Positions 1 to 47,487 of a stretch of DNA of 47,487 bases are shown here, piece after piece. The notes beneath the pieces were generated by a model. The model saw only the letters and a list, made by a program, of their open reading frames with translations. It made no database searches and had not been told where the DNA came from. A program made the translations under genes and the position numbers. How positions within the stretch are numbered: position 1 is the stretch's first letter; every line of letters starts with the position of its first letter. The stretch is from Nitrosopumilaceae archaeon AB1(1) (GTDB lineage Archaea; Thermoproteota; Nitrososphaeria; Nitrososphaerales; Nitrosopumilaceae): positions 416,765-464,251 of the forward strand of contig CP136752.1 in assembly GCA_033471095.1 (NCBI GenBank). The letters are read 5' to 3'.

Positions 1-330
1 AAAAAAGAGAGCATAGCAAGTTTTGCAGAACATGGGGCCACTATGGTATTCTATCTTAGTATTCACCTGTTGAAAGATATAGTTGAAAATGTCATAAAGG
101 GAGGATACAAAAAAACCACGCCTGTCGGAGTGGTATATAGGGCAAGTTGGAGTGATGAAAAAGTGATACGTGGTACGCTAGAGGATATCGTCAAGAAAGT
201 GTGGGAGCAAAAGATTACACGAACTGCCATAATCATAATTGGAGATGTGATTGAGCCAGAGACGTATGAATATGCAAAACTTTATGATAAAAATTTCAGT
301 CACGGATATCGAAAGGCAGAAAAGAACTAG
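1..330 (+). CDS. cbiF: Cobalt-precorrin-4 C11-methyltransferase, C-terminal part (5' end outside window)
   Basis: The open frame runs in from the left edge (the first codons read KKESIASFAEHGATMVFYLS), so the gene is cut by the window and the first internal Met is not the start. The 'HGATMVFYLS' segment and the following 'TPVGVVYRASWSDEKVIRGTL' region match the C-terminal half of tetrapyrrole methylases of the CbiF/CobM type. These transfer a methyl group from SAM to C11 of precorrin-4 in the anaerobic corrin ring pathway. This fits the bluB gene near 33 kb and cobalamin production by thaumarchaea. The 3' end overlaps the convergent racemase-like gene by 35 bases. Confidence 0.8.
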   Translation, partial: KKESIASFAEHGATMVFYLSIHLLKDIVENVIKGGYKKTTPVGVVYRASWSDEKVIRGTLEDIVKKVWEQKITRTAIIIIGDVIEPETYEYAKLYDKNFSHGYRKAEKN

Positions 331-1087
331 TTGTTTTCACACCTAGACCGGATAATATTTTATCAAATGATTTAGGATCACCAGAAGTGTAAATATCAAG
401 TGTTGCATTTACAGAATTACCATATTGTTTTTTTATTTTTTGTGCAATAGTAATTGCAGGATCAAGAAAAATAACATTTGGAAATATTTCATGTAATAAT
501 GTCGATAAAAATGGAAGATGAGTGCTGGATAATGTCACAACATCAATATTATTACTAGTAATTATATCATGAATTGTATCATGAATTATTTTTTTACATT
601 TAGTAATATCATAAAGAAAATCACCAGATTCTACAAGATCAATCAGAACAGATGCATCAATTAATTGTACAGTAGAGTTTAATTTAAAATTATTCAGAAA
701 TTCTTTAATTTCCACTCCATTAATAACTGAGTGTGTAGCCATGATAGCAATATTCTTTGTCTTGGATGATTCATCAGCATTAATAATTGGAGGTAATACT
801 CCATGAATATTATCACATAAAATATCTGGAAATAACAAACTTGGAGTGTTGGAGCCAATAATGATAACGTCTGGTGTAAACATATCTTGAAGCATCAAGA
901 TGGTATGATTCATCAGCGAGTGTAATTTATGACGAGATTTTGTACCGTATGGAAAGTGCTTTTGATCAGCAAAATAGACTATTTCAGCATACATCACACT
1001 CTGAAGACCATTAATGATCGATAATGAACCTAGACCAGAGTCAAATACGACTATTTTAGGCACAAATAATGATGTAATACATCTCAT
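296..1087 (-). CDS. Glutamate racemase-like protein lacking both catalytic cysteines
   Basis: 263 residues, the usual length of MurI/aspartate-glutamate racemases. The N-terminal 'VVFDSGLGSLS' matches the family's FDSGxGG motif and keeps the aspartate. The two cysteines that do two-base racemisation normally lie in 'CNTA' and 'GCTHYP' contexts. Here these read 'IGSNTPSLL' and 'LSSTHLPFL', so both positions are serine. This archaeon is not expected to make peptidoglycan, so ordinary MurI function is doubtful. The protein may be a non-racemase member of the fold. The start is the ATG at the right-hand end; upstream is the cdvB regulatory region. Its 3' end is antisense to cbiF. Confidence 0.7.
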   Translation of the reverse strand: MRCITSLFVPKIVVFDSGLGSLSIINGLQSVMYAEIVYFADQKHFPYGTKSRHKLHSLMNHTILMLQDMFTPDVIIIGSNTPSLLFPDILCDNIHGVLPPIINADESSKTKNIAIMATHSVINGVEIKEFLNNFKLNSTVQLIDASVLIDLVESGDFLYDITKCKKIIHDTIHDIITSNNIDVVTLSSTHLPFLSTLLHEIFPNVIFLDPAITIAQKIKKQYGNSVNATLDIYTSGDPKSFDKILSGLGVKTTSSFLPFDIRD

Positions 1088-1102
1088 TTAGAGTTTGTTA
1101 GC

Positions 1103-1160
1103 TGAAATTTAATCCAAAGTGTATCTAAATATACACCTGATATTAAGTGTAAATTTCAGA
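1103..1160. promoter_or_regulatory. Nested inverted repeats around the cdvB promoter
   Basis: A perfect 10-base inverted repeat (CTGAAATTTA at 1103-1112, TAAATTTCAG at 1151-1160) encloses a smaller one (GTGTAT at 1120-1125, ATACAC at 1132-1137). A TATA-like stretch (CTAAATATA) lies at its centre, about 40 bases before the cdvB ATG. The right arm ends 10 bases before the start codon. This looks like an operator over the core promoter. The arm motif resembles the repeated motif upstream of the second cdvB gene (19751-19787). Confidence 0.5.
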
Positions 1161-1170
1161 AATTGTTGTC

Positions 1171-1818
1171 ATGACGAATTTTACAAGCTCGTGGGACAAA
1201 CCCGCAAGTCCAGGCATTACGTCTCGACTCAAAGAGTCTGTAAAACCACAAGGCGCATTAAAACCACGCATACAAAACGCGGTTAGCAAGCTACAGATGC
1301 AAATATCCAAAATGGATAGTATGCTATCAAAACTTTCAGAAAAAGATGCACAGCTATTTCAGAGAATCGTCACAGCCATGCAACAACATGATACGGAAGC
1401 CAGCAGAGTTTTATCAAATGAACTTGCTGAAAGTCGTAAAGTTGTTAAGGTACTAGGTAATGCTAGAATGTCCCTAGAACAAGTACAGACAAGATTAACG
1501 ACTGTACATGATTTAGGCGAAGCTATGGTAACCATAGGTCCAGCAATGGCCACGATGAAAGGTCTAAAGAGTTCACTAGGAAAATTCATGCCAGAGGCAG
1601 ATTCCGAGTTGAATAATATGACACAAACTCTAAATGGCTTAATGACAGATTCTCTAGCCGGTGATGCGTTTAGTGATATGGAGTCAGATGTTTCAAATGA
1701 AGAGACAAGTAAAATCCTTCAAGAGGCCGCAGCGGTCGCAGAGCAGCAAATTGGAGACAAGTTTCCATCTGTTCCCTCTACAACAGAAGTTCCAACACAG
1801 ACTAACATTTTTGAATAG
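1171..1818 (+). CDS. cdvB: CdvB / ESCRT-III family cell division protein (paralog 1)
   Basis: 215 residues with the helical, charged Snf7/ESCRT-III core (about residues 25-170): 'LKPRIQNAVSKLQMQISKMD', 'HDTEASRVLSNELAESRKV', then a conserved 'ARMSLEQVQTRLTTVHDLGE' block. The C-terminal tail is acidic and Ser/Thr-rich and resembles a regulatory linker. In archaea with Cdv-type division, CdvB polymerises on the membrane at mid-cell and constricts it together with the ATPase CdvC. A paralog sharing the whole core lies at 19074-19715. Neither CdvA nor CdvC is in this window. A regulatory inverted repeat precedes the gene and a T-rich terminator follows it. Confidence 0.88.
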   Translation: MTNFTSSWDKPASPGITSRLKESVKPQGALKPRIQNAVSKLQMQISKMDSMLSKLSEKDAQLFQRIVTAMQQHDTEASRVLSNELAESRKVVKVLGNARMSLEQVQTRLTTVHDLGEAMVTIGPAMATMKGLKSSLGKFMPEADSELNNMTQTLNGLMTDSLAGDAFSDMESDVSNEETSKILQEAAAVAEQQIGDKFPSVPSTTEVPTQTNIFE

Positions 1819-1847
1819 ATTTTTGATTTATCTTTTTTTTATTTTTT
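1819..1847 (+). terminator. T-tract terminator after cdvB
   Basis: Directly after the cdvB stop the plus strand carries T4, T8 and T6 runs separated by single bases. Oligo-T runs are the usual archaeal intrinsic termination signal. The tract extends into the 3' end of the convergent aconitase X small subunit gene. Confidence 0.55.
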
Positions 1848-2175
1848 CACTTTGCCCAGTGTCTATATCGACTATATCACCACTATACAGCGTGTCGAAT
1901 AATTCTTTAGAAATGATTACTAGAGGAATATTCCCTATTGCACAGCCCGATACTACTGTAGAATCAGCATCAAGACAGATCATAGCTTTTGGTGAGGATT
2001 TATTGGAAAATAGTGAATATATTGTATAGGCACCCACACTACTTCCCCGTCCACCAGGAAAAACCAAAATTGAATTTTTAATAGTCTTACCATTCAGTTC
2101 ATGGGTATCATCATTTATCATACCAGTAGACTTGTCAACTAGCCCGAGAAAATTTATTGGCGTATTTGATTTCAA
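1828..2175 (-). CDS. Aconitase X small subunit (mevalonate-5-phosphate dehydratase swivelling domain)
   Basis: Matches the AcnX small (DUF126) family: 'FLGLVDKSTGMINDDTHELNGKT', then the glycine/serine loop 'VFPGGRGSSVGAY', then 'SGCAIGNIPLV'. With the large subunit just upstream it forms the enzyme that dehydrates mevalonate 5-phosphate in the archaeal isoprenoid pathway. The listed start is a TTG at 2175. In-frame residues upstream (KVIVHGKVSGSV, codons 2211-2176) fit the expected family N-terminus, yet no ATG, GTG or TTG lies between them and an upstream TGA. The natural start may be the ATA at 2214, overlapping the large-subunit TAA, or an indel may have hidden it. Confidence 0.8.
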   Translation of the reverse strand: MKSNTPINFLGLVDKSTGMINDDTHELNGKTIKNSILVFPGGRGSSVGAYTIYSLFSNKSSPKAMICLDADSTVVSGCAIGNIPLVIISKELFDTLYSGDIVDIDTGQSEKIKKR

Positions 2176-2210
2176 GACAGAACCGGAGACTTTTCCATGA
2201 ACTATAACCT

Positions 2211-3368
2211 TTATTTTGTTTCATCTCCAATAATACTAGAGAGATTTTTCAAATTTACCTTGACGCCTGTGGATTTATTTAGATAATATGCGCCTTTGAC
2301 ACTGTTAGTAATCACCCCATCAATTTGTGCTTTATCAATTAATGGTGTTAGACATATACAACAATCATAAAATATTTCTGCCCCAGCATGTTGAATTTTG
2401 TTGACATATCCAAGAGATTCGGCTTTATCTTGTATTGTTTTAGGACAAAAGATTATACAAGGTTTTGTAAATGATTTATTTTTCAACATAGATGTTAGAT
2501 CACTTAATTCTGGCAGTCCCAATTGTGGACTACCAAGTGTTATTATATCACCATCGTCAGAAGTGTTTAATTCATCATGAATATTTTGTGATTCTTTTTT
2601 ATCAAAATGAATTGTGTTAGAAGGACTGTCTTTGGAAATATTAAATTTTGCACATGTACCAGATGTACCCATTCCACCACACAAAGATTTACACTTACGC
2701 ATGTCAGGCATATTAATTCCAGATAATGAAACAGATTCAGTCTTGGCCATCTTGCCAGCAAAATATCCAAGCATGCCAAAGTCTAATTCATCAGGATTAC
2801 TCACATCCATGTGTATAGGCGTAGAGGGAGCATCCTCTTCAGTTCTAAGACTAGAGTATGGACTTTTTCCAGTAAGAGCACTAGCTCGCGCCGTAAACGC
2901 ACTTTCTTTGTTTGTTTTTAAATTCGCTACAGAATTTGCATAAATTGCAGCGTTACTTTCTGCAAATGCAACCTGAGTTCCTTTTTCAGGTAGATCAAAT
3001 ATTTCATATGGAATACATGAAAATGTTGGAATAACTCCCATGCGTTCATAGGAATCACGAATGCTCTGTTGTTTTTGAATAAAATTATCTCCAAGATTAA
3101 ATTTAGATACAGAATTGATATCAAAACCCATTGGGTTTAGAGTAGTTTGTACACGAACATGAGCATCTTGGCTTATTTGACGTAGAAAAGATTCCCCCGA
3201 ATCACCTATTGTATTATAATTTACACCAGACAGATGCACCCATTTTACTGGAGATAAATATTCAGCATCTGTAGCTTCTCCAGAGGCTACAAGAATTCTA
3301 TATGCAGTTGCTAATGCTTCTCCCTCTTCACCTGCTAGAGCTTTTTCCTCTTGTTGAGTAAGTTGCAT
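2211..3368 (-). CDS. Aconitase X large subunit (mevalonate-5-phosphate dehydratase catalytic subunit)
   Basis: 385 residues of the AcnX large (DUF521) family. The N-terminal 'MQLTQQEEKALAGEEGEALA' and the 'SPVKWVHLSGVNYNTIGD' segment are typical. Cysteine-containing segments 'CKSLCGGMGTSGTC' and 'YDCCICLT' fit an iron-sulfur-dependent dehydratase. Known role of archaeal homologs: dehydration of mevalonate 5-phosphate to trans-anhydromevalonate phosphate, a step of the modified mevalonate pathway feeding archaeal lipid synthesis. The small subunit gene follows at once on the same strand. The start ATG is preceded by an AT-rich region shared with the divergent endonuclease III gene. Confidence 0.87.
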   Translation of the reverse strand: MQLTQQEEKALAGEEGEALATAYRILVASGEATDAEYLSPVKWVHLSGVNYNTIGDSGESFLRQISQDAHVRVQTTLNPMGFDINSVSKFNLGDNFIQKQQSIRDSYERMGVIPTFSCIPYEIFDLPEKGTQVAFAESNAAIYANSVANLKTNKESAFTARASALTGKSPYSSLRTEEDAPSTPIHMDVSNPDELDFGMLGYFAGKMAKTESVSLSGINMPDMRKCKSLCGGMGTSGTCAKFNISKDSPSNTIHFDKKESQNIHDELNTSDDGDIITLGSPQLGLPELSDLTSMLKNKSFTKPCIIFCPKTIQDKAESLGYVNKIQHAGAEIFYDCCICLTPLIDKAQIDGVITNSVKGAYYLNKSTGVKVNLKNLSSIIGDETK

Positions 3369-3450
3369 TAACCAAAATTATTTACAACAACTATAATACT
3401 TTATATGAAAAAAGCAATGTTAGAATAGAGTGATTAATTATACAAAATAG

Positions 3451-4101
3451 TTGAAAAAGATTATAAATGATATGAGAAAGACCATGAATGAGGTCAAACC
3501 TCCAAGAATGACAGCCCTCAGAGAACTACATGAGGCAGAAACTGGACCATTTAGTATTCTTATTGGAACAATTCTATCGGCTAGAACAAAGGATGAAAAT
3601 ACTGCAAAAGTTGTGAAAAAACTATTCAAAGTATACAAAACCCCTAAAGCATTATCTGAAGCAAAGTTGAGAGATGTTGAGAAATTAATACAATCTATAG
3701 GATTCTATCATGTAAAGGCAGATAGAATAATCAAAGTAGCCTCGATTATTCATTCACAATACAAGAATAAAGTTCCAGAGAGTTTGGAGAAATTAATAGA
3801 ATTACCAGGAGTTGGAAGAAAAACTGCCAACTGTGTTTTGGTCTATGCATTTGAAAAACCTGCAATACCAGTTGATATCCATGTGCATAGGATTTCAAAC
3901 AGATTAGGACTGGTAGATACAAAGACTCCTGAAGATACAGAATTTGAATTGATGAGAACGGTACAAAAAAAATATTGGATGGAAATTAATGATACATTTG
4001 TTATGTATGGTCAAAATATTTGTAAACCCATATCACCCATGTGCGGTGTGTGTAGATTGAGAAAAAACTGTAAATACTATTCTACCATTACCGCTTCTTA
4101 G
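3451..4101 (+). CDS. nth: Endonuclease III (DNA glycosylase/AP lyase)
   Basis: 216 residues, the normal length. The helix-hairpin-helix 'LPGVGRKTANCVL' carries the catalytic lysine (about residue 120), and 'VDIHVHRISNR' supplies the catalytic aspartate. A C-terminal C-x6-C-x2-C-x5-C set (CKPISPMCGVCRLRKNC) binds the [4Fe-4S] cluster. It removes oxidised pyrimidines and nicks abasic sites in base excision repair. The frame opens with TTG at 3451; an ATG seven codons later is an equally good start. Its 3' end overlaps the convergent secreted-protein gene by 14 bases. Confidence 0.93.
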   Translation: MKKIINDMRKTMNEVKPPRMTALRELHEAETGPFSILIGTILSARTKDENTAKVVKKLFKVYKTPKALSEAKLRDVEKLIQSIGFYHVKADRIIKVASIIHSQYKNKVPESLEKLIELPGVGRKTANCVLVYAFEKPAIPVDIHVHRISNRLGLVDTKTPEDTEFELMRTVQKKYWMEINDTFVMYGQNICKPISPMCGVCRLRKNCKYYSTITAS

Positions 4102-4759
4102 TGATTAGAAGAATTGCAACAACAATTCCAATTGCAACTGCAAGATAATATGGGTATAATTGCAAAGGATTGGCAGTGGGATCACCGGAGACTATCTCAA
4201 AGAGCATAGAGCCAGAGTTTACAATAGGTGGATCATTGGTAGATTCCAATCCATGAACAGAATATTGCGATATTATAAAACTGTCTATATTTAAATTACT
4301 TACAACAATTCTCTCCCCATTATTTACTGTAAGACCTGCAACCTCTGAATATGAGATTAAGATTTTAGCTCCAGGTTTCCAACCATGTTCAAGATCATTA
4401 TACACAACAACATAACCAGTTTTCTCAAGCCAAACTGCAATCCAGAATTTTTCAGTAGGATCTGCGCCCATTCCAATCTCGATAAACTTGTTTGGATCGT
4501 TTTTATCATATAATTTTAAAACAGCACTACCATCTGGATCAATGTATAATAAATTATTGATAATGGTAACTTGCCAGCTGATTCCATGAATATTATCTAC
4601 TGGCACTCTAAGCGCATCTCTACCAACTACATTAAAGTCGTACCATTGTGGCTCATATTCTTCAATTATGAGTGACGGATTTGTCTGACCATACACTGGA
4701 AGAACAATGAAAGATAATACAAATGATACGAGTAGGTATTTTTTCAATATAATACACAC
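4088..4759 (-). CDS. Secreted, membrane-anchored protein of unknown function
   Basis: 223 residues. An N-terminal hydrophobic segment (about 6-24) ending 'YGQ' looks like a signal peptide. The middle is beta-rich and aromatic, resembling an extracellular beta-sandwich. A single transmembrane helix near the C-terminus (about 202-219) is followed by KKR, which gives an N-out, C-in orientation. I recognise no catalytic motif. This layout is common among thaumarchaeal surface proteins. It is convergent with nth and lies beside the sulfate genes on the same strand, but nothing ties it to sulfur metabolism. Confidence 0.65.
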   Translation of the reverse strand: MCIILKKYLLVSFVLSFIVLPVYGQTNPSLIIEEYEPQWYDFNVVGRDALRVPVDNIHGISWQVTIINNLLYIDPDGSAVLKLYDKNDPNKFIEIGMGADPTEKFWIAVWLEKTGYVVVYNDLEHGWKPGAKILISYSEVAGLTVNNGERIVVSNLNIDSFIISQYSVHGLESTNDPPIVNSGSMLFEIVSGDPTANPLQLYPYYLAVAIGIVVAILLITKKR

Positions 4760-4779
4760 ATTACAAAATCAATAAAAAT

Positions 4780-5913
4780 CTAATCTACAAATGGGTGAGG
4801 ATTGTCAAGTATGACTTGGGATACTTCTGGTCTCAAGATATATTCAGATGGTGAATCACCTTGTTGAATCATCTCTCTGAGTTGTGTTCCACTTATCTGC
4901 ACTTTGGAATCATCATCATGAGGACATGTTTTGTGATTTGCAAATGTAAGGCATTTTTTGCAATAAAAAAATGCAGGGAAAAAGATAGGAGTAATATCTA
5001 GATCAGTATAATCATTAAATATTTTATGTGCCATAAATGGATTATAAAATTTACCAACACCGGCATGATCGCGTCCTATGATTATATGCGTACAACCATA
5101 ATTTTGACGCAAGATCGCATGGTGTATAGCCTCTTTTGGGCCAGCATATCGCATTTCGGTATGAAGGGTGGCCATCTTGCATCTATGTTCAGGATAATAA
5201 TGTTTAATCATAGTCTCATATGATTTTATAATTACTTCATCAGTAAAATCACCGGATTTTTTCTTTCCAATTAGAGGATTGATAAATACACCGTCACGAG
5301 TTGTGATGGAAGTTTTTTGTAGCATCTCATGTGCCACATGAGGTGGGTTTCTAGTTTGAAATGCAACTATACTTTTCCATCCTGCATCTTCAAATATTTT
5401 TCTAGTTTGTATAGGTGTCATTCGATTACTGCGCAAAATAGTCTCTTTAGGCCGATTCAGATAATCAATTTTTCCACCTACCAAATAATCATTCATGGTT
5501 AATACTTTGGCTACACCCGGATGTGCAGGATCCTCTGTACCAAATACACCAAGTGCCATACTTTTTTTGTCAAATTGGAATACTTGTTCGGTATGTAATA
5601 TCGCAGAATTTGTATTTTCTGGATCGACAAGTAGTGTGTCGCCTGCATCTTTTAGTCTATCTGCAGTTCCTTTATCCATATCAAGTACAATTGGTATTGT
5701 CCATGGCAAGTCGTTAGATAATCTACCCTTATCAACTACACTGTGAAAATCATTTTCAGTTAGAAATCCTTCTAGAGGACTAAAGATACCATCTGCAATG
5801 TTTTCCAAATCATTTGCAACTCCAATACTAATTTCACATGTCTCCAATCCAGATGGATTTGTGGATGACATACGATTAATCAGAGTACCGCCATTAGGTT
5901 TTATGCTAGTCAT
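4780..5913 (-). CDS. sat: Sulfate adenylyltransferase (ATP sulfurylase)
   Basis: 377 residues of the single-chain Sat family. The ATP-binding '[12 protein letters not shown]' motif (about residues 185-196) and '[10 protein letters not shown]' (about 275-284) are both intact. A '[16 protein letters not shown]' cluster is the zinc-binding element seen in many archaeal and bacterial Sat proteins. It makes adenosine 5'-phosphosulfate (APS) from sulfate and ATP. The start ATG shares its A with the cysH stop (TAATG), and a strong ribosome-binding site (GGAGGT) sits in the end of cysH, so the two genes should be translated together. Confidence 0.94.
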
Positions 5914-6638
5914 TATTTACCTCCAGAGTGTTGCATGTGTAGTCCACATTCTTTATTGGAGTCTTGCTCCCACCACCATCTACCTGCTCTGTTATTCTCA
6001 CCTTTTTTGATAGGTCGTGTACACGGTTCACAACCAATGCTCGAATACCCCATATCTAATAGTTTATTGTATGGAACATCATTGTCTTTAATGTATTTCC
6101 AAACATCGTCCCAAGTCCAATGTAAAAGTGGGTTAATCTTAATGATGTCATTATGTTGGGAATCAATCTCCAATATACGTGTCGAAGAGCGATTGTCTGT
6201 TTGATCATTTCTTAATCCAGTTATCCAACCATCCAAAGTGGGCAAGATTCGATTAAGAGGATAAACTTTGCGCACCTGACAACACAAAACACGGTTATCA
6301 ACATTGTCATAAAATAGATTTAGACCATATTTATTTACCATATCTTCTACATCAGTAGCATCAGGGAATAATACTTCAAGTTTTAGATTATATTTTTTTT
6401 GAACTAGACTCATCATATCATACGTCTCTTGATGAAGTCTACCAGTATCAAGTGTAAAGAAACGAAATTCCGGATTAATTTTTATCATCATATCGATTAG
6501 TACAGCATCCTCGGCTCCGAAACTAGACGCTTTAGTGACTTTGGGATGAAGATTCTCTGATGTCCATTCAAGTATTTCCTGAGGGGTATGCAACGTTGTT
6601 GCTATTTTATCTAGTTCATCTTGAGTGAATTTACTCAT
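5913..6638 (-). CDS. cysH: APS/PAPS reductase
   Basis: 241 residues. A PP-loop-like '[14 protein letters not shown]' precedes '[12 protein letters not shown]'. The paired cysteines in '[10 protein letters not shown]' and the 'GCEPCTRPI' pair form the CC/CxxC set of the iron-sulfur APS-reductase type, and the catalytic C-terminal cysteine lies in 'ECGLH'. This reduces activated sulfate to sulfite. The four cluster cysteines suggest APS, rather than PAPS, as substrate. The gene overlaps sat by one base. An APS kinase gene at 23.1 kb shows that PAPS can also be made. Confidence 0.9.
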
Positions 6639-6712
6639 ATGTTAAATTATTTCATATCTCTTATATTGATTACTAGAATTCAAATTATAAAGAACAGTAT
6701 GGTATAAAACGT

Positions 6713-7825
6713 ATGATAGAATCTTTAGTGGTAGTATTTCCATCTGTATTTGCTAAAAAGAATTTATTACAACTCAAGAAAAATATTGCGATAATTTTAA
6801 AAAATCAAAATCAAAAATTCAGTAAAATTGCCATAGATGGAGATGTAATTATAGTTACACTCAAAGATCCAGTACTTGGATCTTCGGCGATAAATTTATT
6901 GTTTGGAATTGATAAAATTGCAATTGCTAAAAAAACTGGTATTAGATTAGGAGAGATTGTAACAGATGCAAGTAAAATTTGGGAAAAATTGATATTATCT
7001 CAAGATAAATTTTACGTCAAAATAGAGGGTAAACCCATTGGATATACTGCAAGTGATATACAATTAAGCATTACATCAAGACTTGTAGAAAAATTATACA
7101 AATCTGGAGCTAAACCTGGCACACATAGGAATCACACAAAACAATTAGAATTATTTATCTCTAAATCAAATACATACATTTGCATATTTACAGATACAAG
7201 TTTTGGTGGAATGCCTCTTGAATCTCAGAAAGGTATGACGGTGTGTGGTATTTATGATTCACTTTCAGCACTAGATTGTCTTGAAACAATAAGACAGGGA
7301 TTTAAAGTAAAAGTAATAGTAGGGTATAGAACCGAATCAGAGATGATACATCAAACTAAACTGCTTGACAAAATTTTACCAAGAATGCTGAATAACAACA
7401 TTATTGTTCAATATTATAAAATAAAATATCCAGATAGCGCTACAGGTAAACTAGAGAGCATTTCCAAAATGATAGATATTCAGATTGCCATGGCCAAATC
7501 ATATCACTGCGATAGAATATCGGCCCCATTAAACATGGCACTTCCCGTATGGTTTAATGATGATATGATAGAGAAAATACACAAGAGTAAATTGTATGCG
7601 CATATCCCTTCTTTTGGATTAGAGGAGATTAGTCATGCAGGTAAATTTGGATTGGAAAAATATATTTCTGCTATACAAAAATCATTTGAGATGAAATTCC
7701 CATCAAAGAGGATCAAGATAACTTATAGAAAAACGTATGAGAAGATGCAAAAAATAGATATAAAGATTGGTCCAAATAATGTACATGATATTTTGAATAT
7801 CATGAATGCACAGAACAAGGTTTGA
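6713..7825 (+). CDS. THUMP-domain ThiI-like protein with a degenerate PP-loop
   Basis: 370 residues laid out like ThiI tRNA sulfurtransferase: an N-terminal ferredoxin-like part, a THUMP RNA-binding region (about 55-160), then an adenine nucleotide alpha-hydrolase-like domain. The linker 'FGGMPLESQKG' matches ThiI's 'GGLPVGTQG'. Where ThiI has the ATP-binding SGGIDSP loop, this protein has 'CGIYDSLSA', which loses the Ser-Gly-Gly core and probably canonical ATP binding. It may be a divergent tRNA-modification factor or an inactive paralog. The next gene begins 6 bases after its stop, so the two are probably co-transcribed. Confidence 0.65.
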   Translation: MIESLVVVFPSVFAKKNLLQLKKNIAIILKNQNQKFSKIAIDGDVIIVTLKDPVLGSSAINLLFGIDKIAIAKKTGIRLGEIVTDASKIWEKLILSQDKFYVKIEGKPIGYTASDIQLSITSRLVEKLYKSGAKPGTHRNHTKQLELFISKSNTYICIFTDTSFGGMPLESQKGMTVCGIYDSLSALDCLETIRQGFKVKVIVGYRTESEMIHQTKLLDKILPRMLNNNIIVQYYKIKYPDSATGKLESISKMIDIQIAMAKSYHCDRISAPLNMALPVWFNDDMIEKIHKSKLYAHIPSFGLEEISHAGKFGLEKYISAIQKSFEMKFPSKRIKITYRKTYEKMQKIDIKIGPNNVHDILNIMNAQNKV

Positions 7826-7831
7826 TTATTC

Positions 7832-9055
7832 ATGAAAGTTGGACAATTTATCTACACATGGGGAAATGGACATTATTCTAGAATGAGTAAAGTAGATCAC
7901 ATATTAAGACAAAGGGAAGATATTGACATACATTACTATAGTGGAGAGGAGATTTGTAAGAAAATTCTTGAAAAATTTCCACAAAATAGCGAGAATATAC
8001 ATACAATTACCATGCCAACTCCCATAGATGGTAAAACAGGACCTAGTGTGCCAAAATCATTACTAAATTTTTTACTACCTGTTAAAGGGAGACCACCACT
8101 AGTAAAACAGATTTCGACATACCTAAAAAAAGAGGCACAGTTTTACAATAAAGAAAAATTTGATATTGTGATAAATGATGGAGATATAGGCTCCAACATA
8201 CTAGCACAGAAACGTGATATACCAAGTTTATTCATTACAAATCAGTTTAGAACTAGATTATGGAGATCTAGAATGTACCTATATCCAAGTATGTATTATA
8301 TTTCAAAACAGATTGCAAAGGCTACTAAAATTATTGTTGCAGATTCACCTCCTCCATATACAATATGTGAATATAATTTGAATTTCTCAAAGGATGTAGA
8401 AAAAAATGTGGTATATTCGGGGCATTTTGCTCAAAAAACACAGAGGAGTGATACAGAATTTACAATTTTAGAAAAATTAGTCATGGGAGTAGATTTTGGA
8501 TATTGGGTACGAACTGGAAACAAGTCTACAAATGAGTACACAGGAGAAAGATATGAGAGAGTGTTTCATAGCGATGAAATGAAGAAAGAAAAACGATTAA
8601 TTTCACATGCAGTACCAGATCCTAACATTAATTCAGTGTTGGGAATGGATGGGAATAGATATAGTATAGAATATGCATGGGAGAGAAAGATAGAGTGGGT
8701 TCAAATTGACATAGGTTTCCTGAGTGAGAATGAGAAAGACACTGTATTGAGTAATGCAAAGTATGTAGTTGTTAATGGATCCCATACAATTATGGGTGAA
8801 GTGTTGGGAATAAACGCCAAACCAATAATTGGTGTTCCCTTGTATGATGAACATACAAATCAGTTACTATGGGCAGAGAGCAAAGGATTAGGAATTATGG
8901 CACAGAATGAAAGAAATATTATACAAGCTGTGTCTAGAATTCATAAAAATTTTGTAGATTATGAGGCAAGAGTGAAAGAATTTTCAAAAAACTTTGTTAG
9001 TGAAGGAGCAAAAACTACTGTTGCCATAATGGAAGAAATGTTAAAAGACAAATAG
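7832..9055 (+). CDS. GT-B fold glycosyltransferase-like protein
   Basis: 407 residues. The N-terminal 'YTWGNGHYSRMSKVDHIL' resembles the glycine/histidine opening motif of MurG-like GT-B enzymes (GxGH). The C-terminal part has 'YVVVNGSHTIMGEVLGINAK' and 'PLYDEHTNQLLWAESKGLG', which correspond to the nucleotide-sugar site and its 'E..NA..l...G.g' helix. This resembles an archaeal family of predicted glycosyltransferases with no assigned product. Surface glycan synthesis is a reasonable guess but is not shown. It follows the ThiI-like gene by 6 bases. A strong inverted repeat begins 21 bases after its stop. Confidence 0.6.
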   Translation: MKVGQFIYTWGNGHYSRMSKVDHILRQREDIDIHYYSGEEICKKILEKFPQNSENIHTITMPTPIDGKTGPSVPKSLLNFLLPVKGRPPLVKQISTYLKKEAQFYNKEKFDIVINDGDIGSNILAQKRDIPSLFITNQFRTRLWRSRMYLYPSMYYISKQIAKATKIIVADSPPPYTICEYNLNFSKDVEKNVVYSGHFAQKTQRSDTEFTILEKLVMGVDFGYWVRTGNKSTNEYTGERYERVFHSDEMKKEKRLISHAVPDPNINSVLGMDGNRYSIEYAWERKIEWVQIDIGFLSENEKDTVLSNAKYVVVNGSHTIMGEVLGINAKPIIGVPLYDEHTNQLLWAESKGLGIMAQNERNIIQAVSRIHKNFVDYEARVKEFSKNFVSEGAKTTVAIMEEMLKDK

Positions 9056-9076
9056 TATATTTTTGTAGAGATATGT

Positions 9077-9145
9077 GTCTAGTATGCGGGTAGTTCGATG
9101 GGCGAACTGACCGAGAGGGATGAAGATATAATCCGCATACTAGAC
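9077..9145 (+). promoter_or_regulatory. Long inverted repeat enclosing a start-codon hairpin
   Basis: GTCTAGTATGCGG (9077-9089) is perfectly complementary to CCGCATACTAGAC (9133-9145). Inside, AGTTCG (9092-9097) pairs with CGAACT (9103-9108), leaving the loop ATGGG, whose ATG (9098-9100) is the start of the following gene. A flanking U-G pair extends the inner stem to 7. In mRNA this puts the start codon in the loop of a hairpin inside a 13-bp stem. It is also much less AT-rich than its surroundings. It could be a translational control element or a protein-binding palindrome. Confidence 0.7.
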
Positions 9146-9505
9146 GTAAATTTTAGCAAATCTAATTTCAATAGTAAAGGCTTTTATGCCAAAAAAACGG
9201 TTAAAATTAAATTGCCAAATTGTCCTGAATGTGTAGCACGCGAAAGAAAAAAAATTATTGCAAAATATGCAGATGCAGAAGAAGAAGTGGATTTAACTAA
9301 ATTCTTCGATGAGATAGAATTTCCAATGAAATTAGATATATCAACCAAACACTTTATGTGTAAAAGATGTGGTCTTTACGCAACAAGAGAGCAGGTAAGC
9401 GATATTAGAGAGAAAATTGGTAGAAGAGAGCGTACACGTGAAGATCATCAGTATGATTATCTCAGTTGGTGGAATAAGAGCAAAACCGAAAAAGCAAAAA
9501 ATTGA
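9098..9505 (+). CDS. Conserved small protein with a zinc-ribbon-like cysteine pair set
   Basis: 135 residues, strongly charged. Two CxxC motifs, 'NCPECV' (about residue 40) and 'MCKRCG' (about residue 87), are separated by roughly 45 residues, a spacing that could bind one zinc ion. The C-terminus is Arg/Lys-rich and may contact nucleic acid. I do not recognise the family. The start ATG lies within a nested stem-loop, described separately, which suggests its translation is controlled. The next gene starts 6 bases after the stop, so the two probably form a small operon. Confidence 0.6.
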   Translation: MGELTERDEDIIRILDVNFSKSNFNSKGFYAKKTVKIKLPNCPECVARERKKIIAKYADAEEEVDLTKFFDEIEFPMKLDISTKHFMCKRCGLYATREQVSDIREKIGRRERTREDHQYDYLSWWNKSKTEKAKN

Positions 9506-9511
9506 ATAGAT

Positions 9512-9868
9512 ATGACTAAAAAAGATCAAATGCCACAGTGGGTAGAATCTGAGATACAGAATGTAAAATTTGGAAAACCAAAAGAAATTATCTCAACAGG
9601 ACGTATTTTAGAGATATATGAGTCTGATAAAAAAATAGATTTTCAACTAGACAAACCTACTGATGATGGAAGACATATTATCACTGTTGACATACCAGGC
9701 AAGATCAAAATAAAAGACATGGAGAAAGAAAATATGTATAAAATTAATATTGAGATATACAGAGCGCCTTTGAGTGAAAAAGTAATAGAATATTTACAAA
9801 GTCAAGAGATTATTATGAATTCTATATATCAATTTAAGGCTAAAACCATTACCGAAATCAAAGAGTGA
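9512..9868 (+). CDS. Small conserved protein, possibly OB-fold-like
   Basis: 118 residues. The pattern of alternating hydrophobic strands ('STGRILEIYESDKKIDFQLD', 'HIITVDIPGKIKI', 'YKINIEIYRAP') suggests a beta-barrel such as an OB fold, with a helical C-terminus. There is no signal peptide, membrane helix or catalytic motif. It lies 6 bases after the zinc-ribbon protein and the pair is likely co-transcribed. The convergent dehydrogenase gene ends one base beyond its stop. I do not recognise the family; the fold is inferred from the hydrophobic pattern only. Confidence 0.5.
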   Translation: MTKKDQMPQWVESEIQNVKFGKPKEIISTGRILEIYESDKKIDFQLDKPTDDGRHIITVDIPGKIKIKDMEKENMYKINIEIYRAPLSEKVIEYLQSQEIIMNSIYQFKAKTITEIKE

Positions 9869-9869
9869 A

Positions 9870-10646
9870 TTATTTACGCATCATTATATGATGTATGATT
9901 GGATTAATGATAAATGGAAAGGTCTGCTTTAACCAAATTACTATTCTAACATAAGATGGAACTATAATTTCGAGTCTAGATGAACCAGACGCTCGAATTA
10001 TTACACGCGCAACTTGCTCTGGTGTTAAAGTCATTGGAGAATATTTATGCATATTAACAAAGGAAGGATGATCAAAAAAGTTAGTTTTTGTCATCATAGG
10101 ACTAACTACTGTAACATCTACATTTGTGTTGTATAATTCCTGTTTAAGTCCTTCAGAGAATCCCAACATGGCATATTTGGAAGCGCAGTAAGGTGCAATC
10201 TGAGCCAACCCAAAACTTCCAGCTACAGAGGCCACATTTACAATATGTCCAGAATTCCTCTCTAACATTACAGGGAGAAATTGTTTAATACAATAAATCA
10301 TCCCAAAATAATTGGTTTTCATTTGAGATTCAATATCAGAAATCTTTTGATTAGTAATGGTGGATAAAATTGCAAATCCTGCGTTATTTACTAGAATATC
10401 AATTCTACCAAAATGCTTCAATGTTTTCTTGGCCATGTCTATTACCTGATTATTATCAGATACATCACACGGTATCAAAAGTACATCTGCAGTATCACTC
10501 AAATTTGGTTTGACCTTCTCTAATGCATCTTTATTTCTAGATACAAGTACAAGATTAGCTCCACGGTGTGAAAAATTAATGGCAGCAGCTCTGCCAATAC
10601 CTGTAGAGGCTCCTGTGATCACAACAACTTTTCCTGCGAAATCCAA
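9870..10646 (-). CDS. Short-chain dehydrogenase/reductase (SDR)
   Basis: 258 residues of classical SDR type. The Rossmann glycine motif 'TGASTGIG' lies at about residues 11-18, 'NNAG' at about 88-91, and the catalytic set Ser plus 'YCASKYA' (YxxxK) at about 152-158. It is an NAD(P)H-dependent oxidoreductase with unknown substrate. The C-terminus is hydrophobic with basic ends, as in membrane-associated SDRs that act on lipids. The gene lies 31 bases downstream of the UPF0104-type membrane protein gene on the same strand, which hints at a lipid-related role. Confidence 0.88.
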   Translation of the reverse strand: MDFAGKVVVITGASTGIGRAAAINFSHRGANLVLVSRNKDALEKVKPNLSDTADVLLIPCDVSDNNQVIDMAKKTLKHFGRIDILVNNAGFAILSTITNQKISDIESQMKTNYFGMIYCIKQFLPVMLERNSGHIVNVASVAGSFGLAQIAPYCASKYAMLGFSEGLKQELYNTNVDVTVVSPMMTKTNFFDHPSFVNMHKYSPMTLTPEQVARVIIRASGSSRLEIIVPSYVRIVIWLKQTFPFIINPIIHHIMMRK

Positions 10647-10677
10647 TACTAATCATATACACAAAAGACTAAAAATA

Positions 10678-11700
10678 CTATGTTATGTTGGACGGTTTAT
10701 TATATCGCACAAGAGCAAGTTTCATCAAAAATAACCAAGTTATAGCAATTGGGATATAGTATGTAGCAATACGCCAAGCAACTACAGCATTCCATCCTGC
10801 TGCATTTTCAGCGATTTGTGGATCAAAAGGATTCAGATCGTTCAGATATGCAATGACACCAAATTCTACAAGTCCAGATCCACCCACAGTTATAGGTAGA
10901 TTTGCGATTGCGTTGGCACCCATTACTGACATTATTGAGTCAAATATAGATACGTCATATCCAATTCCTACTGCAATAATTAAAAATGACAAACCGTAAC
11001 AGATCCACGCAGCAAGAGACATGAAAAAGCTGTTAACAAAGATTTTTTTCGAACTAGATTTATGTAGATTATCTCTACTCATATGACAGACGTCTGACAT
11101 CCATTTGTTGGTCTCTTTAATGTATTTTTCACTTTTTGTTTTCAGAGTCTTTCGTAGTATAAACGCAAACACACCAGGAAGCTGGAATGTATGCGTGGAA
11201 GATAAAAAGAATAAAACTACCCAAAGAGTTGTAATGGAAATACTAGTAGCAAGAATCACAGTAGCAATTAGATAAGCTCCACTGTATAATGCAAACAGTC
11301 CTGCAGCTATTGATAATACACCACCAGCTAAAACCTCTGTAACAATATCAAGTATAGCAATCCAAAGAGCCTTGGGTGTTGGTACATTTTTTTTGTGTAA
11401 CCAATAAATGACTACAAATTCAGCTCCTATAAACATTGGAGTTGTAAATTTTATAAATTCACTTCCAATTCGTACCCCAGTCATTCTCCAAATAGAATCA
11501 AATTTACCTAAATTGGATCGTACAATATAGCTAAACTTTAATCCAGATATTACTAATTTTAAGAAAAGCAAACTGGCCGCAAAAACTATTGGTACAGCAC
11601 TAATTGTAAATACATCTATTATATCAATATCAAATCGAATAGCAATTAGAATTATAGGAATTGTGGTTGCAGGTATAACAGTGAATCTCCAATGCATCAT
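10678..11700 (-). CDS. LPG-synthase-TM / UPF0104 family integral membrane protein
   Basis: 340 residues with about eight hydrophobic transmembrane segments. The 'NLPITVGGSGLVEFG' segment near residue 270 is the signature of the UPF0104/lysylphosphatidylglycerol synthase TM family, some of whose members move lipids or lipid-linked sugars across membranes. The substrate here is unknown. It probably forms an operon with the SDR gene that follows. The start is an ATG; the 170-base upstream region is AT-rich and shared with the divergent dprA-like gene. Confidence 0.75.
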   Translation of the reverse strand: MMHWRFTVIPATTIPIILIAIRFDIDIIDVFTISAVPIVFAASLLFLKLVISGLKFSYIVRSNLGKFDSIWRMTGVRIGSEFIKFTTPMFIGAEFVVIYWLHKKNVPTPKALWIAILDIVTEVLAGGVLSIAAGLFALYSGAYLIATVILATSISITTLWVVLFFLSSTHTFQLPGVFAFILRKTLKTKSEKYIKETNKWMSDVCHMSRDNLHKSSSKKIFVNSFFMSLAAWICYGLSFLIIAVGIGYDVSIFDSIMSVMGANAIANLPITVGGSGLVEFGVIAYLNDLNPFDPQIAENAAGWNAVVAWRIATYYIPIAITWLFLMKLALVRYNKPSNIT

Positions 11701-11824
11701 AGCAAATTTTCATTAATATTATAATAGTATGAGGGTATCAAAAAATATGATAGAATAAGGTAAATTATATAACTAGAATAAATCTAGATATAAAATCAGC
11801 ATAATTAAAGAGTCGATGGGATCA

Positions 11825-11866
11825 TATAATTGAAAAAACATTAAAAGTCTAGTTATGTCAATTATA
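11825..11866. repeat. 9-bp inverted repeat upstream of the dprA-like gene
   Basis: TATAATTGA (11825-11833) and TCAATTATA (11858-11866) are perfect complements separated by 24 bases. The right arm ends 5 bases before the dprA-like ATG. The AT-rich composition makes some chance repeats likely, so an operator role is only a possibility. Confidence 0.3.
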
Positions 11867-11871
11867 CAATT

Positions 11872-12564
11872 ATGACATCAATAATGTCAGAAGAATCAAT
11901 GCCTATGGAATTTCTTGTAGGTCATGGATTTAATGATACAGAAAAAAAATTTTGTCCAGATAAAATATACACAAAAGGGGATACTGATATTGCATTATTA
12001 CGTCCTAAAGTATCAGTGATTGGAGTTAGAAAAGCCTCACCAGAAGGACTTGAATATGCTAGAGATATAACTAAAAAATTAGTTGCAAAACATGTAGTAA
12101 TTGTTAGTGGATTAGCTGAAGGAATAGACACTGTTGCTCATGAGACGGCAATGAATAATGGAGGGAAAACTATTGCGGTAATTGGGACACCATTAAATAA
12201 AACATTTCCAGCGAAAAATTTTAAACTTCAACAAAAAATTATGAAAAATCATCTAGTAATTACACAATTTGCAAACAATCATCCAATATTACCACAAAAT
12301 TTTATAATGCGAAATAAAATAATGGCGTTAATCTCTGATGCAAGTATAATTGTAGAGGCAGGTAAAACAAGTGGTACAATACATCAAGGCTGGGAAGGAT
12401 TAAGACTTGGAAGACTAGTATTTTTAACAAAAAATGTTATAAATAATTGTAAATCAGAGTGGGCAGATGAGATGATGAAATACGGAGCAATAGAGCTTGA
12501 TGAACTAGATGATATTTTTCAGGTACTGCCATCAGATATTAAAATGAGTAAACTCTTTGAATAA
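11872..12564 (+). CDS. dprA: DprA/Smf-like Rossmann-fold nucleotide-binding protein
   Basis: 230 residues covering the DprA Rossmann core: 'VSVIGVRKASPEGLEYA' (about 43-59), 'VIVSGLAEGIDTVAHETAMN' (about 75-94), 'TIAVIGTPLNKTFPAKN', then 'IPQNF'-like 'LPQNFIMRNKIMALISDASI' and 'VEAGKTSGTIHQGWEGLRLG'. Bacterial DprA binds single-stranded DNA and loads RecA during transformation; the archaeal role is not established. It lacks the C-terminal winged helix of longer DprA proteins. The next gene, a ComF-like phosphoribosyltransferase, begins 8 bases later, recalling competence gene pairs, but that second gene is interrupted. Confidence 0.8.
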   Translation: MTSIMSEESMPMEFLVGHGFNDTEKKFCPDKIYTKGDTDIALLRPKVSVIGVRKASPEGLEYARDITKKLVAKHVVIVSGLAEGIDTVAHETAMNNGGKTIAVIGTPLNKTFPAKNFKLQQKIMKNHLVITQFANNHPILPQNFIMRNKIMALISDASIIVEAGKTSGTIHQGWEGLRLGRLVFLTKNVINNCKSEWADEMMKYGAIELDELDDIFQVLPSDIKMSKLFE

Positions 12565-12572
12565 AGTGAATT

Positions 12573-13226
12573 ATGAATATAACCACACTTGAATTTAGCT
12601 CTTTTCTAACATATTCACCACGAGGAACATCGAGTGTTGCTAAAGAGTCTAGAACTGTGATGAGTGATTCTAAAAATAACAAATCGATTCAAATAAAACA
12701 AAATAAAATTTTAACATCAGAGTATTATACACAAAAAATAAAAAATATGATTAATACTCTCAAGTTTGCAAGTTATTTTCATCCAAAACAAATTTTGATT
12801 CCAGTACCCAAGAGTTCTCTAACAAAGATGAATACATTATGGACATCCAAATGCCTTGCAGATGCATTAATTAAAAATGGTTTGGGGAAAAATGTCAATA
12901 CATGTCTATTTCGTGAATTTGCAGTTTTGAAATCATCAATGTGTAAACCTAGGGATTGACCGAAACCTAGGAAACATTTTGATTCTCTGTCTATGAAAAA
13001 AATTCCAAATTGTCTAGAAGAAGTTCTTTTAATTGATGATATTGTAACTCGTGGTTCAACCTTTCTTGGAGCTGCAAACAGAATAAAAATTGAATGTCCC
13101 ACGACAAAAATTAGAGCATTTGCATTTATGCGAACAATAAGTAATTCAGATGAGTTTGAAAAAATTGTTAACCCATGTAGCGGAATGATCACGATTAAAG
13201 ATAATGATGCATTTAGAAAACCGTAA
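12573..13226 (+). pseudogene. ComF-like phosphoribosyltransferase interrupted by an in-frame TGA
   Basis: One reading frame runs from 12573 to 13226 (about 217 codons) with a single TGA at 12957-12959. Upstream it encodes 'QILIPVPKSSLTKMNT'; downstream it encodes the phosphoribosyl-pyrophosphate loop 'VLLIDDIVTRGST', the family signature. Around the stop the reading is KPRD-stop-PKPRKHFDS. Related proteins usually have an 'RP' at this position, so the stop may derive from CGA (Arg) by one transition. It is either a recent pseudogene, a read-through gene or a sequence error. If the two halves are separate proteins, the PRPP-binding half starts near 12993. It pairs with the dprA-like gene. Confidence 0.75.
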
Positions 13227-13352
13227 TTCATATTTAAAAAATAGATAAATCGTAATAGATTTGGCTATTAATAGAGATTTAACGATAAATTTGGATGACA
13301 TGTCATTACCTTGAGCAGAGTATAAATGAAATGTCTAGATAGTTAAAATGAA

Positions 13353-14111
13353 TTGAAATCAATATTTGTGACAGGAACTGCCGGTGCAGGAAAATCACTA
13401 TTCACATCTAGATTACACGAATACTATACCAAGAATGGTACCTTTGCAGTTATACTAAATTTAAATCCAGGAGTGGAATCTACACCATACACATGTGATG
13501 TTGATGTTCGAGATTATGTGGATTTAATACAAATTATGAAGCAATATGATTTAGGTCCAAACGGATCATTAATCATGGCCAGTGACTTGATTGCATCCAA
13601 GATTGAGGATATTAAAAAAGAAGTGTTTGATGTAAACCCAGATTATTTAATAATAGATACTCCCGGACAGATTGAGTTGTTCGCTTATAGGACTAGTGGA
13701 TCATTTATAGCTCAAAGTCTAATAGATCAAGAAGTAGTTTCTGTATTCATATATGATGGAGTACTAGTTACAACACCGGTAAACTTTGTATCAATTGCCC
13801 TACTAGCAACATCAATTAAACTGAGACTTGGTTTGCCTACATTAAATGTAATGACAAAAACTGATATAATTGGTACAAAATTAAAGGATATTTTAAAATG
13901 GTCAACTAGTATGTCTGCCTTGGAAAATGAATTAAGTATCACTACTGATGGAGAGACATTTGCTCTAGTCTCAAATATACTTCGTAGTATGAATCAGGGT
14001 GGTTTTGCACAAGGATTACTACCCGTATCTAATGCTACAAGTGAAGGAATGGTAACTGTGCAAAGTATGTTGAGTAGAATATTAGACATGGGAGAGGAGA
14101 TTGAGGATTGA
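13353..14111 (+). CDS. GPN-loop GTPase
   Basis: 252 residues. Walker A is 'GTAGAGKS' (about residues 7-14), the diagnostic insertion 'LGPNG' is at about 66-70, the G3 motif is 'DTPGQIE' and the specificity motif 'TKTD'. Eukaryotic GPN GTPases assist RNA polymerase assembly; archaeal homologs are homodimers of uncertain role. The start is TTG at 13353, because the ATG five bases upstream is in another frame with an immediate stop. The homoserine kinase start overlaps its stop (TTGA), so translation is coupled. A 12-base palindrome (13295-13306) lies upstream. Confidence 0.9.
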   Translation: MKSIFVTGTAGAGKSLFTSRLHEYYTKNGTFAVILNLNPGVESTPYTCDVDVRDYVDLIQIMKQYDLGPNGSLIMASDLIASKIEDIKKEVFDVNPDYLIIDTPGQIELFAYRTSGSFIAQSLIDQEVVSVFIYDGVLVTTPVNFVSIALLATSIKLRLGLPTLNVMTKTDIIGTKLKDILKWSTSMSALENELSITTDGETFALVSNILRSMNQGGFAQGLLPVSNATSEGMVTVQSMLSRILDMGEEIED

Positions 14112-15016
14112 GCGTTACTGTACATGCACCATCTAGTACGGCAAATTTAGGTCCAGGATTCGATGTGTTTGGATTAGCACTAGACGCATTTTACGATAAA
14201 ATTACTCTATCTGAGGCAAAAGTGAGTAGTATAAAATCGAATGATTCTATACCACTTGATTTAGAAAAGAATACAGCTGGATTGGTAATACAATACATGA
14301 AAGAGAAGTTTGAGATATCAAATCATGTGGAAATTGAAATAGAAAAAGGAGTTCCTGCCGGATATGGAATGGGGAGTAGCGCCGCATCTGCTGCAGCTAC
14401 GGCAGTAGCATTTGATAAATTGTTCAATCTAAAACTTGATAGTAATAAATTAATAGAATGTGCTGGTGTTGGAGAACAAGCAAGTGCAGGAACAATTCAT
14501 TATGATAATGTAGCTGCGTCAGTACTAGGTGGATTTGTAATAGTACAAAATACTACACCGTTAAAAACTATCATGATAGAGCCGCCAAAAGATCTTAGAT
14601 TATGTATTGTAATACCAAAAATAGACACACCAGAAAAGAAAACCCAAGTGTCTAGAGATGTAATTCCAAACAATGTTAAATTTGCAGATTCAATAGAAAA
14701 TTTAGCAAAGGCAACATCAATGGTAGCAGGTTTTGCAAAAAAAGACTGTAAATTAATTGGAGATTCTGTTAAAGATATCATTGTAGAGCCAGCAAGAAAA
14801 CACATGATTCCTGGATTTGATGCTTCAAAAAAGAATGCTATGAAAGCAGGTGCATTAGGATTTACAATAAGTGGTGCAGGTCCGGCAGTTATTGCATTTG
14901 CGACAGAGGCAGATGACTTGGAGGGGATTAGCAGTGCAATAAAGAATGGTATGGCATCAGTGGGAACTAGTCATGATATAATCTGTAAACCATCTATTGG
15001 TGCTAGAATCCAATGA
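14108..15016 (+). CDS. thrB: Homoserine kinase (GHMP family)
   Basis: 302 residues. 'APSSTANLGPGFDVFGLAL' at the N-terminus and the GHMP ATP-binding loop 'VPAGYGMGSSAASAAA' (about residues 84-99) are diagnostic of ThrB. The C-terminal 'GFTISGAGPAVIAF' is also typical. It phosphorylates homoserine in threonine synthesis. The start codon is TTG overlapping the GPN GTPase stop, and the 3' end overlaps queC by 4 bases (ATGA). The GPN-thrB-queC run is therefore a translationally coupled operon of unrelated functions. Confidence 0.93.
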   Translation: MSVTVHAPSSTANLGPGFDVFGLALDAFYDKITLSEAKVSSIKSNDSIPLDLEKNTAGLVIQYMKEKFEISNHVEIEIEKGVPAGYGMGSSAASAAATAVAFDKLFNLKLDSNKLIECAGVGEQASAGTIHYDNVAASVLGGFVIVQNTTPLKTIMIEPPKDLRLCIVIPKIDTPEKKTQVSRDVIPNNVKFADSIENLAKATSMVAGFAKKDCKLIGDSVKDIIVEPARKHMIPGFDASKKNAMKAGALGFTISGAGPAVIAFATEADDLEGISSAIKNGMASVGTSHDIICKPSIGARIQ

Positions 15017-15684
15017 AAAAGGCGGTAATCGTGTTTAGTGGCGGTGTAGACTCTATCTGTATGGCAGCGTTACTCAAAAAAAGATATGATCTATACGGTA
15101 TTACATTCACATATGGTCAACGAGCAAATCGTGAGGTGCTAGTTGCAAAACGAATGGCAAAGAAACTACTAGTAAAACATGTAATATCAGATATTCAATT
15201 TATGAAATCATTGTATGGGAATTCTAATGTATTGACAAATTCTAAATCAAACATACCATCTTTTTTTGATTATTCTATTGTAGTACCAATAAGAAATGCA
15301 ATATTTCTATCCATAGCATCAGCATGGGCATTTAGTATTAATGCTAAAATGGTAGCATACGGTGCACACAAGAATGATGTAACGTATCCTGATTGCAGAC
15401 CACGGTTCACAAAAAAAATGCAAGATGCCATTAATCTAGGTGAGATAGATGGAATAAAATCAGGATTAAGAGAAGAGATAGAAATTTGGAGTCCATACGT
15501 TGCAGGATTTACAAAGAGTCAGTTGTTAAAAAAAGGATATGCAATTTTAAAAGATGAGATATTTAATTCATGGAGTTGTTATGCAAACAAGACCATACAT
15601 TGTGGAAATTGTGAATCATGTCAAAATAGAAAAAAAGCGTTTGCAAAGATAAAGTTGGTAGATAAAACCAAGTATGCACACTAG
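15013..15684 (+). CDS. queC: 7-cyano-7-deazaguanine synthase
   Basis: 223 residues. The PP-loop 'VFSGGVDSICM' (about 7-17) binds ATP. The C-terminal cysteine set 'SCYANKTIHCGNCESC' (four Cys) is the QueC zinc site. It converts carboxy-deazaguanine to preQ0, the precursor of archaeosine in archaeal tRNA. folE and queE, which act earlier in the pathway, lie within 4 kb on the other strand. The start ATG overlaps the thrB stop. Its last 4 bases overlap a convergent small membrane protein gene. Confidence 0.94.
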   Translation: MKKAVIVFSGGVDSICMAALLKKRYDLYGITFTYGQRANREVLVAKRMAKKLLVKHVISDIQFMKSLYGNSNVLTNSKSNIPSFFDYSIVVPIRNAIFLSIASAWAFSINAKMVAYGAHKNDVTYPDCRPRFTKKMQDAINLGEIDGIKSGLREEIEIWSPYVAGFTKSQLLKKGYAILKDEIFNSWSCYANKTIHCGNCESCQNRKKAFAKIKLVDKTKYAH

Positions 15685-15929
15685 CTGTTGTGTAAAATTG
15701 GTTTTTTAAAGACTATTCCACGTATTAGTCCATACCAAACAATAAAGAATGTTACAACCATACCAAAATATACCCAATTCTCCACATCTGGTTCCAGAGT
15801 TGTTATAGTATCCATAATTGCACTAGAGATTAACATCGATGCTGCAAGTAATATTCCAAATTCTATTGCCTGCCATATCCATGACGGAAATGATTCACTT
15901 GGAATGTGTACGTTATTGTGTGATGGCAA
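15681..15929 (-). CDS. Small two-helix membrane protein
   Basis: 82 residues with two predicted transmembrane helices (about 18-44 and 52-74), a polar N-terminus rich in Ser/His, and a basic C-terminal end. There is no motif that I recognise. It lies 25 bases downstream of folE on the same strand, so it may be co-transcribed, and its end overlaps queC by 4 bases. Confidence 0.55.
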   Translation of the reverse strand: MPSHNNVHIPSESFPSWIWQAIEFGILLAASMLISSAIMDTITTLEPDVENWVYFGMVVTFFIVWYGLIRGIVFKKPILHNS

Positions 15930-15954
15930 TATTAAAATGTAAATTCAGTTATAT

Positions 15955-16530
15955 TTAATTTTTATTTTCCAATGAAGTCATAGAATGACTAGAACCCTGT
16001 CTAATTAATGATAATATTATTTCGCGATCAATTTTATTTTCATATATTCCTCTAAATGTACTCATAGTCATTCTTGCATCATTTTTGACTCCCCTCATTT
16101 TCATACAAAGATGATCAGCATCTGAGATAACAGCAACATCAATAATACCAAGAGAGCATAATTCATCGGCAATATTTCGTGTTAATCGTTCTTGAATTTG
16201 TAATCTATGAGCATATTTCTCAACTAGGCGTACTAGTTTGGAGATTCCAAACACGGTGCCACGTGGATTGTATGCGATATGGACTTTGCCAAAGAAAGGT
16301 AACATATGATGTTCACACATAGAGTAGAATTGAATGTCTTTGGCAAGTACAGTACCTGAATCCTCGGAGAATTGTATAGATAATTCAGAATCTTTATCAT
16401 ATCCAGCAAAGATCTCTCCATACATGCGTGCTATACGTTTTGGTGTATCACGTAATCCTTCTCTAGTTGGATCCTCCCCAATTTCAATTAGTAATTCACG
16501 AATTAATCCTTCGACCTTATCTGTATTCAA
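15955..16530 (-). CDS. folE: GTP cyclohydrolase I
   Basis: 191 residues of the FolE1 type. Zinc ligands are in 'MCEHHMLPFFGK' (Cys and His) and 'HLCMKMRGV' (Cys). 'GTVFGISKLVRLVEKYAHR' and 'QIQERLT' are family signatures. It opens GTP to dihydroneopterin triphosphate, the first step towards 7-deazaguanine (archaeosine) and folate-type pterins. The start is a TTG at 16530 directly preceded by an in-frame TAA, so the start cannot lie further upstream. Neighbouring queC and queE support the archaeosine role. Confidence 0.93.
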   Translation of the reverse strand: MNTDKVEGLIRELLIEIGEDPTREGLRDTPKRIARMYGEIFAGYDKDSELSIQFSEDSGTVLAKDIQFYSMCEHHMLPFFGKVHIAYNPRGTVFGISKLVRLVEKYAHRLQIQERLTRNIADELCSLGIIDVAVISDADHLCMKMRGVKNDARMTMSTFRGIYENKIDREIILSLIRQGSSHSMTSLENKN

Positions 16531-16594
16531 TTATGAATAGTGTTGAATAACGGTTATTTGAACTAATAGATGATATCAGGAATCATATACGATT

Positions 16595-16719
16595 AAGAAG
16601 CATAGTAAATTCACACAAAATCGTTAGGGACAAAAGAATGAAATCATGATTAGCAAGATGAGTATTTGGTCTTTTTAGACGTAATGATTTTGTTTGCTTG
16701 TTCCTACCCTCTGCTTCTT
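16595..16719 (+). ncRNA. Candidate structured RNA in the folE/nuclease intergenic region
   Basis: Three helices nest in order: AAGAAGCA (16595-16602) with TGCTTCTT (16712-16719); AGGGACAA (16626-16633) with TTGTTCCT (16698-16705, one G-U pair); ATGAAATCAT (16638-16647) with ATGATTTTGT (16684-16693, two wobble pairs). A 4x4 internal loop separates the last two. The apex holds GTCT-TTTT-AGAC (16669-16680). The wobble pairs work only in the plus-strand transcript. No convincing ORF lies here. No known RNA class was recognised, and the AT-rich background allows chance pairing. Confidence 0.4.
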
Positions 16720-16823
16720 GATTATCTCAGTCGGTCATCTGATTTTGTCTTTTTGTATTCACATGTGAGTAATACACAAAGTAGTATTTTTATTTAGTTA
16801 ACAACTGTAAAGTAATAGAAAAT

Positions 16824-17273
16824 ATGAGTTTTATGAACACTGAAGTAGATTTGATACACAAACATTATACAAAAAATGGATGGGCCATCAAAAAAGAGAT
16901 TAAGGTTAGAGGCAGAATTGCTGATTCTGTAATGATAAAAAATAACAAAATTGCTCTAGTTGAAGTAAAAGGTTCAAGAGGAGATGTAGGGAAAGGAATC
17001 TCACAGGCGTTACATTACAAAGATGCTGCAAACTATTCCTATCTTGCAATCCACAAAAATTCATTTACAAAGATCATAAAACAAACATGTCAAAATCTTG
17101 GAATTGGTTTAATTGTAATTAATAAAAACATTGAAGAGGTAGTTAAACCAGAACACACCACTTCACTCAAATCTGTTCAAAAAAAAATACTAGACAAGAA
17201 ATCCACAAATGTAAAGAAAATTATTCAAAAAAAAGTTTTCTTGATTTACTATTCCGTAAAAGCCAAATTCTGA
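16824..17273 (+). CDS. PD-(D/E)XK-like nuclease domain protein
   Basis: 149 residues. The segment 'RGRIADSVMIKNNKIALVEVKGS' has the D...ExK layout of PD-(D/E)XK nucleases (Asp about 34, Glu about 47, Lys about 49), followed by a Gln-containing helix 'GISQALHYKDAANY'. The last 12 residues after an A8 run (17227-17234) look foreign. In the -1 frame the same DNA continues directly into the helix-turn-helix start of the next gene ('FLDLLFRKSQILILKLF'). The two may originally be one protein (nuclease-HTH-nucleotidyltransferase), joined by slippage at the A run or broken by an indel. Confidence 0.55.
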   Translation: MSFMNTEVDLIHKHYTKNGWAIKKEIKVRGRIADSVMIKNNKIALVEVKGSRGDVGKGISQALHYKDAANYSYLAIHKNSFTKIIKQTCQNLGIGLIVINKNIEEVVKPEHTTSLKSVQKKILDKKSTNVKKIIQKKVFLIYYSVKAKF

Positions 17274-17416
17274 TATTAAAATTATTCTTTTTAGATTCAA
17301 CAAAAGAATTTCATCAAAATGATATTGCACGCAGAATACATCTTTCTTCTGCAGTATCAAATGAGCTTACAAATCTTGTAAAAATTGGTCTTGTCTCAAA
17401 ACGTCATCAAGATAAT

Positions 17417-17812
17417 ATGTTATTTTATAAAATAAATAAAAACAGCATAATTTTTGATGAAATGAAAAGAATATTTTTAAAATATGAAACATTTAGTGAA
17501 ATATTATCCGAAAAGCTGGTAAAAGAAGAAATAAAGTATTCATTAATTTATGGATCATTTGCAAAAGGAATAGAGAAAGAAACAAGTGATATTGATCTTC
17601 TCATAATTGGTGATGTATTAGAAGATCATGTGCTAAGAATTATTTCAAATATCGAGAGAAACATAAATCGTGAAATTAATTTTATTCTTTGGACTGAAAA
17701 AGAATTGAAAGAAAAAATCAAGAAAAATATTCCATTAATTAGAGAGATATTACATACATCTGTAATAATGTTAATTGGAGAGGAGAATGAATTTAAGCGA
17801 TTTGCAAAGTAA
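17417..17812 (+). CDS. Helix-turn-helix / minimal nucleotidyltransferase (MNT-type)
   Basis: The nucleotidyltransferase motif 'YGSFAKGIEKETSDIDLLI' (GS...DxD) is intact. The frame is open well before the first ATG: from about 17236 it reads 'FLDLLFRKSQILILKLFFLD', then 'NDIARRIHLSSAVSNELTNL', a clear winged helix-turn-helix, but there is no ATG, GTG or TTG to begin it. It therefore needs either the upstream nuclease frame through a -1 shift at the A8 run, or translation from the internal ATG at 17417 without the HTH. Its end overlaps a HEPN gene start, the usual MNT-HEPN toxin-antitoxin arrangement. Confidence 0.65.
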   Translation: MLFYKINKNSIIFDEMKRIFLKYETFSEILSEKLVKEEIKYSLIYGSFAKGIEKETSDIDLLIIGDVLEDHVLRIISNIERNINREINFILWTEKELKEKIKKNIPLIREILHTSVIMLIGEENEFKRFAK

Positions 17813-18217
17813 AGGGTTAATTGAAAAATTCCAATCTGATAAAGAACAGATTCAAAATGAAATAAAAAATGCACAAAATAACCTTGAATAATCAAAAAAC
17901 ATGTTGAGGATTAAGGAATGGGGATGTGCTCATTCTGCTGCACATAATGCCATACTTCATGTAGGAAGAGCATTAATGTTTTCTAAAGGATATAGACCAA
18001 AAGGTATTGAACACCATGTAGCAGTAGTGTCTTTTTCAAGTATTTATGAACAAAAATATATCACAAAGTAATCGAGGCTTTTAATCAAGGTAGAGAGCGA
18101 AGATCAGAGTTTCAATATGATGATACTGGTGCAGTATCTGAGACTCGGATAAAAAATATGATTGAAAAAGCCATTAAATTTATTGATACAACAAAAAATA
18201 TCATGAAAATTCCATGA
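17787..18217 (+). pseudogene. HEPN domain protein, disrupted
   Basis: An ATG at 17787, behind a GGAG-type ribosome site, opens 'MNLSDLQSKGLIEKFQSDKE', a typical HEPN start. The frame is stopped by TAA at 17889 after 34 codons, resumes in the same frame ('SKNMLRIKEWGCAHSAAHNA', 'VGRALMFSKGYRPKGIEHH' with an RX5H pattern) to TAA at 18069, then needs a one-base shift near an A run (about 18065) to continue 'VIEAFNQGRERRSEFQYDD' to TGA at 18215-18217. HEPN RNases are toxins neutralised by MNT partners. With two lesions it is probably dead. Confirmation of the sequence is needed to exclude read errors. Confidence 0.75.
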
Positions 18218-18301
18218 TTAACTATATGAAACTACTAATTTGAGAACTGTAGACATATTCTCAATATTCAAGCACTATGAGGACTAGAAAATATTCTACA
18301 G

Positions 18302-19009
18302 TTATGGGGCATGCATGAATTTGTGTAATTGTGGAATTATACGTACCTGTGAAAAAAAAGGGTGAATAATATCATAAAATTCTACAAGTGATTCCAAGGA
18401 TGGTTCTTCAATACCAAATGTAGGTTGTATAAAGATGCCAACAAGTTTTTCAGTATCTAAGGAAAATATCTTGACAGTTAAATCTTTAATTGTCTCTTTT
18501 CTAGTGTGCGCACTAACTACAATTTTGATAAAAGTGGTAGCTTTACTTGCAAGAGACAACTCTAGACATTTTAGCGCAGTATTTATCATGACACCATTAT
18601 CATGTTTTACAAATTCAGAATCTATAGTCTTAAATTCTATCTTGGAATAATCAATGAATGGTAAAATATGTGCAAATTTCTCTGAATCAAAACATGATGA
18701 TTCTAAATATGTTTTAATATTTTTAGATTGAACGTATTTTGCAAGTATTGCAACAGCCTTATGTTGAACCAGTGGATCACCACCTGTGAAATTTACTTTA
18801 AATGTTTCAGATTGTAATGAATCATCAATCATATGTTGTGCCTGTTCAATAGAATATTCATTTCCTGAATCTAATGGTAGTGCATCCAAAGTATCACAGT
18901 AAAAACAAGTAAATGGACATCCGGCTAGACGAACAAAGAGGGTTTTTGTACCACAAAAAAGTCCTTCACCTTCTATAGAAGTAAAGAGCTCAAATAGTCT
19001 GACATTCAT
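18302..19009 (-). CDS. queE: 7-carboxy-7-deazaguanine synthase (radical SAM)
   Basis: 235 residues. The N-terminal 'LFTSIEGEGLFCGTKTLFVR' and the radical SAM cysteine motif 'CPFTCFYCDT' (C-x3-C-x2-C, about residues 31-38) are typical of QueE, as is 'VNFTGGDPLVQ' (GGEP-like SAM-binding loop). It contracts the ring of tetrahydropterin to carboxy-deazaguanine, the substrate of QueC. With folE and queC it supplies preQ0 for archaeosine. It stands alone, between the decayed MNT-HEPN locus and the second cdvB gene. Confidence 0.9.
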   Translation of the reverse strand: MNVRLFELFTSIEGEGLFCGTKTLFVRLAGCPFTCFYCDTLDALPLDSGNEYSIEQAQHMIDDSLQSETFKVNFTGGDPLVQHKAVAILAKYVQSKNIKTYLESSCFDSEKFAHILPFIDYSKIEFKTIDSEFVKHDNGVMINTALKCLELSLASKATTFIKIVVSAHTRKETIKDLTVKIFSLDTEKLVGIFIQPTFGIEEPSLESLVEFYDIIHPFFSQVRIIPQLHKFMHAP

Positions 19010-19073
19010 TTCATTTGTAATGTTTAACAGCTTTTATTCTAGTTTTGGACAATGATAGAGAAGATACAACACA

Positions 19074-19715
19074 TTATTCATACTTTGCCTGATAATCAGA
19101 TGCATTGGCATCTGGCATTGATGGTAATTTATTATCCAATTGTGATTCTGCAACAGCAGTGGCCTCTTGTAAGATACTTTCAGATTCAGCAGTTGTGCTA
19201 GCATTAACACCAAATTGAGTGTCACCTGAAAACGTATCAAACATTAAACCACTCAGAGTGTCGGCCATCTCAGCAATCTCCTTGTCTGCGCCAGGCATGA
19301 ATTTTGACATGGAAGACTGGAGATTTTTCATTAATCCTACGGTTGGCATGATTGTAACTACGGTATCTCCAAGATCATGTGCAGTTATTAGACGTAATTC
19401 TATCTGTTCAAGTGACATTCGTGCGCTAGTTAAAATTTTAGATACTTTACGAACCTCGGCTAATTCATTTGCAAGCACATGACTCTTGTTTGTGTCATGG
19501 TGTTGAGTTGCATCTATAATATCTTGAAATATTTGTTTATCACGTGTTTTTAAATTATTTAACATATTATCTAATTTGGATACTTGGGCATGAACACGCT
19601 TGACACCTTTCTCAAGTTGTGGCTTTAATGGTGGTTGTGACTTTAGCTTGTTGACAATAGTCTCACCTACACTAGATGATGATGTTTTTACCCATTTATC
19701 CTGAAATTGAGTCAT
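19074..19715 (-). CDS. cdvB: CdvB / ESCRT-III family cell division protein (paralog 2)
   Basis: 213 residues that align along the whole length with the protein at 1171-1818. Shared blocks include 'HDTNKSHVLANELAEVRKV', 'ARMSLEQIELRLITAHDLGD', 'SKFMPGADKEIAEMADTLSG' and the C-terminal 'ILQEATAVAES'. It is a second ESCRT-III subunit; paralogs in Cdv-dividing archaea take part at different stages of constriction. The upstream region shared with the divergent gene carries a 16-base direct repeat with a 21-base period and a motif similar to the paralog 1 promoter, so the two may be co-regulated. Confidence 0.87.
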   Translation of the reverse strand: MTQFQDKWVKTSSSSVGETIVNKLKSQPPLKPQLEKGVKRVHAQVSKLDNMLNNLKTRDKQIFQDIIDATQHHDTNKSHVLANELAEVRKVSKILTSARMSLEQIELRLITAHDLGDTVVTIMPTVGLMKNLQSSMSKFMPGADKEIAEMADTLSGLMFDTFSGDTQFGVNASTTAESESILQEATAVAESQLDNKLPSMPDANASDYQAKYE

Positions 19716-19750
19716 GGTAAGACGTAAAAATTTGTGTCTTTAATCAACTG

Positions 19751-19787
19751 TGTAAAATTTCATTAACGTTATGTAAAATTTCATTAA
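19751..19787. repeat. Tandem 16-base direct repeat, period 21, upstream of cdvB paralog 2
   Basis: TGTAAAATTTCATTAA occurs at 19751-19766 and again at 19772-19787. The 21-base spacing is two turns of B-DNA, so two protein dimers would bind on the same face. It lies in the 104-base divergent promoter region between cdvB2 (minus) and a membrane-anchored protein (plus). The core resembles GTGTAAATTTCAG upstream of cdvB1. Confidence 0.6.
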
Positions 19788-19819
19788 GCTGAATATACAA
19801 TACAGGTATAAATATAGAC

Positions 19820-20263
19820 ATGAAAGGCAAAATAATTCTTGTATCTTTAGCAATTTTAGGGATTATAGGGATATTTGTAGTAAATAATATAGAGTCACCA
19901 GAGCGTGAGGGAACCGTATTTCATGCCAGATTAGCAGATCCTACATTATACACAGATGATATCTTTGAAGAATCTTTTAAAGCTGTTGCAGGCAGATACA
20001 CACTATATTTTGTTCTAAGTGGTGGCAGTCCAAAGCAGATGACAATAGATATCAACGGAGAAGATATTGCCTTTACAGAGACATTTACTCTAGTGCAGAT
20101 TCCTACAGATATTGAGAATTATTACAAGTGGGAGTATAGAGGAGAAAAAAGATTTGATTTGTCCAATAATGATACATTAGATATAGTGATTGATCCTCAC
20201 GGCGATACAATAGGACCGGTTTCTGTATTTATTTCAAATATAGACAAGATGGATACAAATTAA
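19820..20263 (+). CDS. Membrane-anchored extracytoplasmic protein of unknown function
   Basis: 147 residues: one N-terminal transmembrane or signal-anchor helix (about 4-22), then a soluble beta-rich domain with aromatic and acidic residues. There is no cysteine and no recognised motif. A TATA-like 'AATATACAA' (about 19791-19799) precedes the ATG by about 25 bases, which suggests leaderless transcription. It is divergent from cdvB2 and shares the direct-repeat region with it. Its end overlaps the convergent glycosyltransferase gene by 4 bases. Confidence 0.55.
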   Translation: MKGKIILVSLAILGIIGIFVVNNIESPEREGTVFHARLADPTLYTDDIFEESFKAVAGRYTLYFVLSGGSPKQMTIDINGEDIAFTETFTLVQIPTDIENYYKWEYRGEKRFDLSNNDTLDIVIDPHGDTIGPVSVFISNIDKMDTN

Positions 20264-21414
20264 CTCCAAATTTTTTCGTTAAATGTGAGTTTTTTATTTA
20301 ATATGAAATTGCTCATTGCTGCTGTAAGTACAGCTAAAATAAGTGCATAAGAGTATGTAAAGTCTACTACATCCACAAGATAATACACCAAACTAATTTG
20401 TACAAGTGCTCCAACTGAGCTTAGTGATAGAAATTTAAGATATTGAGATAATACAAGACGCGGTGAAAAATCTCTATCTCTAAATGTCCAGACTTTGTTT
20501 AAGAAGAAATTCGTAGTCATTGAAAAGAATATTCCTACGAGATTTGCGTGTATGTACCAAAATTCTGTAATTCCAGATACAAATAGTGTAGATATGACAA
20601 GATTTAACAGTAAACCTGATGCACCAACTGTGAAAAATCGTCCGACCTTGGATACAAAGTGAATAGATTTTCGTGGTTCATCAGTAATTGAACGGTTATG
20701 CAGGTACAAACGCCAGATGGAATACATATAATCAATGACTGTTGATGCATCCATTTTACTAGAACCATCTGTTCTATTTTGAAATGTATATGGAATTTCT
20801 TGTATTCGTACATCTTTTAACTTTACAAGTATCTCAAGTAATAATTTGTAACCAATAGCATCAATTTTCAAACCATTTATTATCGGTTTTTTAAATGCGA
20901 AAAATCCAGACATGGGATCTTTGGTTTGAATTCCAAGACTAATATTGGCAATTTTTGTACCCAATTTACTTATTAGACGACGTTTCATTGGCCAATCAAT
21001 AACTTTGCCTCCTTTGATATATCGTGATGCTATGACTAGATCAAAATTTTTCAGCGCATCAATCATTTTAGGAATTATTTCTGGTGGATGCGAGAAATCA
21101 CCATCCATAATTACCAACATATTTCCTCTTGCATGTTTAATTCCAGACATAATTGCAGAACCGAGTCCAATTTTTGCTGTACGATGTAACACTCCAATAC
21201 TAAAATTGGTCTTTGGTGTATCTTTGATGTACTTTTCAACTATTTGTCCAGTTCCATCTGGTGAATTGTCATCAACCACCAAAGCTTCAACTAGTATATT
21301 TTTTGGCAATATGTTTTTGATGGATCCCAATATGTTTAGAATGTTTAATGACTCATTATATGTAGGAATGATAATTGATACTTGAGGATTATTTTTAATT
21401 AATTGAGATTCCAC
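20260..21414 (-). CDS. Dolichol-phosphate mannosyltransferase-like GT2 fused to a GtrA domain
   Basis: 384 residues, GTG start. The N-terminal GT2 domain (about 10-240) has 'SIIIPTYNESLNI', 'VVDDNSPDGTG' and the DxD-type 'VIMDGDFSHPPE', all typical of DPM1-like enzymes that load a sugar onto polyprenyl phosphate. 'DPMSGFFAFKK' is a further signature. The C-terminal GtrA-like region (about 255-380) has four transmembrane helices and may anchor it or move the lipid-linked sugar. Likely role: N-glycosylation or surface glycan synthesis. This fusion is common in archaea. Confidence 0.88.
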   Translation of the reverse strand: MESQLIKNNPQVSIIIPTYNESLNILNILGSIKNILPKNILVEALVVDDNSPDGTGQIVEKYIKDTPKTNFSIGVLHRTAKIGLGSAIMSGIKHARGNMLVIMDGDFSHPPEIIPKMIDALKNFDLVIASRYIKGGKVIDWPMKRRLISKLGTKIANISLGIQTKDPMSGFFAFKKPIINGLKIDAIGYKLLLEILVKLKDVRIQEIPYTFQNRTDGSSKMDASTVIDYMYSIWRLYLHNRSITDEPRKSIHFVSKVGRFFTVGASGLLLNLVISTLFVSGITEFWYIHANLVGIFFSMTTNFFLNKVWTFRDRDFSPRLVLSQYLKFLSLSSVGALVQISLVYYLVDVVDFTYSYALILAVLTAAMSNFILNKKLTFNEKIWS

Positions 21415-21518
21415 ATTATTATCGCATAGGGATTTTATTAATAACTCAAGCGCTCAGGTATATCCGTGTCTAATCTCAAAATTACTCGAGTTGGAAATAA
21501 AGAGATTTTCATGTATCA

Positions 21519-21534
21519 TATATATCGATATATA
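21519..21534. promoter_or_regulatory. 16-base perfect palindrome before the substrate-binding protein gene
   Basis: TATATATCGATATATA is self-complementary over 16 bases and overlaps the TATA-like TATATAAAG about 40 bases upstream of the start at 21572. It could be an operator, although alternating TA makes short palindromes common here. Confidence 0.35.
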
Positions 21535-21571
21535 AAGAGATTTTTTAAGCGCTGGTTTCTAGTATAATTAA

Positions 21572-22891
21572 TTGAATTCTAAGCAAAAGATCGGCATAGG
21601 TATAGCAATCATACTAGTTGTCATAGGTGTAGGATTTGGTCTAATTACTGAATCTCCAGATACAGAGAATTCTACCTCGATGCCTGAAACCGTATCTACA
21701 AAAACTAGTACAGAGACTTTCACTTCTTCAACATCTCAGTCTAAAGAATTGTCTGGAATAATTACAATTGGTTCCATAACCGCATTGACAGGTGATTTTT
21801 CCTCCATAGGTGAGGAGAATAAAGAGAGTGTAAAGCTTGGTGTATCCACATTTAATAAATATCTTGAAGAAATGGGAGCTTTGTGGAATCTCAAATTAAT
21901 TTCAGAGGATTCAGCAACAAATCCTGTTATAGCTTTAGAGAAACTTACTGCTCTACGTTCAAAAGGAATTGAAGTTTCAATTGGTCCAGATACTAGTGCA
22001 AATTTACAAAATTCTAAAGGATATGCTGACTCTAATGGCATGATAATGATTAGTTCATCCTCTACTGCGCCCTCTTTGGCAATACCTGATGATAGTATAT
22101 TTCGCATGGTTGCAGATGACAGAAAACAAGGTGTTGTGCTCGGTTCACTGCTTGACAAGTATGTTGATGTGATAATTATAGTATGGAGAGGTGATACGTG
22201 GGGTGATGGATTGAGTAAAACTACCAAAGCTGCCTATGAAGAGTTGGGTGGTATTGTTGATGATGAAGGAATACGATACAATCCTGAAACTCCAGAGTTT
22301 TCCATATCTGTTTCTTTGTTAGCCGATAGGGTTCAAAAAAATGTTGACAAGTATGGTGCAGAGAATGTTGGTGTCTTATTCTTAGGTTTTGCCGAAATCT
22401 TACAATTTATGCAATCTGCCTCTGCGCATGATATATTGAGTGATGTAACTTGGTATGGTGCCGATGCAAGTGCAAAAGAGTATAGATTAATTCAAGACGA
22501 TATTGCATTGAAATTTTCTAACGATGTACAGTTTACAACTGTACAAATCTCCCCCACAGAAGGTGAAAAGTATACAATGGTTGAAAATCATATAATTAAT
22601 ACACTTGGCAGGTCTCCAACTGCCTTCGCCTATGGAGCTTTTGATGCTGTTTGGTTGGTAGGTCTTACAATGTTACATACACAGAGTTCTGATGCAGATG
22701 TAATCAAAGATAATATAATTCAGGTTGCACAAGGCTATGATGGTATAATTGGTAATGCAAATCTAAACGAGGCCGGTGATTTGACAGATGCCAATTTCGA
22801 TATATGGATAATTTCAGGTGCAGAATGGATCAAGGCAGGCACATATTATTATAAAGATAAATCAATTACTCTGTCCGATTCCATCTCATAG
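21572..22891 (+). CDS. Type 1 periplasmic binding protein (LivK-like ABC transporter substrate-binding)
   Basis: 439 residues. An N-terminal membrane anchor (about 6-26) is followed by a Ser/Thr-rich linker (about 30-58), the usual archaeal way to tether a binding protein outside the cell. The rest is a Peripla_BP_6 fold: 'ITIGSITALTGDFSSIGEEN' at the start, 'MIMISSSSTAP' and 'RMVADDRKQG' in the hinge region, and 'AYGAFDAVWLVGLTM' near the end. The family binds branched amino acids, amides or urea-like compounds; the ligand is unknown. No permease or ATPase gene lies next to it. The start is TTG at 21572. Confidence 0.82.
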   Translation: MNSKQKIGIGIAIILVVIGVGFGLITESPDTENSTSMPETVSTKTSTETFTSSTSQSKELSGIITIGSITALTGDFSSIGEENKESVKLGVSTFNKYLEEMGALWNLKLISEDSATNPVIALEKLTALRSKGIEVSIGPDTSANLQNSKGYADSNGMIMISSSSTAPSLAIPDDSIFRMVADDRKQGVVLGSLLDKYVDVIIIVWRGDTWGDGLSKTTKAAYEELGGIVDDEGIRYNPETPEFSISVSLLADRVQKNVDKYGAENVGVLFLGFAEILQFMQSASAHDILSDVTWYGADASAKEYRLIQDDIALKFSNDVQFTTVQISPTEGEKYTMVENHIINTLGRSPTAFAYGAFDAVWLVGLTMLHTQSSDADVIKDNIIQVAQGYDGIIGNANLNEAGDLTDANFDIWIISGAEWIKAGTYYYKDKSITLSDSIS

Positions 22892-22922
22892 TATTATCTA
22901 CCTATGAAATTAATACAGCTGG

Positions 22923-23147
22923 ATGTTACTAATTTCAATGAAGTCAAAGAGACGTAATAGAATAGAGTTGATTATACTTTTATCTAGCATATGGTTTACA
23001 GTAACACTACCTTTACCATGGATTATTGGAAATTCCGCAATAGAGAGCGAACGTATATTTGCAATACTACCAATCATTGGAGTAATAACTGTACCATTTG
23101 TAATATTACTAGTTGCATGGACACTAAAGCCAGAACTAACTACATAA
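22923..23147 (+). CDS. Small two-helix membrane protein
   Basis: 74 residues, or 69 if the second ATG (22938, MKSKRRNR) is used, which would put the basic stretch at the N-terminus. There are two transmembrane helices (about 16-36 and 45-67). No family recognised. It ends exactly where the convergent cysC gene ends (stop codons adjacent). Confidence 0.5.
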   Translation: MLLISMKSKRRNRIELIILLSSIWFTVTLPLPWIIGNSAIESERIFAILPIIGVITVPFVILLVAWTLKPELTT

Positions 23148-23657
23148 TCATAAAAGATTTTTAGATGCTAAATGTTGTTTTATGGCATTGGCACTTTCAT
23201 CTAGTGTCAGTTTTTCAGTATCTATTTCAAGATCTGGATTAGATGGGGCCTCGTATGGATTATCGATGCCAGTGAAATTTTTAATTTCACCACTTCTTGC
23301 TTTTTTGTACATACCTTTTACATCACGTTCTTCACATTTTTCAAGTGAACAGTGTATATAGATTTCTTGAAATTTATCTGAATCAATAATTTTTTTGGCA
23401 TCCTGACGATTCACAATGTATGGACTTACTAGAGATACGGCAGTAGGGACATTATGTTTTAATAATAATTTTGCCAAGTGTCCCACTTTACGATTGTGCT
23501 CATCACGACCTTGTTTGGAAAAATCTTTAGGTGAAAACCACTCACGTAATTCATCACCATCTAGCATAGTGAAATTAGGGATTGTCTCTTGTAATTTTTT
23601 TACAATACTAGTCTTTCCAGAACATGGTAAACCAGTCATCCATATCACAAATGTCAT
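23148..23657 (-). CDS. cysC: Adenylylsulfate (APS) kinase
   Basis: 169 residues. The P-loop is 'GLPCSGKTS' (about residues 9-17), followed by 'MLDGDELREWFSPKDFSKQG' and 'RDEHNRKVGHLAKLL', then 'SPY' and 'EKCEERDVKGMYKKARSGEI', all APS-kinase signatures. It phosphorylates APS to PAPS, used for sulfation. It is unlinked to sat and cysH at 5-6.6 kb. A CysH of the APS-reductase type would not need PAPS, so this kinase may serve sulfo-group transfer instead. The start is an ATG. A TATA-containing region separates it from the divergent copper gene. Confidence 0.92.
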   Translation of the reverse strand: MTFVIWMTGLPCSGKTSIVKKLQETIPNFTMLDGDELREWFSPKDFSKQGRDEHNRKVGHLAKLLLKHNVPTAVSLVSPYIVNRQDAKKIIDSDKFQEIYIHCSLEKCEERDVKGMYKKARSGEIKNFTGIDNPYEAPSNPDLEIDTEKLTLDESANAIKQHLASKNLL

Positions 23658-23746
23658 GATTAATCACAAAAATAACGATATAAAGATTTATAGATTTTAC
23701 ATCAATAGGAATTCGCTTTAAAGGGTATCATGAACATATGTGGAAC

Positions 23747-23754
23747 TATAAATT
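23747..23754 (+). promoter_or_regulatory. TATA box of the CopC-CopD fusion gene
   Basis: TATAAATT lies 24-31 bases before the ATG at 23778, the spacing expected for leaderless archaeal transcription starting at or next to the start codon. Confidence 0.5.
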
Positions 23755-23777
23755 AGATGGTCATATAGTTGGCATAA

Positions 23778-26549
23778 ATGAAGATGTATTATCTCATTAT
23801 TCTACTCATAATAGGAGTATCATCTGCGTTTGGACACCCATTTACTGAAGATACGAATCCATCGCATTCGGCTAATGTGCCAAGTGGGATTAAACAAATT
23901 ACGGTTACATACTCTGAATCCATTGATGAGGGATTTAGTGCACTAAAAGTTTTTGATAGTAATGGTAATCAGATTGATAATAAAGATTCAATGCATTACA
24001 AAGATGACAAGGCTCTAATCATCACTACTCCTCCACTAAGAGATGGCGTATATACTGTAACAAGTAAAGTACTCTCAAACATAGATGGACATTTAGTAAA
24101 TGACGCATTTGTGTTTGCCGTAGGAAATGTAATAATACCTGAAGAAGTTTTAACCACATCAAATAATTATGAAGTTATATCATTTCCAGAAGCAGGTGCT
24201 CGATTTCCTGGTCTTGTTGGACAGACTATCATACTTGGTGGTATTATTAGTAGTATTTTGATTTGGGTACCGTTTAGTAGAATGATAAAATTTGATAAAA
24301 AAGAGAATACACTACATAAAATATTTTCAAATAAAATGGTTGCGGTTTTAGGATTTGGATTAATACTAGTATTAATTTCTGATATACTCATGTTAGCAGT
24401 GCAGACAATTCGGCTAGATACATCTGCAATTAATGCAATACAAACTAATTTTGGAATGATATGGCTTGTACGTGTTATAATTACAGGGATATTATTTGCG
24501 CTTTGGTTTTGGATAGAGAGAAAACAAGTAATCAAAACTAGACACTGCTTTCCAATACTAGGAGCATCGCTAGTGCTGATTGCCACGACTACACTAATTA
24601 GTCACGGGGCAGCAAGTGAACAGATATCAGCTATGATTTTGGATTACATCCATAATCTAATAGCCGCTGTTTGGATCGGCGGTTTAGTGTTTTTTGGGTT
24701 TATCATACTACCAGTATTCAAAAGACTACCAGATGAACAAATAGACAAACTAATCAGGCAGATAATACCTAGATTTTCCATATTATTTACAGGATCCATT
24801 GCAGTGATTATATTTACCGGTCCCATACTATTATGGCTACTTGAAGATAATTTAGGACTAATTGTAGGATCAACATATGGATCACTAATAATTGCAAAGA
24901 TCATAATTGGTGTTATGATTATATCATTTGGTGGATATCATCAATTTATCATTCCAAAATTAAAGAATAATCTTGTAAAAAGAATGAAAAAAACATTAAA
25001 GATTGAAATATTTTTGGGTGTTGCAATATTATTCATAGTTGCGTTATTAACAAATGGTTCATTACCTGCCGGTGAGGTTGAAAGTTTCACTGTAAAATCA
25101 TCATATGGGTATAATGGTAAAATTTTAACAGGAGACGTTTTATTCAAATATGAAATTTATCCATTTATCCCAGGGAATAATGTAATTACTGTTACTGTCA
25201 CAGAACGTGACGGTACCCCGATTGAAGATTTAGAGGAGATTAAAATTAAGATATCAAATCCACAAAGAGGTATATCGCCTATCATTACAGATACTATTCA
25301 ACTAGATGAGGATACGTATCGTAGTAGTGTGATATTTGGATTTTCTGGTCTTTGGAATCTAGATATTGAGGCTAAACGGATAGCAGAGACAAATGAGGCA
25401 ATGAATGTAAAATTAATGATAAGACCACAACTGCAAGATTTACAATTTGAGATCATAGAATATGAATTACCCTTACCTGCTGGACCGAAGCATATCGTAT
25501 ATGACAAAGCTGGATCTTTTTGGTTGAGTGATTCTACTGCTCCAAGATTGTGGAAATTTACCCCTAGTACAAATGAATTTGAAATGTTTGAATTTGATGG
25601 AAGAACTAGTATTTTATTAGCAACTGATGGAACAAGCGTTTGGTTTTCAGATCCACCAATGAGTAGAATTGGTGTTTTGAATATAGATACAAGCAAGATA
25701 CAAACAATAGAGATTCCCAAACTCTTACCCCTAACAGAGCCATCTGTACCGATTGCTGTTGGTATTGATGGCAAATATGTTTGGGTGTCTGTAATTAATA
25801 AAAATACCATCCTAAGATACGATACAGAGTCTGAAGAGTTTGAAAAATATACAATTCCTACTGCAAAATCAGGACCATTTTCTATACTAGTAGATGAGTA
25901 TAATGATAGAGTTTGGTTTACAAGTACATCAGTAGGAAAGATTGGATTTATTGATAAAAAGGCAGATGAGATTATAGAGTTTACACCAGACTTTGATTTA
26001 CGTATACCAGAGGCCATATTACAAGATAATGATGGGAATTTTTGGATTGCAGAGCACGACATCAATGGCTCACTAGTGCGATTCAATGTGGCATTGGAGA
26101 GATTTCAGCGTATACCAATCACCGATTATAATGCTCTTGCAAACGGTATGACATTTGATAAATATCGTAATGTGTGGTTTGCTCAACATATAACAGATAA
26201 TCTAGGTGTGTATGATCCATATAATGATGTCATGACAGAAGTTGCAATTCCAACAAAAGAATCATGGGTACAATTTATGATCACAGATGACAAACAAAAT
26301 GTTTGGTTTGCTGAAGAAAAAGGAAACAGGATAGGAAAAATTGTGATTACAGAGTTGCCATCAAGTGAATCATTAGATATTGAAAAGTTAAATGATACAT
26401 TTGAAATAGATGATAATACCATTAGATATTCAGAGATTGCATTTCCAATAATGGCCATAGGTATTCTTGGCAGTGCCATTTTATTTACAAAGAGTGTACA
26501 AGATTTTAGAAAAAATAAAGAGACGATAATCATTAGAAATGATTCCTAA
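23778..26549 (+). CDS. CopC-CopD copper protein fused to a beta-propeller (Vgb-like)
   Basis: 923 residues in four parts. A signal peptide (1-19) leaves 'HPFTED' as mature N-terminus, as in CopC, where the N-terminal His binds copper. The CopC domain (to about 115) ends with the copper-site segment 'NIDGHLVNDAFVFAVG'. A CopD-like region (about 145-425) has roughly eight transmembrane helices, including 'DYIHNLIAAVWIGGLVFFG'. A long extracellular part follows, with at least five 'VWFS/FWIAE'-type repeats (about 565-870) typical of virginiamycin-lyase-like propellers, then a last membrane helix (about 893-909). It likely handles copper at the cell surface, fitting copper-dependent ammonia oxidisers. 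Confidence 0.85.
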   Translation: MKMYYLIILLIIGVSSAFGHPFTEDTNPSHSANVPSGIKQITVTYSESIDEGFSALKVFDSNGNQIDNKDSMHYKDDKALIITTPPLRDGVYTVTSKVLSNIDGHLVNDAFVFAVGNVIIPEEVLTTSNNYEVISFPEAGARFPGLVGQTIILGGIISSILIWVPFSRMIKFDKKENTLHKIFSNKMVAVLGFGLILVLISDILMLAVQTIRLDTSAINAIQTNFGMIWLVRVIITGILFALWFWIERKQVIKTRHCFPILGASLVLIATTTLISHGAASEQISAMILDYIHNLIAAVWIGGLVFFGFIILPVFKRLPDEQIDKLIRQIIPRFSILFTGSIAVIIFTGPILLWLLEDNLGLIVGSTYGSLIIAKIIIGVMIISFGGYHQFIIPKLKNNLVKRMKKTLKIEIFLGVAILFIVALLTNGSLPAGEVESFTVKSSYGYNGKILTGDVLFKYEIYPFIPGNNVITVTVTERDGTPIEDLEEIKIKISNPQRGISPIITDTIQLDEDTYRSSVIFGFSGLWNLDIEAKRIAETNEAMNVKLMIRPQLQDLQFEIIEYELPLPAGPKHIVYDKAGSFWLSDSTAPRLWKFTPSTNEFEMFEFDGRTSILLATDGTSVWFSDPPMSRIGVLNIDTSKIQTIEIPKLLPLTEPSVPIAVGIDGKYVWVSVINKNTILRYDTESEEFEKYTIPTAKSGPFSILVDEYNDRVWFTSTSVGKIGFIDKKADEIIEFTPDFDLRIPEAILQDNDGNFWIAEHDINGSLVRFNVALERFQRIPITDYNALANGMTFDKYRNVWFAQHITDNLGVYDPYNDVMTEVAIPTKESWVQFMITDDKQNVWFAEEKGNRIGKIVITELPSSESLDIEKLNDTFEIDDNTIRYSEIAFPIMAIGILGSAILFTKSVQDFRKNKETIIIRNDS

Positions 26550-26608
26550 TCTCATTGTATAATGTCTCTAGCTGAATATTTAGTATTAATACAACTCTGC
26601 CTCAAAAT

Positions 26609-27484
26609 TTATTTTAGAAATTTTTTATTCACTTTTAGATATTTGGAAATAAACCATTTTACAAATATCATCTCGTTTTTTTTCAAATATGAAGATTCTA
26701 ACTTGTTAATGTATGTGTATTTTTCTTTTGGTTCAACATTTAACATTGGATAATTATTCCTATTTAGAATAAAGAGGATTAATAGCCTTCCAATTCGTCC
26801 ATTTCCATCAATAAATGGATGAATTAATTCAAATCTTAAATGAAATCTTGCTGATAATTCAACTGAATTCATTATTTTCTTTTCTTTATTATACCACTTT
26901 ATCAAACCATGCATTTCCTCTGAAACATCAGGCCATAAAACATACTTTGTTTTCCCCAAGTACGGTTGTACATTGTTTCTTCTAAAATCTCCTGCATTAT
27001 TGGTATCGGTTTTTTGAAACAATGTATCATGCCATCTCAATATCAACTGTGCAGTAATATCATTATCTTGACTTAACATTTCATCAAATAATTTTTCAAA
27101 CTGTTGTGCTTCTATAACATCCTCTAATAGAATATCTTTGGGAGATAAACCAGTCTCTAAGAGTTTACGAGTCTGAGTGAATGTCATAGTGCTCCCCTCA
27201 ATTTTTTGAGTACTAAAAGTATGAATTATTTTGAAAGCATGGGTTTCCTCTTTTAAAATTTTTTTATCTACATCTACGATATATTTAGAATAATTTTTAT
27301 GTATTTTTTCAATCAAAATTACTTTATCTTCTCTATAACATTTCAAATCAAAGTCCATTTTTTGCGTTTCGATGTCTTTGGGGATTTTATCACCTAGATA
27401 TTTTTGTCTAGGATTATTCCTAGATGAATACTTGAGATAATAGAGATTGTGTCCTTTATTTTTTCGTTTAATCAAACTTACCAT
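26609..27484 (-). CDS. Fic family protein (class II, predicted AMP transferase)
   Basis: 291 residues. The catalytic loop 'HPFIDGNGRIGRLL' fits HPFx(D/E)GNGRxxR. Upstream, 'TQKIEGS' (about residue 92) fits the inhibitory helix (S/T)xxxE(G/N), so the enzyme is probably self-inhibited (class II). The N-terminal part (about 1-60) is basic and may be a small binding domain. Fic proteins transfer AMP to target hydroxyls; the target is unknown. It is preceded by an 11-bp inverted repeat straddling its promoter and lies with PIN and HNH-HIT genes in an accessory patch. Confidence 0.9.
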   Translation of the reverse strand: MVSLIKRKNKGHNLYYLKYSSRNNPRQKYLGDKIPKDIETQKMDFDLKCYREDKVILIEKIHKNYSKYIVDVDKKILKEETHAFKIIHTFSTQKIEGSTMTFTQTRKLLETGLSPKDILLEDVIEAQQFEKLFDEMLSQDNDITAQLILRWHDTLFQKTDTNNAGDFRRNNVQPYLGKTKYVLWPDVSEEMHGLIKWYNKEKKIMNSVELSARFHLRFELIHPFIDGNGRIGRLLILFILNRNNYPMLNVEPKEKYTYINKLESSYLKKNEMIFVKWFISKYLKVNKKFLK

Positions 27485-27493
27485 GATTCATCA

Positions 27494-27543
27494 TGTCACC
27501 ACAATAATATAAAATTAACAAATCTATTGAGTTTGTGGTGACA
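27494..27543. promoter_or_regulatory. 11-bp inverted repeat flanking the fic promoter
   Basis: TGTCACCACAA (27494-27504) and TTGTGGTGACA (27533-27543) are perfect complements separated by 28 bases. The TATA-like element of the fic gene (TTTTATATTATT on the minus strand, about 27503-27514) lies between the arms, and the near arm is 10 bases from the fic ATG. The arms are GC-richer than the background. This is a good operator candidate. Confidence 0.6.
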
Positions 27544-27871
27544 AACAGGTACAATGAGGACAGTATTAAATCATCAAAGCTCTCTTTTTGTAATGTTTTG
27601 AGATATGAGAATTGGATTTATTAATTTACGTATTGATAACACCAACATCATATTGATTTGCCATACAAATACTAACATTAGTCATATTTTAAACAAAACT
27701 GATCTTCAAATTATACACTTTACTTAAAAATCTATTATTATTGTTTTATTCACATCAATTATAATTGTGATTATTATGTTGTATAAAATTTATGTAATTA
27801 TTTAAGTAATTTTATTGAATAATTCATTAAATATAACACTAGTCAAATAATTTTTTAGTTCTATCCAATAA
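27544..27871. other. AT-rich gap between fic and the PIN gene, no gene seen
   Basis: About 330 bases of very AT-rich sequence with stops in all frames. I see no ORF, tRNA or clear repeat beyond the fic operator at its left edge. It may hold the remains of a lost gene. Confidence 0.4.
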
Positions 27872-28594
27872 TTAATGAATATATTTGATGGATGGACAGC
27901 GTATACGTATGGAATGTTCACTCATTATTGATTGTACTTCTAAGAAACCTGTATCTCTAGTATAAAATTCAACCATTGTCTTACAATCAGATGTAGCGAT
28001 GGCAGTCGATAATATAATACGATCATTATGTCCTATTAACGCATAAGATAAATGAGTTTTCAAATGTTTTTGTGTTTTTTTTGATAAATTATATTCATGC
28101 TTTGCATTTTCTTTTTCATTACCTAATTTGATATTGGGTTTTACCCGTTTTTTAAATAAAAATTCACACTTTATTTTAGATGTTTTAACTCGATTCTCAG
28201 CATCCATGATAGTTTTACTAATTTTCTTTTTTACAAGTGTTTTATGTTTAGACTTCCAATATGCATCATCACATATTTTATTAACAATTCGCAAATGTTT
28301 TTTATCATCTTTTAGGGTACGAATTTGAAAATTTTTACATATAACTTCAAATATTTGAATATCTTTTTTGTTCAAATTTTGTTTTAACTCGAATTTTATT
28401 GTGTCTGTTATGAATACACCTTTTTGAGTCATATCTTTAGATATTGATGAAGTTATGTGTTTGATAGAACCCGGATCAATACCATGTAAAAATCTATGAT
28501 TTTTGGGGAATAGGGACATAAGAATATTTGTATCTATTATCATGATTGTCTTTGTACAATCCAAAGCATTCACGTTTGTTTGGTTTTTTGTCAC
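27872..28594 (-). CDS. PIN-domain-like ribonuclease
   Basis: 240 residues. The PIN acidic residues appear in order: Asp in 'MIIDTNILMSL' (about 21), Glu in 'TIKFELKQ' (about 68), Asp in 'GHNDRIILSTAI' (about 190) and Asp in 'FYTRDTGFLEVQ' (about 212). A long Lys-rich insertion (about 85-175) separates the halves and makes it larger than toxin VapC proteins. It is probably a metal-dependent RNase; its target is unknown. No antitoxin-sized ORF adjoins it. The start is a GTG at 28594, but the ATG at 28543 just before the first PIN strand is also plausible. It is divergent from the HNH-HIT gene. Confidence 0.75.
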   Translation of the reverse strand: MTKNQTNVNALDCTKTIMIIDTNILMSLFPKNHRFLHGIDPGSIKHITSSISKDMTQKGVFITDTIKFELKQNLNKKDIQIFEVICKNFQIRTLKDDKKHLRIVNKICDDAYWKSKHKTLVKKKISKTIMDAENRVKTSKIKCEFLFKKRVKPNIKLGNEKENAKHEYNLSKKTQKHLKTHLSYALIGHNDRIILSTAIATSDCKTMVEFYTRDTGFLEVQSIMSEHSIRIRCPSIKYIH

Positions 28595-28735
28595 AAATTT
28601 AGATCTCAGTATATGTTAAAAATAATTCTATATGCATATGGAAGAATCCATGAAAATATGATTCGCTTGGAGTTTTACAATATCAAAGATATGTCAGAAA
28701 AAATATTAAAGCAGTACGCTTATTTATAAAACATA

Positions 28736-29641
28736 TTGGATTTTAATGCACTTGAAAATTTTATAAAAAACACAATGAAACTAACACACATTTATCAACC
28801 TCTTATGATAAAGACCCTTTTAGAACACAGTAATAAAGCAACAGTAGAAGACATTGCAAAAAAATTTCTAGATAATGATAAATCACAATTAGAGTATTAT
28901 AAAAAAATAACAAAGAGATGGCCACACATCACATTAAAACGACACAAAGTAATTAGTTATGAAAAAGAAACCTATACCCTATTACTTGATGATCATATTA
29001 CCAATAAAGAAAAAAATAGATTGATTGAGCTCTGTGATTGTAGACTACAAGAATTTGTTGATGGTAATCCTATGATCATTAATGCGCGTAATATAGATAA
29101 TAGAATCGTAAGTGGAAGTCTCAGATATGATGTATTCGCAAAGTCTAAAACGAGATGTGTAGCTTGTGGAATATCTACATTTAATTCCTCACTTCATGTT
29201 GATCATATATTCCCAATTAGTCGAGGTGGTAAAACGAAGATTGATAATCTACAGGCATTATGCTACAAATGTAATACAGAAAAAGGGAATCGAGATGACA
29301 CCGATTTTATAAAATGGGATAATAGGCTCAAATATAGAAATGTAAAATGTACATTATGTAAGATAACAGAGCCGATAAAAGAAAATAATATGGCTCAAGC
29401 TGTATATGTTATAGATACAGATATCAAATTACATTCAATGGTAATACCAAAAAGACATGTGGATACGTTTATTGATTTGATACCAGCGGAAAGACATCTA
29501 TGTCTTGAATTGGTAGATTTGTTAAAGGAAGATATTTTAGTAAAAGATAAGACAGTCAATAAATTTCATGTAAGTTTTGATTCTACAGGCAATAAAACTA
29601 CACCTCATTGTTGTATAAATATAATCCCAAATCGTCAATAG
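28736..29641 (+). CDS. HNH endonuclease fused to a degenerate HIT-like domain
   Basis: 301 residues. The N-terminal 110 are helical and possibly DNA-binding. The HNH domain (about 135-190) has 'TRCVACG', 'LHVDHIFPISRGG' and 'NLQALCYKCNTEKGNR', with intact metal and zinc residues. A HIT-like domain follows (about 205-300): 'CTLCKI', 'LHSMVIPKRHVDTFIDLIP', and 'PHCCINIIP', where HIT proteins have HxHxH; the second and third His are Cys and Asn. The first listed codon is TTG at 28736, but a TATA box (TTTATAAA, 28723-28730) would place the transcript start near 28750 and favour the ATG at 28775. Confidence 0.78.
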   Translation: MDFNALENFIKNTMKLTHIYQPLMIKTLLEHSNKATVEDIAKKFLDNDKSQLEYYKKITKRWPHITLKRHKVISYEKETYTLLLDDHITNKEKNRLIELCDCRLQEFVDGNPMIINARNIDNRIVSGSLRYDVFAKSKTRCVACGISTFNSSLHVDHIFPISRGGKTKIDNLQALCYKCNTEKGNRDDTDFIKWDNRLKYRNVKCTLCKITEPIKENNMAQAVYVIDTDIKLHSMVIPKRHVDTFIDLIPAERHLCLELVDLLKEDILVKDKTVNKFHVSFDSTGNKTTPHCCINIIPNRQ

Positions 29642-29731
29642 TGCTGAATTATATCAATGAAAATTATAATTTGTATTTAAGTATAATAAATGATCAAAAC
29701 CCAAATAAAAAGACTTGATATATAATTAATT

Positions 29732-30988
29732 ATGAAGAGCCTGTACATTCTAGCACTAGTCATCATATTCACACAAGCATATGCTTGGGGTCATGGAGTT
29801 GATGTGGATTATGCAACGGAGACACTAGATGGGGAATCTGTTATGGTATCTGTAGATGTGTTTGTGGATGAGTTTGGTGTTCCGGCTAGAATTATAACTT
29901 CTATAGATCAAGACGATATACCTGTATCGGCATTATTTCATATGAATATGATATATCAAGACATGGAAATTTTTACAAATAATTTTCAAATTAATGGTTC
30001 ATTGATTTTAAATGGTAATGACATTGTACGTCTAAATAAAGAAACTCAAAATATAATATCATTAGACGAGTTGGGATACGGCAAATATCATTTTGAAATA
30101 AATATCACTGAAATTAATGATATAAAAATTATCAATACAAAAAAACATACTTTAGATGTTAGCAAGGCAGGATACACCACAAATGGATTATTTACAATAA
30201 AATCATACTTTGATAAAATTACAGACATTAGTTATTCACCTGAAGATAATTCCATAACAATAAGAATGCCATTTAATTGGAAAGAGCGAGCCATATCACA
30301 CATACCAATCGTTCATGTTGAAGTACAATTTCCAAAAAACTTTACTCAATTTATGCACCCTGGATACTCTGGAATGGTTAATGGTGTAGAGTTGTTTAAA
30401 TCATCTATTAATTTAGATGATTTTACACTAGAGGATTGTAGAATAGTACATTTTATTTTAGCAAATGATCATATACAAGTTGTAAAGAATGGTATGGAAT
30501 CAAAATTTTCCGGTTACATGGAGTTTACCTTGACTGGAAATGAGGAGATACAATTCCCACTGACAGCTATCACACGGAACGAAGAATTTCAAGTAGATCT
30601 CACAATATCACCAATGAGTTTAGAGCCTAATGAGGAGATACTATTCATACTTACATTCAGAGATCCACAAACTGGTTACACACTTCGACAAACCTCATAT
30701 GATTTTAAAATTATTCAAAATGACGTAACCATTTATGAAAAATCTAGTTCTGCTATAGTGGGTGGCTCATTTGAAAAATTCACATTTGCAGAGGGGCAGA
30801 GCGGACCAATTCGAATTAGTGTTGACAACATCAGAGGAACGAATAATGGTGTAGAGTTTGGATTAGTAGTAGTTCCAGAATTCGGCCCTCTGGCTATAAT
30901 CATACTAGGTATTGCTATTCTTGGAATTATAATTATTAGATTACCATTTTTTCATTCAAGATTAAACTCAATAATGCAGCCCGTGTAA
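29732..30988 (+). CDS. PEFG-CTERM surface protein
   Basis: 418 residues. A signal peptide (about 1-19, ending 'AYAWG') precedes a long beta-rich extracellular region. The C-terminus has the sorting signal 'VVPEFGPLAIIILG' followed by a hydrophobic helix and a short basic tail, which is the PEFG-CTERM motif processed by archaeosortases in thaumarchaea. The function of the exposed part is unknown. 'MHPGYSGMV' and 'HGVDVDYA' contain His and acidic residues, but metal binding is only a guess. Its 3' end overlaps pyrB by 53 bases in convergent orientation, the longest overlap in the window. Confidence 0.8.
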   Translation: MKSLYILALVIIFTQAYAWGHGVDVDYATETLDGESVMVSVDVFVDEFGVPARIITSIDQDDIPVSALFHMNMIYQDMEIFTNNFQINGSLILNGNDIVRLNKETQNIISLDELGYGKYHFEINITEINDIKIINTKKHTLDVSKAGYTTNGLFTIKSYFDKITDISYSPEDNSITIRMPFNWKERAISHIPIVHVEVQFPKNFTQFMHPGYSGMVNGVELFKSSINLDDFTLEDCRIVHFILANDHIQVVKNGMESKFSGYMEFTLTGNEEIQFPLTAITRNEEFQVDLTISPMSLEPNEEILFILTFRDPQTGYTLRQTSYDFKIIQNDVTIYEKSSSAIVGGSFEKFTFAEGQSGPIRISVDNIRGTNNGVEFGLVVVPEFGPLAIIILGIAILGIIIIRLPFFHSRLNSIMQPV

Positions 30989-31853
30989 ATTTACCATATT
31001 CAGCTTGCAAAAAATATTTTGCGTGAGGGCTAGAATCCACATCTAATGATATTTCATCTATTCTTGGTAGAGGGTGCATAATTGTTGCATTAGATTGCAT
31101 TCTTTTGGTCATCTCTAGATCAATGATATAACTTCCCTTTACTTTTTGATACTCTTCTTCATCAGGGAATCTCTCCTTTTGTATTCTAGTAACGTATAGT
31201 ACGTCTAAATCATCCACATATTCTTCAAGACTTGTAGATTCAGTATAGGACATATTCAAATCATATATAGAATCTGAGCGAATTTTCAATGATTCAGGGG
31301 ATATCAGATGAAGATTGACATTATAATTACTCAATGCGTATAATAGAGAATATACTGTTCTACCATATTTTAGATCCCCAATGATTCCTATGTTTAACCC
31401 ATCAATTTTTTTATGTAATTTTTGCATAGTGAATAGATCTTGTATTGCTTGTGTTGGATGTTCCTCAGTACCACTTCCTGCATTAATTATTGGTGTTGTT
31501 GATATCTCGGATGCAAATTTACTAGAACCGTCAAGTGGATGTCGAAGAACTAGTACGTCACAGTATAATGATACCATACGTATGGTATCTGCTAGACTCT
31601 CACCTTTTTGAGCAGATGAAGAGTCAATATCAGCAATGCCCAAAGAGGTACCACCTAAAAGTGACATTGCAGCTTCAAAACTAAGACGTGTTCTAGTACT
31701 AGGTTCAAAAAATAGATAGCCCAGGGTCTTTCCTCGTACTATTTCTCTGCGTTGATCTGGTGACATTGCAAGTATTTTTTCAGTGGCAGAAAATATTTTC
31801 TGAAAATCATTTTTTGATAAATCCTTTATGGATACTAAATTTGTAATTACCAT
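30936..31853 (-). CDS. pyrB: Aspartate carbamoyltransferase, catalytic chain
   Basis: About 305 residues from the ATG at 31853 (an upstream in-frame ATG at 31886 lies within the promoter). The carbamoyl phosphate motif 'FEPSTRTRLSFE', the 'HPTQAIQDL' motif and 'MHPLPRIDEI' are all intact. It makes carbamoyl aspartate in pyrimidine synthesis. The regulatory chain gene pyrI is divergent, 39 bases away, instead of downstream as in many archaea. TATA boxes for both directions fill the gap. The 3' end lies antisense to the PEFG gene. Confidence 0.94.
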   Translation of the reverse strand: MVITNLVSIKDLSKNDFQKIFSATEKILAMSPDQRREIVRGKTLGYLFFEPSTRTRLSFEAAMSLLGGTSLGIADIDSSSAQKGESLADTIRMVSLYCDVLVLRHPLDGSSKFASEISTTPIINAGSGTEEHPTQAIQDLFTMQKLHKKIDGLNIGIIGDLKYGRTVYSLLYALSNYNVNLHLISPESLKIRSDSIYDLNMSYTESTSLEEYVDDLDVLYVTRIQKERFPDEEEYQKVKGSYIIDLEMTKRMQSNATIMHPLPRIDEISLDVDSSPHAKYFLQAEYGKFTRAALLSLILNEKMVI

Positions 31854-31861
31854 ACTCAATG

Positions 31862-31883
31862 ATATATAATGGTATAATATATA
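31862..31883. promoter_or_regulatory. Back-to-back TATA boxes of pyrB and pyrI
   Basis: ATATATAA (31862-31869) is 24-31 bases before the pyrI ATG. ATATATTAT on the minus strand (31875-31883) is 22-30 bases before the pyrB ATG. Both spacings fit leaderless transcription, and they support the shorter pyrB start. Confidence 0.5.
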
Positions 31884-31892
31884 CAATATTCC

Positions 31893-32354
31893 ATGCTGGA
31901 ATCAGATCTTATAGTTCGGCGAATAAAGGAGGGTACAGTAATTGATCATGTGGCTAAAGGTAAAGGATTGCAGGTTGTATCAGCTCTTGATATTACAGGC
32001 TCTAATGGTCATCTAATCACTATAGCTTTGAATGTACCAAGTAGTAAGCATAGCAAGAAAGATATTATAAAAATTGAAGATCAGTTTCTAAAAGCTGATG
32101 AGACAAACAAGTTGGCAGTGATTGCTCCAACATGTACTATCAATATTATTAGAGATTACAAACTTGTGGAAAAACATAGAGTAGAAATTCCAGATATAAT
32201 AGAGAACATATTTGCATGTTCAAATCCAGATTGTGTTACTAATAGTACAGAACAGATAAAACCCGTAATGGATGTCGTAGAAAAATCTAAACGAATTTTG
32301 AAATGCCGTTATTGTAGTAGAATATTAGATATGGACAATATGAAATATATCTAA
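31893..32354 (+). CDS. pyrI: Aspartate carbamoyltransferase, regulatory chain
   Basis: 153 residues. The N-terminal allosteric domain has 'LIVRRIKEGTVIDHV' and 'KDIIKIEDQ'. The C-terminal zinc domain has 'CSNPDC' and, about 30 residues later, 'CRYCSRIL', giving the four-cysteine site. It binds nucleotides and tunes PyrB. The gene is divergent from pyrB and shares its 39-base promoter region. It converges on atpK with an oligo-A/T stretch between. Confidence 0.94.
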   Translation: MLESDLIVRRIKEGTVIDHVAKGKGLQVVSALDITGSNGHLITIALNVPSSKHSKKDIIKIEDQFLKADETNKLAVIAPTCTINIIRDYKLVEKHRVEIPDIIENIFACSNPDCVTNSTEQIKPVMDVVEKSKRILKCRYCSRILDMDNMKYI

Positions 32355-32358
32355 ATTG

Positions 32359-32372
32359 AAAAAAAAGAAAAA
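32359..32372 (-). terminator. T-tract terminator after atpK
   Basis: On the minus strand, T5 and T8 runs separated by one C lie immediately after the atpK stop codon (plus-strand A8-G-A5, 32359-32372). Confidence 0.45.
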
Positions 32373-32675
32373 TTATTGTCCTAGAATGATAAACATCATG
32401 ACTATACCATAAATGGCGATTGATTCTACCATACCGATAAAGATGAATACTTTGGATTGAAGTTGAGGGTTTTCACTAATTACAGCTAAACCTGCAGAAC
32501 CTACACTGCCAAGACCTAAACCTGCACCAAGTGCGGCAAGACCAAAAGCTAAACCTGCTCCTAATAGTTGCAAACCAGAGGCGCCACTAGAACCATCATC
32601 TTGTCCATATGCGATACTGCCAATTCCAGTCAAGGAAAATGCCATTACAGCAAGTAAAATAGCAATTTTATTCAT
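32373..32675 (-). CDS. atpK: A-type ATP synthase proteolipid subunit K (c-ring)
   Basis: 100 residues: an N-terminal signal-like helix (about 4-23), then a two-helix hairpin. The first helix is Gly/Ala-rich ('GLAFGLAALGAGLGLGSVG'). The second has the ion-binding glutamate in 'MVESIAIYGIVMMF' (about residue 84). It forms the membrane rotor ring. It is separated from the E-A-B-D block by bluB. A TATA box placed for leaderless transcription (32701-32708) shows it has its own promoter, which allows higher expression of this multi-copy subunit. Confidence 0.9.
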   Translation of the reverse strand: MNKIAILLAVMAFSLTGIGSIAYGQDDGSSGASGLQLLGAGLAFGLAALGAGLGLGSVGSAGLAVISENPQLQSKVFIFIGMVESIAIYGIVMMFIILGQ

Positions 32676-32700
32676 TATATTTGAAAGCCTAGAGAATCCA

Positions 32701-32708
32701 TATTTAAA
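32701..32708 (-). promoter_or_regulatory. TATA box of atpK
   Basis: TTTAAATA on the minus strand lies 26-33 bases before the atpK ATG, the spacing of a leaderless archaeal promoter. Confidence 0.5.
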
Positions 32709-33210
32709 GTATGATAAGAATTAGTGATGTATTATAGTAAAACAAGTCACTTTTGTAGATTAGCTTTATAGACATGACTAGTTTTTCATCCCAAGATGTG
32801 CATACATTCAATATATTTCAGAATCTATTCCCAAAACTTGTTAAATTCCACACATTTCATGAATTTAATACTTGTCAGTTATGATATATGATTATAGATT
32901 CTGATTAGATCACTGTCTTTTCCCTCCAAGTATCTAATACTCTTTATCAATAGGGTATATTAGCAATTTCCAACATGACGAAAATATATATCTGTTTTAG
33001 TTGTATTTTATACTTTGATTTTATATCTCATTATTTATTATATAATTATTATACAAAATAAGAGGACATCATTCTGATGAGTTTTCACAGTAACAGAGTA
33101 AATATGATGATAAAAATTTAGAAAAATAAAATATTTTGTGAAAGATTTGTACTAGATACAAATTTACAAAGTATATAACATATTATAAAATCAGGTATAG
33201 TAGAGAAAAG
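32709..33210. other. 500-base gap between atpK and bluB, no gene seen
   Basis: An unusually long gap for this window. It has no convincing ORF (the best is 28 codons of low-complexity residues), no tRNA and no strong repeat. The right end must carry the bluB promoter. The position before a cobalamin gene prompted a search for a cobalamin riboswitch, but I saw no B12-box-like sequence. Confidence 0.4.
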
Positions 33211-33918
33211 ATGAGTAATGAATTTACACCTGAGGAAAAAGAATCTTTCTACAAGACAGTATTTTTAAGACGTGATGTTCGATTTAGATTTAAAAAAGAT
33301 AAAATCAAAGATGCTACCATCGCTAAAATTCTAAATGCTGCACATCATGCTCCTTCTGTGGGATTTTCTCAACCGTGGAATTTCATAGTGATTAAAGATT
33401 CAAACACAAGAAAAAAGATCAAAGAATCATTTGATGCAGAGAGGAGACGCTCAGCACAGTTGGTAGAGGAGGAATCGAAAAAATCAAAATATCTTTCACT
33501 GAAATTAGAGGGAATTTTAGAATCAGATATTAACATTTGTGTGACATATGATCCTTCAAGATTTGGACCATTTGTAATTGGAAGATCAAGTATTCCTGAA
33601 ACTGGAATTTATAGTGTCTGTTGTGCCATACAAAATTTATGGTTAGCCGCAAGAGCTGAAGGATTAGGGCTAGGCTGGGTCAGTATACTTGATAATCAAA
33701 TTTTAAAAGATACACTAGACATTCCACAACATGTAACAGCAGTTGCCTATCTTTGCTTGGGGTTTGTTGAAGAGTTTTCTGAAAAACCAGAACTTGAAAA
33801 AGCAGGATGGTTACCACGTTTAAAATTAAGTGATGTAGTAAATTTTGAGAAATGGAATAGAACAGAAGATTCAGAATGGTCTTCACTATACAATATGATT
33901 AAATCAAACACAGAGTGA
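33211..33918 (+). CDS. bluB: 5,6-Dimethylbenzimidazole synthase (BluB-like flavoprotein)
   Basis: 235 residues of the nitroreductase fold with BluB signatures: 'LRRDVRFRF' (with the catalytic Asp, about residue 22), 'HAPSVGFSQPWNFIVI', 'SLKLEGI', 'ICVTYDPSRFGP', and 'IYSVCCAIQNLWLAARAEGL' with the conserved serine. BluB breaks down reduced FMN to dimethylbenzimidazole, the lower ligand of cobalamin. This fits the partial cbiF gene at the left edge. It sits between atpK and the main ATP synthase block. A hairpin terminator follows 13 bases after its stop. Confidence 0.88.
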   Translation: MSNEFTPEEKESFYKTVFLRRDVRFRFKKDKIKDATIAKILNAAHHAPSVGFSQPWNFIVIKDSNTRKKIKESFDAERRRSAQLVEEESKKSKYLSLKLEGILESDINICVTYDPSRFGPFVIGRSSIPETGIYSVCCAIQNLWLAARAEGLGLGWVSILDNQILKDTLDIPQHVTAVAYLCLGFVEEFSEKPELEKAGWLPRLKLSDVVNFEKWNRTEDSEWSSLYNMIKSNTE

Positions 33919-33931
33919 TTAATATGAAGAT

Positions 33932-33954
33932 GGGTAAAAATTACCCGATCTTTT
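33932..33954 (+). terminator. Hairpin terminator shared by bluB and the ATP synthase operon
   Basis: GGGTAA (33932-33937), loop AAA, TTACCC (33941-33946), then a T4 run. The TTA of the right arm is also the stop codon of the small convergent ORF, so the hairpin may work in both directions. Confidence 0.5.
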
Positions 33955-34078
33955 CAAATACTTTTTTCTTAAAGTCAGCAAAGTTATCAGATAGAGATTG
34001 TTCGTACTGACTAAAATTATCTTGCAAAGACGACTTTGCATCCTCGATCAACTTTGATATCTCATACTTGGTGTTCAT
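33941..34078 (-). CDS. 45-residue protein at the end of the ATP synthase operon
   Basis: An ATG at 34078, inside the 3' end of atpD (17-base overlap), opens 'MNTKYEISKLIEDAKSSLQD' and runs 45 codons to TAA. The peptide is helical and charged, with hydrophobic residues in heptad-like spacing, and has no membrane segment. Overlap with atpD suggests translational coupling. Its size and helical character resemble a small stalk or assembly factor, but I do not recognise it. It is reported because codon use is sensible and the position is operonic. Confidence 0.55.
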   Translation of the reverse strand: MNTKYEISKLIEDAKSSLQDNFSQYEQSLSDNFADFKKKVFEKIG

Positions 34079-34631
34079 GCTTACGCTCCATTTTTTCTTT
34101 CAATTTTTTAAGTTTTGCAAATTCTTCACGCTCACGTTCCTCAAGGGTAGCTAAAATGAAGCGTATTTGTCGTTGATATTGTGGAATTATAATATTTTCA
34201 AGTGCGTTTAGGAGTTTTTGTGTCTTCTCTAATGCTTTGGCTAAACTGAATATTGAATTTTCATATTCAGCAGCTTTGCAAATCATTGGAAGTAGAGTTT
34301 TGATTTGTTTTGCAGCTCTATCAATAGACGAGTTGGTATCTGCAAAACCGTAGGGCATCGATTCTGTATTTTTTTCAGTTAGAGTTAGTGTTGGTATTTT
34401 TACATCTACTACACGACGCATGTTTGATTCTACCTCCATTACTGCTTGTGTAGATTGAGCTGTAGAGTCTACAGTTGTAGTACCAAGAATAAGATATGCC
34501 TCTTTTACAGAAGTATAGATGTCTTGGAGTGGATCCCATATTCCTCCACGCGCCTTTGATGCCTCATCAATCATCTCTTCAATATTTTTTAACAATACTT
34601 TACGTTTATCGTCTAGAATCTTTTGTACCAT
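34062..34631 (-). CDS. atpD: A-type ATP synthase subunit D (central stalk)
   Basis: 189 residues from the ATG at 34631. It is a long coiled coil: 'KILDDKRKVLLKNIEEMIDE' at the start and 'NALENIIIPQYQRQIRFILA' near the end are subunit D signatures. The frame is open further upstream and encodes 'AATKIELLKYKRSSQVAV', which matches the expected family N-terminus. Before it is TGA (34686-34688), preceded in the same frame by a TTG-led 'SFGQN' (from 34706). So either an in-frame TGA interrupts the true N-terminus, a non-standard start is used, or the protein is truncated by about 18 residues. Subunit D is the rotor shaft. Confidence 0.88.
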   Translation of the reverse strand: MVQKILDDKRKVLLKNIEEMIDEASKARGGIWDPLQDIYTSVKEAYLILGTTTVDSTAQSTQAVMEVESNMRRVVDVKIPTLTLTEKNTESMPYGFADTNSSIDRAAKQIKTLLPMICKAAEYENSIFSLAKALEKTQKLLNALENIIIPQYQRQIRFILATLEEREREEFAKLKKLKEKMERKHEHQV

Positions 34632-34708
34632 AACTGCAACTTGACTTGAACGTTTATACTTTAATAGTTCAATTTTTGTCGCAGCTCAGTTTTGACCAAA
34701 TGACAATA

Positions 34709-36085
34709 TTATTCACCAAAGTATTTGTCAATGTACTTGTCTTTAATTTTAGTAAGCTCATTTTTTGGCAGGTTAGATACTACTTTCCAAGATAATGCCA
34801 AAGTCTCGTCGATTGAACGATTCTCATCTACTGCTTGTGTTAGAAATTGCTTCTCAAATACATCTCCTACATCCATATACTTTAGATCAACGTCAGTAAG
34901 ACCGGCTTTGCCTACGATTCCTGCAAGTGCTCGTACTTCTTGTGCTCGTGAATAGGCATCATAATTTTGATTGGATACTTCCTGATGATCCTCTCGTGTA
35001 CTACCCTCGCCAATACCGTCTTTCATTAGTCTGCTCAGACTCATCAATATGTTAACAGGTGGATATACCCCCTGTCTAAACAGATCACGGCCAAGCACAA
35101 TCTGCCCTTCAGTGATGTAACCGGTAAGATTTGGAATTGGGTGAGTGATATCATCAGATGGCATTGAGAGTATAGGGACTTGGGTAACGCTTCCTTTTTT
35201 CCCTACTAGTCTTCCTGCACGTTCATAAATTGTAGAGAGATCAGTATAGAGATATCCAGGATACCCCTTTCTTCCAGGTACCTCTTCTCGTGCAGCACTA
35301 ATTTCACGCAATGCTTCTGCATAGTTTGTCATATCTGTTAGAATTACTAGTACATGCATTCCCAACTCAAATGCTAAATATTCAGCTGCTGTCAAGGCAA
35401 CACGTGGTGTAATGATTCTCTCAATAGCTGGATCATCTGCTAGATTCAAAAATAGTACACTTCTCTTCAGAGCACCAGACTCTTCAAGACTCTTTTTGAA
35501 ATACTCTGCCTCACTAAACTGCACACCAATGGCTGCAAATACGACTGCAAATTCATCAGTACCTACTACTGTAGCTTGTCGTGCAATTTGAGCAGCAAGT
35601 ATATTATGAGACATTCCAGAGCCAGAAAAGATTGGAAGTTTTTGACCACGCACTAGGGTAATCATACCATCAATTACAGATATACCGGTTTGGATAAAGT
35701 CCTTGGGATATTCACGTTGTTGTGGATTCATCGGTTCACCATTAATATCGACAAATTGATCTGCAACTGGATCAGGTAAATCATCTTTTGCTCTGCCAAG
35801 ACCATCGAATACACGACCTAGTAATTCACGTGATACAGGCATCTTCATGACACTGCCAACAAATTTTGCACTAGTCCCAGAGATAGATAGACCAGTTGTT
35901 CCCTCAAAGACCTGAACTATAGCCTTGCCATGCCCAATCTCAAGTACTTTACCTAGTCTGCGTTCACCATCACTAGTCTGAATCTCTACCAATTCGTCGA
36001 ATGAGGCATTTTGTACATCATCAACAATTACAAGTGGGCCTTTGATCTCAGCTATCTTGCTATACTCTACTCCACCTGATGTCAA
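34709..36085 (-). CDS. atpB: A-type ATP synthase subunit B (regulatory)
   Basis: 458 residues, full length. '[20 protein letters not shown]' stands where catalytic subunits carry a P-loop, as expected for the non-catalytic B subunit. '[20 protein letters not shown]', '[14 protein letters not shown]' and '[20 protein letters not shown]' are strongly conserved. It alternates with subunit A in the A3B3 head. The start overlaps the atpA stop by 4 bases (ATGA), so the two are translationally coupled and made in equal amounts. Confidence 0.97.
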
Positions 36086-37857
36086 GATGTTTTTGCCTCC
36101 GCTGCTTGTTTGAATTGTTGTGTCATGGTTTGTTGTAATTCATCTAGTTTAGATACTTCATCATCTTTGATACTCATTCTAGCCTTTAACAATGAAGATA
36201 TTACAGACATTGCACGAATATCACCAAGAGAGGTACCAGTCTTTAGAGATTGAAGACCACTCTTGTAAAATTCTAACATTAATTTCATTAGTTTATACTG
36301 TTTCTGTGGACTACAGTATGTATCTACCTCGTCAAATGAGTTTTGTTGTAGTATACCAATTTTTATCATTCTTGCAACCTCTAGGATCAGTTTTTCTTCA
36401 TCTGGAAGTGCTTCTGGACCTAATAGTCTAACAATCTCTTTTAATGTATCTTCACGTTGTAGAATGTTATACAATTCTGAACGAACAGAGAGCCAGTCTT
36501 CACTTACGTTTTCGCCCCACCATTTTGCTACATCTGCTAAATACCCTGAATAACTATTCATCCAATTTATTGAAGGATAGTGTCTAGAGTATGCAAGTTT
36601 GGCATCAAGGGCCCAAAATGTTTTGATGAATCTCATGGTATGAGTAGTGACCGGTTCAGTAAAGTCTCCGCCTGATGGGGATACAGCTCCTACAAGACTA
36701 ACAGAGCCATCACGCTGAGGACTGCCAACTGCCCGAATACGTCCAGCTCGTTCATAAAATTCTGCTAATCTTGATGCAAGATATGATGGATAACCTTCCT
36801 CAGCTGGCATCTCCTCGAGTCTTCCACTCATTTCACGCAAGGCCTCTGCCCAACGACTTGTAGAATCAGCAACTAGTACAACATCATAACCCATATCACG
36901 ATAATATTCAGCAATAGTGACACCAGTGTAGATGCTAGCCTCACGCGCAGCTACGGGCATGTTACTAGTATTTGCAACCAAGACAGTTCTATCCATAAGA
37001 GGTTTACCTGTTCTTGGATCTTTAAGTTCTGGAAATTCTACCAACACTTCTGTCATCTCGTTTCCACGTTCACCACATCCAATATACACGACAAGTTGAG
37101 AATTTGCCCATTTTGCAATTTGATGTAATGTTACAGTTTTTCCAGTACCAAATGCTCCTGGAATAGAACCGGTTCCTCCTTTGGCAAGTGGGAAAAATGT
37201 ATCAATGACACGCTGACCAGTAATTAGTGGAACGACTGGATCATAACGAACACCATATGGACGTGGTTTTCGTACTGGCCATTTATGATACATCTTTACT
37301 ATTGAATTATTTCCATCTTTTTCACATGTGGCAATTTCTGTTTCTAGATTGTAATCTCCTTCAGGTACAATATTTGTAATCTTACCACCCATATGATCAG
37401 GTGGTATCATAATTTTGTGTTCAATAAGTTCAGTCTCTTGTACTGTTCCAATAATATCTCCAGGATTCACATCTGCACCAACACTTGATGTTGGAATGAA
37501 ATGATATGTCTTGGTCATGTCTACTGGAGAGGTTGTGATTCCTCGACCTATGAAAGAGCCAGATTTTGATGCTAGTTCCTTTAGCGGTCGTTGAATTCCA
37601 TCATAAATTTGTCCTACAATTCCAGGTCCTAAAAGTACGCTGAGTGGATTGCCTGTTCCTATTACTGGCTCTCCGGGTTTCAGACCACTAGTAGATTCGT
37701 ACACTTGAATAAATGCAACATCACCAGTTAGTTTGATTACCTCGCCGATTAATTTTGCGTCGCCCACAGAGACAGTTTCATACATCTTTGCATCAGACAT
37801 ACCATCAGCTTTGACTGCCGGTCCACTTACCCACACAATTCTACCTTTTGCTACCAT
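36082..37857 (-). CDS. atpA: A-type ATP synthase subunit A (catalytic)
   Basis: 591 residues, full length. The P-loop is '[11 protein letters not shown]' (about 235-245) and the Walker B region is '[20 protein letters not shown]'. The 'non-homologous region' insertion of archaeal/vacuolar A subunits is present around 115-200. It binds and converts ATP in the A3B3 head. atpE ends 1 base before its ATG and atpB overlaps its stop, so E-A-B is one operon. Confidence 0.97.
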
Positions 37858-37858
37858 T

Positions 37859-38455
37859 CTACTCCAACCTGAATTTTTCCGTAATATTCTTCCTAATTAA
37901 AGGATTCATGTGTTTTAATCTAGCATCAATTGTATTATCAAATATCATAGTATCATCTTTTGATTTTGCACGGATACCTCCCATGCAAACTATACTATCT
38001 GAAGACATCTCCGGTCCAGACATGTTAGATAAAATTTTAGCAACCAAGGTTTTATCTTTCTCGTTGGTAGATATTATAATATTTTCAGTTCCCAACATGG
38101 TAATAGATTCTTTAATTAATGCAACAAGTAGAGATTCATAAGATGAGTCGTGTGGCATAGTCTTAATTTTAGATACAACCTCATCAAATACTTTGGTTAT
38201 TGATTCGTGTATTAGTAAAAGTTGTTGATTACGGATTTTAAGATCAGAGCTTCCAACTAGTTGGCGCTTCAATTTGTCTGCCTCTTTATTTCCATCAGAT
38301 ATAATTTTATCATATTCTTGTTCAAGCGTGACGACAGAGTCATCCAAATTTCGTTGTGTTTCGTCCAAAGTAGACTGTAGTTCGGACACAAGCTTGGTGT
38401 TGTAGGTACGAATTACCTTGTCTATACTCTGTTCTAGTTTTTCATTGATAGCCAT
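37859..38455 (-). CDS. atpE: A-type ATP synthase subunit E (peripheral stalk)
   Basis: 198 residues from the ATG at 38455 ('[20 protein letters not shown]'). The open frame extends 25 codons upstream, but the upstream residues look non-coding and fall in the promoter. The N-terminal half is a long charged coiled coil (to about 95), the C-terminal half a mixed alpha/beta head ('[20 protein letters not shown]', '[20 protein letters not shown]'). It forms the stator with subunit H-type partners. First gene of the E-A-B-D block; divergent from atpI. Confidence 0.88.
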
Positions 38456-38591
38456 AATATACTTAATAATTTCAGCCCACAATAGACGATATATGAGTTT
38501 ATGTAAGTGATTCGGCGTATGATAAATCAAGACATTAGGTGTGTCTAATTACTAATTTCACAATATACAAAGATTTTAAAATATCAATAAA

Positions 38592-40697
38592 ATGGTTTCA
38601 ATTACAGTGACCGTCGGAGAATTAAAGATTGGAACGATCATAACAGCCAGAATGGATGTTGCACGTGTAATTTCACGTCTAGCAGAATTCAAGTGGTTTC
38701 ACAAGATTGATACGAATAATGAGACTATAACACCGAGTATTGATGATTTACTATTACGAGCACAACAACTACATCAATCAGCTGAGCAAGTAATAAAAGG
38801 TCTTGACATACCACTGCGAGTTGGAATTTTAGAGATTATGTTCAAGGGAGTAGCAATTAAACCAAGAGATTATGAGTTGAAGGATATTGAAAATATGTTG
38901 GATGATCTACACAATAAACTACCTCTTATTCAAGATGTACAGAAAAAATTGGATAAATTAAATAAGATTAGACAGTCATTGGGAGAGCATACAACGATAC
39001 AGGCCGGACTGCAAGCTGTAAAATTACTTGATGTAAATATAGATCAAACTAGTATGAGTCATTTTTATACAGATATGTTTATAATAAATACAAAAGATTA
39101 TTCTGAGATTGAAAATTCTCTACAAGATGTTGTAATGTATAGATATGATTTGAATAATAAAGAAAAGAGCGCAGTTGTTATAATATCAGACATTAATGAA
39201 TCAGAGAGAATAATTAAAGTATTGAAAAATTTTAATACAAATTCATTTTCAATTCCTCAAGATATGCCACAAATTCCTAGTGAGGCATACAAAATTTGTG
39301 AAACAAAAATAAAAGAATTATCAACTCAACAAAAAACACTAACAAAAGAGATTGCCTCTTTGGGTAAGAAAGTAAGAGGGGATTTGTTGAGATTTCATGA
39401 AATATCTAGTGTGGTAAAAGATGTTCTTGAGACTCTTCGAAAGCCTGGAGGAACAAAAAACTTTGCTGTGATTCAAGGATACATTCCAGAGAATATGGAG
39501 AATGAATTCAAGAGAATTACAGATGAATGGGTATCAATAACTGAGGAGATTACTAATCCTGAAGAATTGAGTAAGCGCCCAACTCTATTTCAAAATACAA
39601 GATTTGTAAAGACATTTGAGGTAATAACAAAGAGTCAGGGGCTACCAAAACGCGGTGAACCAGACCCAACATCCATGATTGCACTTGTCTGGCCAATATT
39701 TTATGGAATCATGTTTGCAGATCTAGGTCACGGGTTATTATTAATGGGTATGGGATTATTGTTCAAATTTAAGGGTCAGGGAACATTATCCACATGGGGA
39801 ATGTTAATTGCAATATCCGGAGCCGCAGCTGCAATATCAGGAGTAGGGGCCGGAGAGGTATTTGGTTTTCATATAGATCATATACAACCATTTGAAAATT
39901 TGTTACATGAAGGGGGACCGTTGCATTCTGTATCATGGCTTGTTGGTGCAATTAGTGTTTCAGAATTAAACTTTGAACAAGTGGTTAACATACTAAAGGT
40001 TTCACTATTCCTTGGAATAATTCATCTACTAGCTGCAATGGGATTACGCATACGTGGTATGATGAAGAGAGGAGATAAACTAGCTGTATTGGTAGAGGGA
40101 ATTCCAAGTATTACGTTATACATATCCATTGTAGCAATTATGATGTGTGCGATTGGTTCTAGTTATGATGTGATAAGTATGTATTCACAGAGCCATCAAG
40201 AAAATGTTCCGTGGGTTACTATATTTCTAGGAGACTGGGCAAAGGTTTGGATAATTACCAGAATAGCTGTGATTGGGGCAATAGGATCTATTGTAGTTTT
40301 GATAGTTGGCGGAATATTACATGCAAAAAAGCACAATTCAGCAGTAAATCCGGCAAGTATTGTAATGGAGACACTACTTGGCAAGACTACTGAAGCCCTT
40401 GCACATACAATTAGTTATGCTCGAATTGGAATCATGTTACTAGTGCACGCCGCATTACTTCTTACTGTTAATAATGCATTCAAGTCTCTAGGTGGAGCAG
40501 AATCTATTGGAGCTGTAGTATTAATTGTTGGTGGAAACATTGGAATAATGATGATCGAGGGATTAATCGTGTATATTCAAACTTTAAGGCTTCACCTCTA
40601 TGAATACTTTACAAAATGGTATGAAGGTGGTGCTACACCATTCAATGAGATTACACCAGAAACAGTTTATACCAAATTAATGTGGAAATCTAGATAG
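38592..40697 (+). CDS. atpI: A-type ATP synthase subunit I (a-subunit, proton channel)
   Basis: 701 residues. A cytoplasmic N-terminal half (to about 350) is rich in coiled coil. The C-terminal half has about seven to eight transmembrane helices starting near 'MIALVWPIFYGIMFADLGHG'. The essential arginine is in 'ALAHTISYARIGIMLL' (about residue 611). It forms the half-channels against the c-ring. It is transcribed away from atpE-A-B-D from a shared region of about 136 bases. Its last 8 bases overlap the convergent rhodanese gene. Confidence 0.95.
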   Translation: MVSITVTVGELKIGTIITARMDVARVISRLAEFKWFHKIDTNNETITPSIDDLLLRAQQLHQSAEQVIKGLDIPLRVGILEIMFKGVAIKPRDYELKDIENMLDDLHNKLPLIQDVQKKLDKLNKIRQSLGEHTTIQAGLQAVKLLDVNIDQTSMSHFYTDMFIINTKDYSEIENSLQDVVMYRYDLNNKEKSAVVIISDINESERIIKVLKNFNTNSFSIPQDMPQIPSEAYKICETKIKELSTQQKTLTKEIASLGKKVRGDLLRFHEISSVVKDVLETLRKPGGTKNFAVIQGYIPENMENEFKRITDEWVSITEEITNPEELSKRPTLFQNTRFVKTFEVITKSQGLPKRGEPDPTSMIALVWPIFYGIMFADLGHGLLLMGMGLLFKFKGQGTLSTWGMLIAISGAAAAISGVGAGEVFGFHIDHIQPFENLLHEGGPLHSVSWLVGAISVSELNFEQVVNILKVSLFLGIIHLLAAMGLRIRGMMKRGDKLAVLVEGIPSITLYISIVAIMMCAIGSSYDVISMYSQSHQENVPWVTIFLGDWAKVWIITRIAVIGAIGSIVVLIVGGILHAKKHNSAVNPASIVMETLLGKTTEALAHTISYARIGIMLLVHAALLLTVNNAFKSLGGAESIGAVVLIVGGNIGIMMIEGLIVYIQTLRLHLYEYFTKWYEGGATPFNEITPETVYTKLMWKSR

Positions 40698-41463
40698 ACA
40701 CAGGAAGATGTGGAATGTTTCCCCACTCTCCCCAAGAACCAAGATATACTTTGACATTTTTATAACCGGCTTTCTTTAGCGTAACAAAAGTATTTGCCGC
40801 ACGATATGCCCCATGACAATAAGTTACAATTTCTGTATTCTTTGAAGTGTCGTAGAGATTATTAATGAAATCATTATCTTGTAGTGTTCCATCAAGTTTT
40901 AGATTTTCTGTCCAATCTACGTTTATTGCATTTGGTATGTGACCTCGATTAGACGCTCTTCGAATAATACCATCATACTCTTGTTTGTCTCTAGCATCTA
41001 TGAGAAATAGTTTATCCAAGTTATCCAAGATATACTTGTATCCAGTTAAGATGGAATCATTTGGTTTTCCTTTGAAATGTACAGGTTGTGAGTGATTAAA
41101 TTTAGTCTCTAATGGAAGTCCCAATGATATCCAATGTTGCAGGCCACCATCTAGTAGTGCAGAGTTATCATGCGACATGTATTGCGCAAGCCATAGACCA
41201 CGAGATGCTAGCATTCCAGATACATTATCATAGAATATCACTCTCTTTCCAGATAAACCTGTAAAGGAGAATAGTCTTACTAGTTGTCTGTTAAATGACT
41301 CTATTCCCTGAGGAGTGGTATCTATCCAGTGATGCGCAAATAGATTTAGATTTACAGAGTTTGGTATGTGACCCTTGGCGTACTCTTTTGAGGAACGTGT
41401 ATCTATGATTAATAGATCTGATTTGTTTAGAGAATCAGTTAGATGTATTGGATGTTCAAGCAT
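40690..41463 (-). CDS. Tandem-rhodanese sulfurtransferase (SseA-type)
   Basis: 257 residues in two rhodanese repeats. The N-terminal one (about 1-115) begins 'LLIDTRSSKEYAKGHIPNSV' and lacks an active cysteine. The C-terminal one has 'FLIDARDKQEYDG' and the active loop 'VTYCHGAYRAANTF', with the catalytic Cys (about residue 215). It transfers sulfane sulfur from thiosulfate or mercaptopyruvate to an acceptor. The genomic context (between atpI and amt) gives no hint of the partner. Confidence 0.9.
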   Translation of the reverse strand: MLEHPIHLTDSLNKSDLLIIDTRSSKEYAKGHIPNSVNLNLFAHHWIDTTPQGIESFNRQLVRLFSFTGLSGKRVIFYDNVSGMLASRGLWLAQYMSHDNSALLDGGLQHWISLGLPLETKFNHSQPVHFKGKPNDSILTGYKYILDNLDKLFLIDARDKQEYDGIIRRASNRGHIPNAINVDWTENLKLDGTLQDNDFINNLYDTSKNTEIVTYCHGAYRAANTFVTLKKAGYKNVKVYLGSWGEWGNIPHLPVSI

Positions 41464-41590
41464 GTATTATGTATAGAATTTTTTGATATATGAAGATGTA
41501 TTAGATTGTTATAGTTTAGATATACAATACAGTATTTCTCAACGAAGATGATCAAAAATACACATGTGGCAACGACCGTTCAAGTGGTAT

Positions 41591-41610
41591 CAAAAAAAGA
41601 GAAAAAATTT
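41591..41610 (-). terminator. T-tract terminator after amt
   Basis: On the minus strand, T6 and T7 runs separated by CTC lie 10-30 bases after the amt stop codon (plus-strand A-tracts 41592-41607). Confidence 0.5.
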
Positions 41611-41617
41611 AGAAAGT

Positions 41618-43186
41618 TTATTCGTTAACGTATGCTCGTTCACCGTGTTGTGCAAGATCGAGTCCGATCTCTTCTTCTTTGGGTGTAACTCGGATTCCTC
41701 CGGGCCAGACAGCATCCATGATCTTTAAGATCACAATTGTAACACCGAATGCATAAGCAACTGACATCAACGCTGCGATAACGCTGATAGCTTGTTGTTC
41801 ATAGCCTTCTGGTGTTCCTGTCCATGCACCAATACCGTCTCCGGTATCCCATATGTGAGGACTGGCAAGTGTACCTGTCAGGATTGCTCCTGTAAGTCCA
41901 CCCATGCCGTGTACTCCCCATACATCTAGTGCATCATCCCATTTGCGTGCGTTCTTGAATGCAACGCACCCATAACAAACGGTACCTGCAGCAATACCTA
42001 TGATAATAGAGGCCATAGGACCTACCCAACCGGAAGCTGGCGTAATTGCCACCAAGCCGGCGACAGCACCTGTTGCTGCGCCTACAATGCTTGGTTTTCC
42101 AGTATAGGCCCAACTCATAAGCACCCAAGTAGTAGCTGCAACTCCCGCTGCAGTATTTGTAACTACCCAAGCACTTACTGTAATGCCATCAACCATAACT
42201 TCGCTACCAGCGTTGAATCCGAACCATCCAAACCAAAGAATGGATGCTCCGAGTACAACCATGGGAACGTTGTGTGGTTCCATAGGAACTTTGCCGTATC
42301 CAAGTCGTCTACCGAGTACTCGAGCTCCTGCCAATGCTGCGAATCCTGATGTAATATGTACAACAGTTCCACCTGCAAAGTCAAGTGCGTATGAAGGTGA
42401 TAATTTTGGATTGAGATTTAGAGATCCGCCACCAATATATCCGCCTCCCCATACCCAATGGGCAACTGGATCATACACAAAGGTACCCCATAATAAGACA
42501 AAGATTACTAGAGCGCTGAATTTCATTCGGTCAATTAGTCCACCTACAATTAGTGCAGGTGTAATAATTGCGAATGTACCTTGGAAGGCTGCAAACAGTG
42601 CATGAGGCACAGTTCCGGGCCAACTAACGCTACAGATTTCATCTTCAGGGAATACTTGCATTTGATATGCAGCAGACCATGTATCAGTACAGGCGCCTGG
42701 TTCACCTAGCGGAGCATAGTGTGATACCATGTTGAATCCAACATAGTCTAAGGAACCCATGTAAAGATTTGCGGGATTATCTTCTGGTACTGGGCCAAAT
42801 GCTAAGGAATAACCCCAAGCAACCCATTGCCAAGCCATAATACCCATAATTACAAATGTCATACCGATTACGTTGATAGAGTTTTTGGATCTTGCAAGAC
42901 CGCCGTAGAAAAACGCAACTCCTGGAGTCATAAACAAAACTAGTGATGTTGCTGTAAGCATCCATGCTGTATCACCAGTGTCTATTCGACATGGTAGCAT
43001 GTTACCTTCGCCATCGTCATACCAACATTCATTTGAATTGCCAGTATAGATGCCACTAGTTCCCTTTACGTGTCCATCGAGTCCGTCGTCTATGGACTGG
43101 GCATATGCTTGTGATAAGGCACCAGTCGCTGTTGCGGCTATTGCTGCCACAAGTAATAGAGCATACTTGTGGTTTTTTGTTCTCAT
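41618..43186 (-). CDS. amt: Ammonium transporter (Amt family)
   Basis: 522 residues. An N-terminal signal peptide (about 1-30, ending 'AYAQ') precedes eleven or so transmembrane helices, so the true N-terminus is outside, as in Amt proteins. 'LVLFMTPGVAFFYGGLARSK' opens the core. 'FAGGTVVHITSGFAALAGA' and 'WGVHGMGGLTGAILTG' carry the two pore histidines. It imports ammonium, the energy substrate of ammonia oxidisers. Codon use is GC-richer than neighbours, as for a highly expressed gene. No glnK gene adjoins it. A TATA-like TTTAAATAA lies about 45-53 bases upstream of the ATG. Confidence 0.96.
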   Translation of the reverse strand: MRTKNHKYALLLVAAIAATATGALSQAYAQSIDDGLDGHVKGTSGIYTGNSNECWYDDGEGNMLPCRIDTGDTAWMLTATSLVLFMTPGVAFFYGGLARSKNSINVIGMTFVIMGIMAWQWVAWGYSLAFGPVPEDNPANLYMGSLDYVGFNMVSHYAPLGEPGACTDTWSAAYQMQVFPEDEICSVSWPGTVPHALFAAFQGTFAIITPALIVGGLIDRMKFSALVIFVLLWGTFVYDPVAHWVWGGGYIGGGSLNLNPKLSPSYALDFAGGTVVHITSGFAALAGARVLGRRLGYGKVPMEPHNVPMVVLGASILWFGWFGFNAGSEVMVDGITVSAWVVTNTAAGVAATTWVLMSWAYTGKPSIVGAATGAVAGLVAITPASGWVGPMASIIIGIAAGTVCYGCVAFKNARKWDDALDVWGVHGMGGLTGAILTGTLASPHIWDTGDGIGAWTGTPEGYEQQAISVIAALMSVAYAFGVTIVILKIMDAVWPGGIRVTPKEEEIGLDLAQHGERAYVNE

Positions 43187-43314
43187 TATTCTAGAAAAAC
43201 GAATAGGTTGTATTAAACATAAAGATATTATTATTTAAAAAAATCAATGTTATTTTATATACAATATTATGATAGTATCATAAAAGTTATAAAATACATT
43301 ATGAGAATGTGAGC

Positions 43315-43947
43315 ATGAAAAAGCAGAAATTTGCTCTCTTTAATACTTTCAAAACCAAGAGTAATGACCTAACTGGAGAGGCGCAGAGGGAGAGGGCGAT
43401 AGTAACGATTCTTGCAACCCAAAATAAACCAGATACAACTAGAAGAAAGATCAGTCAGATAATAGCGGGGGATAATTCATGGCAGAATGTCTACTCGGGA
43501 ATCTATCATGATCTAGATGAGGTATTAATTCCACAAGGATTAGTAGAGGAAGGAGGACGATTACCACTAAAACGTGGACCGAAAGCCATGCAAGAACATG
43601 GTGTATCATATTACAAATTAACATTAGATGGTATGATAGTAGCACTATCACTAAGAGAGTTGAAAGACAAGTCAAGTTTGTTGAAGAAAATATTCAAAGT
43701 GTCTAAATCAGAATATGATGAAATTCTATTACTAATTGCAAAAAATATGCCAAATCTAATCTCTATAATGTTTGAAGAGTATGTTAAAGAATATTTTGCA
43801 GGCAAGTTTAAAAAACTATCACCTTTAGATTTTAATTCTATGGATATGGCTCAGAATTCTATATTTCAGATATGTAAAGAAATTATAAAAGGATGCTCAG
43901 ATATGTCTAATGAAGATAGACACAAACTAAGTAGAATGCTAAACTAG
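43315..43947 (+). CDS. Conserved protein of unknown function, possible winged-helix
   Basis: 210 residues from the ATG at 43315 (a GTG two codons upstream is also possible). The N-terminal part (about 20-110) alternates helices and a basic hairpin ('RRKISQIIAGDNSWQNVYSG', 'VEEGGRLPLKRGPKAMQ', 'YYKLTLDGM'), resembling a winged-helix DNA-binding fold. The C-terminal half is helical. There is no membrane segment or catalytic motif. It is divergent from amt across about 130 bases, so control of amt is a possibility worth testing, but nothing else supports it. Confidence 0.55.
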   Translation: MKKQKFALFNTFKTKSNDLTGEAQRERAIVTILATQNKPDTTRRKISQIIAGDNSWQNVYSGIYHDLDEVLIPQGLVEEGGRLPLKRGPKAMQEHGVSYYKLTLDGMIVALSLRELKDKSSLLKKIFKVSKSEYDEILLLIAKNMPNLISIMFEEYVKEYFAGKFKKLSPLDFNSMDMAQNSIFQICKEIIKGCSDMSNEDRHKLSRMLN

Positions 43948-44005
43948 CAGAATATTAACACTATTCACATAAACATTAAAATCCGTTGCAGTAAGGATTG
44001 TACAT

Positions 44006-45037
44006 ATGGCAAATTCACATCTATTTGCAACAGTAAAGGCATACAGTAAGAAAGGTAAATTACTCTCAAAGAACGATTTGCAGACATTTGCCGAATCCAG
44101 AGACCTAGAAGAATTAATCACTAGAATCAGAAATACAAACTATTCTCAAGCTATGGAGGGACTAGAGAAGACTCCAAATTCTGAGCAGATTGAGTATGCA
44201 CTACAAAGTCATCTAGCAGATATCCATTATTCCATCGCAAAGACGTCTGATAGTAAAGTATTAGATGCATATTTTATGAAATTTATTATTAGAAATTTAA
44301 AATTAATTTTAAAAGGTAGAGTATTACAAAAATCACAACAAGAGATTGAATCGCGTGTAAATTTACATGCAGAGGAATTAATTAGACAACGAGATGTGGT
44401 TGTAAAAGCTCTTGTAACTAAGGATCTAGAAGAGACAGTATCTAGTCTTTCAGATACAATATTTGGTAAAGATGTAGCAAAGGCCGCAGCATTATATCAA
44501 GAAAATAACAATATCCAAATATTTGATACATATTTTGATAAAACAATAATTAGTCATCTAGCAACTTCTCTGAGAAATTCTGCAGACAGAGACATGACAA
44601 GACTTGTAGGAATTGATATTGATTTTTACAATCTACTAAGTATACTACGTGGTAAATTTTGGGAATTAGATACCACTCAGATACAAGATTTAATTATTTC
44701 ACAAACATCCAGGGTATCGAAGGATTTATTAGGAAGAATGATTAATTCCAATTCTGTCAAAGAAGCATTTGATGAATTATCCACTTCAAGCTATAAAGGG
44801 ATAATACCGGAAACAGAAAATGAGATTGATGCAATATCTGCATTTGAGCGCTCTATGGATTTACTTGCATACAAGGAGGCATCTGCTAGTTTCACAAGGA
44901 TGTTTAGTCTTGGAACTAGCATAGGAATTACCAAACTAACTAATTATGAGATACGTAACATCTCTGCAATTGGATTTGCCGTAGAACATGGCATACCTAC
45001 AGAGACAACGATGGCAAAGATCATAGTGAATGAATAA
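44006..45037 (+). CDS. atpC: A-type ATP synthase subunit C (central stalk base)
   Basis: 343 residues of the V-ATPase d / AC39 family. Helical repeats include 'SHLFATVKAYSKKGKLLSK', 'AYFMKFIIRNLKLILKGR', 'VGIDIDFYNLLSILRGKFWE' and 'LGTSIGITKLTNYEIRNISA', the last matching the C-terminal family signature. It couples the rotor ring to the DF shaft. It is detached from the other ATP synthase genes by the rhodanese and amt. Its TAA overlaps the next ATG by one base, so the following small membrane protein is co-translated. Confidence 0.88.
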   Translation: MANSHLFATVKAYSKKGKLLSKNDLQTFAESRDLEELITRIRNTNYSQAMEGLEKTPNSEQIEYALQSHLADIHYSIAKTSDSKVLDAYFMKFIIRNLKLILKGRVLQKSQQEIESRVNLHAEELIRQRDVVVKALVTKDLEETVSSLSDTIFGKDVAKAAALYQENNNIQIFDTYFDKTIISHLATSLRNSADRDMTRLVGIDIDFYNLLSILRGKFWELDTTQIQDLIISQTSRVSKDLLGRMINSNSVKEAFDELSTSSYKGIIPETENEIDAISAFERSMDLLAYKEASASFTRMFSLGTSIGITKLTNYEIRNISAIGFAVEHGIPTETTMAKIIVNE

Positions 45038-45288
45038 TGATCAAAATATCAAAAAAACCCAAGAAAAATGATGTCAGCTTTATTGGGGTAATTTGGGTAA
45101 GCAGTATACTTGCAATGATCTTTACACTCCCAGTATTGGGAATTATTTTTGGCGTGCATCATCTTACTGGAAATTGGGTTTTAGGGATAATTTTGGGTGT
45201 GATTACACACTTTACAACATTGATCTTTTCTGGACGGATTTCAAGATTCCTTACACGCAGTATGACAGATATGGTTGATCAAGTTTGA
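45037..45288 (+). CDS. Small two-helix membrane protein coupled to atpC
   Basis: 83 residues. A basic N-terminus (KISKKPKKND) precedes two hydrophobic helices (about 14-42 and 48-66). It is chained to its neighbours: the ATG overlaps the atpC stop by one base and its TGA overlaps the next ATG. Tight coupling to atpC suggests a role in ATP synthase assembly or as an accessory subunit, but I recognise no family. Confidence 0.6.
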   Translation: MIKISKKPKKNDVSFIGVIWVSSILAMIFTLPVLGIIFGVHHLTGNWVLGIILGVITHFTTLIFSGRISRFLTRSMTDMVDQV

Positions 45289-45923
45289 TGGGTGATCGTG
45301 ATTACCGCAGTGTAATCAAAGGCGCTATAGAATCCATTGGCAGAGAAATTGAGCCCAAATTTGATAAAAATGATTTTAAAAATATTCAACTACACGAAGT
45401 TGTTTCATGTCTTCGAAGATCATACTATAATAGAATAGATCCAATTGAGAGAGATTATAATAAATTCAGTGATTTACTTAGTGGCTTGGTACGAAAAATG
45501 CAATATGGAACCGAGGAAGGAAAGTATGACATCAAAGGGGTAAATTTAGTTGGAAGTTCTGATATGATTGTTGATGACACCATTGTACTATTTAGATTTA
45601 CAGAAAAGTTACCTGAATCCCCAATGGGCTCAGATATCTTATATCTTAATGGTTGCATGTGGATCTTTGATAAAATGGATGCTATCTTGATATATCTTAC
45701 AGGTGACCGTCAAGAGACATCATTTTCTCTTAGTAAAAATACAAAGATGTTTGAGGAGACATCTCGTAGAGCAAAGGTATTAACTGATTTATTGCAGACA
45801 AAGAAATTACCAATATTAGAACCATCCCCAGAATGTTCAGATTGTCAATATTATAGCCGGTGTTTCATTGATAAAAAGATTGGACGTTCGGTCTCTTTGA
45901 AAGAGATGATTGGGCTCAAATAA
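45288..45923 (+). CDS. Cas4/RecB-like protein with an iron-sulfur cysteine set
   Basis: 211 residues from the ATG at 45288. It follows the Cas4 layout: an N-terminal Cys in 'HEVVSCLRRSYYNR' (about 41), a central 'LVGSSDMIVDDTIVLFRFTEK', and a C-terminal 'CSDCQYYSRC' (C-x2-C-x5-C) for an [Fe-S] cluster. Where active PD-(D/E)XK nucleases have ExK, this reads 'FRF', with a Glu-Lys two residues later, so activity is uncertain. No CRISPR repeats or other cas genes are near. It is translationally coupled to the small membrane protein and atpC. It may be a housekeeping DNA-repair relative of Cas4. Confidence 0.6.
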   Translation: MGDRDYRSVIKGAIESIGREIEPKFDKNDFKNIQLHEVVSCLRRSYYNRIDPIERDYNKFSDLLSGLVRKMQYGTEEGKYDIKGVNLVGSSDMIVDDTIVLFRFTEKLPESPMGSDILYLNGCMWIFDKMDAILIYLTGDRQETSFSLSKNTKMFEETSRRAKVLTDLLQTKKLPILEPSPECSDCQYYSRCFIDKKIGRSVSLKEMIGLK

Positions 45924-45934
45924 TCATAATAAAT

Positions 45935-45962
45935 TAAAAAGATAATACAAAAAAGTAAAAAA
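45935..45962 (-). terminator. T-tract terminator after the 36-residue membrane protein
   Basis: Three T-runs (T5-T6) on the minus strand, at plus-strand A-tracts 45936-45940, 45949-45954 and 45957-45962, lie about 40-65 bases after the stop at 46002. A short TTATC/GATAA hairpin (45964-45981) precedes them. Confidence 0.45.
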
Positions 45963-46001
45963 GTTATCTATCTAAAGATAATTAAACATAAAGATATATG
46001 A

Positions 46002-46112
46002 TTACTCTAGTGGTTCTGGATGACCTTTACCACGTAGTGCAAATGTCACAATAGCCAAAACTATTGCTACACCTAATGCTGCTCCATATGCTGCTATTCC
46101 TGCTTCTGCCAT
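46002..46112 (-). CDS. 36-residue single-helix membrane protein
   Basis: ATG at 46112 to TAA at 46002. The peptide begins 'MAEAGIAAYGAALGVAIVL' and consists of one Ala/Gly-rich transmembrane helix (about 5-26), then a short polar tail with RGKGHPEP. It is flanked by a promoter-like AT-rich region and T-tract terminators, so it is a stand-alone transcription unit. Such tiny helices are often accessory subunits of membrane complexes, but I cannot assign one. Confidence 0.6.
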   Translation of the reverse strand: MAEAGIAAYGAALGVAIVLAIVTFALRGKGHPEPLE

Positions 46113-46202
46113 ATTTTGTTTTCAGCATAGCGTGAATATATAACTTTAGTGCATATAGTATGGTTTTATGATTTAAACATAATTCTAGTATTTTATGATA
46201 GA

Positions 46203-46748
46203 CTAGTATCTGAGATCAAATTCAGCCTCGTTTTCTCCGCCCATAGTCATAGAACTAAGATTATATATCAAATTCCCTACAACTTGCCAAGAGACGTCAT
46301 CTGATTTTAATAATTCCAAAAATTCGTCATCCAAGTCATCATTTCTTAAAACAATTTTTTCAGTAAGTGTAATTGTTGTATTACTCAAAACAGTAAAAAA
46401 GTTAAATCCCACAACCATTCCATCTGCTCGCTCACCAATTTGTCCTTTAGTGATTAATTTATCATTATCATAATCATATAAACTGAATAATACTAGTTGT
46501 AAAATGATTGAGCGTTGATTTTTGTTTGTGACATCTATCTTTAAATTAATATATGTTTTTTTTTCAGTAATCTCTACAATCTCTATAGCAGAAATAGAAG
46601 GCTCCAATGGTACAACACCAGTTTGAATGGTTCCTACAGTTCTCCCATCATTAGATAATTGTATGGTAGGAGAATTAGACAAGGCAAATATACCTATAAT
46701 TGCAATTAAAACGATTGCAGTTCCACCAACGTATATTTTACGATTCAT
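46203..46748 (-). CDS. Membrane-anchored extracytoplasmic protein of unknown function
   Basis: 181 residues. An N-terminal transmembrane anchor (about 5-23) leads to a beta-sandwich-like domain ('YINLKIDVTNKNQRSIILQL', 'NTTITLTEKIVL') resembling DUF4352/LEA-like extracellular domains found in archaeal surface proteins. There is no cysteine or catalytic motif. It has the same orientation as the 36-residue gene downstream, 90 bases away. Confidence 0.5.
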   Translation of the reverse strand: MNRKIYVGGTAIVLIAIIGIFALSNSPTIQLSNDGRTVGTIQTGVVPLEPSISAIEIVEITEKKTYINLKIDVTNKNQRSIILQLVLFSLYDYDNDKLITKGQIGERADGMVVGFNFFTVLSNTTITLTEKIVLRNDDLDDEFLELLKSDDVSWQVVGNLIYNLSSMTMGGENEAEFDLRY

Positions 46749-46820
46749 GATTTATGATTAATCATGCCATTGAATAAATGTTAAGAAACAGATTATATTT
46801 ATGATGTAAATAATTATACT

Positions 46821-47171
46821 ATGCAGTACTTTGAGGCCGTAAAGATTGGAAAGAGGCGAGCTAATGAATCTCAGATGCGATTATTTGATGTGGCAGGATT
46901 CGCTATGCTGACATTAACAGTAAAGAAGACAGATGGAGAGTTTAGCCCTGTTGGGGAATCAGAATATACCACGATAATCCACACAGATGATGGTTTTGTG
47001 GTAATCATTGTAGACGAGGATGGATATACAAAAGCTCAGTCCAAACCACTTGAAGAGGGTGAATGTAGAGAATTTTATAAAAAATTACGCGATACTGGAA
47101 TGGAAAAATTCACAAAGGATCGTGTAAATATATGGACACAACAATATGATGTCATTTCTGAGTTGGAGTAA
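46821..47171 (+). CDS. Small soluble protein of unknown function
   Basis: 116 residues. Two beta-rich stretches ('AMLTLTVKKTDGEFSP', 'DGFVVIIVDEDGYTKAQS') and a C-terminal helix with basic and acidic residues suggest a compact alpha/beta domain. There are no cysteines, membrane helix or recognised motif. Its last 20 bases overlap the convergent UMP kinase gene. It is divergent from the anchored protein at 46203 across about 70 bases. Confidence 0.5.
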   Translation: MQYFEAVKIGKRRANESQMRLFDVAGFAMLTLTVKKTDGEFSPVGESEYTTIIHTDDGFVVIIVDEDGYTKAQSKPLEEGECREFYKKLRDTGMEKFTKDRVNIWTQQYDVISELE

Positions 47172-47487
47172 TTATTGTTCCACTTGTAGATTTACCAGTA
47201 ATCACTTTTTCTAGAATTTTAAGATCAGCTTTTACAATTCTAGTTTTAATTTGTGAACGCTCTATTATTTTTAAAGCAACTATATCCATAAGATCATAAC
47301 CTCCTGCCATAGAATCTTCGTGAATTAATATATTTTTCAAATCTTTAATATTAATTCGACTAAATTTTTTAGCCTTTGGATATTTGTTTGGATCTAAATC
47401 ATATACTCCATCAACATCAGTTGCATTGATAAATTCAGATGCAGAAATTTTCTCAGCAATCAATGCTGCTGTTCCATTTGTACCTGT
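47152..47487 (-). CDS. pyrH: UMP kinase, C-terminal part (5' end outside window)
   Basis: The frame is open to the right edge, where it reads 'TGTNGTAALIAEKISASEF', so the start lies beyond the window. 'NATDVDGVYDLDPNKYPKAK' is the nucleotide-binding segment typical of archaeal PyrH (amino acid kinase fold), followed by 'GGYDLMDIVALKIIERS'. It phosphorylates UMP to UDP, complementing pyrB/pyrI at 31-32 kb. Its 3' end overlaps the convergent 116-residue gene by 20 bases. Confidence 0.88.
   Translation of the reverse strand, partial: TGTNGTAALIAEKISASEFINATDVDGVYDLDPNKYPKAKKFSRINIKDLKNILIHEDSMAGGYDLMDIVALKIIERSQIKTRIVKADLKILEKVITGKSTSGTIITPTQK

What the first reader, a model, noticed from the sequence alone, without database searches (positions are those of the whole stretch)
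28736..29641. HNH nuclease fused to a HIT-like domain without the histidine triad
An intact HNH motif is followed by a HIT fold that keeps CxxC, the PKRH helix and the final strand, but has H-C-C-I-N in place of HxHxH. Loss of the nucleophile suggests a nucleotide sensor rather than a hydrolase. A nuclease with a nucleotide-binding sensor is the design seen in many signalling-based immune effectors, making this a candidate defence or stress effector.
Basis: partly seen in the sequence, partly recalled or inferred. Interest (0 to 1): 0.65.

Follow-up and report, generated by a model that had tools for sequence, protein, structure and literature searches.

The report
HNH nuclease with dead HIT domain
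A marine ammonia-oxidising archaeon carries a probable DNA-cutting enzyme made of a DNA-reading domain, an intact HNH nuclease and a HIT domain that has lost both its catalytic and its nucleotide-binding residues but kept the residues of a zinc site, so it looks like a restriction-type nuclease with a structural leftover rather than a nucleotide sensor.

Summary
The 301-aa TTG-started ORF has an intact HNH and a C-terminal HIT fold with H-C-C-I-N for HxHxH. Full-length homologues are sporadic: 12 of 250 genomes of the family, scattered bacteria, and three viral-collection contigs. In most, the HIT triad is intact. The window belongs to one supported archaeal clade that lost it. That clade also lost the other conserved nucleotide-site columns and the C-terminal extension. 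All six members with a complete C-terminus keep C205, C208, H241 and H291, which match a GalT-type zinc site. So the HIT domain is best read as a zinc-held structural pseudoenzyme, not a nucleotide sensor. The N-domain carries Y-Q-P and W/M-P at positions like the sulfur pocket of phosphorothioate-reading SBD-HNH restriction enzymes. A structural second look lists an SBD, but profile comparison gives no support. Some bacterial and viral copies sit beside DNA methylases, Cas9, TIR or an integrase, and related HIT genes on plasmids abut HNH genes. Best reading: a restriction-type HNH nuclease. The defence role, target and any link to the host's own dndABCDE cluster are inferred. New variant of a known kind; interest 0.5.

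The parts
28736..29641 (+). whole ORF, 301 aa, TTG start: winged-helix N-domain + HNH + triad-less HIT
28736..29095 (+). N-terminal domain (aa 1-120), winged helix with a long C-terminal helix; no Pfam family over its cut-off
   Evidence: (pLDDT 85.6, pTM 0.79)
28793..28801 (+). Y20-Q21-P22, invariant in 24 of 24 aligned homologues; possible reader pocket, first half
   Evidence: compare SprMcrA SBD Y31-Q32
28919..28924 (+). W62-P63; W in 7 of 7 window-clade rows, M in 17 of 17 others; possible reader pocket, second half
   Evidence: compare SBD Y78-P79 / Y164-P165
29096..29323 (+). HNH (beta-beta-alpha-Me) nuclease domain, aa 121-196: C141/C144, D156-H157, N171, C176/C179-N180
29333..29638 (+). 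HIT-fold domain, aa 200-301, truncated after the last strand
29348..29359 (+). C205-x-x-C208, putative zinc ligands 1 and 2
29447..29458 (+). P238-K-R-H241; H241 putative zinc ligand 3
29606..29620 (+). H291-C-C-I-N295 in place of HxHxH; H291 kept (putative zinc ligand 4), nucleophile position C293, third His N295

Best explanation
It is a stand-alone, restriction-type HNH DNA endonuclease. A winged-helix N-domain reads DNA and the HNH domain cuts it. The C-terminal HIT domain, a probable working nucleotidyl hydrolase or transferase in most relatives, has become a pseudoenzyme in this archaeal clade and is kept as a zinc-held structural or dimerising element. Shown: the three-domain order, the intact HNH motif, the HIT fold in the model, loss of catalytic and nucleotide-site residues with four Cys/His residues of a zinc-like set kept, and one supported clade with the loss. 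Inferred: nuclease activity, zinc binding, that the N-domain reads DNA, that the protein serves against invading DNA, and what mark or sequence it reads.
For: HNH residues kept in all window-clade rows. HIT fold by model and structure match. Of 43 HIT columns conserved in at least 14 of the 16 triad-intact rows, 8 are kept in all six window-clade rows with a complete C-terminus: C205, C208, P238, R240, H241, E252, L259, H291. The chance that four named columns all fall among those 8 is 0.0006, post hoc. E. coli GalT binds zinc with Cys52, Cys55, His115 and His164 of its HPH motif (PMC5081055, passages). Mean pairwise identity among five window-clade rows: HIT 33%, N 49%, HNH 56%; among 13 triad-intact rows: HIT 52%, N 44%, HNH 59%. 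Tree from N+HNH only: 7 window-clade rows on one side of a branch, 96/93. Winged-helix N-domain. Sporadic: 12 of 250 family genomes. Defence or mobile neighbours in several bacterial and viral loci.
Against: No conserved partner gene. The archaeal triad-less copies sit among housekeeping genes, three of them in the argH-SDH region, and several bacterial loci (L058, L063, L065) show ordinary-looking neighbours (read by eye). Atom positions of the model were not available, so zinc geometry is unmeasured, and human GALT lacks this site. HIT conservation is low enough that the domain could simply be decaying. PADLOC gives only weak matches to the window protein, nearly all over the HNH.
Confidence: 0.5

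Rival explanations
1. One reading: the triad-less HIT is a nucleotide sensor that gates the HNH nuclease, as in signalling-based immune effectors.
For: HIT fold kept at good model confidence. Some HIT proteins are linked to defence: ThsC with 2.4% of Thoeris systems (PMC8565338, passage); PADLOC ThsC matches three of the triad-intact relatives scanned and one stand-alone plasmid HIT.
Against: Nucleotide-site columns are lost along with the triad in all six copies; ThsC does not match the window or L068; no cyclase or nucleotide-making neighbour seen.
Confidence: 0.1
2. The HIT domain is decaying without function; only the reader and HNH domains are under selection.
For: HIT is the least conserved domain in the window clade (33% against 49% and 56%); C-terminus shortened in all; triad also lost in L065 of another lineage (HCFLQ).
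Against: Frame open in all six complete copies; 13 columns invariant in the six, including C205, C208, H241 and H291; a decaying domain should not keep that set.
Confidence: 0.2
3. The N-domain is a true sulfur-binding-domain homologue, so the protein is a phosphorothioate- or other backbone-modification-reading HNH restriction enzyme with a HIT appendage.
For: VIA lists the Hga SBD (8h0l, Z 7.0, 101 residues aligned, rmsd 3.5). Y20-Q21-P22 invariant and W/M62-P/V63 resemble the pockets Y31, Q32, Y78, P79 of SprMcrA and H116, R117, Y164, P165 of ScoMcrA. A two-part motif fitted to both families was found in 29 of 1986 open frames of 150 aa or more: 21 of this family, 8 SBD-HNH, none other. Same order, reader then HNH. 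The host has dndABCDE.
Against: Profile-profile comparison shows nothing (32 of 150 column-permuted profiles score as high). NF045808 does not hit the window protein at E up to 1. Archaeal Orc/Cdc6 winged helices score higher (Z 8.8), Z below 8 may be a common arrangement, and the 50 rows shown from Foldseek list no SBD. P63 is V in 6 of 24 rows. A host with its own PT system should be cut by a PT-dependent enzyme; dnd clusters lie near fewer than 3.6% of SBD-HNH genes (PMC7461809, passages).
Confidence: 0.3

Closest known systems
SBD-HNH phosphorothioate-dependent type IV restriction enzymes (SprMcrA, EcoWI; ScoMcrA with an extra SRA)
   Same: Winged-helix-type reader at the N-terminus, HNH further on; Y-Q and (W/M)-P placed like the sulfur pocket
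   Different: No significant sequence relation; extra HIT domain; host carries its own dnd genes
HIT superfamily hydrolases (Fhit, HINT, bacterial Ap4A-hydrolase-like HIT family)
   Same: Fold; Cys-x-x-Cys, Arg-His and first triad His kept
   Different: Second and third triad His, N, G-Q-T and C-terminal extension lost; fused behind an HNH
Two-gene HIT + HNH modules on plasmids (Polaromonas pPNAP03, Aromatoleum EbN1 plasmid 2, Hymenobacter; probably Persicobacter)
   Same: Stand-alone HIT genes among the nine plasmid records that match the triad-intact fusion, directly abutting a ~340-aa HNH gene
   Different: Separate genes; this HNH protein has another N-terminal part and the comparison finds it related only over the HNH
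Thoeris-associated ThsC (HIT)
   Same: A HIT protein tied to a defence system; profile matches three triad-intact relatives
   Different: No Thoeris partner seen beside the window gene (by eye); the window protein itself does not match

Membership tests
HNH (beta-beta-alpha-Me) nuclease | HNH fold motif with metal/catalytic His and Asn, zinc Cys pairs | tested here: met
   Pfam HNH 52.2 bits against cut-off 21.4; D156-H157, N171, N180, C141/144/176/179 in all window-clade rows
HIT superfamily | HIT fold | tested here: met
   (Z up to 13.2); Pfam HIT below cut-off
HIT superfamily, catalytic | HxHxH triad | tested here: not met
   HCCIN at 291-295; none of the six complete window-clade copies has it
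HIT superfamily, nucleotide-binding | conserved N and G-Q-S/T before the triad (roles recalled from HINT) | tested here: not met
   columns kept in 0-2 of 6 rows
zinc-binding HIT / GalT type | Cys-x-x-Cys, His, first triad His as zinc ligands | tested here: inconclusive
   four residues kept in all six; match of H241 to GalT His115 is by order, not aligned; geometry not measured
SBD-HNH PT-dependent restriction enzymes | sequence relation to the family (NF045808 or SBD profile) | tested here: not met
SBD-HNH PT-dependent restriction enzymes | SBD fold with two-part sulfur pocket | tested here: inconclusive
SBD-HNH PT-dependent restriction enzymes | cleavage only of PT-DNA | not testable with these tools
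   needs enzyme and modified DNA
signalling-based immune effector (CBASS, Thoeris and others) | adjacent gene that makes a nucleotide signal | tested here: not met
   none among the window neighbours listed (by eye), 3 of which were scanned with Pfam
signalling-based immune effector (CBASS, Thoeris and others) | ligand pocket in the fused sensor domain | tested here: inconclusive
   known HIT nucleotide residues lost; a new pocket is not excluded

The most novel reading that the evidence does not exclude
A new family of backbone-modification-reading restriction nucleases, SBD-like reader + HNH + HIT. In most members an active HIT enzyme works on the nucleotidyl chemistry of the modified or cut DNA. 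A two-gene HIT + HNH form exists on plasmids.
Probability: 0.2. Interest if true: 0.8.

Novelty: new variant of a known kind. Interest (0 to 1): 0.5.

Why it matters
It documents an HNH nuclease joined to a HIT domain across archaea and bacteria, fused and as neighbouring genes, which I found in none of the papers that my searches listed, and it shows a HIT domain turned into a zinc-type pseudoenzyme while the nuclease stays intact. If the N-domain reads a DNA backbone mark, it adds a new kind of modification-reading restriction enzyme in ammonia-oxidising archaea, where little is known of defence (recalled), some of which carry phosphorothioation genes.

Tried and rejected
Nucleotide sensor: rejected as best reading because the nucleotide-site columns went with the triad.

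Housekeeping enzyme: not favoured. 12 of 250 family genomes have a single long match of 282 residues or more (G021 is cut by its contig end), but three window-clade copies lie in the argH-SDH region. The other six genomes with a match (18 in all) were HIT only (G038, G167, G193), HNH only (G119), HNH deleted (G032) or broken by stops (G197); I left these out of the full-length count.

IscB/Cas9 relation: NCBIfam IscB and Cas9d match only over the HNH and far below cut-off.

SBD homology by sequence: hhalign in several settings gave no support. One low-threshold realignment put YQP on HKP and WP on YP, but the register vanished when match columns were chosen otherwise, so I do not count it. The motif was written after seeing both families, so only its absence from the other frames, some of them shadow frames, is informative.

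N-domain against PDB sequences: nothing significant. PDLC03656 search for SBD proteins hit another HNH family; NF045808 gave usable SBD-HNH sequences. In one search my frame choice was wrong for some of these loci; for I used the match coordinates instead, and used nine of the 16 loci.

DndC association: 23 of 250 family genomes have DndC; 3 of the 12 hosts, all in the window clade (3 of 7). Hypergeometric 0.086 for 12 and 0.019 for 7. Post hoc, not corrected for kinship, so not used as proof.

Neighbour scans: the proteins for searches were picked by eye and are not an unbiased sample.

Papers: passages only of PMC5081055, PMC8565338, PMC10853773, PMC7461809 and PMC6224610; abstract and one section of PMC7470945; all others as search listings.

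Full report
What is there. The ORF at 28736-29641 (+) has a TTG start and encodes 301 residues. It has three domains, not two. Residues 1-120 match no Pfam family over its cut-off; residues 141-194 match HNH_5 and HNH (6.8e-15, 6.6e-14); the last 100 residues match HIT only weakly (0.0065, below cut-off). AlphaFold2 on a 21-sequence alignment gave a confident HIT part (pLDDT about 84-96 over 201-280) with a poorer HNH part and low overall pTM of 0.45. Foldseek and VIA-align place residues 200-301 on solved HIT proteins (best Z 13.2).

The family. In 250 genomes of the window's family, 18 matched at 1e-10 and 12 had one long open match over at least 282 residues. A scan of bacterial and archaeal genomes found further full-length copies in Alphaproteobacteria, a beta- and a gammaproteobacterium, Desulfomonile, Verrucomicrobia, Bacteroidota and Dehalococcoidia, and three in viral-collection contigs. 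Because that scan used two short peptide patterns, it is not exhaustive. Chloroflexi of the Chloroploca kind have the N-domain and HNH with another C-terminus.

What the HIT domain lost and kept. In triad-intact relatives the end reads GFNxGxNxGxxAGQTxxHxHxHLIPRR...GGxRxVIP. I counted the state in every full-length copy read. Triad intact: 5 of 5 archaeal copies of the Nitrosotalea/Nitrosarchaeum kind, plus L071, which has lost the HNH by a clean in-frame gap; 10 of 11 bacterial genome copies (L057, L058, L059, L060, L061, L063, L064, L066, L069, L080; L065 reads HCFLQ); 3 of 3 viral-collection copies. L055, L056 and L094 are broken frames and L067 ends after the HNH; they are not counted. Window clade: 6 of 6 copies with a complete C-terminus lack the triad, and L070 is cut by its contig end before it. 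Of 43 HIT columns conserved in at least 14 of 16 intact rows, 8 are kept in all six: C205, C208, P238, R240, H241, E252, L259 and H291. E. coli GalT, also of the histidine triad superfamily, binds zinc through Cys52, Cys55, His115 and His164, the last being in its HPH motif, while the human enzyme lacks this site (PMC5081055, passages). Two of the matched structures are titled as zinc-bound or zinc-containing HIT proteins (3o0m, 3r6f). The kept set therefore fits a structural zinc site, and the lost set is the nucleotide and catalytic site. The reading that loss of the nucleophile makes a sensor does not fit, since the residues that would hold the nucleotide went too. Geometry could not be measured.

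One clade. A tree built from the N-domain and HNH only, so without the HIT columns, puts the seven window-clade rows on one side of a branch (96/93) and five archaeal intact rows on one side of another. Since HxHxH defines the superfamily, loss in the window clade is the simple reading. Within that clade the HIT is the least conserved domain (33% mean identity against 49% and 56%), whereas in 13 intact rows it is 52%. Decay is thus a real rival, but 13 invariant HIT columns and open frames speak against full decay.

The N-domain. Modelled alone it is a winged helix with a long C-terminal helix (pLDDT 85.6, pTM 0.79). VIA ranks archaeal Orc/Cdc6 winged helices first (Z 8.8) and lists the sulfur-binding domain of Hga with phosphorothioated DNA tenth (8h0l, Z 7.0, 101 residues, model 1-114). 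Foldseek alone found nothing at E up to 0.001, and its 50 shown rows hold no SBD. SBD-HNH enzymes are known phosphorothioate-dependent restriction enzymes (PMC7461809, passages), and their SBD has been described as a wHTH (PMC10853773, passages). The sulfur pocket is Y31, Q32, Y78, P79, A82 in SprMcrA (PMC7470945, section read) and H116, R117, Y164, P165, A168 in ScoMcrA (PMC6224610, passages). Here Y20-Q21-P22 is invariant in 24 of 24 rows; position 62 is W in 7 of 7 window-clade rows and M in 17 of 17 others; P63 is P in 18 and V in 6; position 66 is T in 7 of 7 and V in 17 of 17. A motif written for both families occurred in 29 of 1986 open frames of 150 aa or more in my loci: 21 of this family, 8 SBD-HNH, none other. 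Against this, profile-profile comparison with nine SBD sequences gave nothing, 32 of 150 column-permuted SBD profiles scored as high, and NF045808 does not hit the window protein. I hold this as a lead, not membership.

Neighbours. No gene recurs as a partner across the loci. Among bacterial and viral loci, Pfam confirmed a C5 DNA methylase and a TIR protein flanking L093, Cas9 next to L092, a ParB/N4-N6 methylase directly upstream of L091, a phage integrase directly upstream of L080, a Schlafen AlbA_2 protein beside L069 and an AAA_25 protein beside L059; L061's chosen neighbour had no hit, and the HIT-less L076 has a C5 methylase nearby. I chose these by eye. L058, L063 and L065 have ordinary-looking neighbours. 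In one Sphingomonas (L057) the open frame also carries a GIY-YIG domain. Archaeal copies mostly sit singly among ordinary genes; L070, L171 and L068 share the argH-SDH region. Of nine plasmid records with related stand-alone HITs I opened eight: in three the HIT gene abuts an annotated HNH gene of about 340 aa, and in a fourth an unannotated one with an HNH_4 match. Relatives of that HNH on other plasmids abut a SAM methyltransferase in three of six opened.

The host. The window's genome encodes dndB, dndC, dndD, a weak dndE and a DndA-like cysteine desulfurase, and a few kb away another HNH protein of the type seen next to plasmid HIT genes. DndC is in 23 of 250 family genomes and in 3 of 12 hosts of this gene, not a firm association. 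A plain PT-dependent cutter would endanger such a host, so if the N-domain is an SBD its target must differ.

Verdict. The mechanism I favour is reader plus HNH cutter with a HIT pseudoenzyme kept as a zinc-held element. Nuclease activity, zinc and target are inferences. Papers: no listing from my searches joined HNH and HIT in one protein; PMC8565338 mentions HIT (ThsC) and HNH (PtuB) as parts of separate systems.

Noticed in passing
L212 9052-15466 (G000:C1 about 1,312,050-1,318,470): DNA phosphorothioation cluster (dndB, dndC, dndD, weak dndE, DndA-like desulfurase) in the window's genome, next to a MutL/MzaB-like ATPase, a RadD-like helicase and, further on, an HNH protein.
   Followed up: partly
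L212 3275-4330 (-); L193, L197, L198, L200: An HNH family with an N-terminal TYKFA motif abuts stand-alone HIT genes on plasmids, or a SAM methyltransferase on others, and occurs near the dnd cluster of this genome; possible unrecognised defence module.
   Followed up: partly
L057 9194-10990: One open frame joins a GIY-YIG nuclease domain to the N-domain, HNH and HIT in a Sphingomonas.
   Followed up: no
L071 2-850: A Nitrosarchaeum copy lacks exactly the HNH domain, in frame, while keeping the N-domain and an intact HIT triad.
   Followed up: no
L074, L075, L076: Chloroflexi proteins with the same N-domain and HNH but a different, unnamed C-terminal part; L076 lies near a C5 DNA methylase and an HhH-GPD protein.
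   Followed up: partly
window 26609-27484 (-): Fic/DOC family protein two genes upstream.
   Followed up: partly
window 27872-28594 (-): 240-aa protein that reads like a PIN-type nuclease at its N-terminus (MIIDTNILMSLF) but has no Pfam match; divergent neighbour of the finding.
   Followed up: partly
L192 2075-3402 (phage phiSASD1): A phage HIT gene directly follows an AANH-like gene (annotated as a PAPS reductase in the other record of this phage).
   Followed up: no

Follow-up and report, generated by a model that had tools for sequence, protein, structure and literature searches.

An in-frame stop codon near the start of atpD

As published, the atpD gene of an ammonia-oxidising archaeon of the Nitrosopumilaceae contains a TGA codon close to the start of its reading frame. 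Is this codon real and, if so, how does the cell make subunit D of its A/V-type ATP synthase? The genome, referred to here as G000, is a single contig of 1,455,463 bases (97.5% complete), and the gene lies on the minus strand of a window, i.e., the whole stretch of DNA covered by an earlier note, of 47,487 nucleotides. On that strand, the stop codon TAA of atpB (34711-34709) is followed by TA, a TTG codon (34706-34704), codons for SFGQN, the TGA (34688-34686, or G000:C1:451450-451452), AATKIELLKYKRSSQVAV and the first ATG (34631-34629). In the window sequence, a single frame starting two bases past atpB reads TTG-SFGQN-TGA-AATKIELLKY, which confirms the layout proposed in the earlier note.

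The TTG and the SFGQN codons (34689..34706) form the conserved N-terminus ahead of the TGA (34686..34688). A GGTGA sequence six bases ahead of the TTG, within the 3' end of atpB (34713..34717), may act as a Shine-Dalgarno motif. The rest of atpD (34062..34685) is intact: when read from past the TGA, it covers the full Pfam profile ATP-synt_D (PF01813; E 1.1e-49, positions 1-196 of 196), which identifies it as subunit D of an A/V-type ATP synthase, and comparison with homologs revealed no frameshift. A gene caller would give a 189-aa open reading frame from the first ATG past the TGA (34062..34631), which matches profile positions 16-196 of 196. The upstream neighbor, atpB (34709..36085), is intact. 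Only one A-type atpD match was found in G000, in line with the earlier view of the gene as single-copy.

Conservation of the AtpD N-terminus

The N-terminus was aligned with those of 88 distinct related genes in which it is complete; 10 minus-strand loci, whose N-termini are identical in kind to those counted, one locus with Ns and one starting late were left out of this count. Codon 7, the position of the TGA, encodes Val in 86 and Ala in two of the relatives, and none of the 88 has a stop in codons 1-25. The start codon is ATG in 84 relatives, GTG in three and TTG in one. The residues of SFGQN are almost invariant (S, F and Q in 88/88, G in 85, N in 84), and codons 8-24 of G000 are relative-like; the TGA does lie within a conserved N-terminus, as the earlier note held. 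In codons 2-6, G000 differs from the relatives by a mean of 2.2 synonymous and 0.08 non-synonymous changes, which exceeds a chance resemblance, and in codons 8-25 by 7.6 and 2.6, respectively. Since the codons flanking the TGA retain their amino acids, the N-terminus is not drifting, and the large excess of synonymous changes means that it was translated until very recently, is still translated, or that the TGA is unreal.

These data bear on several explanations. A selenocysteine codon would be expected to align with Cys or Sec, whereas the 88 relatives have Val or Ala. In a pseudogene, constraint would be lost along the gene, but only 2 of 99 invariant AtpD sites are altered in G000 besides the stop, and the frame is not shifted. 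Another option is that the TGA is real and that translation begins beyond it, at the ATG (34631) or at a rare ATT start (34673), yielding an AtpD shorter by ~11-25 residues. The ATG does begin an uninterrupted frame that retains a match to PF01813, and codon 25, directly ahead of this ATG, is variable among the relatives. However, the relative-like residues in codons 8-24 would then be unexplained, the ATG would cut off positions 1-15 of the Pfam domain, no purine-rich ribosome-binding site was seen by eye ahead of the ATG, whereas GGTGA precedes the TTG, and the mid-gene stops in other genes discussed below, such as those for RpoA1 and MetK, would be left unaccounted for. We regard such a downstream start as quite improbable, and the real loss of 18-24 residues from AtpD considered in the earlier note is not supported.

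Stop codon usage and tRNAs

A reassignment of UGA or UAA was rejected. In genes with agreed ends, TAA, TGA and TAG all terminate normally (81, 44 and 41 of 166 genes, respectively, and 101, 61 and 58 of 220 in a second count). Thus, UGA has not been dropped as a terminator genome-wide, and global recoding, which the earlier note had thought unlikely, is indeed so. A tRNA search of G000 yielded 41 matches at E <= 0.1, rising to 43 at E <= 10. The 11 weakest of the former were all typed by ARAGORN with introns allowed, except L157, among the results listed. The typed tRNAs include no suppressor and no true UCA anticodon, although tRNA-Trp itself was not recovered among them; the sole UCA report, an SeC(UCA) call by ARAGORN at L150, is a Met tRNA (CAU) with a 17-nt intron. 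Furthermore, L156 was typed as Thr but resembles Ser(CGA) by inspection, and L158 and L160 are Gln and Glu tRNAs, seemingly with introns at unusual places.

The TGA could also be real, with readthrough by near-cognate decoding or owing to weak termination, in a lineage whose essential genes can accommodate isolated UAA and UGA codons, at the cost of a reduced AtpD yield. The conservation of the amino acids flanking the TGA fits this option, and readthrough has been proposed to be frequent in prokaryotes in the abstract of one study (PMC7918605). Nevertheless, all three stop codons are normal terminators in G000, including in the contexts CGT-GGC-TAA, AAA-GGT-TAA and GAT-TGA, which all occur at agreed gene ends, and the typed tRNAs lack a suppressor. 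A rule by which UAA after Gly and UGA after Asp are read through was rejected as well, as identical codon pairs properly terminate genes; GAT-TGA was found at four and GGY-TAA at two agreed ends, so these contexts are not avoided. Readthrough would have to rescue both UAA and UGA in genes that the cell cannot afford to have terminated, even though these codon pairs properly end genes elsewhere. On balance, readthrough at atpD appears unlikely.

Isolated stops in other genes

The atpD gene is not singled out: other essential genes of G000 also contain isolated stops. A sample of 447 kb of G000, i.e., the window and 20 spaced stretches, was compared with open reading frames of four family members, each represented by 416-420 kb (1.68 Mb in all; 674 genes). 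Among 195 G000 genes covered by homologs (56,266 codons), seven are interrupted by an isolated TAA or TGA where the sense frame is conserved. Besides atpD, these are the genes, identified from Pfam matches, for RNA polymerase A (RpoA1; codon 734, TAA, L171:15590), S-adenosylmethionine synthetase (MetK; TGA, L169:15097), cytochrome oxidase subunit II (COX2; codon 49, TAA, L165:13223), ribosomal protein S6e (codon 88, TAA, L169:2793), carbamoyl-phosphate synthase (carB; codon 617, TGA, L176:2883) and a radical-SAM protein (codon 78, TGA, L171:1853). An eighth, weaker case is in a nucleotidyltransferase gene. RpoA1 and COX2 each have a single match in G000, and their relatives lack a stop at these sites. 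Real stops in RpoA1, MetK and S6e would be lethal or severely damaging.

The seven accepted stops remained from 21 flagged in G000; one other was in the carB insert described below, and 13 were set aside as they were in a short open reading frame with six stops, in frames antisense to genes such as atpK, or in frames lacking verified sense. In the 674 control genes, none was accepted, all 37 flagged stops being set aside on inspection as N-terminal over-extensions of mechanically defined open reading frames, frames inside rRNA genes, probable antisense frames or the carB insert. A stricter filter left six true stops in 72 places of G000, which are enriched for broken genes because the relatives of five of these were fetched for being broken, versus none within gene bodies in 252 control places; MetK failed the two-genome filter of this test. 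A homology-free tally of stops followed by an open frame, a weak point of the error reading discussed below, showed no overall excess in G000 (44 versus 36-42 in the controls), nor, when both sides were required to be long, a number above all controls (17 versus 19, 8, 8 and 6).

Could these stops reflect genuine decay? A real and recent stop in a fast, perhaps host-associated lineage, with atpD failing or polymorphic, would agree with the mean identity of G000 to its relatives of 63.5%, versus 73-76% among the controls. Also, carB (L176:1131-4280) seems relaxed and may be decaying, with 33 of 542 invariant residues altered, far above any relative. With carB set aside, however, the genes with stops are not clearly relaxed, although the radical-SAM gene is somewhat above the controls (MetK was outside this test), and AtpD is otherwise conserved, as described above. 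Moreover, the single-copy genes atpD, rpoA1 and metK are known to be indispensable. Decay of atpD is therefore a highly improbable explanation.

The stops could instead be errors in the published sequence. Uncorrected long-read errors are usually indels, and the small number of frameshifts found in addition to the stops, with four junctions in the 195 genes, counts against this reading. A gene of 423 aa (L162:16540-17767) shows an apparent one-base frameshift past codon 317.

Sequence motifs around the stops

Every stop except that of atpD is one base away from the residue found in the relatives, and the changes recur in the motifs GAT[C>T], GGT[C>T] and GGYT[C>A]ATCC. Of the six stops that stand in place of Arg or Gln in the relatives, five come after GAT or GGT (P 1.5e-5, based on codon frequencies), with GAT[C>T]GA occurring three times and GGT[C>T]AA twice; for Arg, an A>T change from AGA is also possible. 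Uniform random base errors are disfavoured, because Gln and Arg account for 13% of the single-base routes to a stop and yet for six of the seven single-step cases, a tally that includes the weaker nucleotidyltransferase site. The third motif, a change from GGYTCATCC to GGYTAATCC, was found in RpoA1 (GGC-TAA-TCC) and in the repeats of giant Ig-like surface proteins. In the latter, TAA replaces TCA in 15 of 33 GGY units and in none of 24 GAC units (58 units listed), and both versions are found on several otherwise identical backgrounds. Because it recurs and depends on a base located three positions upstream, this C>A change resembles a motif-linked misreading more than an inherited difference. 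The giant proteins (L161, L164, L176, L177 and L179) contain PF16403 repeats in units of 225 and 459 bp. In another surface-protein repeat, TAA stands in place of CAA in 3 of 14 copies.

Other features of the assembly point in the same direction. C>T-type events specific to G000 at invariant residues lie in GRT[C] in 7 of 26 cases, versus 4 of 52 in the controls. Isolated single Ns number 19 in the 447 kb of G000 and zero in the 1.68 Mb of the four controls, and the D12 adenine-methyltransferase family (Dam-class) is matched four times in G000. In a benchmark of nanopore sequencing, assembly errors were located within GATC, and C was turned into T two bases downstream of a 6mA (PMC12392509). 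By analogy, modified (methylated) bases in G000 may have been misread in long-read data and left uncorrected, which would generate isolated stops. Recurrence at motifs and absence from the controls, as expected for methylation-linked consensus errors, were both found for the set of stops, with the atpD site lying outside the motifs.

As similar isolated stops occur at recurring motifs in other core genes, the atpD TGA most likely is a sequence error as well and not an instance of new decoding. Hence, we consider it probable that the published consensus is wrong at the TGA, a base error having been among the options listed in the earlier note, and that codon 7 is a sense codon in the cell, with full-length AtpD being made from the TTG. 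It would then belong to a large set of isolated base substitutions introduced in error, several of which are tied to short motifs. We infer all three elements of this scenario: the long-read platform, methylation as the cause, and atpD itself being such a case. The atpD site, AAC-TGA-GCT, matches none of the recurring motifs, and a change from GTN or GCN to TGA requires two base changes, which leaves some room for a real TGA that is read through. The weakness of genome-wide k-mer shifts also speaks against an error: GTCAAC is scarce and GTTAAC abundant, yet there is no clear depletion of GATC. Such shifts were rejected as evidence of C>T miscalling, since composition confounds them, and a k-mer signal near CTGAGC, the hexamer of the atpD site, was traced to the tandem repeats of the giant proteins and not to atpD.

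The pattern in the other genes also has an interpretation that does not invoke error. The replacement of mostly Arg (by UGA) and Gln or Ser (by UAA), which affects genes without clear relaxation, and the repeated TAA on several backgrounds in the giant surface proteins, are compatible with readthrough. The lineage might truly have isolated UAA and UGA codons in giant surface proteins as well as within essential genes, and read through them efficiently in a site-dependent manner, with neither a code change nor a suppressor tRNA, but we deem this very unlikely. Overall, the interpretation of the atpD TGA in the earlier note is partly supported.

An insert in carB

As a by-product of the search, a conserved insert of 20-22 nt was found in the N-terminal region of carB, at the motif GE^FDYSGSQ, in G000 (L176:1107-1130) and in 25 of 29 family loci (L302-L330), the other four lacking it. 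The length in the relatives is 20 nt in five, 21 nt in 17 and 22 nt in three loci; thus, in 8 of 25 loci the length is not divisible by three, and a stop is present in most inserts. Single-sequence folds of the inserts of G000, L308 and L311 gave a hairpin in which a bulge of three bases adjoins a short GGCG/CGYC helix, while those of L310, L312 and L326 differ somewhat in the bulge/helix part. The insert looks like a bulge-helix-bulge intron within an mRNA, and excision of 'A..AA' would restore GEFD. As of 2009, the cbf5 transcript was the sole archaeal pre-mRNA with confirmed splicing, according to one report (PMC2738675), and no description of a carB intron was found among the titles and abstract openings of the papers searched.

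Implications and comparison with known systems

If the stops are errors, a nominally high-quality, single-contig genome can have 3-4% of its well-conserved genes broken in annotation, and motifs suffice to reveal such a pattern when reads are lacking. If they are real, current views on termination fidelity would be upset by an archaeon that tolerates stops in RNA polymerase, MetK and ATP synthase.

In code 4, UGA encodes Trp. Codes with reassigned UGA resemble the present case in having an in-frame UGA in a conserved gene. In contrast, UGA ends approximately one quarter of the genes here, the relatives have Val or Arg rather than Trp at the affected sites, and UAA is affected too.

The in-frame stops of prokaryotes described in the abstract of PMC7918605 are likewise located within genes that are otherwise under apparent purifying selection. 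Here, however, they concentrate in one genome, at motifs, and in genes in which termination would be lethal.

Compared with the nanopore assemblies in PMC12392509, the platform is presumed here, the atpD site is off-motif and two changes are needed. What the two have in common is that isolated substitutions, C read as T among them, occur at particular motifs, including GATC, and that only some occurrences of these motifs are hit.
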